Assembly (NCBI GenBank): GCA_028293625.1
Contig: JAQGOL010000009.1
Coordinates: 1 to 64,000, forward strand
DNA length: 64,000 nt
Direction of reading: 5' to 3'
DNA from: Chthoniobacteraceae bacterium
GTDB taxonomy: Bacteria > Verrucomicrobiota > Verrucomicrobiia > Chthoniobacterales > Chthoniobacteraceae
In this document: piece after piece, positions 1-64,000 of the stretch
How the letters are laid out: each line of letters begins with the position of its first letter
Numbering within the stretch: the stretch's first letter is position 1
Position numbers and translations under genes: made by a program
Notes under the pieces: generated by a model
The model's input: the letters and a program-made list of their open reading frames with translations, nothing else
Told to the model about the DNA's origin: nothing
The model's database searches: none

Positions 1-2
1 CC

Positions 3-386
3 GAGCGCGCCGCCTCCGACAAATCAATCACCACGCTGACGGCGCGTGTTGCGAAGCTAGAAAGCGATCTTTTGCAAACGGGCGCGAGCCTGGAGAAATC
101 GCAGGCGGACTTTAAGAAAGCCGTGGAGTTTGGCGGAGTAAAAGAAGCCGAGCGTGCGAAGCTGGCCGCGCGTGTGATTGTGCTTGATCGGATCGTGGCT
201 GATCAACGCACCAAGAACATCGCATTATATAAGACCGGCAGCGAAATACTGAGCCGGTATGAGAAGTTTGGCCTTGGCGAAGCGATCATCGCGCGCGAAC
301 CCTTTACAGGCATCACCCGCGTCAAGCTCCAGAACCTTATTCAGGAGTACGGCGACAAGCTCGCCGACCAGAAGATCAAGCCGTGA
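3..386 (+). CDS. C-terminal part of a coiled-coil-like protein (5' end outside window)
   Basis: An open frame enters the window from the left and ends with TGA at 384-386. About 127 residues are visible. They are rich in Ala, Glu, Lys and Leu with heptad-like spacing (for example ARVAKLESDLLQTGASLEKS), which suggests an alpha-helical or coiled-coil protein. A TTG at 72 could serve as a start, but the reading frame continues upstream without a stop to the window edge, so I treat this as the 3' end of a longer gene. No catalytic motif is visible and I do not recognise the family. It lies on the same strand as the giant adhesin 250 bases downstream. It is not the barrel-type TpsB partner that such adhesins usually need. 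Confidence 0.55.
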   Translation, partial: ERAASDKSITTLTARVAKLESDLLQTGASLEKSQADFKKAVEFGGVKEAERAKLAARVIVLDRIVADQRTKNIALYKTGSEILSRYEKFGLGEAIIAREPFTGITRVKLQNLIQEYGDKLADQKIKP

Positions 387-567
387 AAACGGAGTGATCG
401 TTTGGGAGACTGTGATCCCGCGAGGCAGATAGAAAGCGGTTCTTCAGGTGGCGCGGGTATCTGTCTTTTGTTTGTAACAAACGCTGATTTGATTTTTATC
501 AGCCGGCTCTTATTGGTGGTGACCCAGCGCTCTTTGTTGCCGAAGCGAGCCTAACATTTTCTTCACC

Positions 568-598
568 CTGCCAGGCTACAAGCAAGCTGCCAGGCTAC
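568..598. repeat. 12-bp direct repeat upstream of the adhesin gene
   Basis: CTGCCAGGCTAC occurs at 568-579 and again at 587-598, 19 bp start to start, about 40 bases before the adhesin start codon. Near two helical turns of spacing would suit a regulator site, but this is inference. The rest of 387-637 shows only weak inverted repeats (around 430-475) and no recognisable promoter boxes. Confidence 0.35.
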
Positions 599-637
599 TT
601 TACCTGATCGTTACGCGATCGGCACACCTATCTATTA

Positions 638-3600
638 ATGAAAAGCATCGACATGCCAGGTCAACCAAGCCTGATGCAAAGTAATAAACTTCGTAGAAAT
701 GCTTCTTCGAGTTTATACCAGATTGCCGCTGTTTTTGGCGTTTCATTCACGCTTGCTGCGACGCTGGCCACGGCAAAGGGCGGAGACATTTTACGAGGCG
801 GCGCGCCGATGGCCGGTCCACGCGGAGGGCGTGGCGCGGGAAGCGTGGGCGAAGCCGGGACGGTCCAGGCCCGTGCCAACGCCAAGGACGCTCTCTCGCG
901 CACGACCCAGGCTGTTCAGGCGGTACAGGCGATGCAGACCGCCGCGCGCAACCTGGCGCGAAACGGTCCCAATAATTTAAGCCAGCCAGGGCGGCCATTG
1001 CCCAACGTGCCAAACGGCCTTGTGATTGGCGGGCTCCAGGTAGCGCCGGGAGTGCCGGTCAATCCCGGCAAACCTGTCGCGGGCGAGGATAGTAGTTTGT
1101 GGCAAGGGGCTGCTTTGCCGACGCAAAGTATTCGTGGAGAAAGAACGACGGTTACGATCAAGCAGACCGCGCAGCAGGCGCTGCTGACGTGGCAGACTTT
1201 TAATATCGGGAAAAACACCACGCTTAGCTTCGATCAGAGCAAAGGCGGCGCGAGCAAAGGCGAATGGATCGCGTTTAACCGGGTCATCGATCCAAGCGGA
1301 GTGCCTTCGCAGATTCTTGGATCGATTGAAGCCGGCGGCCAGGTCTATGTGATTAACCAAAACGGCATCATCTTCGGGGGCAACTCACAGGTAAACGCGC
1401 ATGCCTTTGTGGCCTCTGCCTTGCCGATCAACGACAACCTGCTTGCCCGCGGGCTTCTGAACAATGCCGACTCGCAGTTCCTCTTTTCAGGCTTAAAGAT
1501 CGAAGCTGGAAAACAGCCGGCGTTTATCCCGAGCGTCACCGACGCGGCGTTTACAGTAAGCGATTCGCTCCCGGCCTACAAACTTGCGCAACCGGTGGTG
1601 GCGGGGAGCACGCCCGTCGTGAAAATCGCCTCGTCGAAAACCGCCCTCGATCCGGCTCTTGATTACACGTTAAGTCCCGATGCCGATGGGAGAACAGTAT
1701 TGACCTTCACCCCCGCGGGCTTGGTTAAAGTAGGGACAGCCTCTTTGTTGGTTTCCTATACGAGCGCTACTACACGGTATGGGGATGTCATCGTCCAAAA
1801 GGGAGCGCAGCTCACCAGTCCAACCACTGCGGAGCACACCGGTGGCAAGATTGCGTTGATTGGCGCCAATGTGCGCAACGACGGCACGATCTCGACCCCA
1901 GACGGCCAAACCATCCTCGCCGCCGGACTGCAAGTTGGGTTGGCTGCGCATCCCAAGGCCGATCCAAGTCTTCGCGGCCTCGACGTCTTTATTGGTGCCG
2001 TGACTGATAGCGGTTCGGTTCTTAAACCGTATGCGGGGACTGCAACCAACGGGGGACTCATCGACGCTCCCCGGGCGAATATCACCATCGCGGGCAAAAC
2101 GGTGCAACAACTTGGTGTTATTGAGAGCAGCACGTCGGTATCCCTCAATGGACGCATTGATTTGTTGGCCAGTTACGATGCGGTCAGCAGTCTGGGTCTT
2201 CTTAATCTTCCCCCGTTTTTTCCGAAAAGCGCCGGCACCGTCACCCTCGGCGCGCATAGCGTTTCGCGCATTTTGCCTGAGGTTGAAAACCCGGAGACGA
2301 CCATCGGATTTAAACTGCCTCTGCTCTCCCAGGTGAAAATCCAGGGGCATACGATTCATCTCGGGGCCGAGGCCGCGATTTTCGCCCCGAACGCGGACGT
2401 GTCGCTCAGCGCGGGCGTCTGGACCCTCGACCAATCGAGTCAGATTCCAGCGAACAAATTTGTCTACGCGGGCGGCCAGATCTATCTGGACGCGGGGGCG
2501 ACGATCAACGTGGCAGGGACGCCAGATGTCTCCGCGCCTATTTCAGAAAACATTCTTTCGGTCGAACTCCGTGGAGCCGAGTTGGCGGATTCGCCGTTGC
2601 AACGCACCGGACCGCTCCGGGGTCCAACCCTAAGCATTGACCTTCGCAAGACCGGCATCTGGAATGGGCAAGCGTGGGTGGGAACGCCGCTTGGCAATGC
2701 GGCGGGTTATGCCGGGTTGATCCAGCGCACCGCCGCCGCCCTGACCACAGCGGGCGGAACCGTGGCGTTGCGGGCCGGCGATTCCGTGGTTCTCCAGGCT
2801 GGCTCCAAGATCGATGTCTCGGGTGGCTGGACCAATTATCAGGGGGGAATGGTGACCACGACCCGTGTCGTTTCCGGCGGACAAATTGTTGATATTTCCC
2901 AGGCAACTCCCGACCGCATTTACGAGGGGATTTACACAGGCACCTTCACCACAGCCCATCCCAAATACGGCATCTCCGAAACATTCACCAATGCGTTGCT
3001 GCTCAACGGCGCGCATTTTGAGGAAGGCTATATCGAGGGAGCCAATGGCGGCACAATCAACATCGCGGCGGCTTCGATGGCTTTGGACGGGACATTGCTT
3101 GGGAATACCGTCTCAGGCCCCCGCCAGCGCACGACCGCGGCGACCCAAAGTGCCTTGTCGCTTGTTTTCCAGTCGCAAACGCTGGCGCCTCCCGACTTTG
3201 CTGTGGAGTCGCCCAAGCCGCCTTCCATCGTCTTCAGCCCGAACCTGATGCTGCCGGCAGCCGATCCGTTTGAACTTGATGCGCTGGGAAATCCTCTGCC
3301 ATTGCGCGATGAGCGTCAGAAAAAAGTCATCCTTTCGCCGGAACTGCTGGCGGCCAACGGATTCGGCAACCTGTTTGTCGACAATGGCGATGGTGACATT
3401 TTAATTCCGAAAAGCGCCGCCATCACGACGGCGGCCGGTGGTTCGCTTACATTGCGCGCCAAAAATCTCGATATCCAGGGGAACGTGACGGCGCCGGGTG
3501 GAACGCTTAATTTCAGCGTCTTTAACATCTCGCCATTCCTGGTCGCGGGATTGACCGTCACACCCGCGGCTGATCCGTTGCGAGGCCATTTCACGCTCGG

Positions 3601-6600
3601 CGCAACCGGGAGCCTGAGCACGGCAGGATTGATTGTGGACGACCGTTATTCGCCTGTCTCGGAGTTCAAGCCGCTGGTGTTGAATGGCGGACCGATTTCG
3701 ATCGTCACCTACAGTGCCGATCTTGCGGCGGGGAGTCTTATTGATGTCTCCGGCGGCGTGGCAATGAGCGTCACCGGCAAGCGTTCCTACGGGGATGGCG
3801 GCAGCATTTCCATTGCGGCGGGACAGGATCCAAACGTCCTCTCGACCCTGGGTGGTGAACTGAACCTGCAAGCGATCCTCAAGGGTTTTTCCGGCGCAAA
3901 GGCCGGCGCCCTCTCAATCAAGGCGCCTTTGATCCAGATCGGCGGAACGACAGCCAACGCGGACACGTTGCTTCTCTCTCCGCAGTTCTTTAGCGAGGGC
4001 GGGTTCGGCAGTTTTTCCCTGAGCGGCATTGGCGCCCGAACGGGAGTCAGCGGCGAGTTCCTCCCGGGTATTTTCATTGCTCCAAATACGGTCATCAAGC
4101 CCGTTGCAGAAAGCCTCGTGGCGGCTGCCAATACACCCGGCGCCAATGGGGTGGTTCTGGTGCCTGTGTTGAAGCCCGAAGGGTTGCGCACGCCGGTCAG
4201 CCTTTTTTTTAACGCCACGGGAGTCACGGATACTGTGTTCAAAACGCTGGTAATTCGAGGCGATGCCGTAATGGGCGCCGGCGCCATTATTGAGACCGAC
4301 GCGAAAGGAAGCGTCTCGATCGGAGGCGATACCGCTTCGGTAATGGGCACGATCATCGCGCCCGGCGGCAATATCGCGATCACCGGCAGCAACGCTTTTC
4401 CCAGTTTGCAAACGCTCACCCAAGCGCTCGCAACGGTCCATCTCGGGCCGCAAAGCTATCTGTCGACGGCCGGCAGCACATTGCTTACCGAGAACTCGTA
4501 TGGTTACCGGACCGGAACGGTATTGGCCGGGGGAACCATCACCGTTGCGGGGAATCTGGTGGCGGAATCGGGCGCGGTGCTCGACGTCTCGGGATCGAGC
4601 GCGATGCTTGACGTCTCACCGTCGTATCTTGGAATGCCGGTCCCTGGTGCGCCGCTCATCGGGGCCAACAGCGGGATCACGGCGCCGCTTTTTAATCTCG
4701 TCATGGCGCGCACCCGGATTGACAGCGACGGCGGGTCGCTCGTCTTAAAAGGGGGCCAGGAACTTTTTACCGATGCCACGTTGCTTGGCGCGGCCGGCGG
4801 ACCGAACGCGCTGGGTGGCACCCTCACTGTCTCTTCCGGCCGTTACGACGACCCGAACATCGTCCTGTCGCAAAAGACCGCGCTGAATCCCACTTTGCTC
4901 GTCACCCAGGCTGGCGTAAACATCCCGTCGGCCTTCGCGGACGGCACCGCGATCGGGAAATCTGTGCTCGATGCGAGTGGAAATGCTATCGCCGGACTCG
5001 GGCATTTTTCCGCCAATACTTTCATGAATGGCGGTTTTGATTCCCTGACATTGCGCGGCACGGTGCAATTTTCCGGGCCGGTTTCAATCAGTGCGCGGAG
5101 CCGGTTATCGGTGGCTGACAGCGGCGTGATGCTCGGGGATTCGACCATCTTTCTTGCCGCGCCGTATGTGGCGCTTGGCCAGGCGTTTTTGCCGCCACGG
5201 CCGGTTGCAAATCAGCTCCTTCCATTTGTTGATGGAGCGAATCGTCCGGCATCGATCCCGGCCACCTACGGCCACGCGGAGTTGACCGTAAAGGCGGATC
5301 TGATCGACGTGGGCAACCTCTCGATGCAGCACTTTGGAAAGGTCAATTTGAGTGCAGGGGATATCCGTGGCGACGGCACTTTCGATGTCGCCGGCGACAT
5401 CACGCTGCGGGCAGCCCAGATCTATCCCACCAGCGCGGCCAGTTTCACCATTGCGGCTTATAATCATGCGCTCGGTGACGAGACGGTGCCCGGTTCGGTG
5501 ACGATCATCGGGTCAGGCAGCGCGCCGCTTCCCTTTTCGGCCGGCGGCCAGTTGAATATCTTCGGCTCGGTCATTCATCAGGGCGGTGTGCTCCGGGCGC
5601 CCATTGGCAGCATCAACCTTGGCCTGGATGAGACCAGCACGCTCAAGGATCCGTTGACCGGCGCCCTGTTTGCCACCACCAAATCGGTCACGCTTTCCTC
5701 AGGGAGCATCACTTCGGTCTCGGCTGTCGATCCGTTGACCGGCCAGGGGCTGCTGCTTCCGTACGGGATCAATTTGAATGGGACCTCGTGGATCGATCCG
5801 ATCGGCACCGACATCACGGCAAGCGGGGTGCCGGGAAAAACCATCAACATCACCGGAGCCAGCGTGAACGATCAGCGCGGGTCAATCATTGATCTGGGCG
5901 GCGGAGGCGATCTTTACGCTTACCGCTTTGTTGGCGGAATCGGGGGAAGCGCCGACATCCTTGGCTCGGCTTCAGCCCCATGGAGCGCGTCGGTCACGTA
6001 CGCGGCCAACACCTTGGTTTCCTACCAGGGAGCGACATGGTCGGCCCGGCAGAGCAACGTCAACAGCGCGCCATCCGCGAGCCAGAATTGGCGGCTCATT
6101 CCTGCCAGCTTCGCGGTGATTCCAGGGTATGCCGCCAATTATGCGCCGTATGCGCCGTATTCCGATAATCCGATTACCGGCAATCTGGGATCGGATCCCG
6201 GCTACACGGGCGGTAATTTGTCCGTGGGCGACCAGGTTTATCTTGGGGCATCAGGCGGACTTGCCGCGGGCACTTACACGTTGCTTCCGGCGCGGTATGC
6301 CCTCATGCCGGGCGCTTTCCTTGTGACACCGCGGGCCGGCGCTCCTGTCGGAACGGTTTCGATGCCCGACGGGGCCACTTACGTGCCGGGCTACCGATTT
6401 AATGATCTCAACACGGAGCGTGCCGGGCATCCATTGATGGCGTGGTTTGAAGTCGACTCCGGCGCGGTCGTCAATTCACGCGCTCAATACGATAACTTTT
6501 TCGCCAATAAAGCTTTGCGCGATGGTGCGCAAAAGCTGGGCGGCGCCGTGCCGCGTCTCCCCGTCGATGCCGGCCAGCTGGTGCTTCAGGCCAGCACCGC

Positions 6601-9600
6601 CATCACATTCAATGGGCACGTCACCGCGCAGGCTCCCAATGGCGGGCGCGGCGGGCTGGTTGATATCAGCAGCCCGGTTGACATCTACATTGGCACTCAA
6701 AGCAAACACGGTCCGGCCGGCACTTTATTCCTCGATGCCGCACAGCTGAGCGCTTTCGGAGCCGAGAGCCTCCTGATTGGTGGCGTGCGCCATGCCGGTT
6801 TGAATGGCCAGACCGTTGCGGTCCGCACGGGCAACCTGACTTTGGACAATGCCGGGACCCCTTTGGTCGGGTCGGATATCATTTTCGTAACCAACAATTC
6901 GCTTACCCTGGAACCCGGAGCGCGCATTGTGCAATCGGGCACGCTCTCGGGCCGCGCGGATACCCTCCTGCTGAGTGGCAACGGCACGCTTTTGCGGGTC
7001 AGCGCCGATCCGGCCGCGGCAACTGTGCGTTCAAACGTCACGGGGACCACCACGCCAACCATGTCGATCGGAGCAGATACGCGCCTTTCCGGGGCGAGCA
7101 TCACGCTTGACTCAACCGGCGCCACCACGCTCGATCCCAATGCGCATCTGGATGCCGGCACGATGAAAATCGCCAGCGGACGGATCATTCTTCAGCTCGG
7201 AGACGGCTCGGCTGCGCTGCAGGATCCCGGCCTGGTGCTCACCGGCGGCGTGCTTGACGATCTCAAAGGTGCGCATGTTCTCTCGCTGCTCAGTTATTCT
7301 TCGATCGATCTTTACGGCACCGGCACTTTTAGCACTTCCGGCCAGCTCGCATTGCACACCCGGCAAATCCGCGGGTTTGACACAGGTGCGATCAGCATTG
7401 CAGCCGGGAAAATCAGCCTTGATAACGCAGCCGGTGGAGCGCTTCCCGCGTTGCCGATCGTGCCGCTGGACGGCACGCTTGAATTCAACGCGCGCAGGAT
7501 CGTCCTGGGCAAAAACGCCCTTCAAATCGGACGTTTTGCCGACGTGGCGCTTAATGCCTCGGGGAGCATCTTTTTCACCGGGACAGGCAGTCTGAGCACC
7601 CAAGGTGCGCTAACGCTCTCGACTCCATCAATTCTTGGAAGCAAACTCGCTGATCGGACCATCACGGCCGGGGGTGCCCTCGTGATCAAGTCGCCTGGCG
7701 GACAATCCGGCGCGTCCGGCGGCGGTCTGGGAGCGCGCCTGGTTTTGGAAGGAACGCGTGTGACCGCCAGTTCCGGGATTGTTTTGCCAAGCGGCATGCT
7801 CACGCTCCACGCCACCGGCAGCGGGCCCGACGATGATGTCATCATTGGTGGACGGCTCGATGTGGGCGGCACTTCGCAGGCCATTTACGATTTGATCCGT
7901 TATACCGATGGCGGCCGGATCAGCCTGATTTCGGATCACGGATCGGTGACCATGGCCGACGGAAGCACCGTTTCCGTCAATGCACAGGTCGGCGGCGGCA
8001 ATGCGGGCAGCGTTTCCATCAGCGCGCGAAATGGCGATTTTACGGCGGCCCTTTCAGCCAGGATGCTCGGCTCGGGCGGAGACGGCGGCGCTTTCTCGCT
8101 CGATGTCGGCGCACTGCCGGATCTGGCTCCGCTCAGCACGCTGCTTGGAGATTCCTTTGCCGAATCCCGGACGCTTCGCGTGCGCACGGGCGACGTGGTT
8201 GTGGACAGCGTTGTCAGGACGCATCATTTCAACCTCTCGGCTGACCATGGTTCAATCACGGTGAGCGGCCTGGGAACGATCGACGCTTCCGGTGCGACCG
8301 GTGGCTCCATCGCGCTTGAGGCCTCCGGCAGCGTCAGTCTGGCCGCCGGTTCGCTCCTCACAGTGCATGGAATCGATTTTGATCACGCCGGCAAAGGCGG
8401 TGCGATCACCCTGGAAGCCGGTGGGTATGTCGGCGGCGCAGTCGATCCAAACGCAATGCTCGATATTGCCGCCGGCTCGACCCTCGACCTTGGGGTAACC
8501 GGGAACACCGCCGCCAGCGCCGGGATCGGCCATTTTGGCGGCACGCTCCATTTGCGCGCGCCGCAGACCTCCGGCAATACGGAGATTCAAATCAATGCCG
8601 TCTCGGGCACCATCACGGGCGCCTCGGTGATTACCGTGGAAGGCTCCCAGGTTTTTGATCTGAGCGCGACCGGCGGCGCGATTACGCGCTCCGGCGTGAT
8701 CCAAAGCTCGGGCGGCAAAATTGAGAGTGGCGCGGTCAATGTGCGCGGAAGCATCAATGACAATGGCGCGCTCTTCGCGGGCGGCACCAGTTCAACGGGA
8801 GTGGTGATGCCCGGCAATAGCATCATCATTTCCAACCGGCTGCTTGCCGGCAATACGCAACAGGCGGAGCTTGCCGAATTGCTCACTATCGTTCCAGGCG
8901 CGGAGATCATTAATTCCGCGGGCGATCTGACGCTCGGTTCCACGGGCAATTCCGCGGCTGACGACTGGAACCTTGCGACCCTGCGTTTCGGTCCAAAGAG
9001 CGCTCCAGGTGTCCTGACCCTGCGTGCCTCGGGCAATCTCGTCTTTTTAAATACGCTCAGCGACGGGTTCACTTCGGCGGCTTACACGGCCCAGTTGCAA
9101 ACACAGAACACGTTGCTCTCCGCCAACGCCCAATCGTGGTCGTATCGCCTGGCGGCCGGAGCGGATGTGAACGCCGCCGATTTCCATCAAGTGATGCCAA
9201 CCGTGGCCGCCGATTCCGGCTCCCTGTTGCTTGGCAAATACGGCGGGCTGAATATCGCCGATTCACCCGGAAGCTCCGCCACCACAGCATCTTCGGTCGC
9301 GGGCCGTTTCCAAGTGATCCGGACCGGCTCGGGCGACATCGACATCGCAACGGCGGGCAACGTCCTTTTGCTCAATCAATTCGCGACCATTTACACCGCG
9401 GGCACACGGCTGGTTGATCCGACCATGGGCGGCACGTTCGATTTGCCGCGGCCGAGCGCCAACGGGGGCCAGGCCGACCTTGGCGCCGTTCAGCAAACCA
9501 CGCCGCACGTGCCTCAATACAGCCTCGGCGGCGGCAACGTCACGATATCGGCCCTGGGCGATATCCGGCATCAGACGCTTGATATTAACTCAAACGTGAT

Positions 9601-12304
9601 CGCCGATTCGGAACGCGAGCTGCCGGTCAACTGGCTGAATCGCCGCGGTTACATCGATCCTCTCACGGGACAATTCGGGCGGGCGCGAAGTGCGAGCGGC
9701 GATTTTGCCTCAACGAGTTGGTGGGTCGATTTCAGCAATTTCTTCGAGGGCGTCGGCGCGCTGGGCGGCGGCAATGTGACGATGATCGCCGGCCACGATG
9801 TGATCAATGTCGATGGACTCGTGCCGACCAACGCGCGGATGCCGAAAGGGTTTCCCGATGCCAGCCAACTCGTGGAGCTCGGCGGCGGCGATCTGATCGT
9901 GCGGGCCGGCCACAATATCGATGGCGGTGTTTATTACGTTGAACGCGGCCACGGCACATTGGCGGCCGGAAACGAGATTACGACGAATGCGACGCGCTCG
10001 CCTTCCCTGACCATTATCGCCAACCAGGAACCGCTGGCCAAAGAGACATGGCTTCCCACCACGCTTTTCCTCGGGAAGGGGAGTTTTGATGTAACGGCGA
10101 CCGGCAACCTGTTGCTTGGGCCGGTGGCCAACCCGTTCCTGCTTCCCGAGGGCTATAACAACAGCTTCTGGAACAAGACCTATTTCTCCAGTTACGGCAC
10201 GGGTGACGCAGTCAACGTCACGTCGCTGAGCGGGGCTGTTACCTTGCGCACCGGCACCACCCATCCCCAGGGAGGCGCCTCCACTCCGATCCTCCAGACG
10301 TGGCTTGAGCACGTGCTGCTTCTCACCAATGCCGGCGACACGGTTTCCAATTACCAGCCGTGGCTCCGGTTGAATGAAACCAGCGTCGCACCATTCCAGA
10401 CCGTCGTTGGGCTCATGCCCGGCACGCTGCGTGTCACGGCATTCTCGGGCGACATCAATCTTGTCGGCGCCATCACACTTTCGCCTTCCCCAACAGGGAG
10501 CGTCGAGCTGGCCGCGTCGGGCTCAATCAACGGGTTGCAACCAAACGGTGTGGCCACCCTTTTCGGCGCGCCGGTCACCACCTGGGACAGCGCCAGTATC
10601 AACCTCTCGGATGCCGATCCTGCGTCCATTCCCGGAATCACTTCCCCGCACGCCTTCCAGCTTTTTGCCGGAACGAACGTCGCCGTGGCCCGCGCAACGC
10701 TCGACAGTTTCCTGAGCTTCATCGACGTCTATTTCGCCGAGTCGGGTTCCACCGAGGCCGTCCTCGAGACCAAACAAGCCTTGCATGCCCAGGGATTGCT
10801 TCATGCCCCAAACCCGAACGACCCCAACGATCCCAATCACGCCCCGATCCATTTGTACTCCGCCAAGGGAGATATCTCGGGCCTGAGCCTCTTTTCCGGG
10901 AAAGCTGCCCGCATTATTGCCGGCCGCGATCTCACCGACATCGCGCTCTACGTGCAAAATGTCGACGAAAACGACATCAGTGTGATTTCTGCAGGGCGCG
11001 ATATTGTGGCTTACCAGCCCAACTCGCCATTGCGGATCGCGGCGCAGGCGCCGGGGAATTTTATCCATTCCAACAGTCCGAACCTAGCCGGCGATCTTCA
11101 GATCAGCGGTCCCGGCGCGCTTGAAGTGCTTGCCGGGCGCAATCTCGATCTGGGGGTTGGCCCGGGCAAGGGGGACGGAACGGGCGTCGGCATTGCCAGC
11201 ATCGGCAACGCCCGCAACGCTTCGCTTCCATTTGAGGGCTCCGACATCGTTGTCGCGGCGGGAATCGGGAGTTCATTCGGGCTCTCCGAGAGCCGCCTCG
11301 ATATTGCCGGATTCCTCGCCGCATCCGGCGCCGACATCGCGCGCCTGTTGCCGGAGTTGGAAATCACCGGCGAACTCTCTCCGGATGCCCAGGCTCAGGC
11401 GGCCCTCGAGCTCTTTTATCTGGTGTTGCGCAACGCGGGGCGCGACCACGCGCTTACCGGCGATTATGCGGCCGGGTTCAATGCCATCAACGCGCTTTTC
11501 CCTGACGGCGATTACCGGGGCGACATCACGCTTACCTCGCGTGAAATCAAGACCAAGAGTGGCGGCAATATTAGCATTCTCGCCCCGGGCGGCGGACTCA
11601 CTGTCGGATTCGACATCGCCGGCAGCCAGCCGCTCGATCAGGGCATCCTGACCGAGGACGGCGGCAGCATTTCGATCTTTACCAGGGACAACGTGATTGT
11701 CGGCACCTCGCGCATCTTCACATTGCGCGGCGGAGACGAAGTGATCTGGTCGTCTGAAGGCGACATTGCCGCCGGCGCATCGTCAAAGACCGTCCAATCG
11801 GCGCCCCCGACCCGTGTTCTGGTCGACCCGCAGAGCGCCGATGTGCAGACCGATCTGGCCGGGCTTGCCACAGGCGGCGGCATCGGCGTGCTGGCGACGG
11901 TCAAAGGGGTTGCACCGGGCAACGTTGACCTGATCGCCCCCAAGGGGACAGTCGATGCAGGCGATGCCGGGATCCGAGTCTCGGGCAACCTCAACATTGC
12001 CGCCAGCCTGGTTTTAAACGCCAGTAATATCGCGGTGGCAGGCACCAGCGCCGGAGCGCCTTCCTCCGGTCCTGTTTCCGCGCCGAGCCTGGCCAGTGTT
12101 TCAACACCGACGAGCACCACCCAGCAGCAGAGCAATCCCGCCGAGGACGAACGAAAACGCGAACGGGAAGCTCAGCAGGAGGCGCCGCCTTCCATCATTA
12201 CTGTTGAAGTGCTTGGATACGGCGGCGGTGAAGGAACCTCCGATCCTTCCGAGGAAGAGGAGCGCCGCAAAAAAGCGGCCCAGGTTGTCACGCCTGAAAA
12301 CTAG
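638..12304 (+). CDS. giant filamentous-haemagglutinin-type adhesin (TPS domain, DUF3739-like C-terminus)
   Basis: A 3,888-residue secreted protein. A signal peptide with a long n-region ends near residue 47 (VSFTLAATLATAKGG). Residues about 150-430 form the two-partner-secretion (TPS) haemagglutinin domain: the family NPNGI box appears as NQNGI at 240-244, followed by VNAHAFVASALPIND. The body is Gly/Ser/Thr/Ala-rich with countless short G-x-I/L strands, typical of a right-handed beta-helix. A segment around 1780-1822 (W1782, Y1788, W1801, W1818) resembles a CBM5/12 carbohydrate-binding module. Residues about 3690-3810 (VDAGDAGIRVSGNLNIAAS) match the C-terminal DUF3739-type region, then a charged tail with EVLGYGGGEG. 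Expected role: surface or secreted adhesin. No TpsB transporter gene is visible nearby. ATGs at codons 6 and 13 are alternative starts; none has a clear ribosome site. Confidence 0.92.
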   Translation: MKSIDMPGQPSLMQSNKLRRNASSSLYQIAAVFGVSFTLAATLATAKGGDILRGGAPMAGPRGGRGAGSVGEAGTVQARANAKDALSRTTQAVQAVQAMQTAARNLARNGPNNLSQPGRPLPNVPNGLVIGGLQVAPGVPVNPGKPVAGEDSSLWQGAALPTQSIRGERTTVTIKQTAQQALLTWQTFNIGKNTTLSFDQSKGGASKGEWIAFNRVIDPSGVPSQILGSIEAGGQVYVINQNGIIFGGNSQVNAHAFVASALPINDNLLARGLLNNADSQFLFSGLKIEAGKQPAFIPSVTDAAFTVSDSLPAYKLAQPVVAGSTPVVKIASSKTALDPALDYTLSPDADGRTVLTFTPAGLVKVGTASLLVSYTSATTRYGDVIVQKGAQLTSPTTAEHTGGKIALIGANVRNDGTISTPDGQTILAAGLQVGLAAHPKADPSLRGLDVFIGAVTDSGSVLKPYAGTATNGGLIDAPRANITIAGKTVQQLGVIESSTSVSLNGRIDLLASYDAVSSLGLLNLPPFFPKSAGTVTLGAHSVSRILPEVENPETTIGFKLPLLSQVKIQGHTIHLGAEAAIFAPNADVSLSAGVWTLDQSSQIPANKFVYAGGQIYLDAGATINVAGTPDVSAPISENILSVELRGAELADSPLQRTGPLRGPTLSIDLRKTGIWNGQAWVGTPLGNAAGYAGLIQRTAAALTTAGGTVALRAGDSVVLQAGSKIDVSGGWTNYQGGMVTTTRVVSGGQIVDISQATPDRIYEGIYTGTFTTAHPKYGISETFTNALLLNGAHFEEGYIEGANGGTINIAAASMALDGTLLGNTVSGPRQRTTAATQSALSLVFQSQTLAPPDFAVESPKPPSIVFSPNLMLPAADPFELDALGNPLPLRDERQKKVILSPELLAANGFGNLFVDNGDGDILIPKSAAITTAAGGSLTLRAKNLDIQGNVTAPGGTLNFSVFNISPFLVAGLTVTPAADPLRGHFTLGATGSLSTAGLIVDDRYSPVSEFKPLVLNGGPISIVTYSADLAAGSLIDVSGGVAMSVTGKRSYGDGGSISIAAGQDPNVLSTLGGELNLQAILKGFSGAKAGALSIKAPLIQIGGTTANADTLLLSPQFFSEGGFGSFSLSGIGARTGVSGEFLPGIFIAPNTVIKPVAESLVAAANTPGANGVVLVPVLKPEGLRTPVSLFFNATGVTDTVFKTLVIRGDAVMGAGAIIETDAKGSVSIGGDTASVMGTIIAPGGNIAITGSNAFPSLQTLTQALATVHLGPQSYLSTAGSTLLTENSYGYRTGTVLAGGTITVAGNLVAESGAVLDVSGSSAMLDVSPSYLGMPVPGAPLIGANSGITAPLFNLVMARTRIDSDGGSLVLKGGQELFTDATLLGAAGGPNALGGTLTVSSGRYDDPNIVLSQKTALNPTLLVTQAGVNIPSAFADGTAIGKSVLDASGNAIAGLGHFSANTFMNGGFDSLTLRGTVQFSGPVSISARSRLSVADSGVMLGDSTIFLAAPYVALGQAFLPPRPVANQLLPFVDGANRPASIPATYGHAELTVKADLIDVGNLSMQHFGKVNLSAGDIRGDGTFDVAGDITLRAAQIYPTSAASFTIAAYNHALGDETVPGSVTIIGSGSAPLPFSAGGQLNIFGSVIHQGGVLRAPIGSINLGLDETSTLKDPLTGALFATTKSVTLSSGSITSVSAVDPLTGQGLLLPYGINLNGTSWIDPIGTDITASGVPGKTINITGASVNDQRGSIIDLGGGGDLYAYRFVGGIGGSADILGSASAPWSASVTYAANTLVSYQGATWSARQSNVNSAPSASQNWRLIPASFAVIPGYAANYAPYAPYSDNPITGNLGSDPGYTGGNLSVGDQVYLGASGGLAAGTYTLLPARYALMPGAFLVTPRAGAPVGTVSMPDGATYVPGYRFNDLNTERAGHPLMAWFEVDSGAVVNSRAQYDNFFANKALRDGAQKLGGAVPRLPVDAGQLVLQASTAITFNGHVTAQAPNGGRGGLVDISSPVDIYIGTQSKHGPAGTLFLDAAQLSAFGAESLLIGGVRHAGLNGQTVAVRTGNLTLDNAGTPLVGSDIIFVTNNSLTLEPGARIVQSGTLSGRADTLLLSGNGTLLRVSADPAAATVRSNVTGTTTPTMSIGADTRLSGASITLDSTGATTLDPNAHLDAGTMKIASGRIILQLGDGSAALQDPGLVLTGGVLDDLKGAHVLSLLSYSSIDLYGTGTFSTSGQLALHTRQIRGFDTGAISIAAGKISLDNAAGGALPALPIVPLDGTLEFNARRIVLGKNALQIGRFADVALNASGSIFFTGTGSLSTQGALTLSTPSILGSKLADRTITAGGALVIKSPGGQSGASGGGLGARLVLEGTRVTASSGIVLPSGMLTLHATGSGPDDDVIIGGRLDVGGTSQAIYDLIRYTDGGRISLISDHGSVTMADGSTVSVNAQVGGGNAGSVSISARNGDFTAALSARMLGSGGDGGAFSLDVGALPDLAPLSTLLGDSFAESRTLRVRTGDVVVDSVVRTHHFNLSADHGSITVSGLGTIDASGATGGSIALEASGSVSLAAGSLLTVHGIDFDHAGKGGAITLEAGGYVGGAVDPNAMLDIAAGSTLDLGVTGNTAASAGIGHFGGTLHLRAPQTSGNTEIQINAVSGTITGASVITVEGSQVFDLSATGGAITRSGVIQSSGGKIESGAVNVRGSINDNGALFAGGTSSTGVVMPGNSIIISNRLLAGNTQQAELAELLTIVPGAEIINSAGDLTLGSTGNSAADDWNLATLRFGPKSAPGVLTLRASGNLVFLNTLSDGFTSAAYTAQLQTQNTLLSANAQSWSYRLAAGADVNAADFHQVMPTVAADSGSLLLGKYGGLNIADSPGSSATTASSVAGRFQVIRTGSGDIDIATAGNVLLLNQFATIYTAGTRLVDPTMGGTFDLPRPSANGGQADLGAVQQTTPHVPQYSLGGGNVTISALGDIRHQTLDINSNVIADSERELPVNWLNRRGYIDPLTGQFGRARSASGDFASTSWWVDFSNFFEGVGALGGGNVTMIAGHDVINVDGLVPTNARMPKGFPDASQLVELGGGDLIVRAGHNIDGGVYYVERGHGTLAAGNEITTNATRSPSLTIIANQEPLAKETWLPTTLFLGKGSFDVTATGNLLLGPVANPFLLPEGYNNSFWNKTYFSSYGTGDAVNVTSLSGAVTLRTGTTHPQGGASTPILQTWLEHVLLLTNAGDTVSNYQPWLRLNETSVAPFQTVVGLMPGTLRVTAFSGDINLVGAITLSPSPTGSVELAASGSINGLQPNGVATLFGAPVTTWDSASINLSDADPASIPGITSPHAFQLFAGTNVAVARATLDSFLSFIDVYFAESGSTEAVLETKQALHAQGLLHAPNPNDPNDPNHAPIHLYSAKGDISGLSLFSGKAARIIAGRDLTDIALYVQNVDENDISVISAGRDIVAYQPNSPLRIAAQAPGNFIHSNSPNLAGDLQISGPGALEVLAGRNLDLGVGPGKGDGTGVGIASIGNARNASLPFEGSDIVVAAGIGSSFGLSESRLDIAGFLAASGADIARLLPELEITGELSPDAQAQAALELFYLVLRNAGRDHALTGDYAAGFNAINALFPDGDYRGDITLTSREIKTKSGGNISILAPGGGLTVGFDIAGSQPLDQGILTEDGGSISIFTRDNVIVGTSRIFTLRGGDEVIWSSEGDIAAGASSKTVQSAPPTRVLVDPQSADVQTDLAGLATGGGIGVLATVKGVAPGNVDLIAPKGTVDAGDAGIRVSGNLNIAASLVLNASNIAVAGTSAGAPSSGPVSAPSLASVSTPTSTTQQQSNPAEDERKREREAQQEAPPSIITVEVLGYGGGEGTSDPSEEEERRKKAAQVVTPEN

Positions 12305-12385
12305 CCATCGCGCATCAACGCCGAAGATAAGGATTGTGTCGCGATTGCGATGCGGTATTTGCCACCCGGCTGGTATCATATCCTT

Positions 12386-13750
12386 ATGCAGTTGTTCATC
12401 CGCCCCTGCCTTATTCTCCCCGTTGTTTTCCTTTTTTGCACCAGCGCGGTGGAGGCACGCGGCGGCATTGATGAATATGGCACGAATCAGGCGGTTTTGC
12501 TCGATGCTCCGTTAAATCACGCCCCGGTGGCTGTCGACGACACGGTCTATCTTAAGCCGGGCGAATCGGTCGCATTTGACGTGCTCGCCAATGACAGCGA
12601 TTCCGACGGCGATCTGCTTGTCGCCGGCTTTGGCACCAGTCCGGCGCTTGGCACCGTTTCATTTGATGGCATCAACCTCACTTACACCGCGGGGCCGAAA
12701 TTCAGGACGAACGATTCGTTTACTTACATCCTCTCGGACGGAAAAGACGGGACATCGACTGCGACCGTCACGTTGCGTAACCGTTTCCTGAACGGCCGTG
12801 GTGCATTTACTCCGGTTTTGCTCGCTGACGGCCAACCGGCTGGGACGCTGCGCTTGAATGTGACATCCACGGGCGCGGTGAGCGGTTCGATTCAAATCGG
12901 CAAATCGCGAAGCGCAATTCACGGCAGCTTTGATTTTAACGGAGAATTCACACAGTTAGTAAATCTTGCAGGGGTAATTGTCGCGGTCACCGTGCTTTCC
13001 GATCCGATCAGCGGCCGGCTTGCCGGAACCGTTAAGGGAACCAATGTCAATTTTTCGTTTAGCAACGAGGCGATGCTGGCAGGCAAAGCGGTAGGGAACG
13101 CGCCCGTCGGCCGATACACCATGATGCTTCCCGCGCCCGAGGCTGCCGTTCCGCGCGGCACCGGCTGGGCCGCCATGCTGCTTGGGAAAAATGGGTCGGC
13201 TCGTTTCGCGGGACGCCTTGGCGACGGCGCCGCATTCAGCGCTTCGAGCCGCCTTCGTGTTGATGCCTCCCTTTGGCTCGATGTCGGCGGCGCATTGTTT
13301 GGCACGCTCACGTTTGAAAACCTGCCTGAAAGCGATTTTCACGGCTCTTTAAAATGGAAATATTTGCCGGCAATGCATACAGAAATCGCGGCAGCCGGTG
13401 CGCGCGATGCGGGCGTCCCTTATTTCCGTTTCAGCCAGACGGACGCGCTTACGGCGGATTTGCGCTCGGTTGAAAGCGCGGCGATTAACGAAGCCATTGG
13501 ATTTGGAGGCAAAGGCAAACCGTTCATTTTAAACAGCTCCACAGGTTTATCGTTTTCTATCAATCGCAGTACAGGTTTGTTTACTGGAAAATTTCCAAAA
13601 GAGACCGCGCGTCGAAGGAGTTTTAGCGGGGTGATATTTCAAAAAAAGAATTCCGGTTACGGGATTTATACTGAATCAGTTCCGGGTGGCCGTGGCGTTT
13701 GGCAAATCGATCAAGCCGCCACCGACTCTGTGACGCTCGTCCCACGCTGA
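12386..13750 (+). CDS. secreted protein with a cadherin/tandem-95-like Ig domain
   Basis: 454 residues from the ATG at 12386, which directly precedes a signal peptide (about residues 1-22, IRPCLILPVVFLFCTSAVEA). The frame stays open back to 12350 but that adds only 12 non-signal residues. Residues about 40-125 are an Ig-like domain of the kind found in tandem-95/cadherin-like repeats: AVDDTVYLKPGESVAFDVLA, then NDSDSDGD and DSFTYILSDGKDG. The remaining ~320 residues contain repeated beta-rich stretches of the pattern T-L-R-L-x-V-T-x-x-G-x-x-S-G, common in verrucomicrobial surface proteins, with no enzyme motif. It lies 81 bases after the adhesin on the same strand and may be cotranscribed with it. 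A surface accessory role is inference. Confidence 0.75.
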   Translation: MQLFIRPCLILPVVFLFCTSAVEARGGIDEYGTNQAVLLDAPLNHAPVAVDDTVYLKPGESVAFDVLANDSDSDGDLLVAGFGTSPALGTVSFDGINLTYTAGPKFRTNDSFTYILSDGKDGTSTATVTLRNRFLNGRGAFTPVLLADGQPAGTLRLNVTSTGAVSGSIQIGKSRSAIHGSFDFNGEFTQLVNLAGVIVAVTVLSDPISGRLAGTVKGTNVNFSFSNEAMLAGKAVGNAPVGRYTMMLPAPEAAVPRGTGWAAMLLGKNGSARFAGRLGDGAAFSASSRLRVDASLWLDVGGALFGTLTFENLPESDFHGSLKWKYLPAMHTEIAAAGARDAGVPYFRFSQTDALTADLRSVESAAINEAIGFGGKGKPFILNSSTGLSFSINRSTGLFTGKFPKETARRRSFSGVIFQKKNSGYGIYTESVPGGRGVWQIDQAATDSVTLVPR

Positions 13751-14198
13751 ATGGGGGATCGGTGAAACGATGAGAATGGAGATGGACAAAAATCTGCAAC
13801 TCGTTGAACCGATTAAAACAGCGTGGAGCGACCTGCCAAGTGCAAGGGGCTCATCGCATGGCATTTGTTTCGTTTAATCAACATTTTTACCGCCACCCGA
13901 CCGCGGAGGGACTTGGGTTAAATGGCGTGCTTATCCGATGCACGCGGCGTCTCCGGCTGAAGCACGGATAAGAAACCACCCGGCGGGCGGTTTTTTGCAA
14001 GGGCAAGAATATGGCAGACAGAAGTGAGGCAACTCGCTTCATTGTTGATCAACGTTTCTGTCAAATCGGTTTTTTAAAAACGCGCGCGGACGGAAATCGC
14101 TTCGAATGCAGCGAAATTAGCCACCTCCAGTGCCGCTGGCAGGCATCGTGCTAATTCGAATCGGCAAGCAGCTCTGAAATCTTTATAGCCCCCTACCA
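13751..14198. other. 448-bp intergenic region with nested hairpins
   Basis: No coding frame here looks real. An inverted repeat CTTATCCG (13930-13937) / CGGATAAG (13965-13972) is followed immediately by a short GC hairpin and T run (13973-13996, listed separately). A second imperfect repeat, AATTAGC ... GCTAATT, lies nearer the secretin start (about 14115-14157). The arrangement of large hairpin, terminator, then downstream gene could be a small RNA, a transcription attenuator for the secretin, or just the end of the adhesin transcript. I recognise no known riboswitch consensus. Confidence 0.4.
13973..13996 (+). terminator. intrinsic terminator-like hairpin with T6
   Basis: AAACCACCC (13973-13981), loop GGC, GGGCGGTTT (13985-13993), one A/C mismatch, running into TTTTTT (13991-13996). 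It lies 220 bases after the end of the 12386 gene and 200 bases before the secretin. Confidence 0.55.
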
Positions 14199-16013
14199 AT
14201 GGCCAAACTCTCTTCTACTCTCCTCGCGCTCGGCGTGATTACTGCCTCAGTATCTTACGCCCAACAAAGCGCGCCAGTCGCGCCAGCTGGCTCGGCTGCC
14301 ATTCCCGCGGCTCCCATTGCTCCTCCAATTGCTCCGGTGACACCCGCTGCGGTAACACCCGCGCCTATTGATCCTCCTGCGCCGATCGATCCGCCCGTGC
14401 CATTCCCATCGGTCACCCCTCAGTTAAGCGTCCCGGCCGTGCTTCCTGAAGGAGGAGCCGCTGCGCCTTCCGGACCCGCTCCGAATGTCGCAAGGATGCA
14501 CGATTTCCAAGGAGACGACATCGGCATTGTATTGCGTTCGCTGGCGCGCCAGGCCGGCTTGACGATGATTGTGAGCGACAAGGTAACTCAACCTCCCGGC
14601 ATGACAGTCACGGCGCGCATTGAAAACAAGACGCCGCTTGAAGCCATTGAAATCATTGTCGAATCCAAAGGGTTGGTGATGGAGGAGAAAAAGGGAGTCG
14701 TCACCGTTAAGACAATGGAGGAGAAGCAGAAGGAACCGGCCATCAGCGGTAGCTACACGCTGAGCTATGGACAGGCTAAAGATATTCTTCCATTGCTCGG
14801 CTCGCAGCTTGTCAGCGGTCTGCCGCCGCAGTTCGATCTGCGCACCAATACGGTCTATTTCCGCGAGACCAAGTCGAACATGGCCAAGATCATGGAGTTC
14901 CTGCTAAAGATCGACCAGCCGACCATGCAGGTAATGATTGAGGCGCGCCTGGTGGAAGTAAACGCCAACCCAAAACAGTCTTACGGCATTAACTGGGGCG
15001 GCATCGTTGGCGGAGCGAGCAATCCGCAGACTATCCGGTACGGCGGCAGCAATCCGGCTGAACCTCCCACCTACGTCCTCGATAGCTCAGGCAATCCCCG
15101 GGCCACGCCTGGCAAACCTTCAACCGGTGTCATTAATGAGCTGGCGGGAACATTGAGTTCGCGCGACTTCTTTTTGGACGGGCATACAGGCGGCAATTTC
15201 CTCAGTGCAATCGGCGGCCAGTTCGCCATCCTTTCCCTTCCGCAGTTATCGGCGACATTGCGTTTGCTTAATGAAGATAGTGACGCGGAGTTTCTGGCCA
15301 ACCCGCGTGTGGTGACAGCCAACAATCTAAAGGCCAAAATCCAGATCACGCGCAACCAGCCCGTGCCGCAGCTCAATTTCAATGAGCAGACCGCGCAAGC
15401 TGTCTTTAGTGGATTTCAGGACAAAGAGTTCGGCAACACCCTTGAGGTGACGCCGGTCATTAACAAAGACGATTTCGTTACCTTAAGCGTCAAGCCGGAG
15501 ATCAGTAACAAGATCGCCGATCAATCGTTCACCTTCGGCGGCGCGACAGTCACCAGTCCCGTGATTGATAAACGCACGCTCGACTCCAATGTAGTCATTA
15601 AAAGCGGCGATACTCTGGCCATTGGCGGACTGCTCCAGGATGAGGTCCGCAAGGGCCGCTCAAAGGTGCCTGTGCTCGGTGATATCCCGCTCATTGGTTA
15701 CGTCTTCCAGGAGAAACTGAGCGAGCGCGTCAAACGCAACCTGCTTATCTTCGTCACCCCGACCATCATCAAGCAAGGTTACGGCACCGGACTTGAGGAT
15801 CAGGTGAGCGGCATTCATCATAGCGGCGAGGAATTTGCCGATCCAAATGGCTGGCGCAACAACGCCAAGGGCGCCTATCGCCTGATACCAAGCTCCAATC
15901 GCCAAGTCGCTGCCGATATCCCCAAGCCGGGCGTCGCTCCGGCACCGGCTTCCAAACGGAGCCGCACCGTGAAGACCAGCACAGTGAAGGTCAGCACCGA
16001 AGTCGTGCGTTAA
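14199..16013 (+). CDS. secretin (GspD/PilQ-type outer-membrane channel)
   Basis: 604 residues. Signal peptide about 1-21 (LLALGVITASVSYAQ), then a Pro/Ala-rich linker to about residue 95. A periplasmic N-domain follows (MHDFQGDDIGIVLRSLARQA), like the STN/N0 fold of secretins, then an N1-like domain (SYTLSYGQAKDILPLLGSQL). The C-terminal secretin domain carries the family signatures VMIEARLVEVNANPKQSYGI, VVIKSGDTLAIGGLLQDEVR, KVPVLGDIPLIGYVFQ and NLLIFVTPTII. The product should oligomerise into the outer-membrane gate of a type II, type IV-pilus or related system. No other secretion or pilus gene is in the window, so the machine it serves is unknown. Type II GspD versus pilus PilQ cannot be settled here. 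It is followed by a strong terminator, so it is probably the last or only gene of its transcript. Confidence 0.9.
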   Translation: MAKLSSTLLALGVITASVSYAQQSAPVAPAGSAAIPAAPIAPPIAPVTPAAVTPAPIDPPAPIDPPVPFPSVTPQLSVPAVLPEGGAAAPSGPAPNVARMHDFQGDDIGIVLRSLARQAGLTMIVSDKVTQPPGMTVTARIENKTPLEAIEIIVESKGLVMEEKKGVVTVKTMEEKQKEPAISGSYTLSYGQAKDILPLLGSQLVSGLPPQFDLRTNTVYFRETKSNMAKIMEFLLKIDQPTMQVMIEARLVEVNANPKQSYGINWGGIVGGASNPQTIRYGGSNPAEPPTYVLDSSGNPRATPGKPSTGVINELAGTLSSRDFFLDGHTGGNFLSAIGGQFAILSLPQLSATLRLLNEDSDAEFLANPRVVTANNLKAKIQITRNQPVPQLNFNEQTAQAVFSGFQDKEFGNTLEVTPVINKDDFVTLSVKPEISNKIADQSFTFGGATVTSPVIDKRTLDSNVVIKSGDTLAIGGLLQDEVRKGRSKVPVLGDIPLIGYVFQEKLSERVKRNLLIFVTPTIIKQGYGTGLEDQVSGIHHSGEEFADPNGWRNNAKGAYRLIPSSNRQVAADIPKPGVAPAPASKRSRTVKTSTVKVSTEVVR

Positions 16014-16033
16014 GTTTTTAGGTTGGGTTGGAA

Positions 16034-17225
<1,192 letters not shown>

Positions 17226-17235
17226 GGACCGTGTT

Positions 17236-19872
17236 TTATTGACGAGCCGGGGATGCGGTAGCGCGTTTCCCCGGTTTGTTTTCAATCTCGATTTCATCGA
17301 GCCAGCATTTGGCGCGCTCTTTCCCGGGGCTCACAATTCCAAGCCAGGTGAGACGTTTCATCTCGGGTGAGGCAAAGCTGAGCTTCTCAAAGCGCTGAGT
17401 CTCCTGGCCCTTCACCGTGATGGAGCAACTCCACGTGTTGTCGGAGTCGTCTCCCAGGCCGGCACTCATTTCCACATGCGCCCAGGTGCCGGCTGGAACC
17501 TCTGTTAACTTGCGGCCGTTCGCGCTGAGAACCCCATTTTGCAAAGTAAGCGCGGGGCCGGTGTGATACGGCTCCGCGTCATCGCGCCATTCCACCAAAA
17601 GTTGGTAAGCCGCCTCGGCGCGCACATCGAAGGCGACCCGCGTCGTGCCGCTTTCATGATTTGGTGAGTAATAAAAATGCGGATCGAAAAACGGTTCCGT
17701 TTCCGGCGAATCGGCCAGTTCAAGGCAATGCGCGCCCTTGGCCGGATCCGCCGCCACGACACCGATGGCAACGGTTGCGCCCTGCCACGACTGGGCCGGC
17801 TTGCCTCCGATCGCGCTGTTTTCAAATCCGTCGTGCAACTGGAGCGGCGGCGGCGTTGGTTTGAGCCCGTATTTCATCGCGGGAAATTCCCGTGCGGCGA
17901 GCGCTTTCCATGCATCCGGTGAATTGGCTGATACGCCGGCTTTTTTCCAGTCGAACGGGACAAACCCGAGTTTGAAGGCAGGCGACTCCGGTTTCAGCGT
18001 CCAATCGCCATGGAGCGGATCGACAAAAAGCGGGTCGGCCAGAAGCGAGCCGGTATCCTGGCCGCTTGCCTGCCATTCCTTCCAGGTTTTGCCGGCGAAA
18101 TCGCGAATCGTGCCGCCGGGTTTCCAGTAGAGGTTGTCGTGAAGATCGAGGCGTCCGTCATGCCAGTTTTTGTTCACGTGGGCAAAAAGTTTGCCTTCCC
18201 CGAGCAGCACAATGTTGCGCTCAAAAGCGAAGGCGAAAAAGTCTTCGGGCCGGCTGCGGCGCACATGTTCTTCCGCGCAAAAAGCGATGATGTTGTTTCG
18301 GACCAGATTGCCGCGTCCGTAATGCTGATGGTACCCGGCGTCCTGGGTGTGATGGACCAGGTTGTTTTCCCAGAGAATGCCGGTGCTTCCTTCATCATTA
18401 TACATTCCCCAGCCGCCATAACTGGAGACGCCGATGTCGTGAATGTGGCAGCCACGGATCACCGTCCCGGGTTGAGCTCCAAGCGTGTAAACGGCCGCCA
18501 TGTCACTAAGCAATCCCCACCCGAGGTGATGCAAATGACAGTTTTCCACCAGGTTGCGCGCGCCGGCCGTCGCATTGTAACCCCATGTCCATCCAATGCT
18601 CACCGCGCTGTAAAAGAAATCCGCAATATCGCACTGACGCAGCGTGCAATCGCTTGCATGGAAGATTGTGACTCCGATCGCTCCCATAAAATAACGGCCC
18701 CCGGAGTGGATAATGCAGTTTTCGACCGTCACATGGCTCGTCTGCGCCGGGCCGGCATCGGAGACGCCCGGGTCGCCGATCTTCACGCCGCCCGCGCCCA
18801 TGTCGTGGAGCCAGCAATCGCGCAGGGTGACATCCCGGCAGGCGCGCCTGATCCAGGCGACGTTGGTGAGGGTATGGCCAAATTCACATCCCGAAAAGAG
18901 GATGTGGCGCGCTTCGTCGGCTTCGATCGCCGCACCGAGGCCGTTCTCCGCTTGGCCAAATGAAGCGCCTTCATTTCCGAGCGCATAGTTCTGATACCGG
19001 AACGCAATCCCTTTAAACTCAATGTTTTCAACCAACTTCGTTCCCTCTCCCTTAAAGCGAATCCATTGCGGGGCGACGGGGATCCAGACTTCCGCCGTTT
19101 CGGGTTTTTCACCAGGGCGGGGGATATAAGAGAGCTTGCCGTCGCGGGCGAGGAACCATTCCCCGGGAGCATCGAGCGCCCCGCGAAAATTTTCAAAGTG
19201 AAGCCGCTGGTAAGGTTCCGGTTGAAAGAAGGGCTGGCCTCCGCCGCCTGTAAATTGCAGGAGCCCATCCTCAAAACGCACGCCTGCCACGCGATGCCGG
19301 TTCACATCCCAGGAATGATACGCGAGCACATTGACATCGTGTAATTCCTGCGTGCCGAGCCCTTTGAAGACCGCCGCGTCCCCAGGCGAAACCTGCAACA
19401 GCCGGTGCGCGGCGTCGCCATTGTAAGCGATTCCCGGCAACGGCTCTTTCGGCTGGCTGATTCCCTGGAAAAATCCGCTGTTCGGTGTGCGCGCGCGAAT
19501 CGCCCGTTCGCCATTTACCCATAGCGCTTCAAAATAACCGTCCCGCCCCTCGGGAATCCGGACGCTCCAGACCCCATCCGCATCGGCCTTAAACCCCGTG
19601 ATCCTGCGGCCACCGACAAAGACCGGTTTAGCGCCCGGTGCGGCTTCATAAGTGACGCCGGAATCCCGGGGATCAAACACAACCGGTTCGCTCAATGGAT
19701 AGACGCCGTCAGCGATCCGCACCACGACAGGCTGGCCCTCCGCCCGTGCCTTGCGCGCCGCATCACGCGCGGCTGCGAGCGTCGAAACGGGAGTCTCAGG
19801 TTTGAGATCAATCGTCACCGCGCGAGCCGGCGCGGCCAAAACGAGCAAGGTAAGCAGGGAGCGATAAAGCAT
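17236..19872 (-). CDS. secreted right-handed beta-helix protein (pectate-lyase-like fold)
   Basis: 878 residues from the ATG at 19872, chosen because it begins a signal peptide (LYRSLLTLLVLAAPARAV). The open frame continues upstream to 20010 only through the repeat array. Residues about 25-105 (AAARDAARKARAEG, VVVRIADGVYPLSEPVVFDP) are the capping region typical of beta-helix polysaccharide-active proteins. Residues about 280-640 hold parallel beta-helix coils: VENIEFKGIAFRYQ, ILFSGCEFGHTLTNVAWIRR, VTLRDCWLHDMGAGGVKIGD, NLVENCHLHHLGWG, VIRGCHIHDIGV. The last ~200 residues form a beta-sandwich resembling a LamG-type carbohydrate-binding domain (HDGFENSAIGG ... CWLDEIEIEN). Likely acts on or binds a polysaccharide outside the cytoplasm; the substrate is not readable. 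The 21-bp tandem array lies just upstream. Confidence 0.8.
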   Translation of the reverse strand: MLYRSLLTLLVLAAPARAVTIDLKPETPVSTLAAARDAARKARAEGQPVVVRIADGVYPLSEPVVFDPRDSGVTYEAAPGAKPVFVGGRRITGFKADADGVWSVRIPEGRDGYFEALWVNGERAIRARTPNSGFFQGISQPKEPLPGIAYNGDAAHRLLQVSPGDAAVFKGLGTQELHDVNVLAYHSWDVNRHRVAGVRFEDGLLQFTGGGGQPFFQPEPYQRLHFENFRGALDAPGEWFLARDGKLSYIPRPGEKPETAEVWIPVAPQWIRFKGEGTKLVENIEFKGIAFRYQNYALGNEGASFGQAENGLGAAIEADEARHILFSGCEFGHTLTNVAWIRRACRDVTLRDCWLHDMGAGGVKIGDPGVSDAGPAQTSHVTVENCIIHSGGRYFMGAIGVTIFHASDCTLRQCDIADFFYSAVSIGWTWGYNATAGARNLVENCHLHHLGWGLLSDMAAVYTLGAQPGTVIRGCHIHDIGVSSYGGWGMYNDEGSTGILWENNLVHHTQDAGYHQHYGRGNLVRNNIIAFCAEEHVRRSRPEDFFAFAFERNIVLLGEGKLFAHVNKNWHDGRLDLHDNLYWKPGGTIRDFAGKTWKEWQASGQDTGSLLADPLFVDPLHGDWTLKPESPAFKLGFVPFDWKKAGVSANSPDAWKALAAREFPAMKYGLKPTPPPLQLHDGFENSAIGGKPAQSWQGATVAIGVVAADPAKGAHCLELADSPETEPFFDPHFYYSPNHESGTTRVAFDVRAEAAYQLLVEWRDDAEPYHTGPALTLQNGVLSANGRKLTEVPAGTWAHVEMSAGLGDDSDNTWSCSITVKGQETQRFEKLSFASPEMKRLTWLGIVSPGKERAKCWLDEIEIENKPGKRATASPARQ

Positions 19873-19940
19873 TGGCCCAGTAAAATCCGGCACCTGCCGC
19901 TTTATTAGGAAGCGGCGGCTTTCCCATGGATGATCGGCCG

Positions 19941-20222
19941 TACACTGGGAACTTCGCGATTCAGAGCGGACGTTTAAGGCACGCTGGGATGAACGCGGAA
20001 AAGTTCGCAACGATCACGGAGCAGTTCGCAATGAAGGCGTTGTGGTTAACAATCGCCGCTTCGGACTTCGCAATGACGAGGCAAAATCGAGCAACACCGG
20101 CGTCGTGCTTATCAATTGCGACTCGGAACCTCGCAATGAACGCGCAAAGTCCCGCAACGGAGACGCGGCATTCAACAATGGAGATCTACGACTTCGCAAG
20201 GGACCTTTCTCAGTTCCCTACG
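19941..20222. repeat. degenerate 21-bp tandem array (12 contiguous units plus one outlier)
   Basis: From 19971 to 20222 the sequence divides exactly into 12 units of 21 bp (252 bp). A 13th similar unit lies at 19941-19961, offset by 9 bases. The units are not copies of one another. The last nine bases tend to TTCGCAAYG, and CAA is at unit positions 17-19 in ten consecutive units (19992-20201). A second short block at positions 4-6 tends to RCG. The centre (positions 7-11) is freely variable. Because 21 is a multiple of three, the plus strand reads as heptapeptides ending FAM, FAT, LAM or similar. The last unit overlaps the 3' end of the RCC1 gene by five bases. The array occupies almost the whole gap between two minus-strand genes. 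Function unknown; a phased protein-binding array is one inference. Confidence 0.85.
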
Positions 20223-23200
20223 AAGCGGTAAGCGCCGGCATCCCGGGAGACGCGAAAACGGCTGAAACCGCGGCGGGCTCCGGGGGAAGCGCGATCTCGA
20301 TGAACGATTCAGTGTTGTCGTCGAAAGTCACCAGAACGTGGATTCGGCCCTCGTCATCGTAGCCGCTCGCGGCACCGATGGAACCGGCCGTGGGCGCCAG
20401 GGCGACAAATTGCCGGATGGTTTTCGTTTTGTTTCTGACAACGAATTGCCGGCCCGTTCGCAGGAGAAGCGAGGGCGCTTCCCCATCAAGGCAAACCCAG
20501 AGCCCAAGATTGTTCGCCGGGGTGATGTTCTCCGTGGAATTGCCCGTCAATGTGGCCGTAAAGAGCGCATCGATACCGCGATGGTTAGGTAAAACGAGGG
20601 AAACAAAGCGATTCCACCTCCCGCCGCCGGGCGCAGCCTGCCCGGTGCGGGCAATGAGCTCGCCAGACCCAAGAAAAAGGCCTGTCTCACCCTTCCCCTT
20701 TTTTCCCGCAAAGGCGCCAAGGAAAGCGACCTTTCCATCGGCACCTTCCACCGGATCAAAGAACATCGCCACCCCAGCGGCGCCGTTCCCGCTGGTGAGC
20801 AGATCGGCTTTTCGGGCAAGAATCGTTGACGGCCCGGCTGCCGGTGTATGGAGCAGGACCAGATTATCAGCCTTGGAAATCTGGCTGGAATACGGCGCGA
20901 TCCGCGCGGTATAGGAAACGCCGCTGGGACCGAACGCCGGCAGTCCGAAGCCTGAGAGCTTCAGGAAAGAGGAGGGGAGAACAGCGTGTGGCTGGCCCGT
21001 GACGGCCCAGGTCTTCCACTCCGTTAATTTCACGACGTCATCGGGAATGGAATAAATGCCCTGCGATTTGTCGGCAAAACTCAGGCGCACTCCGATGGTG
21101 TGATCATCGATCCGCCAGCGTCCCTCCGCGAGGCTGCCCTGCGCGCCAACAAGCGTGCTGAGCACCGTGACGGTGGAATTGTTGATGCCCCAGCCTTTAC
21201 GGACGAGCATCCGGAGGCTGCCGTCCTGCAGCAGGGCGAAGAGCGCCAGGTCGTTGGAACGGGAGACTTTTTTCCCCTGAAGCGTTGAGAGGAAAAAGAC
21301 GGTTGAACCGTTACCATCAAACGCGACGATCGAACGGAAGAAGACCCCTTCAAGACCGGGCACATTGCCACCGATGCGCACGGAAGCCTTGGGATTGCCG
21401 TTTGCAAGTCCGGTGTAAAGCACCGTGGAGTTGGCTGTGGTGACAGCCGGGCGCTGGAGTTCAAGCGTGACGAGCGCGGCCTGGCCGTTGGGCGGACCGA
21501 ACTTTGAAATCCGGCTTCCTTCAATCCCCGGAGCGGCGCCGCCCGCCTTCAAAAGAACGGCCCCATCACCGGCAAAGATCGCTTTGACCGGTGGAAGGGT
21601 GCCGGTTCTAAAGGTCCCGGAGAACTGGCCGAGGGTCGGGGGACCGAAGTTTCCAAAAAAAGTATCGGTCGATTCCCCAGGCACTTGTTGGGAATTACTA
21701 AGACCGGCCTGGTAAGAGACAGGCGCCATGAGCACCGTGACGAGCCCGATACTCTGATCGTTTAGCGTGTAGGTAAATTGATCTTCGTGAGCAATACCGG
21801 ATGCGGGCAGATAAGTAATCAGGCCATTGGAGAACAACACCTTTCCATGCGCTCCCTGGCTGATATCCACGATGACGGCATTGCCAAGGGCGGGGGGCTT
21901 GTCGTTCTCCAGCGGGTCAAATGTCAGCGGCTGGCCATTATTAAAAACGATATCGGGCGCCGTGCTCGAAAGGCTTTTGACCGTGACCGTAGTTCTGCTT
22001 CCACCCCGCAAGGTATAGGAAAAGCTATCGTTCCCAGGGGATGCGAGGTTCGGTGTATAGATAAGCGTGCCGTCGGGGACCTGGAGGTGCGACGAGGTAA
22101 CAACAGAGACGCCGAACTCGACTTTTCCGTGGGCGCCCTGGGTGAATTCCTGGATCTCCAAACCAACGGCATCCGGGTCGAGGTCGTTTTTGCGCGGATC
22201 AAATCTGAGCGGCTTGCTCCGGATTTCAACCGAGTCAGTCACCGCGATGGCATTCCGCTTGGTGGTGAAACTGGAGTGACCACCTTTCCATGCAAAACCT
22301 TCAGTTTTGACTACGGCAAAATAATACTTCGTACCCGGACGCAATCCCGTGACTGTGCGCGTGACGATGACCGGCAGGTTCCCATCGACACGTGTGATGG
22401 TTTGATCAATTGGCAGGGTAAGGTAGACATCAATTCCGAACCGGAATCGGACGGATGTCGGGTTGAAGTAAGGATAGACGACGGCATTGAGGGTGGCCGA
22501 AGTCTCGGTAATATCGGTGGCGGTAAGAGCACCCAGAGAGGAAATATAGTAGGGCGAAGGCTGGCCGACTGCCGCGGAACGGGAACGTCCGGCCGCAATA
22601 AAACTAACACTCTGAAGTCCGTAGGGAATATTGAGTACGCCGGGATCCACCAGATTGGAGGCCGGCCATGCCACCACGGTGCCATCGCTTTTCAGCGCGA
22701 GCGCATGATAAAAACCCGCCGCAATCGCCGTGACCTCTTTTAATCCCACGGGCACTCTGCCGGATCCGGTGCCCCAGCCCACGACGGTCCCATCGTTTTT
22801 AAGAGCCAGCGCATGATGATCGCCCGCGGCAATCGCGCTTACCTCATTCAGCCCGTCGGGTACCGCCAGGGGATCTCCTGAACCCCATGTGACGACCGTG
22901 CCGTCGCTTTTCAGCGCCATGTCAAAGCCTTCGCCCGCGGCAACAGCGACAATCCCGGTTAATCCCGCAGGCACGTTGGCGTTGGCTCCCCACGCCACGA
23001 CGCTCCCATCGTTTTTAAGCGCAATCGAAGCGTAAAAACCCGCGGCCACGGCTTTGACCCCAGTGAGCCCCGAAGGCACCGTGCTTGCGCCCGACGCATT
23101 TGATCCCCAGCCGACGACGCTCCCATCGTTTTTGAGCGCCAGCGCATGATCGGCTCCGGCAGCAATCGCAATGACCGCATCGAGCTCGGTGGGAGCCGAG

Positions 23201-23454
23201 ACTTCGCCGTGCTCATCGGTGCCCCAGGCCAGCACCGTGCCGTTTTTTGTAAGGGCGACGGTAAAATGGCTCCCTTGCGCCACCTGAACAACTTGCGTTG
23301 CCTCCGGTGGAAGCATGATGCCGGCCGGATATCCTTCTCCCCATTCAACCGCCTTGTAAACTCCGGGCTCGGCATGCGCCGCGCCGGGTCCAAAAAAACC
23401 GGCGAGCATCGCGACAAACAGGCAGCGAATCGGCAAAGTAAGAGAATTTTTCAT
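20218..23454 (-). CDS. secreted RCC1-repeat protein with fibronectin- and cadherin-like domains
   Basis: 1,078 residues from the ATG at 23454, which starts a signal peptide (IRCLFVAMLAGFFGPGAAHA). Residues about 50-300 are seven RCC1-type beta-propeller repeats of 35-42 residues with the pattern V-x-A-I-A-A-G-x-x-H-A-L-A-L-K-N-D-G-T-V-V-x-W-G. A fibronectin-III-like domain follows (ITETSATLNAVVYPYFNPTS, TVTGLRPGTKYYFAVV). Two Ig/cadherin-like segments come next, each with QGAHGKV and an F-S/T-Y-T-L core. The last ~450 residues are a beta-rich region with QVPGESTDTFFGNF and repeated G-D-G-A-V/L motifs, resembling DUF7453-type repeats. No catalytic residues are evident; extracellular binding is likely. 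A palindrome TGCATTGTAAATGCA at 23533-23547, about 80 bases upstream, could be an operator. Confidence 0.8.
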   Translation of the reverse strand: MKNSLTLPIRCLFVAMLAGFFGPGAAHAEPGVYKAVEWGEGYPAGIMLPPEATQVVQVAQGSHFTVALTKNGTVLAWGTDEHGEVSAPTELDAVIAIAAGADHALALKNDGSVVGWGSNASGASTVPSGLTGVKAVAAGFYASIALKNDGSVVAWGANANVPAGLTGIVAVAAGEGFDMALKSDGTVVTWGSGDPLAVPDGLNEVSAIAAGDHHALALKNDGTVVGWGTGSGRVPVGLKEVTAIAAGFYHALALKSDGTVVAWPASNLVDPGVLNIPYGLQSVSFIAAGRSRSAAVGQPSPYYISSLGALTATDITETSATLNAVVYPYFNPTSVRFRFGIDVYLTLPIDQTITRVDGNLPVIVTRTVTGLRPGTKYYFAVVKTEGFAWKGGHSSFTTKRNAIAVTDSVEIRSKPLRFDPRKNDLDPDAVGLEIQEFTQGAHGKVEFGVSVVTSSHLQVPDGTLIYTPNLASPGNDSFSYTLRGGSRTTVTVKSLSSTAPDIVFNNGQPLTFDPLENDKPPALGNAVIVDISQGAHGKVLFSNGLITYLPASGIAHEDQFTYTLNDQSIGLVTVLMAPVSYQAGLSNSQQVPGESTDTFFGNFGPPTLGQFSGTFRTGTLPPVKAIFAGDGAVLLKAGGAAPGIEGSRISKFGPPNGQAALVTLELQRPAVTTANSTVLYTGLANGNPKASVRIGGNVPGLEGVFFRSIVAFDGNGSTVFFLSTLQGKKVSRSNDLALFALLQDGSLRMLVRKGWGINNSTVTVLSTLVGAQGSLAEGRWRIDDHTIGVRLSFADKSQGIYSIPDDVVKLTEWKTWAVTGQPHAVLPSSFLKLSGFGLPAFGPSGVSYTARIAPYSSQISKADNLVLLHTPAAGPSTILARKADLLTSGNGAAGVAMFFDPVEGADGKVAFLGAFAGKKGKGETGLFLGSGELIARTGQAAPGGGRWNRFVSLVLPNHRGIDALFTATLTGNSTENITPANNLGLWVCLDGEAPSLLLRTGRQFVVRNKTKTIRQFVALAPTAGSIGAASGYDDEGRIHVLVTFDDNTESFIEIALPPEPAAVSAVFASPGMPALTAS

Positions 23455-23582
23455 GGGAGAACGGGAGGAAAGCGACACAAATGCGTGGCTCGTGGTAGCG
23501 TTAAACGTAAAGCCACACTCCACAAATATGAATGCATTGTAAATGCAGTTAATGGGATTCTATGAATCGTTTCGGTACAAAC

Positions 23583-23616
23583 AAAAGCCGCGTCCTGGAA
23601 ACAGAACGCGGCTTTT
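23583..23616 (-). terminator. terminator downstream of aspS (bidirectional in form)
   Basis: Perfect 11-bp stem AAAAGCCGCGT (23583-23593) / ACGCGGCTTTT (23606-23616) with a 12-base loop. On the minus strand it follows the aspS stop by about 30 bases and ends in a T-rich run. Confidence 0.85.
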
Positions 23617-23648
23617 TAGCAGGCTGGGAGCCCGAGGGTCTGTTGTTG

Positions 23649-25472
23649 TTAACCCTTCTTCGCGGTGCTCTGGATGTAGAGCTCGCGGAGCTGCTTGAAG
23701 TCGACTTCGCTCGGCGAATCGGTCATCAGATCGACGCCGCGGTTGTTCTTTGGAAAAGCGATCACGTCGCGGATGCTGTCGGCGCCGCAAATGAGCATGA
23801 CGAGGCGATCGAGTCCGAGCGCCAGGCCGCCATGGGGCGGTGCGCCAAAGCTGAATGCCTTGAGCAGATGGCCGAACATCGTCTCCTGCTGCACACCGGT
23901 GACGCCGAGCACATCGAACATTTTCGACTGCAACGCGGGCTCGTGGATTCGAATCGAGCCGCCGCCGATCTCCACGCCGTTGAGCACGACATCGTAGGCC
24001 TGGGCGCGCACTTTGGCGAAATCGCCGGCCTCAAGCAGCGGCAGATCTTCTGCCAGCGGGCGGGTAAAGGGATGATGGACGGCGTTCCATTTGTTTTCCT
24101 CGGCGTTGTAAGCCAGGAGCGGGAAGTCGATCACCCAAAGGAAATTGAGTTTGTCGTCGAAATCGTCGTGAAGATGCTGAGGCAAAATCTCTTCGTTGGC
24201 GAACCGGCCTGCAAGTTTTTGCGCCCGCTGGATTTCCATAACACGCAAACGGATCCGGCCGAGTACCTCGCAGACGATGTCCCATTTATCCGCGCCGAAA
24301 AGAAGCAGGTCGCCTTCCTCGATATGCATGCGGGCGGTGAGGGCGGTTTTTTCTTCCTCGGTGAAAAACTTGACGATGGGCGACTTCCATTCGCCGTTTT
24401 CAACCTTGATGAACGCGAGCCCCTTGGCGCCAAAGAGCTTGGCCATCTGGGTGAGCTCTTCGATCTGTCCGGTGGTGATGGAGGCAAATCGCTTGGCGTT
24501 AATCGCCTTGACGCAGCCGCCGGCATCGAGCGCGCCGCGGAAGACTTTGAACGTGCTGTTCTCAAAGATGCCGTCAAGGGCGACGAGTTCCATTCCAAAG
24601 CGGGTATCGGGCTTGTCGCTGCCGAAACGGTTGAGCGCTTCAGTATAGGTCAGGCGCGGGAACGGAGTCGGGATTTCGACATCCTTGGCCGCCTTGAATA
24701 CCTGCGAGAGGAGGCCTTCCAGCAACGTGTAGATCTCGTCGGGGGTGATGAAGGAAGCCTCCAGGTCGATCTGGGTGAATTCAGGCTGCCGATCGGCGCG
24801 CAGATCTTCATCCCGGAAACATTTGGCGACCTGGAAATACTTCTCGATCCCGCCAACCATGAGCAGCTGCTTGTATTGCTGCGGCGCCTGGGGCAGGGCA
24901 TAGAAGGAACCCGGCGTCAGGCGGCTCGGGACAAGGAAATCGCGCGCGCCTTCCGGCGTCGATTTGGAAAGGATCGGGGTTTCGATTTCCAGGTAACCCT
25001 GGTCGTCGAGGAAATCGCGGATCGTTTTGGTAACGCGATGGCGCAGCTTCAGGTTGCGGGCCATCATCGGCCGGCGAAGATCGAGGTAACGATGGGTCAG
25101 GCGCAAGTCTTCGTTGCCGGCATCGGTATCGATCGGGAAGGGAGGGACTTCGGCTTTGTTCAGGACCGTGAGCGCAGTGGCGACCACTTCGATGCCGCCG
25201 GTCTGAAGCTTCGAGTTTTCCGTGCCAAGGAGACGCGATACGACCGTGCCGGTCAGCGTGACAACGTCTTCGCTGCGCAAGGAGTGCGAGGCTTCGGAAA
25301 CCGCGGCGTTTTCATCGGGGCGAAAGACAACCTGGGTGAGACCTTCGCGGTCGCGCAAGTCAATGAAGATAACGCCGCCATGGTCGCGGCGCGAATTGAC
25401 CCAGCCGGCCAGCGTGACGGTTTCTCCAACGTGTTCCAGGCGCAGGCTGTTGCAAGTCGTGGTGCGATACAT
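23649..25472 (-). CDS. aspS: aspartyl-tRNA synthetase
   Basis: 607 residues from the ATG at 25472 (MYRTTTCNSLRLEH), the usual family start; the frame is open further upstream but that extension lacks homology-like sequence. Charges tRNA-Asp with aspartate in the cytoplasm. The N-terminal anticodon-binding OB fold (VTLAGWVNSRRDHGGVIFID) is followed by class II motifs: motif 2 around YFQVAKCFRDEDLRADRQPE, then FTQIDLEASF; the bacterial GAD insertion domain sits mid-protein; motif 3 is GLALGLDRLVMLI with ADSIRDVIAFPKN. The length and GAD insert fit the bacterial type. Whether it is discriminating or also charges tRNA-Asn is not determinable here. It has its own transcript, bounded by terminators on both sides. 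Confidence 0.97.
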   Translation of the reverse strand: MYRTTTCNSLRLEHVGETVTLAGWVNSRRDHGGVIFIDLRDREGLTQVVFRPDENAAVSEASHSLRSEDVVTLTGTVVSRLLGTENSKLQTGGIEVVATALTVLNKAEVPPFPIDTDAGNEDLRLTHRYLDLRRPMMARNLKLRHRVTKTIRDFLDDQGYLEIETPILSKSTPEGARDFLVPSRLTPGSFYALPQAPQQYKQLLMVGGIEKYFQVAKCFRDEDLRADRQPEFTQIDLEASFITPDEIYTLLEGLLSQVFKAAKDVEIPTPFPRLTYTEALNRFGSDKPDTRFGMELVALDGIFENSTFKVFRGALDAGGCVKAINAKRFASITTGQIEELTQMAKLFGAKGLAFIKVENGEWKSPIVKFFTEEEKTALTARMHIEEGDLLLFGADKWDIVCEVLGRIRLRVMEIQRAQKLAGRFANEEILPQHLHDDFDDKLNFLWVIDFPLLAYNAEENKWNAVHHPFTRPLAEDLPLLEAGDFAKVRAQAYDVVLNGVEIGGGSIRIHEPALQSKMFDVLGVTGVQQETMFGHLLKAFSFGAPPHGGLALGLDRLVMLICGADSIRDVIAFPKNNRGVDLMTDSPSEVDFKQLRELYIQSTAKKG

Positions 25473-25614
25473 AATAAGGGGCGGGGACTCTAGCGGCGCG
25501 TTTGCGAAATGGCAGGGAAAAGTGAGGGAAAAGGAGCCTTCAGTCGAAGGAACCTTTAATTTGATGGTAGCCATACGGCCTGTAAGACGTATCCAGTCCC
25601 TCAAATAGGTACGC

Positions 25615-25644
25615 AAAAAAGGGCGGGACCTAAGTCCCGCCCTT
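25615..25644 (-). terminator. terminator downstream of rplQ
   Basis: Perfect 9-bp stem GGGCGGGAC (25621-25629) / GTCCCGCCC (25634-25642), loop CTAA, flanked on the left by AAAAAA, giving a U run when read on the minus strand. It lies 30 bases after the rplQ stop and upstream of aspS. Confidence 0.9.
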
Positions 25645-25671
25645 CGCGAATTTTTGCGTGGCTAACGAAGC

Positions 25672-26058
25672 TTACTTCACTTCGGCAACTTCAGCGACAG
25701 GACCGTCGACCCATTCAATGAAGGCCATCGGCGCGGCGTCGCTCTTGCGCATGCCGAGCTTGACGATACGGGTGTAGCCGCCCTGACGGGTTGCGGCACG
25801 GGGAGCTACTTCGTCAAAGAGGCGTTTGACGGCGATCTCGTTGTGGCGAAGGGTCGCGAGCGCATTGCGGCGTGCGTGAAGGGTCTTCTTCTTGCCGAGG
25901 GTCACCATCTTTTCCGCCAAGGGACGGACTGCTTTGGCCTTGGCCAGCGTGGTGGTGATACGGCTGTGCTCAATGAGGCTGACGACCTGATTGGCGAGAA
26001 GCGCGTCGCGGTGCGCCTGGCTGCGCCCTAGTTTGATCGTCTTTACTTGATGTCGCAT
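25672..26058 (-). CDS. rplQ: 50S ribosomal protein L17
   Basis: 128 residues. The N-terminal MRHQVKTIKLGRSQAHRDAL is the bacterial L17 signature, followed by NQVVSLIEHSRITTTLAKAK, TLGKKKTLHARRNAL and GGYTRIVKLGMRKSDAAPMA. A component of the large ribosomal subunit near the exit tunnel. It follows rpoA by 33 bases, the classic rpoA-rplQ order, and ends at a strong terminator. The short C-terminal tail (PVAEVAEVK) is a common variation. No Shine-Dalgarno sequence precedes the ATG. Confidence 0.98.
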   Translation of the reverse strand: MRHQVKTIKLGRSQAHRDALLANQVVSLIEHSRITTTLAKAKAVRPLAEKMVTLGKKKTLHARRNALATLRHNEIAVKRLFDEVAPRAATRQGGYTRIVKLGMRKSDAAPMAFIEWVDGPVAEVAEVK

Positions 26059-26091
26059 GTGAGTGTCTTAAGGGTGTCTTGGATTGAAAAT

Positions 26092-27117
26092 TTAGTAACC
26101 GCCTTCGAGGCTCGAAGGTCCAACGGCCAGCGGATCAACCAGGCCGGTCTCGAACTTCATGCCGAGGGAAAGTCCAAGCTGGGTGAGCTTTTCCTTGATC
26201 TCGTTGAGTGATTTCTTGCCGAAGTTGCGATACTTGAGCATCTCGCCTTCGGATTTCTGGGCGAGCTGGCCAACCGTGGTGATGTTGGCGTTGTTGAGGC
26301 AGTTGGCGGCGCGCACCGAGAGTTCGATCTCGTTGACGCTCATGGCCAAAAGCTTCTTGAGCTTCTGGTTTTCCTGGTTCTGAAGCTGGGGAGTCTCGTC
26401 GAATGCCACGGCGTTTTCGTCGTAACCATAGAACGGCTCAAAATGCTTCTTCAGGATCGAGGAAGATTGCACGAGCGCCTCTTCGGGCGAGATGCGGCCA
26501 TCGGTCCAGATTTCAAGCTCAAGCTTGTCGTAATCGGTGCGCTGTCCGACGCGGGTATTGCCGACCGCATACTTGACGCGGGTGACAGGCGAGAAGATCG
26601 AGTCGATCGCAATGATGCCGATCTGCTGCTCGGGATGCTTGTTCTCGTCGCCGGTCGCGAATCCGCGCCCGACTTTGACTTCCAGTTCCGCTTCAAATTT
26701 GTGCTTCTTGTCGACCGTGCAGATGATCTGGTCTTTGTTCAGCACTTCGCACTGGGCGGAGTCTTCAATATCGCCGGCGGTGATGGCGCCTTCTTTATTG
26801 GTGGAGATGGAAAGGTTGCGGATCTCGTGATCGTGCGCCTTGAACTTGACCTTCTTGAGGTTAAGGACGATGTCGGTCACGTCTTCGACAACGTGCGGCA
26901 AGGTCTGAAATTCGTGTTCCGCGCCCTGGATTTTGACGGCGGTGATTGCGGCGCCTTCCAACGAGCTCAGGAGCACGCGGCGCAGCGAGTTGCCAACGGT
27001 GTGTCCGTAACCGGCCTCGAAGGGCTCGGCAATGAACTTGGCGTAGGTATTGGTTGCGGTCGACTCGTCTTTAACGAGCGACTTGGGCATTTCAAAACGG
27101 CCTAAACGAATAGCCAT
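26092..27117 (-). CDS. rpoA: DNA-directed RNA polymerase subunit alpha
   Basis: 341 residues, normal length. The N-terminal assembly domain shows FIAEPFEAGYGHTVGNSLRR followed by VLLSSLEGAAITAVKI, and later VGNTRVGQRTDYDKLELEIW. The C-terminal DNA-binding domain, with two helix-hairpin-helix-like motifs, is about residues 255-325: ELSVRAANCLNNANITTVGQ and LKYRNFGKKSLNEIKEKL. Cotranscribed with rplQ. Upstream there is no rpsM, rpsK or rpsD: the preceding ~180 bases end in a terminator for an unrelated sugar-isomerase gene, so the pair must have its own promoter. An A-rich purine stretch (AAAAAGTAAAAGAAAAG) precedes the start instead of a typical ribosome site. Confidence 0.98.
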   Translation of the reverse strand: MAIRLGRFEMPKSLVKDESTATNTYAKFIAEPFEAGYGHTVGNSLRRVLLSSLEGAAITAVKIQGAEHEFQTLPHVVEDVTDIVLNLKKVKFKAHDHEIRNLSISTNKEGAITAGDIEDSAQCEVLNKDQIICTVDKKHKFEAELEVKVGRGFATGDENKHPEQQIGIIAIDSIFSPVTRVKYAVGNTRVGQRTDYDKLELEIWTDGRISPEEALVQSSSILKKHFEPFYGYDENAVAFDETPQLQNQENQKLKKLLAMSVNEIELSVRAANCLNNANITTVGQLAQKSEGEMLKYRNFGKKSLNEIKEKLTQLGLSLGMKFETGLVDPLAVGPSSLEGGY

Positions 27118-27295
27118 GGAATTATTACTTTTCTTTTACTTTTTCGCCGGGTTTCCCTTGGCGCGGACGGCAAACGATGCGGACATCGTTGCCCAAGGAC
27201 CAACGGCGAGACTGGGAATTTGCGCTTGGGGGGTGAGAAGAGAGCCGAACAAATCGCCGTTGTAAATAGCAAAGTCACTTCCGCACATTCCTGTC

Positions 27296-27333
27296 AAAAA
27301 AAAAAACGGGCCGCGCAGCTGCGCGGCCCGTTT
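27296..27333 (-). terminator. strong terminator after the sugar-isomerase gene
   Basis: Perfect inverted repeat at 27304-27333 (15-bp arms meeting at CAGCTG) preceded on the plus strand by an A tract from 27296, giving a U run on the minus strand. It lies 17 bases past the stop of the TIM-barrel gene and insulates rpoA. Confidence 0.9.
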
Positions 27334-27349
27334 GGTAGCAAGTGGTGTT

Positions 27350-28381
27350 TTAGGCGCCCATTCCGGCTTCAAAGCTGCCGGCGGCGGGAGCGATGAGCAG
27401 GTTGTCGCGGACATAGAGAATCCCGTTTGCGCTCGTGGTATCGAGATCGCGATGGGCGCTCTCAGCTTCCACAACAAGCGGCGCGGTGGCGGTCCCTTGA
27501 ACCTGGCAGTAGCGCGTCGGATAACCAACCGACAGCAACAGCTCCACATAACGGTTCAGGTTCAAATCACCGCTTGGCAGGTCGGTGAATTGCATGGCGC
27601 GTTTGGTCCAGTCCGGTTGCATCGTGCGAAGCGGGAACCCGGGGCGGATGACGAAATTTTTCACATGCGCCGCGTAAATGCGCGAACCGACTTTTTCAAA
27701 GCGTGTCTCCCAGCTTTCGCCATCCCAGCAATGGGAAGGATCGGCATTGACGGCGAGCGTTTCGTCTCCGTCGCAAATATCGACCAGCATATTAAACTCG
27801 TCGGCCGTTGCGGCGGCGGTTCCGGGATGGATTTCATGGCAAAGCTTAATGCCGAGCTTTCGCGCGTGATCACGGATTTTTTGCGTTTTGGTCACAAAGC
27901 GCTCCTTGCCTTCGGCGATCAGATCGTAGCCAGGGCCGGCCCAAAATCCCCACGGATAGCCGGTGGCGAGTTCCCATCCGAAAGCGACGCCCCAGAACAT
28001 CGGGAAGATCTTGAGATTGAGCTCGGAAAGAAGATCGAGGAGATGAAGCACATAGTTCTCGGCCCACGCCTCGATTTCAGCGGGCGATTTCTTGGCGACA
28101 CTTTCCGGGATAAAAGGACGGATGGTGGGCGAGCCGGTCCACGCGGTGGTCTGCACCCAGATCGGGCAATGGCCGCTGACGCCATCAAGTGACATGCCTG
28201 CTTTTTCAAACGTGTCGCGGATTTCCTGCGCGGACTTAAAGCCGTCGCCGGACTGAAGCATATAGTTGCTCGGCTGTGCTCCGGAGGCGCCGGATTTCTT
28301 TGCGTAATCAAGAAATTGGGCGAGCGACTTTGCGCCGTGCTGCGCGCCTTCGATCGAGGAATGAAAACAGGAGTTGGCCAT
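27350..28381 (-). CDS. sugar phosphate isomerase/epimerase family protein (TIM barrel)
   Basis: 343 residues from the ATG at 28381 (MANSCFHSSIEG). Belongs to the xylose-isomerase-like TIM-barrel superfamily (AP_endonuc_2). Metal/substrate-site candidates are in IKLCHEIHPGTAAATADEF, LAVNADPSHCWDG (the usual D-x-x-H) and YAAHVKNFVI. The N-terminal part includes DGVSGHCPIWVQTTAW. Such enzymes isomerise or epimerise sugars or inositols and are abundant in this kind of genome; the substrate cannot be read. A longer frame reaches 28516, but that extension would run into the divergent hpt promoter region. A strong terminator follows. No obvious partner gene is adjacent, so pathway assignment would be a guess. 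Confidence 0.82.
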   Translation of the reverse strand: MANSCFHSSIEGAQHGAKSLAQFLDYAKKSGASGAQPSNYMLQSGDGFKSAQEIRDTFEKAGMSLDGVSGHCPIWVQTTAWTGSPTIRPFIPESVAKKSPAEIEAWAENYVLHLLDLLSELNLKIFPMFWGVAFGWELATGYPWGFWAGPGYDLIAEGKERFVTKTQKIRDHARKLGIKLCHEIHPGTAAATADEFNMLVDICDGDETLAVNADPSHCWDGESWETRFEKVGSRIYAAHVKNFVIRPGFPLRTMQPDWTKRAMQFTDLPSGDLNLNRYVELLLSVGYPTRYCQVQGTATAPLVVEAESAHRDLDTTSANGILYVRDNLLIAPAAGSFEAGMGA

Positions 28382-28530
28382 GTTTGTGTGGGAGGTTGTA
28401 AGAATGAGGGATTGAGCGCATCGGTTTAACCAGTGCGCCCTTCCCGGGAAAGGGGATTCTTGAATGAAAAGAAGAGGAAATGCGCGCCTCAACGGTTCCC
28501 CTCCGGCGTTGCCCATGTGATACTCGGCCC

Positions 28531-29079
28531 GTGTTAGCCGACGTTGAACGCATTCTTTTCCACGAACAAACCATCCTCAGCCGCCTCGATGAACTCGCCG
28601 CGGCCATTACCGAGAAATACCGGGGCAAGGAACTGACCGTTCTCGCGGTTCTCAATGGATCGCTCATCTTTGCCGCCGATCTGTTGCGCCGCTTGCCCCT
28701 TCCGCTCAAACTCGATTGCATCAGCGTGTCGAGTTACCACGGAGGCACGAAAAGCTCCGGCACGGTGACATTCGATCAGGTTTCAATGCCCGATATTGAC
28801 GGCCGGCATGTGCTGATCCTCGACGATATCCTCGATAGCGGCCGAACGCTGCACGCCATATGCGCCAGGTTAAACAACGAATCCAAACCGCTTGATGTGC
28901 AACTCTGCGTCCTTCTTCGTAAACGCAAGCTCCGCGAAAAGGAGCTTGAAGCGCACTTCGTCGGATTCGACATCGGCGACGAATTTGTGATCGGTTACGG
29001 GCTCGACTATCAGGAGCGCTACCGGAACCTGCCGTTCATTGGCGTGCTTCGAAGCGGCATCTTCCAAGCCGAAGCTTAG
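28531..29079 (+). CDS. hpt: hypoxanthine phosphoribosyltransferase
   Basis: 182 residues from GTG at 28531, matching the ~180-residue family length; the frame is open to 28480 but the extra 17 residues look non-native. Purine salvage: converts hypoxanthine or guanine plus PRPP to IMP or GMP in the cytoplasm. Motifs: LTVLAVLNGSLIFAADLLRR, the flexible loop SVSSYHGGTKSSGTV, the PRPP-binding VLILDDILDSGRTL and the C-terminal VGFDIGDEFVIGYGLDY. It is divergent from the sugar-isomerase gene with 149 bases between. Its stop overlaps by four bases the stop of the convergent outer-membrane gene. Confidence 0.95.
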   Translation: MLADVERILFHEQTILSRLDELAAAITEKYRGKELTVLAVLNGSLIFAADLLRRLPLPLKLDCISVSSYHGGTKSSGTVTFDQVSMPDIDGRHVLILDDILDSGRTLHAICARLNNESKPLDVQLCVLLRKRKLREKELEAHFVGFDIGDEFVIGYGLDYQERYRNLPFIGVLRSGIFQAEA

Positions 29080-31469
29080 TAGATGAGCGTCAGGGTAAAG
29101 AAAGCGTTGTAAAGGCAGCTATCCACTTTGCCGTCGCGATCCTGCACGCCGTAGTTGGCGACACCGTTCGTGTTTGTCCGGTAAATATCACGATAACCGC
29201 CACCGGGAAAGAAGAGGCCGATGCCCGCCGAGAAGATGATGTTATCGGTAAGCAACGGGCGGTACTTGATGCCGAAGCTTGTATCGAGTCCCAGATCGTG
29301 GCGCGCCTTGTTGGTTTGAAGCGCAACTTCGATCGGTTTGGTTTCCGCCAGCCAGATGTAGTTGACGTTAAGGAACGCCTTCAGCTTCGGGGTGACATCC
29401 ATGTCGGTGCCGGCGCCAAGGATCGCCACGCCCGGATTGACAAAGTTGGATTGTCCCTCGCTTTTGCTCGTGCGCAGATCGGGCACAAGGGAGTTGGGCT
29501 GCTTTAAGCCAACGCCGGTGGTGGCCAGGTTCGGGCCTTCGTGCACATACCAGCTGAACGGGCCGCCGATAAAGAAGGGGTTGTCCTGGATGGAATCAAA
29601 TCCGCGGGCGGTGCGATCGGTTGGATCGCTGTCACCGCTCGCATAGAACCCGGAGATCTTATAACGAATCCAGTCGCGGTCGACGCTAAGCTCAAGTGCC
29701 GCCATCTGCGCATTGATATCGACCCTGCGTCCGGCGAGCTGATTGAAGTCGTCCTGGCCGAACACCTGGTAAAAGGCGTGCGTGATGTTGAGCTTGCCGA
29801 TATGGCCGTCCCCAGCCCAGCCGAAGTAGAAGGCATCGACTTCGTGGCCGCGCAAGCTGCCGGAATCGCCGCGGAAATCGCCGTCATCGATGACTGTGCC
29901 GAGCGGAGCGGGGCGGACAAGGAACCCGTTTTTATCGTAATGCGTGCCGCCGTCGTCGAAGTTGGCGTGGAAGCTCAACTGCGCGGTGTAACCTTTCCAG
30001 ATGGCGTCCTGCCGAAAGACGTTGGCGATCAGGACCTGCTGATGACGCGAGTCGAACGTGTTGAGATCTGAGTAGGTGTCTTTCTCGCGCTGGTTGAAGT
30101 AGGCGAGATTATACTGGAGGCGGTTGTTATCCCAGCTGCCGAAGATGCGCGCGCCGAGGTTGGTATCGGCAAATATGAACCCGCGAAAATCACTGACAAA
30201 CGGCTGGATGCCCCAGCGGGAGGAGATGAAATCGTAGTTGTCGGAAAGATCGGTGATGTGCAGTTCACCAAAGGCTTCCTGAAGCGCAAAAAAATCGCGT
30301 TGCCGGACAGTATAACGGGTGCCTGAAAGCTTGGTGCGTTCCCCAGCGCGTTCCCCGGTTTTTTTGCCTTCCTTTAACTCGTTGGTATTGGGGTCGACCT
30401 TGACGAGATCCTTGGCATTGCCAAGCGGCCTGAGCTGCGGGGCAATGTAGTTGAAGAGATCGCCCGGCTTGATCTCTTTGGAGAAGTTTGCCGGTTGTCC
30501 CGACTTGGGATTGTAGCTTGAACCATCCGCCGGGATCGCCTGGATGCGCGAGATATTCGGCGTCTTGTTGTCGGTATAACCCGGGCCGCGCGGATCGGGA
30601 TCGACAAGGTTGTTTTCCCGAACCCGGATCAGGTTGGTATTATAGACGCCCAGGACGCGGATCAGCCAGTGGACAGGTTTGAAGGCGGTTTCTCCTTCAA
30701 AAAGATCAAGCGCAAGCGAGGTGTCGTTGGAGAAGAACGCCTGATCGCCGCGTCCGAAAAACTCAGGGCTGTTTCCACGCGCCGTGCTTACGCCACTGCC
30801 AACGGGCAGGTTGCGGAACTCAATCAGCGAGAAGTTCTTGGCCGTGATATTAAGGAAGATATCCTCGCCGATGATCGGCACATCGCCTTTCAAGGTGCTT
30901 TGCCGGTACGGATGCCAGAGGCTTGGCGTCTCATACTGATAAGCTGTCTCGTGGGTTGGATCGCGATAACGCGTCCAGTGCGGAAAGTTAAGGAACCAGC
31001 GATTGGGCACCGCTTTGGTATTAGGCAATACGCCAAGCCCTTCGCGGCCAAGTGGATATTCCGGATAATGCCAGATCTTGTTGATCGGGCCGCGTCCACG
31101 CACGCCGCGTCTTGGCAGCTTTAATTCCTCTGGAAGCGGTTCAGAGCCATACTGCGGCAGCAGGGCCAGTTCATCCGGAAAAAGCAGATCGGGCGCTGAA
31201 GGCAGAACTCCGGGAACAGAACCTGAACCGCCGCCTGGATCGGGATTAAATCCGGCCGGAGCCTTTGGCGGAGAGGATTGGACGGTTGATTTCTCCTGGT
31301 CGTGACCTGAGAAGAAAGATCGCAGCGTGGGACTGCTGCTCTTAAATCGAGGTAGTGCATTCTCCGCGGGGGAGTTGCCGGCGATTAGGAGTGAAACGAT
31401 GCCTGTCGCCAACCAACGGGTGGAAGCAACGGGCGGGCAGAGGTGCGGGGCGGCAGCCTTTTTTGGCAC
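29076..31469 (-). CDS. outer-membrane beta-barrel protein, unknown substrate
   Basis: 797 residues. A signal-like segment (STRWLATGIVSLLIAGNSPAE) ends near residue 36, followed by a Pro/Ser-rich linker to about 110. From about residue 150 the sequence alternates aromatic and polar strands (DIFLNITAKNFSLIEFRN, QLSFHANFDDGGTHYD, YKISGFYASGDSDP). It ends in FFTLTLIY, a C-terminal aromatic residue as expected for an outer-membrane barrel. This is a porin-like or export channel. The N-terminal half lacks the POTRA domains of a TpsB transporter, so it is not an obvious adhesin partner. It is divergent from the secreted GlcG-type gene across about 120 bases, a hint of shared regulation. I do not recognise a named family with certainty. 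Confidence 0.72.
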   Translation of the reverse strand: MPKKAAAPHLCPPVASTRWLATGIVSLLIAGNSPAENALPRFKSSSPTLRSFFSGHDQEKSTVQSSPPKAPAGFNPDPGGGSGSVPGVLPSAPDLLFPDELALLPQYGSEPLPEELKLPRRGVRGRGPINKIWHYPEYPLGREGLGVLPNTKAVPNRWFLNFPHWTRYRDPTHETAYQYETPSLWHPYRQSTLKGDVPIIGEDIFLNITAKNFSLIEFRNLPVGSGVSTARGNSPEFFGRGDQAFFSNDTSLALDLFEGETAFKPVHWLIRVLGVYNTNLIRVRENNLVDPDPRGPGYTDNKTPNISRIQAIPADGSSYNPKSGQPANFSKEIKPGDLFNYIAPQLRPLGNAKDLVKVDPNTNELKEGKKTGERAGERTKLSGTRYTVRQRDFFALQEAFGELHITDLSDNYDFISSRWGIQPFVSDFRGFIFADTNLGARIFGSWDNNRLQYNLAYFNQREKDTYSDLNTFDSRHQQVLIANVFRQDAIWKGYTAQLSFHANFDDGGTHYDKNGFLVRPAPLGTVIDDGDFRGDSGSLRGHEVDAFYFGWAGDGHIGKLNITHAFYQVFGQDDFNQLAGRRVDINAQMAALELSVDRDWIRYKISGFYASGDSDPTDRTARGFDSIQDNPFFIGGPFSWYVHEGPNLATTGVGLKQPNSLVPDLRTSKSEGQSNFVNPGVAILGAGTDMDVTPKLKAFLNVNYIWLAETKPIEVALQTNKARHDLGLDTSFGIKYRPLLTDNIIFSAGIGLFFPGGGYRDIYRTNTNGVANYGVQDRDGKVDSCLYNAFFTLTLIY

Positions 31470-31589
31470 GCGCCCGGTTTAGGCGGAAACCATTGCGGCG
31501 GGCAACGTAAATAGAATGAAATGTGAAAGTTCGTGTTTGAATGTGGGGGCGGTTGAGTCAATTGCAGTTCTTTCGCCGGCAATCACTGA

Positions 31590-33323
31590 TTGGACCACTC
31601 TTCTGGGTTGCTCCGTGCCGCGATATTGCTAAATGTTCGCGCCGTGCCGCTCTCCCTCTCGCACCTATTTCGCGTTTCCGTCATCGGAATCGGGTTCGCC
31701 CTGAAAGCCACGTTGGCGCATGCCGCCGTGGATCAGCTCTCGCAGGAAGACGTGACTGAGATCATGGCTCAGGCTGTTACGGAAGCCTCGCGTATTGATC
31801 CCAAGGCTATTATTGCGATCACCGATCGGGAAGGCTTTGTGCTAGGGGTGTGGGATGTCGGCAATCGGTTGCCAAACCCGCTGCCACCTGCCATTCCGCT
31901 TACCAAGGATAGCATCCGAATCTACGGACTGATTGCCGGCGCGATTACCCGGGCCGGCACGGCGGCATACCTGAGCAGCAATCAGGAAGCATTTACGTCA
32001 CGCACGGCGGGTTACATCATTCAGCAACATTTCCCCGTCGGCGTTCGCAACACGGGTCCCGGCCCGCTGGTGGGAGTCGGGTTTTCCAATCTATTTTACT
32101 CCGACATCAACCGCTTTAAACTGATCCCGCCCGGCTTTGATAATGCTCCCTTCGGGCCGACAATCAATTCCGGCACCCGGGGAGGAACAGTGCTCTTTGG
32201 TTCGCTCAACGATTCCCCCGGCGGTGTGCCGCTTTATAAAAACGGGCACCTTGTTGGCGGGATCGGCGTGACGGGCGATGGCAATCCGACTGACCTGGCT
32301 CCGGCGGCCGCGATTTTCCTGGGCGAAAAACGGAATGACGCCACGATCGGCTACAAGAGCGATCGCGACACCGATGAAGAGGTGGCGCTCGCGGGCCAGA
32401 CCGGTTTTCGCCCGCCCTCCGACATTTTAGCAACCAACGTGCTCATCAACGGAATCCGGATTCCTTATGTCGGTGTGCGCAAAGAGGAAATCGAAGACGC
32501 CCACAATGTCTCGTCCCTTGGTTCCATCGGGCGTGCCGTGCCCGGTTATGAGATTCATGCCTCGCCTGCGCCTTTCCCGTATGAGGTCGCCACGTTTGGC
32601 AGTGTGGAAGGGGAAATCCGGGCGCCGATTATCGATGACCCGCTCCTGAACAGTCCCACGCGCGGGTTGATCGGCAAAGCGCGCCGGCTGAATGCCGATG
32701 AGGTCACGGGAATTATCGACAACGCGGCAAAACGGGCGGGCATCACCCGGGCCGGCATCCGGTTGCCAGTCGGCACGAGCGCCAAGGTTTTCATCGTAGT
32801 GGTCAGCAATCCGAACAGGGCGGGGGAAGCGCCGGCGGTGCTCGGCACATTTCGCGCGGGCGAAGCAACGCTCTTCTCGTGGGATGTAGCGGCGCAAAAG
32901 GCGCGTTCGGCCCTCTTTTTTTCCAATCGTCAATTGGCCCAGACCACACGCACGATTGGATTTCTAGCACAGCGCTTTTATCCACCCGGTCTTGATGGCC
33001 ATCCGCACGGACCCTACTTTGGATTTCAGGAAGCGATCACGCTTCGCCAAGCTCGCGGCGGCACCGCGGCGGCTCCCAAATTTCCCGGCAATCCGAACCT
33101 TCCAAATGGCCTGACAATTTTCCCTGGCGGCTTCCCGCTCTATCGGGATGGATACCTCGTCGGAGCGATTGGAATTTCCGGCGATGGCGTCGATCAGGAT
33201 GACATCATCGGTTTGAGCGGCACGGTGCAGTTTCCGCCCAAGGGAAAAATCTCGGCTGACAATTACACTTACCGCGGCGCGCGTTTGCCTTATACAAAGT
33301 GGCCGCGCGATCCGGTCCGCTAA
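31590..33323 (+). CDS. secreted tandem GlcG/HbpS-type (haem-binding-like) protein
   Basis: 577 residues from ATG 31590; a GTG at 31644 gives a more normal signal peptide (RVSVIGIGFALKATLAHA) and is a credible alternative start. After the signal there are two copies of the GlcG/HbpS fold. Copy one (about 47-300) contains IMAQAVTEASRIDPKAIIAI, AYLSSNQEAFTSRTAGYI and GGVPLYKNGHLVGGIGVTGD. Copy two (about 350-560) contains EVTGIIDNAAKRAGI, ALFFSNRQLAQTTRTIGFLA and GGFPLYRDGYLVGAIGISGD. Single-domain relatives bind haem or act as extracellular sensors or accessory proteins; here each copy is longer than usual. The final gly-asp loops are well conserved in both. It is followed three bases later by a small zinc-ribbon gene. 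Confidence 0.8.
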   Translation: MDHSSGLLRAAILLNVRAVPLSLSHLFRVSVIGIGFALKATLAHAAVDQLSQEDVTEIMAQAVTEASRIDPKAIIAITDREGFVLGVWDVGNRLPNPLPPAIPLTKDSIRIYGLIAGAITRAGTAAYLSSNQEAFTSRTAGYIIQQHFPVGVRNTGPGPLVGVGFSNLFYSDINRFKLIPPGFDNAPFGPTINSGTRGGTVLFGSLNDSPGGVPLYKNGHLVGGIGVTGDGNPTDLAPAAAIFLGEKRNDATIGYKSDRDTDEEVALAGQTGFRPPSDILATNVLINGIRIPYVGVRKEEIEDAHNVSSLGSIGRAVPGYEIHASPAPFPYEVATFGSVEGEIRAPIIDDPLLNSPTRGLIGKARRLNADEVTGIIDNAAKRAGITRAGIRLPVGTSAKVFIVVVSNPNRAGEAPAVLGTFRAGEATLFSWDVAAQKARSALFFSNRQLAQTTRTIGFLAQRFYPPGLDGHPHGPYFGFQEAITLRQARGGTAAAPKFPGNPNLPNGLTIFPGGFPLYRDGYLVGAIGISGDGVDQDDIIGLSGTVQFPPKGKISADNYTYRGARLPYTKWPRDPVR

Positions 33324-33326
33324 TCT

Positions 33327-33605
33327 ATGCGTGTCCGTCCGTCCCGGACCCCGTTTATCTGTCCGGTCTGCGGGGAGCAGCTCCTTGCGAGCGCCAAAGC
33401 GTGTCCGAGCTGCGGTGCGTGTGAACGTTCAGGCTGGAGCCAAGATGCCGATTACGACGGACTCGATCTTCCTGATGAGGACGATCACCGTTATCTGATT
33501 GGCGAGTTCGGGCGACGGCCAAAAAAGACGTTCCGCGAGCATCTTTGGTGGATCATTGCACTGCTCTTGCTCCTTGCCATGGGCAGCGTCCTTTTCCGCG
33601 CATAA
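33327..33605 (+). CDS. small zinc-ribbon membrane protein
   Basis: 92 residues. Two CxxC pairs, C12/C15 and C26/C29 (FICPVCGEQLL, KACPSCGAC), form a zinc ribbon. An acidic linker (DADYDGLDLPDEDD) leads to a single transmembrane helix at about 72-89 (HLWWIIALLLLLAMGSVLF). It should be anchored with the ribbon in the cytoplasm. It begins three bases after the tandem GlcG gene and is probably cotranscribed. Function unknown; short proteins of this plan are common in the phylum. Confidence 0.75.
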   Translation: MRVRPSRTPFICPVCGEQLLASAKACPSCGACERSGWSQDADYDGLDLPDEDDHRYLIGEFGRRPKKTFREHLWWIIALLLLLAMGSVLFRA

Positions 33606-33640
33606 TCCGCAAATCGCGCGCTTTATCCAACGGCGCCAGG

Positions 33641-34273
33641 TTAGCGCAAACGCCGCGCGGGCACGCCCACATAGGTGCCGGCATCGGGCAGATCGCACAC
33701 CACCACCGCCCCTGCGCCGGTCGAGACGTCGTCGGCGAGGGAGACGTCGTCGACAACCGTTGTGCCAATTCCAAGAAAGCAACGCCGCCCCACCCGCACA
33801 CGGCCGGCGACGCGTACGGCCGGTGCTAGAAACGAATGCGCCCCGATCAACGAGTCGTGGGCGATGACGCACCCCGGATAAAGGAAAACGTTGGCTGCCA
33901 GTTCGGCATTGAGGTCGAGGATGCACCCCGCGGAAACAAAAATGCCGGGTCCGAGGCGGACGCTCGAATCAACGCACGCGGCTGGATGAATAAAACGCGC
34001 GAACGGCACGTGCGGCGCCAATTCTTCGAAAATGCGCTCGCGCGCTGCAAGATGATGGTAGCCGATACCGAGCAGCAGTTCATCGAAGGCGCCCGCATGA
34101 TGATGCTGGGCAATGGCTGGAAGCGGCCCAAGAACGGCTCCTTCCTGCGTGGCTTCTCCAATGGCGCGGGTATCGTCGAAAAAGCCGGTTACCTCAAACA
34201 ATCTACTTTGCCTTGCGTGCTGGGCTATCTGCTGTCCAAGGGCACCCGCGCCGATAATTGCCAGACGGATCAT
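33641..34273 (-). CDS. NeuD/PglD-like sugar O- or N-acyltransferase (left-handed beta-helix)
   Basis: 210 residues from the ATG at 34273, chosen because it makes a four-base ATGA overlap with the upstream WbqC-like gene. The N-terminal Rossmann-like PglD_N domain begins RLAIIGAGALGQQIAQHA. From about residue 95 hexapeptide repeats (FIHPAACVDSSVRLGPGIFV, ANVFLYPGCVIAHDSLIGAH) form the left-handed beta-helix, ending in DVSTGAGAVVVCDLPDAGTY and VGVPARRLR. The family acetylates nucleotide sugars or sialic-acid-type sugars for surface glycans, using acetyl-CoA. Translational coupling to WbqC supports a polysaccharide role. The exact acceptor is unknown. Confidence 0.85.
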   Translation of the reverse strand: MIRLAIIGAGALGQQIAQHARQSRLFEVTGFFDDTRAIGEATQEGAVLGPLPAIAQHHHAGAFDELLLGIGYHHLAARERIFEELAPHVPFARFIHPAACVDSSVRLGPGIFVSAGCILDLNAELAANVFLYPGCVIAHDSLIGAHSFLAPAVRVAGRVRVGRRCFLGIGTTVVDDVSLADDVSTGAGAVVVCDLPDAGTYVGVPARRLR

Positions 34274-34971
34274 GAACGAAAGCATTTCATGTAACGCGGC
34301 GCATCCGGTCCAGTATTGAATAGAAGGTCCAGGACCGATACGCCGTGTTCAAATGGCCCATGGCGCTGGGGATAGTCCGGATAGCCGCTATAATCCATCC
34401 AGGAAAGTTTCAGGCCCAATTGTTCAAAAACGGCTGGCTCAATGTAATCGCGCGCAGCCGGACCCGACAGATACTCCGTCGCGTTTGCGGCGAGTGCCAG
34501 GTTGGCGAGCCGTTCGGTTTTACCTTCGGTCAGTTGGTAATCCGACGACCAGCTGATCTTTGTCTTGATACCGAGCAGGCCGCAAATCGTGCAAAGGAAC
34601 GCATGATTGATCCGGCTCAAATAATTGGATTTCGGTTCCCGGTAAAGCGGTTCCAAAGCGTCCTTGTAAAAAGTAAAAAAGGGCGCTTTTGCGTAAACCA
34701 GGGAGAGGGTGCGCCAGTGCTTTTCGCCCCACGCGAGTTCTGATACCCGCGTCTCGTTGATGCGTTGAGTAAAGGAAAACTGTTCGACAGGGATCGTGAG
34801 CCATTGAAGGCCTTGGGCCGTCTTGATTTTGTTGCGGTTGCGCCAGTCTCTGCGCGTGTACTGCATGTCGTCGTAAAGAATGAATTCGTCGACCCGGTTG
34901 ATCATGTCGAAATAGCCCTTCCATGGGATGTAATTCGATTGGAGAACGGCAACAACTTTTGGGGGTGTCAT
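34270..34971 (-). CDS. WbqC-like family protein
   Basis: 233 residues from ATG at 34971 (MTPPKVVAVLQSNYIPW); the frame is open to 35046 but the extension is not family-like. The signature LQSNYIPWKGYFDMINRVDE, followed by DDMQYTRRDWRNRNKIKTAQ, is the WbqC pattern. ISWSSDYQLTEGKTERLANL and YLSGPAARDYIEPAVFEQLG are also conserved. WbqC-family proteins occur in O-antigen and amino-sugar biosynthesis clusters, though their chemistry is not firmly established. Here it is coupled to a PglD-like acyltransferase by an ATGA overlap, suggesting that the two modify one sugar together. No other polysaccharide genes are adjacent. Confidence 0.85.
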   Translation of the reverse strand: MTPPKVVAVLQSNYIPWKGYFDMINRVDEFILYDDMQYTRRDWRNRNKIKTAQGLQWLTIPVEQFSFTQRINETRVSELAWGEKHWRTLSLVYAKAPFFTFYKDALEPLYREPKSNYLSRINHAFLCTICGLLGIKTKISWSSDYQLTEGKTERLANLALAANATEYLSGPAARDYIEPAVFEQLGLKLSWMDYSGYPDYPQRHGPFEHGVSVLDLLFNTGPDAPRYMKCFRS

Positions 34972-35088
34972 GGATTGGCGCGGTACGCCCGCGCGGCAGA
35001 CCGTAAACGTGCTCGCGGGAAAAGCGATAGTCCGGAGGTTTTTCAAACTAAGCCAAGGCGTGGGCGGCGCTTTGCAGATCGGCGGATG

Positions 35089-35532
35089 TCATCGCCTTTT
35101 GGGCGTCGATGCAATGGACGATTTGGTCATCATAACAGGGCGGAGATGATGGACCGTCGCTGCGGGCCATAGCTTTCCAGTCACCGTAACATGGTCGCCA
35201 TTTTTCAATTTCAGCTCTCCCGCGCCTAAATCAATCTCACTCACATTTTGAAGGCCATCTGTCTTCCCGGGGCTGACGGAGATGGGATGTTCCAAAGTAA
35301 GAATCCAATGACGGACCGGCTTATGCGGAAGAGACGAATCAGTTATCGGATGTTTTGCCTTGATTCCAGCCGGGTCCTTTACGGGACTCATATCGGAATC
35401 CACAAAAGACATATCATAGAGCATACTGACGGTGCCGGTTAGAGTAGCCGGCTTATCATAGCTATAAATATCGCCGGCTAACACGGCTGCCGTGGCGAAA
35501 AAGGAGATAAGAAGGGAGAGGGAAATGTTCAT
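35089..35532 (-). CDS. small secreted protein, DUF4431-like
   Basis: 147 residues from ATG 35532, which begins a clean signal peptide (MNISLSLLISFFATAAVLAG). The mature part reads TLTGTVSMLYDMSFVD, HWILTLEHPISVSP and GDHVTVTGKLWPAATVHHLR, then PVMM. A G-x-V start, the W-I-L-x-L-x-x-P-I centre and a GKL...HH ending resemble the DUF4431 beta-barrel pattern. Function unknown. Likely periplasmic. It sits 118 bases upstream of the WbqC-like gene on the same strand. Confidence 0.65.
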   Translation of the reverse strand: MNISLSLLISFFATAAVLAGDIYSYDKPATLTGTVSMLYDMSFVDSDMSPVKDPAGIKAKHPITDSSLPHKPVRHWILTLEHPISVSPGKTDGLQNVSEIDLGAGELKLKNGDHVTVTGKLWPAATVHHLRPVMMTKSSIASTPKRR

Positions 35533-35703
35533 AAATGGATTGTGACTCGTGGAAGGCCTCAGTCGCGGATCTTGGAGGTGTATATCATCGCGCCGGCCTC
35601 TTTCTTTAAGCATAAAACGTTGGCGCGCCTGGCTGGACAAAGCGGCAAGCGTTTCACGAGGCAACGCGTTTGTCTGCAGTCTGCAACGTTCCGCACGCCT
35701 AGT

Positions 35704-36534
35704 TCACGCTATAACAGTGTCAGTTGAAAAATGAACCGGCGGGTTTTGCCCGCCCAGAGCAGGTAAACTCTTAATATCGATAATCAGGATGGATTCGGCA
35801 GCTACGCCATGTGGCCCTTGTGCAACTGGTTCGCCATCCGGCCCGACAACAAGCGACGAGCCGATGCACTTTCGCCCTGTCCATGAACCGGCTGTGATCG
35901 GGCCGACATTACTGACACCCGCAATCCAGATTCCGTGCCGCAGGGCGACGCGTCCATAGCAATCGCGCCACAAAGCCCCGTAAGGCTCATGCTCTTGATC
36001 AGGCGGCACGGCCCAGGCACACGGCGATATGATGAGTTGAGCGCCCATCAGGGCAAGTGTCCGTGAGATGACTTCGCCCGGCGCAAAGGCATCCGCGCAA
36101 ATCATTACGCCGAGCGTCCCGAGCGGAGTATGTGCCACCATGAGCCGGTCGCCTCGCTCATAGAGGACTTGCGCGAAGTCGAGTTCGTGGATTTTGCGGT
36201 GATGCAGCAATAATTCGCCTGTTGGAGAAAACAGCACCGCGGCATTAAATCGGCGTGCTTCCCTGGCCTCCACCAGCCCCGCGCAAAGATAGACTCCCGA
36301 GCGCCTGGCCGAGGCGCGTAATCGCTCGCAGGCTACGCCGCCAGGGATCGGCCCCGCAGACCCGTGGGCCGAAGGGTGCGTCCATCCGCAATCGAGCGTC
36401 TCGGGAAGGACAACCATTTGCGCACCGCGCAAAGCCGCCTCGCATACTCGCTCTTCCGCCCGTGCGAGGTTCGCTTCAACGCGTCCCGGTTCAACGAGCA
36501 TTTGGATAAGCGCAAGGCGAAACGGGGAAAGCAT
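35704..36534 (-). CDS. carbon-nitrogen hydrolase (nitrilase superfamily)
   Basis: 276 residues. The nitrilase catalytic triad is complete: E45 in VVLPETLDCGW, K114 in HHRKIHELDF and C146 in GVMICADAFAPGE. Members hydrolyse amides, nitriles or carbamoyl groups in the cytoplasm. No signal peptide. The active-site cysteine context CADAF differs from the CYDxRFPE of omega-amidases, so the substrate is uncertain. It follows the large secreted gene by 53 bases on the minus strand; a short hairpin (AAGAGG/CCTCTT near 36551-36567) sits between them. Confidence 0.85.
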   Translation of the reverse strand: MLSPFRLALIQMLVEPGRVEANLARAEERVCEAALRGAQMVVLPETLDCGWTHPSAHGSAGPIPGGVACERLRASARRSGVYLCAGLVEAREARRFNAAVLFSPTGELLLHHRKIHELDFAQVLYERGDRLMVAHTPLGTLGVMICADAFAPGEVISRTLALMGAQLIISPCAWAVPPDQEHEPYGALWRDCYGRVALRHGIWIAGVSNVGPITAGSWTGRKCIGSSLVVGPDGEPVAQGPHGVAAESILIIDIKSLPALGGQNPPVHFSTDTVIA

Positions 36535-36587
36535 GCCGGTAATGAAGGTAAAAGAGGCAATCCTCTTCTGACGGTCTGGAATTGCCC

Positions 36588-38699
36588 CTATTTTATATAA
36601 AAGATATGAAGGGAATTGCCGGCCACCTGGAAAGTATGGTCACCCAGGGGCGTGTGCACGGTGACTTCATTCACCTCGGCAAGGCCGCCATAGACATTGT
36701 GGTAGATGAGCGCCGCGCCATCGGCTCCCTCGGTATACAGGCAGATCGGCTTTTTCGCCTCGTAACTTTTCACGATATTCGCCTGCCCATAGTTGGCGAT
36801 GCCGGGGCGGCTTAACTTGGCGTTGCCGAGTGATCCGGAGGCGGGTTTATCGGAGTTGAAGTAGCCGGCCTGCGCGGAGCCGCCGTTGACCTTGTAGGTG
36901 AAGGGGCAGTATTCGATTGTCTTGCTAAGACGCTCGCTGGCGGTGGTGAGCTGGGAAACCAGCCACGCGCCAGTGAAGGCGCCCGACTCGCCAAGATGTG
37001 GGTGGGTTGGGAACTGGCCTTTGGGCGATTTGGTGCGTTGCGGTTGCGCAGGATTTTTAGGGTCGTAATCGGTAATCGCTCCACCGGTGGGTTGCCACCG
37101 GGTTTTGCCGGCACCGGCGGCCCAGGAGTCTCCAAAATGGGCGATGTCGGAAACCATCGGGACACTGGAATGCCACAGATAGTAGTCGTTGCCGAGAAGA
37201 AGAGTCCAAAACGATTCGTTCAGCATCATATGGAAAGGCCACGCAACCTCGCTGCTGCGCAGAATGTCGCCGTCTGGAAAGTGCAGGCGCCAATCGGTGC
37301 CGGCGCGATACATGTTGCTGTTGACACCCTCCGCATTCGTCCACCCCATTTTGGCTACTTTGCGGTCGGGCGCGGCCATGAAACGCTTTTCGAAATTGTA
37401 GATTTCGTTATAAACCCGGAGCCCCTCAGGGATCCGCTCAAAGCTGTCGAGATATCCGCCCTGCATCCAATTGCGGTAGGTATAAGCGCCTTGCCTGAAG
37501 TAATTGCACTCATCCTTGCCGCCGGCCCGCTTGCGCGCCGCCTCTTCACTGGCGAGGCCGGCAATCATGCGATCGGCTTTGAAATCAAATCGGAAGTTCT
37601 CGCTATTGCTATAACCGCCAAGGTCCGTGAAGTAGTCATCATACATGCGGGTTTGGTTTGGCGAAGTAACGCCTTTTTCTTTTTCGAGCCGGCCGTAGAT
37701 GCCTTTCAAGACTGTCTGCGCACGGGACAAATGCTCTTTTTCGCCAAGAGCGCCGAAGTCTTCGTCCATCTGCGAAAGGTATCCGAAAGACTTGTCGATG
37801 GCGGCGTTCTTAATAAGCGCTTCATTCTCCTCACCCTTGTAAGCCCGCAGTACTTTCCACTTCTGGCCCATCGGCACGGGGTCGAGAAATCCATACATGT
37901 ATTGGATCTGCGTGACTTTGCGATAAACCTGCTCGAGCGGAATATCCATCAGCATCCGGGTAATCCCAAAGCCGCGTCCGTCGGGAAGATTAAGATCATA
38001 CGGGAGCAGCTGGTAGTGCGGCAGCCAGGAGACGCGCTGCAGATCATACGGGATGACGACTTCCTGTATAGCGGATGGCGCGGCCGGCGCGGACGTGATC
38101 GGGACGATGGAAAGGTAAAAATAATCGGGCCTGGCGGAGTTGCTGCGGTAGGTATCGGGGTTGTTGGTGAGGGTCCAGCCGCCGGCCAGCACTTCGTCGT
38201 AGGTGGCCGCTTTGATCCACAGGATATTAAAACCGTAATTACCAACGGGCAGGGCCAGTCCGTCGCCAAAAAGCGCATCGGCATCCGGCCTGGAAAGCCG
38301 GTTATGGCTGTGATCGTAGATGAAGCGCCGGCACTCGTTTTTTCCATCAGACGATCGTTGCGTGAGTGGCGCGACGATTTTGACTTTGCCATCAGGAAGG
38401 ATTTGGAAACCGACTTCGCGGGTAGGGATCCATTCAAAACGCAGATTGCCCACAATTTGCGAATAGACCCCGGGATTCTGGAAGGAGCCGGATGCCTGGT
38501 CGGCATGGGTCGCGGAGGGAGCGGGGGATGCTCCGTGCACGACCGCTGCCGCCATGGCCAGGACGATGTGGAAGGCGATCGGCCGCCAGCAAGCCGTACG
38601 GCGGGCAACGCCTGCCACCTTGACGGAAGGCGCGCGCCGCTGTTGGCTTGGCGATTCACCTTTGCTGATAAGTTTCTTGGAAGCGTGGGGGAGATGCAT
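36588..38699 (-). CDS. large secreted protein of unknown function
   Basis: 703 residues from the ATG at 38699 (MHLPHASKKLISKGE). A long basic n-region leads to a hydrophobic segment near 36-55 (WRPIAFHIVLAMAAAVVHGA), giving a signal peptide or anchor. The mature protein is rich in Tyr, Trp, Asp and Asn with segments such as YGFNILWIKAATYDEVLAGG, LLGNDYYLWHSSVPMVSDIA and AAGAGKTRWQPTGGAITDYD. The late region with GESGAFTGAWLVSQLTTASE and the C-terminal EVTVHTPLGDHTFQVAGNSL look enzyme-like or beta-sandwich-like. I do not recognise the family. An extracellular carbohydrate-related role would fit but is a guess. It is divergent from an orphan histidine-kinase-like gene. Confidence 0.6.
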   Translation of the reverse strand: MHLPHASKKLISKGESPSQQRRAPSVKVAGVARRTACWRPIAFHIVLAMAAAVVHGASPAPSATHADQASGSFQNPGVYSQIVGNLRFEWIPTREVGFQILPDGKVKIVAPLTQRSSDGKNECRRFIYDHSHNRLSRPDADALFGDGLALPVGNYGFNILWIKAATYDEVLAGGWTLTNNPDTYRSNSARPDYFYLSIVPITSAPAAPSAIQEVVIPYDLQRVSWLPHYQLLPYDLNLPDGRGFGITRMLMDIPLEQVYRKVTQIQYMYGFLDPVPMGQKWKVLRAYKGEENEALIKNAAIDKSFGYLSQMDEDFGALGEKEHLSRAQTVLKGIYGRLEKEKGVTSPNQTRMYDDYFTDLGGYSNSENFRFDFKADRMIAGLASEEAARKRAGGKDECNYFRQGAYTYRNWMQGGYLDSFERIPEGLRVYNEIYNFEKRFMAAPDRKVAKMGWTNAEGVNSNMYRAGTDWRLHFPDGDILRSSEVAWPFHMMLNESFWTLLLGNDYYLWHSSVPMVSDIAHFGDSWAAGAGKTRWQPTGGAITDYDPKNPAQPQRTKSPKGQFPTHPHLGESGAFTGAWLVSQLTTASERLSKTIEYCPFTYKVNGGSAQAGYFNSDKPASGSLGNAKLSRPGIANYGQANIVKSYEAKKPICLYTEGADGAALIYHNVYGGLAEVNEVTVHTPLGDHTFQVAGNSLHIFYIK

Positions 38700-39002
38700 T
38701 ATCGAGTCGGTATGCAGGCGTTGGGGTGTTCTGGCAGAAAAAGGATGGTGTATTAAAAAGACGGCACCGTTTGGATTCTTAGTCTTCCTATCGCATTTTC
38801 CGGATGCGCATGAATAGCGCGATTTATTCATCGCTAAGCCGCTGAATTGCTGCTTGGACTGAAACTCCATCATCTCTTTAATCCGCGATGATTGAGCAGT
38901 GGACTCTCGGTTTTCAGCCGATTTAAGGTCCGCGCGTGATGCATTTGCGATTCTATCGTAATGCGGTGTAAGAAGTCCTTTGAGCACAGCCAACCCCCAC
39001 CT
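38700..39002. other. 303-bp divergent promoter region
   Basis: Separates the large secreted gene (minus) from the histidine-kinase-like gene (plus). No coding frame looks real. It is AT-richer than its surroundings around 38740-38840. I see no strong inverted repeat or convincing -35/-10 pair. Confidence 0.35.
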
Positions 39003-39995
39003 ATGGAAATGCAGGAAACGTTGCTTCGCCTCGCTCCCCTCAAGCTGACCAACTATCGGGTTCGCCGCTATCGAGGTGATGATCTCTGCCTGCCTCTCTC
39101 CGCTTTTTCCAAGGATGATCAGGAACGTTTGCAGGCGATGTATTTATATCTGCAACAATTACTTGATACTCTCTCGCCGAACCAGTCGGGGCCATGTATC
39201 CCACGGATTAAGGATTTTCTGCGCGCGCAATCGACCGACGAAATCACCCATCTCACCATGGAGTTTGGACGATCAAGTTATGCCGCACAACCTTCTGTTT
39301 TGCTGGCAAAGACGATTCACGACCTCCGGGGTGGCGGCATGACGCCGCTTCTGGGACAACTGCAAATCGCCCAGTTTCGTGGAATCACGGAAGCTACAGG
39401 CAATGCTCTTTACTTTCTCACACGCGATCATCTGAAGATCATGCGCAACGCGCTTCTTGGTCTCGATGATGCCAAACGCGAGGAGGATCTGCTGCCGAAA
39501 ATTCATGGCACTGATTTCATCGTGCAGAAGTGGCAGGGCGCGATGCTGCATGGACATGGACGTGCCATGCGACTTGATGTCGAATGCCGGCAGCCTACGG
39601 CACTAAGCGAGTGCTGTGTGGAATTCGGCGCGCTCGATCGGATTCTGTATAATCTGATTAACAACGCGTGCCGCCACGCTGCCGCTGATTCCATCCGTCT
39701 GATCCTTTTGCCGGTTCCGGATTCTCATGGGGATAATCTGCGTTTTGTCCTGGTCAATGCAATCCGCCAGACGGATTTGGATTACCTGAGTTCCCTCGAC
39801 ATGGGAACGCTCTTTAAAGAAGGGACTTCAACAACAGGCTCAGGCTACGGGCTGGCCATCGCCACAGAATTTGTGAGCCACGCTTATGGACTTAAAACTC
39901 CTGACCAGGCAATTGAAGGCGGTTATCTCGGTGCGACGATCCTGAATGGATCGTTCGCGGTATGGTTTCATTGGCCGCGCGTTTTGGATGACTGA
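39003..39995 (+). CDS. orphan soluble histidine-kinase-like ATPase
   Basis: 330 residues from ATG 39003 (an in-frame ATG at 39009 is equally possible). No transmembrane segment. A possible phospho-acceptor helix holds H106 in TIHDLRGGGMTPLLGQ, a variant of the H-[ED]-L-[RK]-x-P box. An HATPase_c domain follows: N-box ILYNLINNACRHA (about 214-226) and G2-like lid TGSGYGLAIATEF (about 278-290). A clear G1 D-x-G-x-G box is missing or degenerate. There is no input domain beyond the ~100 N-terminal residues and no response regulator beside it. It may be a kinase acting on a distant partner or a non-canonical ATP-binding protein. Confidence 0.7.
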   Translation: MEMQETLLRLAPLKLTNYRVRRYRGDDLCLPLSAFSKDDQERLQAMYLYLQQLLDTLSPNQSGPCIPRIKDFLRAQSTDEITHLTMEFGRSSYAAQPSVLLAKTIHDLRGGGMTPLLGQLQIAQFRGITEATGNALYFLTRDHLKIMRNALLGLDDAKREEDLLPKIHGTDFIVQKWQGAMLHGHGRAMRLDVECRQPTALSECCVEFGALDRILYNLINNACRHAAADSIRLILLPVPDSHGDNLRFVLVNAIRQTDLDYLSSLDMGTLFKEGTSTTGSGYGLAIATEFVSHAYGLKTPDQAIEGGYLGATILNGSFAVWFHWPRVLDD

Positions 39996-40065
39996 TTTCG
40001 CGTTGGTAATGAAGTCTCCGCAGATCCGACAACGAGTAGAACTACTCCAGTCCGGCGCCTGTGAT

Positions 40066-40530
40066 TTACATTGAAGCGGCAGGACTCCGGCGGCCCTCAT
40101 CCAGGTCTATGAATTCAAACATGGTCTCTACCGTGCCCGGTTCCAGGCCGAGTGCCGCCAGGCGTTCATTCAGGCGCTGTGTGCCGATATCGCGCCATCC
40201 GCGTTTGGTCATGAACGCATTCCATACTTCAATCTCCTCTTCGTTCGGCCGGCGGCCATTGGTGAATGCCCACTCAAGCAGATCCGCATCGCTACCGCCT
40301 TTCAGTGTTTCCGTTTCGAGATCCGCGTAATTAATCCGGAGGAAATTGCAGCAGCGCGAATCAAAACTTCCCTTTATCGTAGTGCCGCGTGCCGTCTGCC
40401 ATTCCTTGGGCAATTGCCCCGCCGCCTCAAGCCGGATCTTGTCCAGCATCCGGCCAAAATAGACAAGACCATTAACTTGATCAAATGGACTGCGAAGTCC
40501 GGAAATGAGCGTTGGATAGGAAGGGGCCAT
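40066..40530 (-). CDS. DUF5069 domain protein
   Basis: 154 residues. Nearly the whole protein is the DUF5069 pattern: ISGLRSPFDQVNGLVYFGRM followed by LDKIRLEAAGQLP, CCNFLRINYADLE, GGSDADLLEWAF, and EIEVWNAFMTKRGWRD. DUF5069 proteins are small, cytoplasmic and frequent in Verrucomicrobia and Planctomycetes; their function is unknown. Stand-alone gene, convergent with the upstream kinase and divergent from the riboswitch-controlled gene. Confidence 0.85.
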   Translation of the reverse strand: MAPSYPTLISGLRSPFDQVNGLVYFGRMLDKIRLEAAGQLPKEWQTARGTTIKGSFDSRCCNFLRINYADLETETLKGGSDADLLEWAFTNGRRPNEEEIEVWNAFMTKRGWRDIGTQRLNERLAALGLEPGTVETMFEFIDLDEGRRSPAASM

Positions 40531-40700
40531 ACCTCAAAAGAACATTTCCAGGATGCGTCCGCAAGAGCCGTGGCCCAATGCGCGTTCAGATGGTTTTTCA
40601 ATCACCCGTTTTTCATAAAAGCTCAGTTTCCGGCAATTGCTTCTTGCCACGCCGCGCGACCATGGGAATTCTCCGCCCAGTTCTTTTCAGACCAATTAAC

Positions 40701-40896
40701 GTGCAGCAGATGTCAGGAAAGGCCGTGAAAACCGGCCACAGTTGCGCTGCGGTAACGAGTCACAACCTCTCATTCCGATCCTCGTGATCGGGAACAACAC
40801 CAATCCTCGCTTGTCGGGGGTGAAGGTCAGGAGGAAGGCGTCCGGGTTCCCATGAACCCGGCACAAACTCGGAGTCCGAATATCTGCCCGCTGCAC
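40701..40896 (+). promoter_or_regulatory. cobalamin (B12) riboswitch
   Basis: The outer stem GTGCAGC (40701-40707) pairs perfectly with GCTGCAC (40890-40896). Inside, GGAAAGGCCGTGAAAACCGG (from 40717), then CCACAG, forms the canonical 5' module with stem GGCCG (40721-40725) / CGGCC (40733-40737). GCGGTAACGAG follows, like the CACTGTAA element. A GGAAGGC core box lies at 40833-40839. The 3' B12-box-like motif is GAGTCCGAATATCTGCC (40872-40888), close to the consensus AGTCAGGAGACCTGCC. The order and spacing (196 nt) match the cobalamin aptamer. It lies 129 bases ahead of the PEP-CTERM surface gene at 41026, so B12 should repress that gene. Confidence 0.88.
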
Positions 40897-40987
40897 CTCA
40901 TGCGCCTTGAACTCTTGTGAGTTCGGGGCGTCCACTTCATCGCCAAAAATGGAGCGTGAGAGCGGGCCTGCGTCATCATCCCATGGC

Positions 40988-41018
40988 GTTTCTCCTCTCG
41001 CATTCGCAGCAGAGAAAC
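40988..41018 (+). promoter_or_regulatory. hairpin occluding the ribosome site (putative expression platform)
   Basis: GTTTCTC (40988-40994) is a perfect complement of GAGAAAC (41012-41018). The right arm contains the only purine-rich GAGA sequence ahead of ATG 41026. Formation of the hairpin would hide the ribosome site, so the B12 riboswitch upstream could act at translation. How the aptamer would switch the hairpin is inference. Confidence 0.5.
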
Positions 41019-41025
41019 CAAAATC

Positions 41026-43035
41026 ATGATCCGACGCACCCTATTCACGGGCGCGGCATTCGCCGCGCTTTTCCATGCCCATACCCTTGCTACTCCGGAA
41101 CCCGCGGCCGGGTATGCCACGGCTCTCTTTTATACGCATCCGAATAATGATCTCCTCGTCAGCTACGATTGGGACAAGTCGGGAAATATCTATTACCAAA
41201 CTTCCGTGGAGTCCGCGTTTGGCGGTTTTTACCGCTTCGCAGGAGGCTCCACGAACCTGCTTGTCAGCGGCAACCCGATGCTTTTCGCCGGAGCAAGCGT
41301 GGCGGGCGTCGGGAACTTTGTCTATTTCAACAACAGCGATTTTGCCGGACGGCAATTGATCTATAAATTCGGACCGCTTGATAGCGCCGCGACGGTGACG
41401 CAAATCTCCATGGCGCCGAACTACGGGCTCTATGGCCATGATGGGGATCTTTTCATTACCGGCGGCGTCGGTTCCGGAGCGAATGGGATTTACCAGAGCG
41501 CCCTGAATATCAGCGGCAACCTCGTGAGTAATCCTCCCATTAGCCTGGGAGCCACGTCCGGCGGCGCTTCCGGTCCACTTGCCTTTGACGCGGCGGGCAA
41601 TCTTTTCTACGCCCCGGGCTACGGCGACAAAAGTATCTATCGCTGGACGGCGGCCCAGGTCGGCAGTGCCATGCTTGATCCCTTGAATGCGGCGCTTGGC
41701 ATTAGCGGTCAACATTGGGTCGATTACTCCGCTCTTTACCCGCTGCAAACCGGCGCGACCTCCATGCTCGTGCAGGCCAATGGCGATCTACTCGTGACTA
41801 TCACCGATTTCACCAACCTTTCCTACCTTGCCCGGTTCGGCACGGCGCTTGACGGCAGTTATGAAGGTATCCACGAAAACATCCTCACCGACAGTTCGCT
41901 TCTTGGCCAATTGCGTGAGTATGCCGGCGGCCTCTATGTCTCAAGTAACAACTCCATCTATGAGATTATTCCCGAGCCGGGCGCATACTGGCTTCTGTTT
42001 TTTGGAATTGGCACGCTTTTTTTGCGACGGGCATCGACTCCATTTTTGTCCAGGGCGATTATCTTGCTGGGCATCCTCTCCGCGGTCGGAGGCGCGCAGG
42101 CGGGCCCTTACTCGAGCTACTCGGGAGTCACACCGGGAGCCCCCGATAATCCGATCGCCCGTTCGCAATTCACGCTCTTTGAGAACAGCGTGGTGAACTA
42201 CTCGCCGTCACCGGGAGTGGGACTAAACTTTCGCGCTTACCAAACGGGCATCACCTCCCTGGGCGAACTCTACAGTCCTGTCGCGGCTTCAGGCGCGAAT
42301 ACTCCCTTTGACAGGCGCTTCCAGCCACAGGCGGGGAGCGAGCCGAACGCCGGCCATAACGGTTCAACCTCCAGTCCATTCGGCGGCGACATCCATGATA
42401 GCGCCGATAGTTACGGCTTCATCGGGGTCGATCTTCCCGGGTCAATCACGCTCGGTTTCAGCGCTCCCATCTATAACGGCGCCGGAGCGGACTTCGCGGT
42501 TTTTGAAAACGGATTTGCCTTCGGTGGCTCCACCAGCTTGTTCGCCGAGTTCGCCTACGTGGAAGTGTCAAGCAACGGACACGATTTCGCCCGTTTCGCC
42601 TCGATTTCACTCAATACCGCGCCTACCGCTACCGCGGGCGCCTTTCAGGGATTCGACGTGACGAATGTCTATAACCTCGCAGGCAAGAGCTCGGCCAACT
42701 GGGGCACTCCATTTGACCTCGCCGGGCTGGTCAGCGATCCTCTCGTTCTCAGCGGTTTACTCGACCTTTCTTCGGTTAACTATATTCGTCTTGTCGATGT
42801 CGTCGGCAGCGGCACGATCCTCGATGGGGCCAACTCCATTGCCGGCATCTCTCGCGACTCCCTGGGAAATCCAATTCTCGACAACTGGTTGACCTACGAC
42901 TCGGCCGGATTCGACTACCTCGGTCTCTCGGCCCATTCCATTGGTGTAGTCTATTCCGCCCCGGAGCCTACATCCGCCTTGCTCTTTGCCATCGGATGCA
43001 CAGCATTCGCGTCAGGTCGTCGCCGTCGGAAATAA
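41026..43035 (+). CDS. B12-riboswitch-controlled double PEP-CTERM surface protein (in-frame fusion)
   Basis: 669 residues. The N-terminal half has a signal peptide (TLFTGAAFAALFHAHTLA) and repeated propeller-like strands (FYRFAGGSTNLLVSGNPMLF, LAFDAAGNLFYAPGYGDKS, MLVQANGDLLVTITDF). It ends with a full PEP-CTERM signal at 316-335: PEP, helix, RR. Directly after comes a second signal-like segment (about 341-359, LSRAIILLGILSAVGGAQA). The C-terminal half is a distinct domain (DFAVFENGFAFGG, FAYVEVSSNGHDFARFASIS, NYIRLVDVVGSGTILDG, SAGFDYLGLSA) ending in a second PEP-CTERM tail (PEP 646-648, RRRRK). From memory such propeller and FvENGF-type proteins accompany B12 uptake genes, analogous to BtuG/BtuH surface B12 binders; the riboswitch supports this. 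No exosortase or BtuB is in the window. Confidence 0.82.
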   Translation: MIRRTLFTGAAFAALFHAHTLATPEPAAGYATALFYTHPNNDLLVSYDWDKSGNIYYQTSVESAFGGFYRFAGGSTNLLVSGNPMLFAGASVAGVGNFVYFNNSDFAGRQLIYKFGPLDSAATVTQISMAPNYGLYGHDGDLFITGGVGSGANGIYQSALNISGNLVSNPPISLGATSGGASGPLAFDAAGNLFYAPGYGDKSIYRWTAAQVGSAMLDPLNAALGISGQHWVDYSALYPLQTGATSMLVQANGDLLVTITDFTNLSYLARFGTALDGSYEGIHENILTDSSLLGQLREYAGGLYVSSNNSIYEIIPEPGAYWLLFFGIGTLFLRRASTPFLSRAIILLGILSAVGGAQAGPYSSYSGVTPGAPDNPIARSQFTLFENSVVNYSPSPGVGLNFRAYQTGITSLGELYSPVAASGANTPFDRRFQPQAGSEPNAGHNGSTSSPFGGDIHDSADSYGFIGVDLPGSITLGFSAPIYNGAGADFAVFENGFAFGGSTSLFAEFAYVEVSSNGHDFARFASISLNTAPTATAGAFQGFDVTNVYNLAGKSSANWGTPFDLAGLVSDPLVLSGLLDLSSVNYIRLVDVVGSGTILDGANSIAGISRDSLGNPILDNWLTYDSAGFDYLGLSAHSIGVVYSAPEPTSALLFAIGCTAFASGRRRRK

Positions 43036-43138
43036 GGAATCTCCGGGAGTCGGGCGATTTGCTGGAACGCGCTTCCTTCAATGGCAGACGCGCAACTTCC
43101 GGCCTCCGTTTTCCAGTCCATTGTGATGAAGTGCGATT

Positions 43139-44263
43139 ATGACACTTTCCGAGATGGCACGATACCGGTTGGCCAATCAGCAAATGGTGACGGGTCGTTG
43201 CAGTAAACCGGCCGAAATCGTCGGATTCCTTGGGGCGATGCAAGCCCAGGATTACACCGGAGCACTTTGGTCGATTGGGCTTCGGTTAAAGAACGGGACT
43301 GAGGCAGGGATCAAGAAAGCGATCAGTGAACGGACCATCGTTCGCACATGGCCGATGCGGGGCACACTGCATTTCGTAGCGGCGGCGGATGTCCATTGGA
43401 TGCTCAAGCTACTCACCCCGAGAATCATCGCAGGGAGTGCGCGCCGGAGTCGGGAGCTCGAACTCGACGGGGCGATATTGGCCCGATGCAGGAACCTTTT
43501 TGTCAGGGCGCTGGAAGGTGGCCGGCAACTCGCGCGCGATGAAATGTATGCCCTGCTGGATGGAGCTAAGATATCGACCGCGCAACAGCGTGGTTACCAT
43601 ATCCTATGGCGGCTCGCCCAGGAACGCGTGATCTGCTTTGGTTCTCATAGTGCGAAGCAGCCAACATTCACGCTGCTTGATGAATGGGTGCCCGAAGGCC
43701 GCCCCAGGGAGCCCGAAGAAGCGTTGGCGGAGCTTGCCCTGCGCTATTTCACCAGTCACGGTCCGGCCACTATTCACGATTTTGCATGGTGGTCAGGCCA
43801 GAAAATCTCCGATGCGCGAGCCGGTCTGGAGTTGGTTTCCGCACAACTGGCCTCGGCGACCATTGACGGCGTGGTTTACTGGATGCCTGCAAATTTGGCG
43901 CCGTTGAGTGAAATGTTAACCACACATCATCTCCTGCCTGGGTTTGATGAATATCTCATTTCTTATAAGGATCGTCGCGCTTCCCTACACCCCTTTCATA
44001 GCGGCAAGGTCAACCCCGGAAGTAACGGCGTGTTCATGCCTACCACCGTTAAGAACGGGTGGGTGACGGGAACATGGAAACGCGTCCTGAAAAAGGAGCG
44101 GGTAATCATCACCACCTCCCACTTCGATCAGGCAGATAGGAGCGATGCAAAAGAGTTTGCTGGGAGCGCGGAAAATTACGGCACGTTTATCGGACTGCCG
44201 GTTGAGCTGAGGATAGCTGACAATTACGCCGCCGCCGTACTGACAGATGGACAGCCTATTTAG
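43139..44263 (+). CDS. AlkZ/YcaQ-type winged-helix DNA glycosylase-like protein
   Basis: 374 residues of the HTH_42 winged-helix family. The N-terminal FLGAMQAQDYTGALWSIGLR carries Q35-A36-Q37, matching the Q-x-Q catalytic motif described for AlkZ rather than Q-x-D of YcaQ. Then TIVRTWPMRGTLHFVAAADV, LRYFTSHGPATIHDFAWWSG and the C-terminal HHLLPGFDEYLISYKDR are typical. AlkZ-type enzymes excise alkylated or crosslinked bases; many relatives are uncharacterised, so exact activity is open. No self-resistance or toxin-biosynthesis gene is nearby. Cytoplasmic. Confidence 0.8.
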   Translation: MTLSEMARYRLANQQMVTGRCSKPAEIVGFLGAMQAQDYTGALWSIGLRLKNGTEAGIKKAISERTIVRTWPMRGTLHFVAAADVHWMLKLLTPRIIAGSARRSRELELDGAILARCRNLFVRALEGGRQLARDEMYALLDGAKISTAQQRGYHILWRLAQERVICFGSHSAKQPTFTLLDEWVPEGRPREPEEALAELALRYFTSHGPATIHDFAWWSGQKISDARAGLELVSAQLASATIDGVVYWMPANLAPLSEMLTTHHLLPGFDEYLISYKDRRASLHPFHSGKVNPGSNGVFMPTTVKNGWVTGTWKRVLKKERVIITTSHFDQADRSDAKEFAGSAENYGTFIGLPVELRIADNYAAAVLTDGQPI

Positions 44264-44379
44264 ATGAGAAACAAATCGTGCGGATATTTTGCCGATCAAC
44301 CTCCAGGGGAGGGATTATGTCCCAGCGCTAAAATGGGCCGCCTTGACCAAGAGGGTGCTCGTCCGAAGGCCGGGATTGA

Positions 44380-44613
44380 TCAGGCGCGGTCTCTCAACTC
44401 CGTCTTTCCGTCCGCACGCGCGCAATGGACACAACAGAAAACCTGTCCATCTTCTTCAACCCCGTGGCCGATCACGCGGCAGCCGCAGCATCGGCAGGAA
44501 GGCGCCAGCGCGTGGATTGCACATTCAAAACTATCGAAGGTGTGGCTTTTCCCGCCGACAATTACTTCGAAGGCTTTATCGTATTCGTTTCCGCAGACTT
44601 CACATTTAGCCAT
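44380..44613 (-). CDS. ten-cysteine mini-protein (metal-binding, metallothionein-like)
   Basis: 77 residues from ATG 44613 (MAKCEVCGNEYDK). Cysteines at 4, 7, 31, 40, 42, 43, 45, 60, 61 and 64 in CxxC and CCxxC clusters (CRCCGCRVIGHG, FCCVHCARADG) indicate zinc or other metal binding. The frame is open to 44685 but those codons overlap the upstream gene. It starts 22 bases after the coiled-coil secreted gene and is probably cotranscribed with it. Role: metal buffering or a small zinc structural protein; not determinable. Confidence 0.75.
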   Translation of the reverse strand: MAKCEVCGNEYDKAFEVIVGGKSHTFDSFECAIHALAPSCRCCGCRVIGHGVEEDGQVFCCVHCARADGKTELRDRA

Positions 44614-44635
44614 ATTGTTTTGTTTAAGAGGTTTG

Positions 44636-45136
44636 TCAGGGAAGTCTGGTGAAATCCTTAAGCTCATTTTGTGCAAGATCGACATAGGCGTCGAGCCGTT
44701 CCAGGATCAGATCGACGCGCTTGCGCAACCCTTCACGGCCTTTGCGCAGTTCCTCCTGCGGCAGTGCTACAAGCTGTTCCGCAGCGTATTTATGATGCTG
44801 CTCAAGCGACTCAATGCGCGTCAGGAAATAGGTGCGATCCTTGATCCCGGCGCTCTGCGAACGCAGGTTTGAAATCTCCGCTCCAAGAGTGTTGAGCTTT
44901 TGTTCCGCTCCACGCCGGTAAGTGTCGGGGTCGTCGCTAAGATAAGCTTTCGTCTTGCCCCAGGCCTCGCGCGAAGTTCGTGCAACGGCGTCAGCCGCCT
45001 GCTTGGTAGTCTCCTTTGTTGCTTCAATGGTATCCACGGCTTTCTCTTTCGCGCGCTCGACAGCTGTCTGCTGAGCTCCCGAAGAGAGGGAAAGAGCCGC
45101 GAGTGCGAGGAGAGTGCAAGGGAGTGATGCATTCAT
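44636..45136 (-). CDS. small secreted Ala/Lys-rich helical protein
   Basis: 166 residues from ATG 45136, beginning a signal peptide (MNASLPCTLLALAALSLSSG, then AQQ). The mature part is charged alpha-helix (VERAKEKAVDTIEATKETTK; LGAEISNLRSQSAGI), probably a coiled coil in the periplasm, resembling YtxH- or CsbD-like stress helices in composition only. No enzyme motif. Lies between a Tat-exported dehydrogenase (114 bases upstream) and the ten-cysteine gene, all on the minus strand. Confidence 0.65.
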   Translation of the reverse strand: MNASLPCTLLALAALSLSSGAQQTAVERAKEKAVDTIEATKETTKQAADAVARTSREAWGKTKAYLSDDPDTYRRGAEQKLNTLGAEISNLRSQSAGIKDRTYFLTRIESLEQHHKYAAEQLVALPQEELRKGREGLRKRVDLILERLDAYVDLAQNELKDFTRLP

Positions 45137-45250
45137 TGTAAATATAGAATCGCCAGTCGCGGGTGCCAGGTCGTGCGGCATCGGCGAGTTCCCTCCCAGG
45201 CAGTGGAATAATATCGTGAGCAGGCGGCAGAATTTGCTTCGGACTGGCAC

Positions 45251-46585
45251 TCAAAGGAGGCCGAAATCCCAGCCTTTACGGTATTGGCGTTTGATATATT
45301 GCGCGGCTTCAGGCGTGCCAGGGCATTCGAGCTTGGTTGCGTCCCAAACGATCTTCCTGCCGGTGCGATACGCCACGTTGCCGAGATGATTGGCTTCAGT
45401 AAGGCCGCCGCTATACTCGAAGTTGCAGGTCGTCCCGGCGCCGGTTTTGCAGGCGTGAAGCCATTCGGCATGGTGCCCGATGCTTTCGGGAATGCTTTGG
45501 GCGGGGTGGGTGAAATCTTTGAATTGATCCTCGGGCAGCAGGAGATGTTTGCTGTAATCGGAAAGAATCATTCCTTTGTCGCCGATAAAAAGGCAGCCGT
45601 CGCCCCATTGAGGGATTCTCTTTTCCGTCCAGATGGCCGGTTTGGCTTCGCCTTGGTGCCAGACAAGCTTGCAAGCGGGCATCTCGCCGCGCGGGCCGTA
45701 TTCATAGGTAGCGGACATGCTGGCCGGGGCGAGTTCCGGATGAGCCGAACCGTCGGCGCTGGCTTCAATGGTCTTTGGCGCGTCAAGTTTAAGCGCCCAG
45801 AAAGGGAGATCGTTCCAGTGCGAACCGAGGTCACTCATGGTGCCATTGCCAAAGTCCCACCAGCGATACCATTTTGGACCGGGAATGTAGATTTCGTTAA
45901 AGGGGCGGTCGAGGGCGGGACCGAGGAAAAGGTCCCAGTTAAAGTCGGCAGGCGGCGTTTGCGCTTCCGCCGGGCGCCCCGTGGCAAACACGATGTCTTG
46001 ATTGCGTTTGGCCGCTTCCTGGCTTTGCAATCCCCATGCGCGGGATACCCACACATGGCATTCGCGTATGGGACCAATTGCGCCGGACTGAACGAGCTCG
46101 ACCACGCGGCGGTAGTTGGGCAGCGCGTGGATTTGGGTTCCCATTTGTGTCGCGACTTTGGCTTCACGGGCGGCTTCGCGAATGCGGCGGCATTCCCAGA
46201 CATTGTGGGTGAGCGGCTTCTCGCAGTAGACGTGCTTTTTCATCCGAAGTGCGGGGAGCGTGGCAAAGGCATGGGTATGCTCGGCGGTGCTCACAGCCAC
46301 GGCGTCCATCTCTTTGACGGCATCGTAGAGCTTGCGAAAGTCGGTGAATGTTTTCGCGGCTGGAAAGCGTTGCGCGGCGGCGGCCAGCGTGCGGGAATTG
46401 ACGTCGCAAAGGGCAACGATGTTTTCACCGGCACCGGCGATGGTATCGAGTTGCGTGCCGCCGCGGCCGCCACAACCGATAATCGCGACGTTGAGTTTGT
46501 TATTGAGCCCCTGCGCGCGCAAAAAAGCGGGCGCGGCGGAGGCTGCAATCACGGTCTGGAGGAAATGGCGGCGTGTATGAGTCAT
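45251..46585 (-). CDS. Tat-exported Gfo/Idh/MocA family oxidoreductase
   Basis: 444 residues. A twin-arginine signal ([16 protein letters not shown], then APAFLRA) begins the protein. The Rossmann domain has [39 protein letters not shown] followed by CEKPLTHN is the EKP hallmark; [16 protein letters not shown] fits the C-terminal domain. NAD(P)-dependent oxidation or reduction of a sugar or cyclitol in the periplasm is expected, with a tightly bound cofactor. Several such enzymes are usual in verrucomicrobial glycan degraders. Substrate unknown. Likely first gene of a three-gene minus-strand unit with the helical and cysteine-rich proteins. Confidence 0.9.
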
Positions 46586-46789
46586 ATGGGGCAGGTGACT
46601 ACGGAAACCGGCACAACCGTCTGTTTCTTAGCAACTGCCGTTCGGACATATCACGAATGCAATGGCCCGGTGCGAGTCCGGGTTACCGGTGCAAATCCAA
46701 GGGGACGGAGGATCAGGCAAGTCTTTCAGAGGTCTGTCTATTGTAACCTGGCACTGAATTGAGCGATGGTTTGGTCAATCAAAAGAGCT

Positions 46790-47557
46790 ATGAAAATCAC
46801 CAATAACATCATTCTCATTACAGGCGGCGGCTCGGGAATCGGCCGTGCCTTGGCGGAAGCGTTTCACGGCTTGGGCAATCAAGTCGTCATCTCGGGCCGG
46901 GGCCAAAAGGCGCTCGATGAAACCACTGCGGCGAATCCCGGCATGAAAGCGTTGAGTATCGATATGGCGGACTCGGCGAGCATCGCGAAATTTGCCGAGC
47001 GCCTGGAAGCAGAGTTCCCGGCCCTCAACGTGGTTATCAATAATGCGGGCATCATGCGGCCGGAAAATCTGCTTTCTGATGGTGTTGCCGACGCGGAGGC
47101 GACCATTACAACCAACCTGCTTGGCCCGATTCGCCTGACACATGCCCTGCTGCCATTGCTGCGAAAACAGCCGCGTGCCACGCTTATGACGGTTTCCTCC
47201 GGTCTTGCGTTCGTGCCGCTGGCCATGACGCCCACCTATTGCGCGACGAAAGCGGCCATTCACTCCTACACGCAGTCGCTCCGTTACCAGCTCAAGGCGA
47301 CAAGCGTGGAAGTGCTCGAATTAATTCCGCCCTATGTGCAAACCACGCTGATGGGCGAGGGGCAGGCGAACGACCCGCATGCCATGCCGCTCGCAGAGTT
47401 CATCACGGAGGTAATGAGCATTCTTCAAACCCAACCCGAGGCAACCGAGATCTGTGTGCAGCGAGTAGAGCCACTCCGCGATGCCGCAAGCGGCGGCCGG
47501 GAACAATACGAGCAAACGTTCCAATCCTTCAACGCAGCCATGGCGGCAAATCACTAA
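46790..47557 (+). CDS. short-chain dehydrogenase/reductase (DltE-like)
   Basis: 255 residues from ATG 46790 (MKITNNIILITGGGSGIGRA). NAD(P)-binding TGGGSGIG, the NNAGIM structural motif, the catalytic Ser in MTVSSGLAF and the Y-x-x-x-K pair in YCATKAAIHS are all present. This subfamily resembles DltE-type SDRs; the substrate is unknown. Soluble, cytoplasmic. A purine-rich AAAAGAG precedes the ATG. An upstream in-frame TTG/GTG-type extension to 46766 is less likely. Confidence 0.88.
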   Translation: MKITNNIILITGGGSGIGRALAEAFHGLGNQVVISGRGQKALDETTAANPGMKALSIDMADSASIAKFAERLEAEFPALNVVINNAGIMRPENLLSDGVADAEATITTNLLGPIRLTHALLPLLRKQPRATLMTVSSGLAFVPLAMTPTYCATKAAIHSYTQSLRYQLKATSVEVLELIPPYVQTTLMGEGQANDPHAMPLAEFITEVMSILQTQPEATEICVQRVEPLRDAASGGREQYEQTFQSFNAAMAANH

Positions 47558-47823
47558 ACCGGACGGCGGTTGGTCAGGAACTGGGCGTCTCGGCGGCGCA
47601 GGTGTGCCCGAACAACTCGAGCGGCTGGAAAAGGCACGCGGTTTGGCTGGGTTTTCCGTACGATTTTCTCGCGCTCGATCCTGTCCGCGCGATTACTTTT
47701 GGCGGCTTGCGCGATCGAATCAAAGCCTGATTCCCGGACGGCTCCGCCATTTAATTCTCACTGGTATCTGCCGATACGCCCGGCAGGGCAACAAACTGCG
47801 TATCTGGGGTCAAACCCATCGCC
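47558..47823. other. non-coding or decayed stretch after the SDR gene
   Basis: No frame here resembles a complete gene. One frame directly after the SDR stop reads TAVGQELGVSAAQV, which resembles a conserved helix of aldo/keto reductases, then loses similarity. It may be a decayed gene fragment or chance. No hairpin-plus-T terminator was seen. Confidence 0.3.
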
Positions 47824-48042
47824 ATGCCGGCATCTACCCCACTCCCCAATCGTCTTGGACCTTCTATCCAAACATCTCAGCTGCCGGCCATCACCGCGCC
47901 AACTGCGTCGATTCGAGACTTTGGCCAGGCAGACAACCAAATCGAGGTCGATCGCCGCGAGCTGCTTTGGTGGCGGATGACGCTGATTTTGGGAGCCGGA
48001 ATTACTTTTGGAGTCGCATACGCACTCCGGGTTCCGGTGTGA
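47824..48042 (+). CDS. possible small single-pass membrane protein
   Basis: 72 residues: a Thr/Pro-rich start, an acidic/basic stretch (QADNQIEVDRRELLWWRM), then one hydrophobic helix at the C-terminus (TLILGAGITFGVAYALRVPV). Codon third positions look like the neighbouring genes. No clear ribosome site and no recognised family. It could be real or a spurious frame in an otherwise gene-poor 540-bp gap. Confidence 0.4.
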   Translation: MPASTPLPNRLGPSIQTSQLPAITAPTASIRDFGQADNQIEVDRRELLWWRMTLILGAGITFGVAYALRVPV

Positions 48043-48097
48043 GCTTTTGGGTCGCAAGTCCCCATGCGAAGTGGTGTATATAGCCGGGTTTCGCTGC

Positions 48098-48994
48098 TTA
48101 CACCGGCATCCTGCCGCCTGTCGCCCCGTAGATTTCGCCGGTGACATAGCTCGCCAGCCGCGAAGCGAGGAACACATAGATCGGCGCCATTTCGGCCGGC
48201 TGTGCAGGGCGCTTAAAAAAGCTATCCTGGCCAAACTGTTTTACTTTCTCGGGCGGCATCGTGGAGGGAATCAGCGGCGTCCAGACCGGCCCGGGCGCCA
48301 CGCCATTAACCCGAACGCCTTTTTCGCCGGCCAGCTCAGCGAGTGTTCGCGTCATATTTGCGATGGCGGCTTTTGTAGCGGCATAATGCAGCAGTTGACC
48401 CGTTGGATCAAAGCCCTGGATGGATGTGGTGTTGATAATGGCTGCGCCCGGCTTCATATGGCGCAACGCCGCGCGGCTTAGGAAAAACGTGGCATAAACA
48501 TTGGTTTTAAAGGCGCGATCGAATTCTTCAGTGGAAATTTCCTCCACTTCGGAGTGCGTGGTTTGAAAGGCGGCGTTGTTAACGAGCACATCGATTTTCC
48601 CGAATTCGGTGAGGCATTGCGCGATGATCTTCTCGCAATGCTCTTCGCTGCAAATATCGCCCGGTATGAGCAGCGCCTTACATCCCGCTTCGATAACAAG
48701 CCGCCTCGTCTCCACCGCATCCTCTTCCTCTTCGTTAAGATAAGAGATCACCACGTCGGCTCCCTCGCGCGCAAAAGCAAGCGCCACGGCGCGGCCGATG
48801 CCGCTATCGGCCCCGGTGATCACGCTCGCATATCCTTTGAGGAGGCCATTACCCTGGTAGGAGTCCTCTCCGTGATCGGGCCTGGGTTCCATCTGACTGG
48901 TTAAACCCGGAGGCTCAATTTGCTTCTGCTTTTTAAAAGGCGGCTGCGCACCAGCGGAACGTGGATCAGAGGTGGTAGATAAGATGGTATCCAT
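48098..48994 (-). CDS. short-chain dehydrogenase/reductase (stress-type, YghA/GsiB-cluster-like)
   Basis: 298 residues from ATG 48994 (MDTILSTTSDPRSAG). A 45-residue charged leader with PPGLTSQMEPRPDHGEDSYQ is typical of the YghA/YhxC group of SDRs. Then VITGADSGIGRAVALAF, VLVNNAAFQT, INTTSIQGFDP and LHYAATKAAIANM supply the cofactor loop, N, S and Y-x-x-x-K. The C-terminal SYVTGEIYGATGGRMPV is also typical. Likely an NAD(P)-dependent alcohol or aldehyde oxidoreductase; relatives are often part of general stress loci. The frame is open to 49087 but without family similarity. Confidence 0.9.
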   Translation of the reverse strand: MDTILSTTSDPRSAGAQPPFKKQKQIEPPGLTSQMEPRPDHGEDSYQGNGLLKGYASVITGADSGIGRAVALAFAREGADVVISYLNEEEEDAVETRRLVIEAGCKALLIPGDICSEEHCEKIIAQCLTEFGKIDVLVNNAAFQTTHSEVEEISTEEFDRAFKTNVYATFFLSRAALRHMKPGAAIINTTSIQGFDPTGQLLHYAATKAAIANMTRTLAELAGEKGVRVNGVAPGPVWTPLIPSTMPPEKVKQFGQDSFFKRPAQPAEMAPIYVFLASRLASYVTGEIYGATGGRMPV

Positions 48995-49211
48995 AGGATT
49001 ACAAACATAATTTCGGGCTCCGCTTATGAGCGGCTGTATTGGACGTAAACCCACGTGCAATTGATTCCATGACTCAACGGCTGCCATTGCAAAAAGTCAC
49101 CCGGCCCGGAGTGTTTTAATGCCATCAGAAATCCCGATCATCCGATCGGATCTTGCGATTAGCCGGGAAGGGGGCCGTGGCGTTATGGTTCGGGAGTTAC
49201 CACCGCTCCTT

Positions 49212-50192
49212 ATGGAATTCTACCAGCTCCGTACCTTTCTCACCGTAGCAGAAGAGGCACACCTTACCCGCGCCGCGGAAAAGCTCTTCACCTCGCAACC
49301 GGCGGTAAGCGCCCATATTCGAGCCCTGGAGGAAGAGCTCGGAGTAAAGCTCTTCGAGCGCACAACCAAGGGAATGACGCTTACCTCAGCCGGGAACGCA
49401 TTGCAGGAGGAAGCGCGGCGGATTGTCGAGGCGACACGGCAGTTCAAGCAGCAGGCCGAGGCGTTGCGCACCATTGTCGCGGGCGAACTCGTATTCGGGC
49501 TTAACAATCAGCCGGATATCCTGCGCCTCGTCCCGATCCTTCACCGGCTTACTTCAGCACACCCGCATCTACGCTACGACATGGTCTCCGGCTCCTCGGG
49601 CGTGATCCTTCAAGGGATCGATGAAGGGAGCATTTCGATTGGGTTTTTTGAGGGCGCATGCACCAATGCCCGTATCGCCTACGACGTGCTCGGCCAGATC
49701 GATCTTTGCCTTCTCGCCCCCGCGGCCTGGAAGAAAGAGCTGCGCGTGCCGGACTGGAAAGCACTCGAGGAACGCCCATGGATCTTCGTTTCGCCGATGT
49801 GCTCCTACTACCGCATCATCGAGCACATCTGCCGTGAGCAAGGCCTGGAGATTCAACCGCGCTTCCGCGCAAATGAGTGCATGACCGCCGTGCAACTCGT
49901 TGCCGATGGGCTTGGCCTTACGATCTGCTCACGCGCGCAGATTGCTTTGTATCCTGAGCGCGAGAAGCTTTTCATCCTCCCTCACTTCCATGCCTCGGTG
50001 CCACTTTCGCTAGGCTATCTCAGCGCGCGGGCGGAGGACCCCGTCGTTCGCGCCGTGCGCGAAGCGGTGCGTGAAGTATGGAGCGATGCCTTCACCGAGC
50101 CCGCTGAGAATGTGACATTCTCGCTCGATCCCGTGCGGCGGCCTCGCGCGCGTCTTGATCGCCGGTCGCGTGGAAGGGAGACCCGATCATGA
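49212..50192 (+). CDS. LysR-family transcriptional regulator
   Basis: 326 residues from the ATG at 49212 (MEFYQLRTFLTVAEEAHLTR), the usual LysR start; an earlier ATG at 49119 would add 31 residues. The N-terminal winged helix is AAEKLFTSQPAVSAHIRALE followed by EELGVKLFERTTKGMTLTSA. A linker and a type 2 periplasmic-binding-like effector domain follow (about 90-295). The effector is unknown. The gene ends in a four-base ATGA overlap with a DUF2917 gene, so the pair is translationally coupled. Divergent from the SDR gene at 48994, a common LysR arrangement, so that SDR is a plausible target. Confidence 0.92.
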   Translation: MEFYQLRTFLTVAEEAHLTRAAEKLFTSQPAVSAHIRALEEELGVKLFERTTKGMTLTSAGNALQEEARRIVEATRQFKQQAEALRTIVAGELVFGLNNQPDILRLVPILHRLTSAHPHLRYDMVSGSSGVILQGIDEGSISIGFFEGACTNARIAYDVLGQIDLCLLAPAAWKKELRVPDWKALEERPWIFVSPMCSYYRIIEHICREQGLEIQPRFRANECMTAVQLVADGLGLTICSRAQIALYPEREKLFILPHFHASVPLSLGYLSARAEDPVVRAVREAVREVWSDAFTEPAENVTFSLDPVRRPRARLDRRSRGRETRS

Positions 50193-50482
50193 ACACACGG
50201 ACTGTGCTCCCCATCCGGCATAAGCGATCACCGATGCAGTTGGCAAAAGCTACGGGAGGCAATGGCGAGTTGTTGATCGAGCGCGGCGTCATCCGTTCCT
50301 TCCACCTCGGGACAAGTGAGACCTTTCAGGTGGCAATTCTTTCCGGCGCAAGCTGGATCACGCTTGAAGGCGATAAGGAAGACCACGTCCTCTTCGCGGG
50401 CAGCCGCCGGACGTTTATCGGTCCCGGCCAGCTTGTGGTGGAAGCGCTGCACGCGGGCACGTGCCTGCGCCTTGAGCGCTGA
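50189..50482 (+). CDS. DUF2917-like small protein coupled to the LysR gene
   Basis: 97 residues. ATG at 50189 overlaps the LysR stop (ATGA). The core ASWITLEGDKEDHVLFAGSR and LVVEALHAGTCLRLER match the DUF2917 pattern (W-x-T-x-x-G-D-x-x-D-x-x-L-x-x-G), a small cupin-like beta-barrel. In many genomes DUF2917 proteins sit beside LysR regulators, and here they are fused at the translation level. Function unknown; a regulator partner is inference. Confidence 0.8.
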   Translation: MNTRTVLPIRHKRSPMQLAKATGGNGELLIERGVIRSFHLGTSETFQVAILSGASWITLEGDKEDHVLFAGSRRTFIGPGQLVVEALHAGTCLRLER

Positions 50483-50564
50483 TTTTCGGCTTGTAAATCG
50501 TCACGGAAATGAGGCGTTATTTGATAAACGTCTCCGCCGTTTCCGTTTTGGCCGTACAACGTTT

Positions 50565-51308
50565 TTATAGATCTTTTGTTGGGGCGTTCTTCTTGCGATC
50601 CGCCTCGGATTTCTCAAAAAGCAACGAATCTTGATAAATTAAGACGGCATGATTTTTCGAGCGGTTTGCCAGGCAATAAAGGGCCTCGCTTTTTGTCCTG
50701 CCGACCGTTTCGAAGAGCCATACCGCGCTTAGCGAATCGCGCTTAAATGTGACAGGACGTCCATATTTATTTAGGAAACCCTGGGCAAGTTGCCTCCACG
50801 AATCGTCAAGGGTGTTTTTCGGCGTAATGACGATCGTGCATGAGCAAAACTTATCTTCGAAGAACTCCATTTCGGCCTCGTCCACGGACTCGTCTGCGAA
50901 TGTTCCTCCGCCGAAGCGAATGGATGTCGGCGTCGATTCCTTCTCGTTGATCGTCGTTCCTTCGCGCATGGTGATAATCGCCCGCGCCTGCTGAATCGAC
51001 ATTCCCCACTCCACATTCAGGCAGCCTGCCAATACGAAGGGGGCGGCCACCACCTGTCCGTTTTCTTTGTTAATCTCAGCAGCCGCACGGCGCGCGATTT
51101 TCAGCGGCCATTGTGGATCTTTGAATTGCTTTGGATTCGAAGCCCGCTCTCTTTCGTAAATACTGATAAACCGTTGGTTTAGCGGTGAATCCTTTTTACC
51201 CAGCTCGGGATAGAGCCGCAACGCCTCAGCTTCAGCCTGCTTCAAAGTCGTTTGACCGGAACAGATTATCGGGATCAATGCAGCGGCCAGGATTAGTAAT
51301 CGGATCAT
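50565..51308 (-). CDS. secreted protein of unknown function
   Basis: 247 residues with a signal peptide (MIRLLILAAALIPIICSG, then Q). The mature protein has a charged helical first part (AEALRLYPELGKKDSPLNQR) and a later part with GCLNVEWGMSIQQARAIITM, then EFFEDKFCSCTIVITP and FLNKYGRPVTFKRDS. The W-G-M-S-x-x-x-A stretch and N-K-Y-G-x-P motif resemble small periplasmic proteins that sense or bind something; no family name is certain. It stands alone between two plus-strand genes. Confidence 0.6.
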   Translation of the reverse strand: MIRLLILAAALIPIICSGQTTLKQAEAEALRLYPELGKKDSPLNQRFISIYERERASNPKQFKDPQWPLKIARRAAAEINKENGQVVAAPFVLAGCLNVEWGMSIQQARAIITMREGTTINEKESTPTSIRFGGGTFADESVDEAEMEFFEDKFCSCTIVITPKNTLDDSWRQLAQGFLNKYGRPVTFKRDSLSAVWLFETVGRTKSEALYCLANRSKNHAVLIYQDSLLFEKSEADRKKNAPTKDL

Positions 51309-51416
51309 GTGTTCGACGGGGGTGGCGCATTGTATACGACGACGACCAAAATACCAGTTTCTAACCCTTGAAGACGACGCGGTGTACGACTTTTCTCACG
51401 CCGGCAACTGATACGC

Positions 51417-52133
51417 ATGGCTGACTCCTATTGTTCGAACCACCACTCGTCTCAACGTTTTCCCATGCCAAAACCTGTAAATGAAGAAATGAGACGGCTC
51501 AATCGAGGGGTTCTTGCCGCGTCTGAGCGAGGGCAATGCGACATTGCTCAATCACTGCACGGAACACTTTGTCAGACACTTGGCGGCGTGTCGTTGATGG
51601 TAAAGGTGCTTGCAGCGGAACTTCACGCCGACAATCCCGTGAAGGCGGCCCAGTTGGAAGAGCTCGGTGAAGTGATCGACCGTGCGCTAGAGGAAGCAAG
51701 ACATCTCTTCACTCAGCTTCAGCCGGTTATGCCGGGAGAGGATGGTTTGATGACGGCACTGGCCCGCCTGGCCAGCGAGACTTCAATACAAACGCCGTGT
51801 GATTTTGAATGTGAAAATGCCGTCCTGATCAACAACCCCGAGGCCGCGCTTGCCCTCTATCGGGTCGCCGCGGAAGCCGTGAAAAACGCGGTGGATCACG
51901 CCAACGCGAGGCGGATCAAAATTTCCCTGGTTGATCCGGATGGAGTCATCGCGCTGAAAGTGAGCGATGATGGGCGTGGTTTCGTGCCACAAACAGCCTC
52001 GGGAGCGGTCCATGGCAGCGAATTAATGCGATTGCGCGCGCAGACCGCAGGAGGAGCGCTCACAAGTGAGTCTGAATTAGGACACGGCACGACCGTGACA
52101 TTTACGCTGCCAAAAAACGAAGCGCAGGCCTGA
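51417..52133 (+). CDS. NarX/DesK-type histidine kinase without input domain
   Basis: 238 residues. HisKA_3-type dimerisation helix with phospho-acceptor H48 in CDIAQSLHGTLCQTLGG. HATPase_c follows: N-box AAEAVKNAVDHANARRIKIS, G1 VSDDGRGFVP, G2 SELMRLRAQTAGGALTSES, then GHGTTVTFTLP. No membrane helices, so it is cytosolic and senses directly or through a partner. The next plus-strand gene is a NarL-type response regulator, its likely partner. ATG 51417 is the longest start; one at 51465 is possible. Confidence 0.9.
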   Translation: MADSYCSNHHSSQRFPMPKPVNEEMRRLNRGVLAASERGQCDIAQSLHGTLCQTLGGVSLMVKVLAAELHADNPVKAAQLEELGEVIDRALEEARHLFTQLQPVMPGEDGLMTALARLASETSIQTPCDFECENAVLINNPEAALALYRVAAEAVKNAVDHANARRIKISLVDPDGVIALKVSDDGRGFVPQTASGAVHGSELMRLRAQTAGGALTSESELGHGTTVTFTLPKNEAQA

Positions 52134-52397
52134 TAGAAGCAAGACGCAACGATACTGCTGTTCATTAGGATAGGGTTGCCGTTTTGTCAGCCGTCACGGC
52201 GATGGGAAGGTAGGTCAAATGCCGTGCGAGTTCGCCTGCCAAACAGCATCCTGTTCAAGAATTCCAAGGCATGCTTTCCAACGGCACGCCGCACGAATAT
52301 ATTCAGCGTTCGCGCTGAGTAAAAGCAGCCCGGTCGGCTTAAATCTCCCGATCGTAAGGTTTACGGATGGCGATTTACTCAGTGCGATGCTTCAATC
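52134..52397. other. 264-bp gap between the kinase and its response regulator
   Basis: No convincing gene. A 60-codon frame here ends in an ATGA overlap with the regulator start, but its composition (Cys/Arg/Ser-rich, no family) looks spurious. The regulator may have its own promoter in this stretch; I cannot place it. Confidence 0.35.
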
Positions 52398-53123
52398 ATG
52401 AAATGTAGTTCACCCTGTTCAGACGTTGAAAAGCAGCCGATGCCAACAGTGCCGAAACGCGTATTGCTCGTAGATGATCATCCTACCTTCCGGCAGGGTT
52501 TGCACTTTATCGTTAGTAAAAGCGGCGAGTTCGAAGTGTGCGGCGAGGCCGACAACGTCTCTGCGGCTATCTTGCAATGCCGCCTGCTCAAGCCTGACAT
52601 GGTGCTGGTCGATATTTCAATGCCTGGCCTCAATGGTATTGAGTTGATCAAAATGATCCTCGCGGAGATGCCCGCGATGCCAATTCTTGTCGTCTCAATG
52701 CACGAGGAGGCGCTCTACGCCCTCCGCGCGCTCAAAGCTGGCGCCAAAGGGTATGTGATGAAGACGGAAACCATGAGTTCCATCGCTTCCGCCATGCGGT
52801 GTATCGCTGATGGGAAAATTTATGTCAGCCCTACGTTCGGCGAGCGGCTTATTTTCAAAGCGATCACCGCGATTCATGAGGGGATGGGTTCGCCGATGGA
52901 TGTGCTCTCTGATCGCGAACTCGAAGTGCTCGAGAAACTCGGCAAAGGGCTAAACACGCGCGAAATTGCGGATAACCTGCGTCTTAGCCCAAAGACGGTG
53001 GAAACTCACCGCGCTCACATTAAGGAGAAGCTGAAGTTCAAGGACGCGACAACGATGGTGCGGTTCGCGGTCGATTGGGTGACGAGCGGTCAGAGTGACG
53101 CAGCTGCTTCTGCACGAAGTTAA
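52398..53123 (+). CDS. NarL/FixJ-type response regulator
   Basis: 241 residues from ATG 52398; ATG 52440 (MPTVPKRVLLVDDHPTFRQG) is an equally plausible start. Receiver domain: acidic pair D26-D27, phospho-acceptor D72 in MVLVDISMPGLNG, and K in GAKGYVMKTETM. LuxR-type helix-turn-helix at about 170-225: LSDRELEVLEKLGKGLNTRE, IADNLRLSPKTVETHRAHIK. Binds DNA as a dimer after phosphorylation by the kinase at 51417. The target is not readable; the GH1/galactose cluster starts 234 bases downstream, which makes control of that cluster possible but unproven. Confidence 0.92.
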   Translation: MKCSSPCSDVEKQPMPTVPKRVLLVDDHPTFRQGLHFIVSKSGEFEVCGEADNVSAAILQCRLLKPDMVLVDISMPGLNGIELIKMILAEMPAMPILVVSMHEEALYALRALKAGAKGYVMKTETMSSIASAMRCIADGKIYVSPTFGERLIFKAITAIHEGMGSPMDVLSDRELEVLEKLGKGLNTREIADNLRLSPKTVETHRAHIKEKLKFKDATTMVRFAVDWVTSGQSDAAASARS

Positions 53124-53356
53124 CCGGCCCGACCGCTCCACGCTTCGCGCGAGGGCGCCTTTGGATACCATCCGAATCGTTGAGTAAGACATTGCGATCG
53201 ATCATCTAGCTGGCCGAATCACGGGCGCAGTCCCGGCGGAGGGATACGAGCACCTACTCACCGTTGCGGAGGGATTTAAATCTTCGGTGGGCGTGGGTGA
53301 AGAAAGAGAGGTTTCCACTGTCGCCAAAGGATCTGTGTGTTACGAATTATCTCGCG

Positions 53357-55591
53357 ATGATCTCTATCCTTGCTGGCAGAACTTTGGAACTCTGGGGCGG
53401 CTGTGAATGCACAATCAATCGTGTCGGTGGCCGCTTTCATAGTCAGTTCGCGCACCGTTCTCGCACCGATCGATTGGCCGATATAGAACGCATCGCCGGA
53501 CTCGGCATCCGCACCATACGCTTTCCGTTGCTGTGGGAGGAACTCGCGCCAAACGCACCGGGCGAGATCGACTGGACGTTTCCGGATATTCAAATGGAGC
53601 GGCTGCAGGCGTTGGGATTGCGGCCGATCATCGGGTTAGTCCATCATGGCAGCGGGCCGCGCTATACGAGTTTGATTGATCCGCGCTTCCCGGGACTGCT
53701 GGCCGATTATGCGCGCGCCGTCGCCGAGCGCTACCCGTGGGCCGAGGCGTTCACGCCGGTGAATGAGCCTTTGACGACGGCGCGCTTTAGCGGGCTTTAC
53801 GGGCTCTGGTTTCCACATGGGCGCAGCGCCGGGGTATTTGCCCGCGCGCTGCTGAATCAGGTCCGCGGAGTGGCAGCCGCGATGCAGGCGATCCGCGCGG
53901 TAAATCCGGCGGCGCAGCTCGTGCAGACTGAAGATCTCGGCTGCACGCTGAGCGCACCCGCGCTGGCGTATCAGGCGGAATTTGAAAACGAGCGCCGGTG
54001 GCTCTCGTTTGATTTACTCTGCGGCAGGCTCGACCCCGAAAGCCCGGTCTGGACCTACCTGCGGAAGGCCGGCATTGAGGAGGACGAGCTCCTTCGCGTC
54101 CTTGCGCAGCCGTGTTCACCGGACCTGCTGGGGATCAATCACTACCTTACCAGCGCCCGTTTTCTTGACGAGGAGATCACGCGTTACGCGGCTCACGAGA
54201 TCGGTGGAAACGGCCGTGACATCTATGCCGACGTTGCTGCGGTGCGCGCCGCGGCGGGTGGTTTTTGCGAGCCACGCGACCTGCTGCGAGAAGCGTGGGA
54301 GCGGTTCCGAATTCCGCTCGCTGTAACGGAGGCGCATCTCTGCTGCACACGCGAGGAGCAGATGCGCTGGCTGCTTGAAATGTGGGACGCTGCTCAGGCG
54401 CTTCGGAGCGAACAGGTGCCGGTGACTGCGGTGACTGCATGGTCGATTTGCGGGGCGTACGATTGGAACTCCCTGCTCACGCGGCCTGACGGCCATTATG
54501 AGCCTGGCGCCTTTGACCTTCGATCGCCGCAGCCTCGCGAAACCGCAGTCACAAGTTGCCTGCGCGAACTCGCCACCCATGGTGCAAGCACGCATCCTCT
54601 GCTCCGTGGCCCAGGCTGGTGGCGCCGTCGGGCGCGCTTGATCGGCGACGAAACGGTACATGCTGCTCCCCTGCGAGTCTTTGCCCCGAGAGCGAACCGT
54701 GGCATGCCCATGCTTCTGATTACCGGCGCCACGGGCATGCTCGGCCAGGCTTTTGCCCGGATGTGCCGGCTTCGCGGGCTGCCGTATCGTCTCCTTAGCC
54801 GCAGCGAAATGGATATCGCTGATCCCGACGCTGTTCGCAGCACCATCGCCGCTTTTCGGCCTTGGGCGGTGGTCAATGCCGCCGGATATGCACGGGTGGA
54901 GGAGGCGGAAAATGATGAAGATCGTTGTTTCCGCGAAAACACCGTCGGGCCCCAGGTCCTGGCTGGCGCTTGTGCCACCGCCGACGTGCCGTTGCTCATT
55001 TTCTCTTCGAGTCTTGTCTTCAACGGCGCGAAAAACGCCGCCTACGTGGAAAGCGATCTGCCGACTCCGATGAATGCGTACGGTCGGAGTAAGGCTGCTG
55101 CCGAGGCACAAGTGCTCACCAGTTGCCCGCGCGCGCTCGTTGTCCGCACAAGTGCGTTCTTTGGGCCGTGGGACGACTCTAATTTCATCACGCAGACAAT
55201 CAACCGCCTCGCCGCCGGCAAGACGGTTACAGCCGCGGAAGACGTGCGCCTATCGCCGACCTACGTGCCCGACCTCGTGCACGGCGCGCTCGATTTGCTT
55301 ATCGATCGCGAGACGGGCGGCTGGCATTTGGCCAATGCCGGCGCTGTGTCGTGGGCGGAACTTGCGCGGACTGCGGCGCGCATTGCTGGTTTCGATCCGG
55401 CGCTTGTTCATGGCGTTACTTTGGCAGAGCTGAACCTGCTCGCTCCGCGCCCGCTCTGGAGCGCACTTGGAAGCGAGCGCGGTCAATTACTCAGCGGGTG
55501 GGAAGGGGCTTTGCACCGTTATTTTCAAGACCGCGCAACCGGCCGTCCCATGTCGCCGCGCGAGCCGGCTGCGGCCACCGAACACTTATGA
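53357..55591 (+). CDS. GH1 glycosidase fused to RmlD-like NAD(P)-dependent sugar reductase
   Basis: 744 residues from ATG 53357; an earlier start at 53264 is less likely. Residues about 1-420 are a GH1-type TIM barrel with acid/base E137 in TPVNEP and a nucleophile candidate E325 in VTEAHL, where the usual ITENG is altered. Residues about 452-744 are an RmlD/extended-SDR domain: LLITGATGMLGQAFARM, VNAAGYARVEEAEND, the YGRSK active-site pair and DDSNFITQTINRLAAGKTV. The two halves are joined by about 30 residues. Fusions of this kind occur in loci with UDP-galactopyranose mutase. It could act on a nucleotide-linked or glycan galactose residue, reducing or epimerising it. It overlaps galK by ATGA, showing translational coupling. 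Confidence 0.85.
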   Translation: MISILAGRTLELWGGCECTINRVGGRFHSQFAHRSRTDRLADIERIAGLGIRTIRFPLLWEELAPNAPGEIDWTFPDIQMERLQALGLRPIIGLVHHGSGPRYTSLIDPRFPGLLADYARAVAERYPWAEAFTPVNEPLTTARFSGLYGLWFPHGRSAGVFARALLNQVRGVAAAMQAIRAVNPAAQLVQTEDLGCTLSAPALAYQAEFENERRWLSFDLLCGRLDPESPVWTYLRKAGIEEDELLRVLAQPCSPDLLGINHYLTSARFLDEEITRYAAHEIGGNGRDIYADVAAVRAAAGGFCEPRDLLREAWERFRIPLAVTEAHLCCTREEQMRWLLEMWDAAQALRSEQVPVTAVTAWSICGAYDWNSLLTRPDGHYEPGAFDLRSPQPRETAVTSCLRELATHGASTHPLLRGPGWWRRRARLIGDETVHAAPLRVFAPRANRGMPMLLITGATGMLGQAFARMCRLRGLPYRLLSRSEMDIADPDAVRSTIAAFRPWAVVNAAGYARVEEAENDEDRCFRENTVGPQVLAGACATADVPLLIFSSSLVFNGAKNAAYVESDLPTPMNAYGRSKAAAEAQVLTSCPRALVVRTSAFFGPWDDSNFITQTINRLAAGKTVTAAEDVRLSPTYVPDLVHGALDLLIDRETGGWHLANAGAVSWAELARTAARIAGFDPALVHGVTLAELNLLAPRPLWSALGSERGQLLSGWEGALHRYFQDRATGRPMSPREPAAATEHL

Positions 55592-56670
55592 AAGCGGCAA
55601 CCGCCTATGCGCCAGGGAGGGTCGAATTACTCGGCAATCACACAGACTATAACCAGGGTCTTGTCCTGGCCGCAGCGATTGACCGTGGGCTCACGGCACA
55701 AGGAAGACTGCGCACGGATCAACGAGTGGTGCTTTCTTCGCAGACGCTGGGACGGCACTGCGAGCTTTCGCTTGCTGAGGTCGCCCCATCCGCGGCGGAA
55801 CCGTGGGCCAATTATCCGTTGGGCGTCGTAAACGAGCTGATAATGGCCGGCTATCGTTTGGAGGGATTTGAACTCGACCTGTCCGGCAATTTGCCTACGG
55901 GCGGCGGCCTCTCCAGTTCCGCAGCTGTGGAAGTCGCGACCGCGCTGCTCCTGGCGAAGCTGCACAATCTAGAGATCCCCGCACTCGCACTTGCGAAGCT
56001 TTGCCATCGCGCGGAAAACTTTTTCGTCGGCGTTCCCTCAGGCTTGCTTGATCAGGTTACCTGCGTCTTTGGCCGCGCGGACCATGCGGTGTTCCTCGAC
56101 TGCCAGAGTGAAGCCATTGAGACCGTGCCGCTCCCGTCCGAGCTCGCCCTCATCATTGCGAACTCCGGCGCCGCGCACTCCCTGGTTGCTGGCGATTATC
56201 GGGCGCGTCGCGAGCAATGTTTCGCCGCAGCGGAAGCCCTGGGTCTCTTGAGTTTGCGCGAGCTTTCCTCCGCTGACCTGGAGAAATCCGCTTCGCTGCT
56301 CGATCCGCTGCTCCGCCGCCGCGCGGTCCATATCACAGGGGAAAATGAGCGTGTTCAGGCCGCTGTCCACGCGCTCCGGTGTGGCAATGGCGACGCACTC
56401 GGCGCGCTGATGAATGCCTCGCACGAAAGTTCCCGCGTAAACTTCGAAAACAGCACCCCGGAATTGGATCTGCTTACCAGTTCGGCGCGAGCGCTTCCCG
56501 GAGTCCTTGGTGCTCGCCTGACGGGCGGTGGTTTCGGCGGCTCAGCTATCGTGCTCGTACGGGCTGATTCAGCAGCCGAAGTTGCCGAACAACTCGCCGC
56601 CATCTTTCACGCTCAAACCGGAATCGACCCGGCCCCTTTTATAACGCGAGCATCCGATGGCGCGCGTTGA
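55588..56670 (+). CDS. galK: galactokinase
   Basis: 360 residues from ATG 55588, in a four-base ATGA overlap with the GH1-RmlD gene. GHMP-kinase family: GRVELLGNHTDYNQG (galactokinase signature, near residues 10-24), the ATP loop LPTGGGLSSSAAVEVATAL (about 102-120) and motif 3 GARLTGGGFGGSAIVL (about 309-324). Phosphorylates alpha-D-galactose to Gal-1-P. Its stop is 3 bases from the stop of the convergent glf gene. Gal-1-P would feed UDP-galactose, the substrate of the neighbouring mutase, although no galT or UTP-transferase is in the window. Confidence 0.92.
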   Translation: MKAATAYAPGRVELLGNHTDYNQGLVLAAAIDRGLTAQGRLRTDQRVVLSSQTLGRHCELSLAEVAPSAAEPWANYPLGVVNELIMAGYRLEGFELDLSGNLPTGGGLSSSAAVEVATALLLAKLHNLEIPALALAKLCHRAENFFVGVPSGLLDQVTCVFGRADHAVFLDCQSEAIETVPLPSELALIIANSGAAHSLVAGDYRARREQCFAAAEALGLLSLRELSSADLEKSASLLDPLLRRRAVHITGENERVQAAVHALRCGNGDALGALMNASHESSRVNFENSTPELDLLTSSARALPGVLGARLTGGGFGGSAIVLVRADSAAEVAEQLAAIFHAQTGIDPAPFITRASDGAR

Positions 56671-56673
56671 CAG

Positions 56674-57849
56674 CTACACCGCTGTCAGAGCCTTTGTCGA
56701 TGAGTGGCTGTTTGCTCCATTCGCGGAACCGGTTGCCTGCTGTCCGGCTGCGACCATATTTTTATAAGTCGTTAGTGCCTGCGCCACGACTTGGTCCATG
56801 TTGTAATAGCGATAGGTTGCAAGCCGGCCAACGAAGTGCACGTCGGGCGTCGCTTTGGCGAGCGCTTGGTACTGGCCATAAAGAGCTGCATTTTCAGGGC
56901 GCGGAATCGGGTAGTACGGGTCTCCGGCGGCCTGCGGGAATTCATAGACAACGCTCGTCTTCGGGTGCGTCTGGCCGGTCAGATATTTGAACTCAGTGAT
57001 GCGCGTAAAGGCGTGTTCATTCGGGTAATTCACCACGGCAGCGGCTTGAAAACGCTCCAGGTCGTGGGTCTCATGTAAAAACTCCAGCGAGCGATATGGC
57101 AGCTTGCCAAAGCGGCAGTCGAAAAACTCATCGACAGGGCCGGTGTAAATCATTTTGTCAAACGGAATGACGTCCACAATGTCGCGATAATCGGTCTGCA
57201 GAAGGAGGTGGATGTTCTTGTGGTCGAGCATGTTTTCAAACATGCGGGTAAAGCCATGACGCGGCATTGATTGGTAGCTGTCAGTGAAATAACGGTCGTC
57301 GCGGTTGGTGCGAACCGGCACGCGAGCGGCGACCGCGGCATCGAGTTCGCTAGGATCGATACCCCATTGTTTCCGCGTGTAGCCACGGAAAAACTTCACG
57401 TATAGCTCCTTGCCGATTTTGCTGATGACAGCGTCTTCAGACGTACGGATTGATTCGCGCGGTTCGGCGAGCGCTTCAAGAAAAGCTTCCGCTTCACGCG
57501 AGTTGAGCTTCATGCCGTAGAGCATGTTGATCGTGTCGAGATTGATTGGCATCGGCACAAGTTGCCCGTCTACGCTGGCAAGCACCCGATGTTCGTAATT
57601 CCGCCACGTTGTAAACTGCGACAGATAGTCGAAAACTTCAGAGGAGTTCGTGTGGAAAATGTGCGGCCCGTAGCGATGCACAAGCACCCCTGCCGCGTCG
57701 TGGTGATCATAGGCATTGCCGCCAATATGAGACCGTTTATCGACCACCAACACACGTTTGCCCGAGCCGCGCGCGAGCCGCTCCGCAAGCACGCTGCCGG
57801 CAAAGCCCGCGCCGACGATCAGGTAGTCAAAACCGTTTTGCTGGTTCAT
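56674..57849 (-). CDS. glf: UDP-galactopyranose mutase
   Basis: 391 residues. FAD-binding start YLIVGAGFAGSVLAERLARG, then VVDKRSHIGGNAYDHHDAAG, HRYGPHIFHTNSSEVFDYLS, FFRGYTRKQWGIDP and YTGPVDEFFDCRFGKLPYRS. All match Glf, which interconverts UDP-galactopyranose and UDP-galactofuranose with reduced FAD. Cytoplasmic. Its ATG overlaps the stop of the upstream glycosyltransferase (ATGA), so the two are translationally coupled, supporting a galactofuranose-containing surface glycan. Confidence 0.97.
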   Translation of the reverse strand: MNQQNGFDYLIVGAGFAGSVLAERLARGSGKRVLVVDKRSHIGGNAYDHHDAAGVLVHRYGPHIFHTNSSEVFDYLSQFTTWRNYEHRVLASVDGQLVPMPINLDTINMLYGMKLNSREAEAFLEALAEPRESIRTSEDAVISKIGKELYVKFFRGYTRKQWGIDPSELDAAVAARVPVRTNRDDRYFTDSYQSMPRHGFTRMFENMLDHKNIHLLLQTDYRDIVDVIPFDKMIYTGPVDEFFDCRFGKLPYRSLEFLHETHDLERFQAAAVVNYPNEHAFTRITEFKYLTGQTHPKTSVVYEFPQAAGDPYYPIPRPENAALYGQYQALAKATPDVHFVGRLATYRYYNMDQVVAQALTTYKNMVAAGQQATGSANGANSHSSTKALTAV

Positions 57850-59129
57850 GCGGCAAAGATTTCTAACTGACGCCGTGTCTCCAGTGCGTCTTCGATGTGG
57901 CCTTCCAGGCGGTCGACAATTTCTTCCCAGGAATTACAGCTCGCAAGCTCCCGCCCGCGAGCGATTCGCTGCTGATCAGGCCGCTGTACGGCTTCCTTAC
58001 AGGCTTGGATGAAGCCATCGCGATTATGCGCCACGTGCACAACATCAGAGAATTGCAGCACGACATCTTCAATCGCCGTAGAAACAATCGGGCGCGCCGC
58101 CGCCATGTATTCCAATGCCTTGGTGGGATTGATGAACTCCGTCGCCTCGTTAATCGCAAAAGGCATCAGGCAGACATCGAACCCTTTCACGTAATTTGGG
58201 AGCTGCTGATAGTCGCGTCCGCCAAACCAATGCAGATTCGCGCGCTGGGGGAAAGTGGCGGGGTCAACTTTCGTCCATGGGCCAATAATCACTACACTCC
58301 ACTCAGGATGTGCATCCGCAAGGGCCGCAACGAGTTCATAATCCATCCGTTCATCGACAACCCCAAAGTAACCAAGCCGCGGACCAGGCAGCGCGGAAAG
58401 ATCGTCGGGAATGGAGGTCGACGCGACTGCGGCGCGGCCAAAATGTTTGACGTCCACGCCACAGCCGTAGCAATGACAGTTGGTGTTTATCAAACACTTC
58501 GCTTTGTGGATTTTGGGACCACCCGCAAAAACGACATCGGCAAGGTTGAGCAGTTCACGCTCGCGCCGAATAAGTTCGGGCGGTGCGCCGCGGAACTGTG
58601 AAAGCTGATCCATGCAGTCATAGACGACAGCCCGCTCTTCCATTTTTCCAGCAAAAGGGACCACGGCCATGGGATCATAGAACCACTGAACGGGGCGCGC
58701 GAATTTGCGCCCGAGCGGACCGGTAAGCGTCTCGCGAACCAACCGGTACTGTGCATCGTCGCACGCCTCGCGCGCTGCAATCAGTGCCGGCGGGAACTCC
58801 AGTGTGAGGACAGTGAGATTCGGGAGGCCTTCCGCTTCTCGAATCCGTGCACGCGGCGCAGCGAGGCCTTCCACGGCGATTGGTTCCTGCACAAAGAGCA
58901 CAGAATGACGATTCGAGATGCGAGAGAGAAATTGTTGTGGTCGTTGCCAGACCCAGTCCCAATGCAGATGAGAATGCACGACGATAGGATAGGCTTCATC
59001 CGACTCCCTTAAGTCGTCTGTGCGGGTAGGTGTCGAACGGTGCCCGGCGTTGGCGTTGAGCGGATTTAAGGAGGTCAATTCCATATTGTCCCTTCGTTGC
59101 CGCTTTGTTAGCTGCATGTCAGGTTTCAC
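57846..59129 (-). CDS. family 1-type glycosyltransferase (GT4-like)
   Basis: 427 residues from ATG 59129; an ATG at 59084 (MELTSLNPL) is an alternative. Two-lobed GT-B enzyme: N-lobe PIVVHSHLHWDWVWQRPQQF; C-lobe RLGYFGVVDERMDYELVAAL and IIGPWTKVD. The nucleotide-sugar-binding signature is INEATEFINPTKALEYMAAA, the E-x7-E motif. It likely uses a sugar nucleotide, perhaps UDP-Galf made by the coupled Glf, to build an exported glycan or glycolipid. No signal peptide. Divergent from the GH2 gene over 123 bases that must hold two promoters. Confidence 0.9.
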   Translation of the reverse strand: MKPDMQLTKRQRRDNMELTSLNPLNANAGHRSTPTRTDDLRESDEAYPIVVHSHLHWDWVWQRPQQFLSRISNRHSVLFVQEPIAVEGLAAPRARIREAEGLPNLTVLTLEFPPALIAAREACDDAQYRLVRETLTGPLGRKFARPVQWFYDPMAVVPFAGKMEERAVVYDCMDQLSQFRGAPPELIRRERELLNLADVVFAGGPKIHKAKCLINTNCHCYGCGVDVKHFGRAAVASTSIPDDLSALPGPRLGYFGVVDERMDYELVAALADAHPEWSVVIIGPWTKVDPATFPQRANLHWFGGRDYQQLPNYVKGFDVCLMPFAINEATEFINPTKALEYMAAARPIVSTAIEDVVLQFSDVVHVAHNRDGFIQACKEAVQRPDQQRIARGRELASCNSWEEIVDRLEGHIEDALETRRQLEIFAA

Positions 59130-59252
59130 CCTGAGGCGCGGTTAAGGAGCCGAGGTCGCGCTTTTCTCTCCCACGAAAGGTCCGCAAGCCGATAAACAGA
59201 TCAGGATCCAACCTGACGGCCAACTATCTCGATTGTAACGAATCGGTAGCTT

Positions 59253-62042
59253 GTGCACGTTTTTCTTCCCCGACCGGAATATCCACGCCCTGACCGGCGC
59301 CGCAGTTTCGTCCATGGCGTCGATTGGCTGAATCTGAATGGCCCATGGGAGTTTCGTTTTGACCCCGAACGTTTGGGTTTGGAAGAAGAGTGGTTTGCGC
59401 CGAACGACATACGATGGACCGAGCAGATCATTGTACCGTTTTGCTGGGAATCACTGGCCGCATGGGGTGAGGCCGATGCCGCCGGGAACGATCACTTTTT
59501 CTCCCGCCGCGCCTACCGGCGACCACTGGAAGTTGATCGTGAAAATTATCGCGGCGCACAGCGCCACGAGGTTGGCTGGTATCGGCGCGTTGTCATAATC
59601 CCGCGTAACGAACAATGGGAGGGCAAGCGCGTCATCCTGACCATTGGCGCGGCGGATTTTTTCACCGATTGCTGGTGCAACGGGCAGCACGCCAGTCGGC
59701 ACGAGGGCGGCTTTACCCCTATCGAATGCGATCTGACAGACCTGCTGGAGCGGGGGCCGGATGATCAGCTTCGCGCGCATCTTGTGATCCGCGTTGAGGA
59801 CCCGACTGACAACCGCGAACAACCGGTTGGTAAGCAGTGGGGCTGGTATTCCACGGCAAGTGGCATATGGCAAACGGTGTTTATCGAGCCGCGCGCTGCT
59901 CATTACATCGAGCGTTTTGAAGTGACAAGCGATCTTGTGGCCGGGGCAGTGACGCTGGCCGTTTTTACCCAGGGTGGCAGCGAACTGGAAGTGCAAGTGA
60001 CAATGCCCACAGGCGAGGAAACTTCGGACCGGTTTGCAGTTCTGCATGAAATCGCTCGTGCAACAATTTTCCTTAATCCGGTGATTCTTTGGGATCCAAA
60101 CGATCCGCAACTCTATCGTCTGCGGCTCACGCTCTGGGAGAACGGCAGGTGCGACGTCGTATATGGCTACTTTGGCATGCGCACTCTCTCCGCCCGTCCT
60201 GTCGAGGAAACAGGCGCGCCGGCGACACTCTGTCTCAATGACCAGCCGATCTATCTCCGCGGCGCACTTTACCAATCTTATCACCCGGCGGGCATCTACA
60301 CCGCGGGTAATGTCCAGGTCTTGATCGATGACATAAATTTCGCAAAGCGTGCTGGCTTTGACATGCTGCGCGTCCATATCAAAATCGACGACCCGCTGCT
60401 GCTCTATTACGCAGACACGCTGGGGATCCTGCTCATGTGCGACTTCCCAAATTTCGGGGAAGGTGGCGACACGCGGCTCGGGCGGCAGCGCTTTGAGGAG
60501 ATGATGCGGGCGGCTATTGCCCGCGATTTCAACCACCCGTCGATCGTTGCCTGGTGCCTCTTCAATGAGACCTGGGGCTTCGGCGGACAAGCGGAGTTTA
60601 TGAAGCTGATCAACCCCCAGCCGCCTTCGCAGGGCGCTGACGCGGTTTTGCGGCTGCCAGGTACAAAGTTTGCCAACCGCGACGCGTATTACTGGGTCGA
60701 AGCGATGTGGAATCTGGCCAAATCGCTTGATCCGACGCGGCTGGTGGAAGATATGAGCGTGGTTGCGTGGGAACATCTCGAGCACTACGGCCATGGCGGC
60801 ACGGATATTAATTCCTGGCACTTCTACTCCCACGATTACGAGACGGCGCGTGCGCACATTCAGGAAGTGGTTCAAAACACTTATACCGGTTCCACCTTCA
60901 ATTATGTGCCTGGCTTTTCCCAAGGCAGCCAGCCACTCATCAATAGCGAGTACGGCGGCATCGGCGCGCTTGATGGAGATCGGGACGTAAGCTGGAGCTT
61001 CAAGTTCCTCACCAACGAACTACGCCGTCATGGAAAGCTCTCCGCCTACATCTTTACAGAGCTGCATGATGTGGAATGGGAACGTAACGGTTTACTAAAC
61101 TACGATCGTACACCTAAGGAGTTCGGTTACGACCCGCGAACTGTCAATAACGGCGACACACTTCCAATCGATGCCCCACCGATCGCGCGCTGCCGGCCTT
61201 GCGAGGAACGCGTGGTGGAAATCCTTTCCTCGCATTTCTCCCGCCGCCAGAAAAAGGATGTGTCACTTCACTGGCGGCTGAGCGGGATTAATTCGCTCGG
61301 ATGGATGAACGAAAATCTCGCCAGTGGTGTTAAGGCGATCCCCTTTACCCAATACCGCGTGGAACTCGCCGAGCGGCTTGTTTTGCAACTGCCGAAAGAG
61401 ACGATGCTTTGCACGTTGTTGGTGCAGGCCATAGCCGCGGATGGCACCGTGGTGGCGCAAAACTTCGTCCAATTCTTCGTCGATGACGGCTTCCCGGCGC
61501 GCACGGAGACTGAGTCGCTATGCATCTTTCGAGCTCAGTTGCACGAGATCTCAGCCGCGGAATGGTCGGGTGAAAGCAGCACCGCAGAAGACGCTCTTGC
61601 CGCAGGATCGGTCTTTGGGGAAGGCCACGGCTGGTTCGAGTGGCGGCTGCCTTTTACTGGCCGTGGCGAGCTAAAGAAGATCCGTGTCCTCTGCGAAGCT
61701 TCAGCCCGGCGCGAAGGTTGCCCGCAGACCGACAGCTTTGTTCAATCCACGACCCTCCGGCTTTCGCTTAATGGTGTGCGCATTTACGAGGGCCTGCTGC
61801 CCAATCATCCCCATGATACACGTGGGGCGTTGAGTTACCTGCGCGGCGGCTTCGGCGCATATGGCTACCTTGTGGTTGCCGCGGTGGAAGGCGAGCCGTT
61901 GTGCGAAGTAATGTCGGCAGCCTGCGAAGAGACACTGATTCTTCGATATGAGGTGCCAGCCGGTAATTCCGCGGGCGGGCTAACCATCTACGGTGGAGAT
62001 TGCGGACGCTTTCCAGTAAGTCCTACAATCATCATTGAGTAG
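59253..62042 (+). CDS. glycoside hydrolase family 2 (beta-galactosidase/glucuronidase-like)
   Basis: 929 residues from GTG 59253. Sugar-binding domain with WLNLNGPWEFRFDPE, then a beta-sandwich, then the TIM barrel. The acid/base E439 is in WCLFNETWG and the nucleophile E566 in INSEYGG. The region MLRVHIKIDDPLLLYYADTL is typical of GH2. The C-terminal third is additional beta-sandwich domains. No signal peptide, so probably cytoplasmic. With galK and glf nearby, a beta-galactoside or galactofuranoside-type substrate is plausible; beta-glucuronide or mannoside cannot be excluded. Confidence 0.92.
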   Translation: MHVFLPRPEYPRPDRRRSFVHGVDWLNLNGPWEFRFDPERLGLEEEWFAPNDIRWTEQIIVPFCWESLAAWGEADAAGNDHFFSRRAYRRPLEVDRENYRGAQRHEVGWYRRVVIIPRNEQWEGKRVILTIGAADFFTDCWCNGQHASRHEGGFTPIECDLTDLLERGPDDQLRAHLVIRVEDPTDNREQPVGKQWGWYSTASGIWQTVFIEPRAAHYIERFEVTSDLVAGAVTLAVFTQGGSELEVQVTMPTGEETSDRFAVLHEIARATIFLNPVILWDPNDPQLYRLRLTLWENGRCDVVYGYFGMRTLSARPVEETGAPATLCLNDQPIYLRGALYQSYHPAGIYTAGNVQVLIDDINFAKRAGFDMLRVHIKIDDPLLLYYADTLGILLMCDFPNFGEGGDTRLGRQRFEEMMRAAIARDFNHPSIVAWCLFNETWGFGGQAEFMKLINPQPPSQGADAVLRLPGTKFANRDAYYWVEAMWNLAKSLDPTRLVEDMSVVAWEHLEHYGHGGTDINSWHFYSHDYETARAHIQEVVQNTYTGSTFNYVPGFSQGSQPLINSEYGGIGALDGDRDVSWSFKFLTNELRRHGKLSAYIFTELHDVEWERNGLLNYDRTPKEFGYDPRTVNNGDTLPIDAPPIARCRPCEERVVEILSSHFSRRQKKDVSLHWRLSGINSLGWMNENLASGVKAIPFTQYRVELAERLVLQLPKETMLCTLLVQAIAADGTVVAQNFVQFFVDDGFPARTETESLCIFRAQLHEISAAEWSGESSTAEDALAAGSVFGEGHGWFEWRLPFTGRGELKKIRVLCEASARREGCPQTDSFVQSTTLRLSLNGVRIYEGLLPNHPHDTRGALSYLRGGFGAYGYLVVAAVEGEPLCEVMSAACEETLILRYEVPAGNSAGGLTIYGGDCGRFPVSPTIIIE

Positions 62043-62236
62043 CTGACGTGGAGTAAATTGATGAGTATGCGTTCCGAGGCCCGCCTTCTGCCCTGGAACG
62101 AAGCAAGTTTAAGTTCGCGGAAGTAGGGAACAACAGGAGAGATTTACCGACAACTCTATCGCTCGCTCCCCTTGAGCCCGTGTACGTTAACAGCTTGGTT
62201 CCCAACCATGGCGCAACTATAGTTGGTGTCGCCGAT
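62043..62236. other. intergenic gap after GH2
   Basis: 194 bases between the GH2 stop and the convergent receiver gene. Nothing gene-like; no clear hairpin-T-run terminator seen. Confidence 0.35.
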
Positions 62237-62632
62237 CTAACTGGCAGGTTCGGCGGCGGCCTTGGCAAGCATTGCCTGAAGCTCGATCGCTTTGAACGGC
62301 TTCAAAATGTGCTGACGGTAGCCGGCATTCTTGCTCTTCGAGCGATCTGCATTCATCCCGTATCCACTCATTGCAATCGCATAACGCGGCAGCGATCCGG
62401 ACATTTCGCGCAGCTTTTGCAGAAGCTGCCAGCCGTTGCCATCGGGGAGGCCGATGTCGCTGATGAGTACCTCGCAGGTGGCTGTAGGTAAAGTCGCCAG
62501 CGCTTCCTCCATATTGCAGGCTGTTACGACTGTGTGGCCCATTCGCTGAAGATAAAGAGTCAGCCACTTCAGCGTGTCGGCGTGATTCTCTACGAGAAAG
62601 ATTCGGAGGGGGCGGATGGAACTCATAATCAA
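62237..62632 (-). CDS. single-domain response-regulator receiver, atypical acidic pocket
   Basis: 131 residues; ATG at 62626 (codon 3) is an alternative start. CheY-like receiver: IFLVENHADTLKWLTLYLQR, phospho-acceptor D59 in VLISDIGLPDGNGWQLLQKL, and K111 in HILKPF. The acidic pair is E15-N16 instead of D-D, which may alter Mg binding or phosphorylation. No output domain. Divergent from the PAS kinase starting at 62866 (233 bases apart), a probable partner. Confidence 0.85.
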   Translation of the reverse strand: MIMSSIRPLRIFLVENHADTLKWLTLYLQRMGHTVVTACNMEEALATLPTATCEVLISDIGLPDGNGWQLLQKLREMSGSLPRYAIAMSGYGMNADRSKSKNAGYRQHILKPFKAIELQAMLAKAAAEPAS

Positions 62633-62865
62633 GACAGTAGTCCTATCATCAAATCGGCGAGGTGATATGGGTTTGGTGGAAAGCCGGAAGGAATTGTGGG
62701 CATCGGAGCGGCAGCCTAATTGTAGTGTTCGCGGATGGGCCGGTTTCCGTCAGGCAGACTGAAGCTTGCTCGGCTACTTCACCTGATGTGCAACGCACAT
62801 ATCTGCTCCCCTTGCGGGATAAGAAAGGTCGCCGGATTAAGCGATCCCGCATAGAATCGCGGGCC

Positions 62866-64000
62866 ATGCCCGATTCGCCCTCCGACCCCGCTGATTTCTC
62901 TTCGGCAAGGGATTTACCTGCAATTCTTGAAAACCGGGACTTGCCAGAGCAGCTCCTGGCGCATCTGCGGCGCGCCGAGGAGGAACGGACTTTCCTTGCG
63001 GCGATCGTCGAAAGCTCCGAGGACGCAATTATCAGCGTTAACTTTGATGGAAAGATCACGAGCTGGAATGCCTCCGCCACACGCCTCTATGGCTACTCTG
63101 CTCCTGAAGCGGTCGGCAAGCCGCTTACCATGCTCACGCTGCCAAAGGATCTGGCGGAAGTATTGGCAAATATCGAATGCATCAAGGAGAGCAAGGCTGT
63201 TGTAAGGTTCAATACGGCGTGGCTGCACAAGGACGGACATGAGCTGTGGCTCTCGATTTTGTTATCGCCGATCCGGAACCAACACGGCGAGGTAATTGGA
63301 ATGTCCACGATCGCCCGCGATATTACGGAGCGCCGCGCGGTGGAGTCGGCACTCGTCCTGAGCGAGGAACACTTTCGTCGCGCAATCGAAGACGCGCCCA
63401 TTCCTGTGATCATGCACGCGGAAGATGGTCACGTTTTGCAAGTCAGCAATGCTTGGATAGCATTGACTGGCTATGCGCCTGAAGATATTCCCACTCTCGA
63501 TGCCTGGCTCAGTCGCGCTCACGGGACGAACGGCGCAAAAGTGCGCATACAAATCGAGCAGCTCTTCGCCGGGGCGATGCGCCAGTTGGACACGGAACTC
63601 GAAGTGACGACGCAGTCCGGCGAACGCCGCACGTGGATTTTTAGTGCGTCCATGCCCGGGACACTGCGTGATGGGCGCCGCTTTGTTGTTGGAATGGCGC
63701 TTGATATCACCGAACGTAACCAAGCGGAAAAAGCGTTGCGGGAGACGCAGGAGCGAATGCGGCTGATCGTCGAGAATGCACGGGAATACGCCATTTTTTC
63801 CATGTCACTCGACCGGCACGTTACAAGCTGGAACGCTGGCGCCAAACGCATCCTGGGCTATTCGCAAGAGGAAGCGATTGGTCGGATGGGCGACATCATC
63901 TTTACCGAAGAAGATCGTGTCGCAAAAGCGCCTGAGCAGGAAGCTATGCAAGCCATTGCGGAAGGTTGCGCTGCCGATGAGCGGTGGCATTTGCGCAAAG
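62866..64000 (+). CDS. multi-PAS sensor (histidine kinase-like), 3' end outside window
   Basis: 378 codons visible; ATG 62866 (MPDSPSDPADFSSARDLPA). No stop before the window end. Three PAS domains appear: PAS1 from about 45 (AAIVESSEDAIISVNFDGKI, ITSWNASATRLYGYS) ending in a PAC motif ARDITERR; PAS2 from about 170 (AIEDAPIPVIMHAEDGHVLQ) ending GMALDITERNQAEKAL; PAS3 from about 300 (LIVENAREYAIFSMSLDRHV) cut by the edge. No membrane segment in this part. The usual continuation is a histidine kinase. Divergent from the single-domain receiver at 62632, suggesting one signalling pathway. Confidence 0.88.
   Translation, partial: MPDSPSDPADFSSARDLPAILENRDLPEQLLAHLRRAEEERTFLAAIVESSEDAIISVNFDGKITSWNASATRLYGYSAPEAVGKPLTMLTLPKDLAEVLANIECIKESKAVVRFNTAWLHKDGHELWLSILLSPIRNQHGEVIGMSTIARDITERRAVESALVLSEEHFRRAIEDAPIPVIMHAEDGHVLQVSNAWIALTGYAPEDIPTLDAWLSRAHGTNGAKVRIQIEQLFAGAMRQLDTELEVTTQSGERRTWIFSASMPGTLRDGRRFVVGMALDITERNQAEKALRETQERMRLIVENAREYAIFSMSLDRHVTSWNAGAKRILGYSQEEAIGRMGDIIFTEEDRVAKAPEQEAMQAIAEGCAADERWHLRK

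Follow-up and report, generated by a model that had tools for sequence, protein, structure and literature searches.

Degenerate Arrays of 21-bp Direct Repeats Upstream of Genes in Chthoniobacteraceae: Possible Helically Phased Sites for a DNA-Binding Protein

The Locus and Its Neighboring Genes

The window analyzed here is a stretch of 64,000 nucleotides (G000:C24:1-64000) from the host genome, G000, which comprises 6.83 Mb in 43 contigs. Two minus-strand genes, one encoding a right-handed beta-helix protein and the other a protein with RCC1 repeats and bacterial Ig domains, are separated by a gap that is filled by an array of degenerate 21-bp units, here called A1 (Table 1). As the first-pass annotation had stated, the array fills the space between the two genes, and it reaches the RCC1-repeat gene at its stop codon (20218-20220). 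The start of the beta-helix gene was set at the ATG preceding a putative signal peptide; the TTG start given in the list of open reading frames (20010) falls inside A1. Scans of A1 for promoters and terminators found nothing.

Searching the host genome with the RCC1/Ig protein gave eight additional matches with E values of 1e-40 or lower; not every match is to the RCC1 part, and four of them share one open frame of about 2800 residues (G000:C6:331606-337371). The beta-helix orthologue of Chthoniobacter flavus (NZ_ABVL01000008.1; loci L039 and L042) was recovered as two overlapping six-frame matches, to residues 6-640 and 631-875, and may be frameshifted or split.

Table 1. Positions of the repeat arrays and neighboring genes; plain coordinates are those of the window.
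Feature	Location	Strand	Description
Beta-helix protein gene	17236..19872	-	Right-handed beta-helix; downstream of the gap
Unit-like stretch CTTCGCGATT	19941..19961	+	Out of phase with A1 (by eye)
A1 edge unit	19971..19991	+	In register, without the CAA core
A1 core, ten 21-bp units	19992..20201	+	CAA at the same register in each (anchors 20008 + 21k); rough consensus, written from the core, CAAYG-n-CG-n-CG-T-n-GG-R-CTY-nR
A1 edge unit	20202..20222	+	In register, with CTA as its core; runs into the RCC1-repeat gene's stop codon
RCC1-repeat and bacterial Ig-domain protein gene	20218..23457	-	Upstream of the gap
A10	G000:C43, anchors 12765 to 13017		13 CAA cores in exact 21-bp steps; between ApbE and aconitase genes
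A11	G010:C57, L259:427-741		21-bp units; upstream of an alpha-L-fucosidase gene
A2	C31:64198-64407		Upstream of fabF; judged non-coding
A3	C31:540227-540520		Judged non-coding
A4	C6:42314-42523		21-bp dyad units CCTGTT-N5-AACAGG; judged non-coding
A5	C11:150582-150749		Judged non-coding
A7	C27:34773-35024		Judged non-coding
A8	C40:134430-134723		42-bp array; judged non-coding
A9	C39:44902-45049		42-bp units; judged non-coding
A0	C31:22393-22652		20 bp with slips; judged non-coding
G048 array	L031:4324-4660 (G048:C103; L127 is the same contig; SXWH01000134.1)		21/42 bp; upstream of the beta-helix orthologue

Periodicity and Conservation Within A1

The array is real, and no other place in the window comes near its 21-bp periodicity: over 12 units, the column information for period 21 reaches a maximum of 17.3 bits (start 19989), against 9.8 bits at the next-best place and, across the window, a mean of 5.6 and a standard deviation of 1.2. 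Per-base information in A1 is 0.82 at best for period 21 and does not exceed 0.37 for periods 18-20, 22-24, 27, 33, and 42, and in the 1.99-Mb period scan of the host genome A1 scored z 8.7 with 168-base windows and 9.7 with 252-base windows. TRF failed to detect A1 even at score 30. Degenerate 21-bp units also set the array apart from the definition of a CRISPR, in which near-identical repeats of 25-36 nt alternate with unique spacers.

CAA stands in register in all ten consecutive core units, in steps of exactly 21 bp, where its background outside the arrays is 0.017-0.022 per base; the earlier count of ten successive units with CAA (19992-20201) was thus correct. Twelve 21-bp registers had been proposed, and the phase is indeed kept through all of them, but the first and last have no CAA; the outlier reported at 19941-19961 is unit-like and, as judged by eye, shifted by 9 or 12 bp from the phase of the array. 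Of positions 7-11 of the unit as first described, which had been taken to vary almost freely, position 11 is not free, being A in 8 of 11 units. The view of A1 as a phased motif, and not as slipped copies, was supported: similarity is flat against the distance between units, neighbors being no more alike than others, and columns are unequally conserved (p 0.008 with 11 units, 0.012 with 10) in tests which presuppose a star-like decay, that is, unrelated units. A heptamer sub-period leaves almost no excess at lags 7 and 14 (0.04 and 0.01), but A1 may have a weak seven-base component, since there is an excess of 0.06-0.07 at lags 35, 56, 91, and 98 and period 14 ranks second in the z scan of the array (6.3 and 7.9).

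Related Arrays at Two Unrelated Loci

A 42-column sequence model of A1 (R1) was searched against 117 genomes of the order, the host included. Beyond A1 itself, it gave two overlapping matches in the host genome on contig C43 (E 0.004 and 0.012) and a single match in each of four other genomes (E 0.006-0.081), none of the latter within a dominant 21-bp array. The C43 matches belong to a sister array, A10, which stands upstream of an aconitase gene and contains an exact internal repeat of 34 bp. A model of A1 and A10 together (R2) was searched in 40 genomes of the family; single R2 matches mean little, because 24 of the 40 genomes have one at E 0.1 or less. A period scan of 33 loci drawn from the R1 and R2 matches found one clear new 21-bp array (z 10.1), A11, in the genome G010 of another genus of the family, whose two-unit R2 match (E 0.067) would not have stood out alone. 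Seven of the 12 units of A11 have CAA, and 11 have CA, in the 21-bp register. The profile scan proposed in the first-pass annotation has therefore found arrays with similar blocks elsewhere, both in the host genome and in a relative.

The relationship of A10 and A11 to A1 persists when the units that led to their discovery are left out. All nine A10 units outside the R1 matches keep CAA in register, and their identity to A1 is 0.46, where rotated controls have a mean of 0.24 and a maximum of 0.36; the nine A11 units outside the three under the model match reach 0.42 against A1 (rotated maximum 0.31) and 0.43 against A10 (rotated maximum 0.32). Mean unit identity is 0.51 for A1/A10, 0.43 for A1/A11 and 0.45 for A10/A11, and within arrays 0.48 (A1), 0.58 (A10), and 0.51 (A11). 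The A10 matrix scores 35.6 bits in A11, against at most 8.7 for the reversed matrix anywhere in the sequence scanned.

Columns are unequally conserved in A10 (p 0.00005) and A11 (p 0.0026), and for the three arrays pooled none of 20000 simulations reached the observed inequality. Beyond CAA, the choice of conserved columns agrees only weakly across arrays, with rank correlations of 0.38, 0.18, and 0.17 where rotated controls reach 0.45-0.59. Similarity is flat with distance in A10 and drops with distance in A11. No common order of units was seen (best A1/A10 offset 0.50, mean 0.47), and blastn found nothing shared among the flanks of the three loci beyond matches of 11-18 bp (E 0.09 or higher). 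All three arrays lie about 100-400 bp upstream of a gene; A1 and A10 are antisense to it and A11 is sense, and the genes have no common function.

Distribution and Turnover

A 67-column model of A1, A10, and A11 (R3) was built from alignment A6, the model alignments A5 (slipped in register) and A3 having been dropped. Its scores of 32-50 bits in A1 and A10, and of 37.9 bits in A11, follow from the way it was built. Outside the two array-bearing genomes its best scores were 20.9 bits among the 40 family genomes and 24.1 bits in a phylum sample of 288 genomes with stricter filters, which we take to be chance or coding sequence; further matches in G010 reach 25.6, 23.0, and 20.7 bits on C5, C20, and C17, as scores alone. 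Six loci with weak model matches (L274, L275, L277, L279, L286, and L289) were rejected as coding-like, with long open frames. An A1 pattern allowing up to three mismatches matched the host genome nine times, three of them inside A1, and the reversed pattern four times. Direct DNA similarity of A1 to relatives was limited to short matches, the best of them (E 4e-4) lying in G017 at a place where no array appears in the period scan.

A conserved location, which had been suggested as a test, was not found: the aconitase gene is present in two genomes of the host's genus, G001 and G003, as well as in G010, and no model match was reported beside it; G002 gave no aconitase match. The beta-helix gene is found in 11 other genomes of the family, and only in G048 was an array seen upstream of it, although in two of the 11 (L040 and L041) the match stops short of the start of the gene. 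We rejected the G048 array as the orthologous site of A1; its consensus is unrelated to that of A1 (z -0.46), and it is therefore read as coincidence or a shared habit and not as homology. For fabF, present in 37 other genomes, no score comparable to that of A2 was found in the 29 loci shown.

Other Arrays with a Two-Turn Period

The raw period scan covered 1,994,433 bases, or 29% of the host genome. After an automatic coding filter, nine non-coding arrays remained at z 6 or higher, and seven of the nine have a period of 20, 21, or 42 (five at 21, one each at 42 and 20); the other two have periods of 36, a CRISPR, and 24, which we think is a glycine-rich gene. A2 and A9 were removed by the filter and retained by eye.

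Three shuffles of the host sequence preserving 2-mers gave 39-62 hits at z 5 or higher, none of them at 21 or 42 and 2-8 at period 20, and 1-4 hits at z 6 or higher (maximum 7.2); such shuffles understate multiples of three, because they erase codon periodicity. Five 3-mer shuffles, in which codon periodicity is kept, gave 31-57 hits at z 5 or higher and 3-6 at z 6 or higher, mostly at period 15 and up to 9.9; at the periods of interest they yielded, over all five, four hits at 21, one at 42, and six at 20, and none of these reached z 6. Since none of the eight shuffles has a hit at 21 or 42 with z 6 or higher, the excess of these periods at z 6 or higher is not produced by shuffling, whereas high z at short periods is. 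Applied to 648 kb from relatives, the scan found a single clear array of this sort, the 42/21-bp array of G048, and a period-21 hit at L136 (z 6.5); C. flavus (318 kb) had none at period 20, 21, or 42.

Among the tested pairs of A1-A9, the consensus sequences show no relationship, apart from A8/A9 as a possible exception. Similarity is flat against distance in A3, A5, A7, and A8, and drops in A0, A4, A6, and A9 and, over long range, in A2; for A0, A2, A3, A7, and A8, the inequality among columns does not reach significance at 0.05. Units are dyad-symmetric in four of ten arrays (A4, A5, A9, and A0), so that a single class-wide dyad was rejected. Some changes between the A4 dyad units are paired or G-T-compatible (by eye), and the A9 consensus contains an inverted repeat with 11-bp arms. 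A candidate sister of A0 at C27:31815 reads, by eye, as a terminator-like hairpin. A8 stands at the 3' end of a Csb2-like gene, between a CRISPR array with a 36-bp repeat and Cas-like genes about 10 kb away (G000:C40, about 123600-125330 and 134750-139721); these genes are candidates for type I-U/I-G Cas proteins, which they resemble.

Interpretation of the A1-Type Arrays

We read A1 as a row of helically phased direct-repeat sites for an oligomerizing DNA-binding protein, forming an upstream cis element, and put the probability of this reading at roughly 0.45. Whole-turn spacing is kept in A1 (10 units), in A10 (13), and in the CA run of A11 (11 of 12), and the core is conserved above the rest of the unit, with CAA in 10/10, 13/13, and 7/12 units, respectively. 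Each 21-bp unit, equal to two helical turns, would expose its CAAY core, and the CG..CG and CTY blocks, which are weaker, on a single face of the DNA; because the blocks repeat on that face, protein subunits on successive units would touch, and the whole row could be bound even if single units were weak. At about 100-400 bp before a gene, such a row would act in cis, as a regulatory or a DNA-organizing element. We infer the binding, the oligomerization of the protein, and the effect on the next gene from the arrangement of the units. Several results count against this reading: outside CAA the conserved columns agree only weakly between arrays, A11 keeps the full CAA in just 7 of 12 units and loses similarity with distance, orientation and location vary, the neighboring genes share no function, the conservation test presupposes unrelated units although A10 has its internal 34-bp repeat, the A11 match was weak by itself, and the promoter scan was empty. 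The interpretation given in the first-pass annotation is partly supported.

Minisatellite birth and decay is the main rival, and a possible if somewhat unlikely one: a short homogeneous tandem array would arise from time to time, through replication slippage or a comparable mechanism that favors two-turn units, and then decay without function. Bacterial minisatellites (VNTR) are likewise tandem units in intergenic DNA; several of the arrays have unrelated consensus sequences, at the same gene in relatives they were not found, five (A0, A2, A3, A7, and A8) lack a significant column inequality, and even a similarity that is flat against distance would fit a single rapid expansion followed by decay. 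The A1 family fits such a history less well. A1 was missed by TRF, and its core is invariant over ten units. Minisatellites are marked by adjacent units that are most alike and by copy numbers that vary among strains; adjacent units are not more alike in A1, but they are in A11. CAA is invariant in the core units of A1 and A10, yet these units are only about 50-60% alike, and the A1-type unit is present in another genus. Indels are expected alongside substitutions in decaying repeats, and by the usual ratio between them decay this deep should leave some; about nine of the 12 steps in A10 were unselected by the discovery matches, and all are exactly 21 bp. A11 weighs less in this respect, since its choice was guided in part by a period scan over eight units. 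The invariant core and the exact phase together argue against a minisatellite for the family of A1, A10, and A11.

A small non-autonomous mobile element, moving with its array from site to site, would account for the presence of the A1-type unit in two genera and at three loci unrelated to one another, but appears improbable: the flanks share only the short matches noted above, A1 and A10 have no unit order in common, and no element ends or target duplications were recognized at the three loci. Nor does A1 resemble REP or MITE elements, which have palindromic units or terminal inverted repeats, and shared ends; A1 has no dyad, and the loci share no flanks beyond the short matches.

Still less probable is an RNA element, transcribed as a row of small hairpins or guides in the manner of TIGR arrays. 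The dyad-symmetric units of A4, A5, A9, and A0 would suit it, but the dyad test of A1 was negative (p 0.80), neither strand of A1 shows an excess of folding (z -0.04 and -0.29), and Rfam gave no match to A1. The Nop domain that TIGR systems need had no match in the host genome at E 0.001, in a search that detected the family in 4 of 14 controls.

A coding repeat of heptapeptides is very unlikely: A1 has two stop-free plus-strand frames, not the single one reported earlier, and one of them has gene-like codon usage (0.22-0.35 bits per codon, coding median 0.31), but this measure discriminates poorly, as a CRISPR array reaches 0.20, the first listed start of that frame is not before 20042, the other frame has no match in Pfam, and pN/pS over unit pairs, which varies with the unit set used, is 0.80-1.15 in A1, 0.87-1.27 in A10, and 0.92 in A11, without purifying selection in the open frames.

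Comparison with Known Systems and Implications

The arrays of plasmid iterons and partition sites are tandem direct repeats of about 20-22 bp, or 43 bp in some partition sites, bound by an oligomerizing protein. A1 has tandem direct repeats of nearly the same unit size, whereas A1-type arrays front ordinary genes and their units are far more degenerate; no replication or partition gene was found among the flanking genes scanned for A1, A10, and A11, and since these include no replication gene the name iteron is not earned. TIGR arrays consist of two alternating repeats of 8-12 nt with 9-nt spacers, giving 36-nt RNAs, and share with A1 the combination of conserved blocks and variable parts in tandem units (PMC12045711); they differ in needing a Tas gene with the Nop domain.

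The nearest worked-out parallel that we found is BvgA~P. Its dimers bind along one DNA face every 22 bp, or two helical turns, with weak sites adding up, and the rows at Bordetella promoters are, like A1, degenerate two-turn sites on one face upstream of a gene (PMC7250471). There are six head-to-head dimers at 22 bp in that system, whereas A1-type arrays have at least 10 direct repeats at 21 bp and A1 has no dyad; by analogy, A1-type arrays may work in a like manner with direct 21-bp units. No such arrays are described in the portions consulted of the open-licence literature on Verrucomicrobia or Chthoniobacter and on degenerate, 21-bp, or helically periodic tandem repeats, nor in the portions of PMC4060949 and PMC4210602; this absence is weak evidence for the novelty of A1-type arrays, as it covers open-licence papers, in part.

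More tentatively, the A1 family could belong to an undescribed class of dispersed two-turn arrays in some Chthoniobacteraceae, with about 8-14 degenerate units of exactly 21 (or 42) bp and several consensus families, each read by its own polymerizing DNA-binding protein, whose loci turn over while phase and core are kept. If true, this would make the arrays a system of cis elements that is modular and spans the chromosome. Should the arrays be neutral, they would point to a process of tandem duplication that favors two helical turns, itself unusual. If a protein does read the rows, one genome would hold several natural and varied arrays with a fixed helical phase, a test bed for how helical phasing lets weak sites add up, and the arrays would be the sign of a new regulator or DNA-organizing protein in a little-studied group of bacteria.
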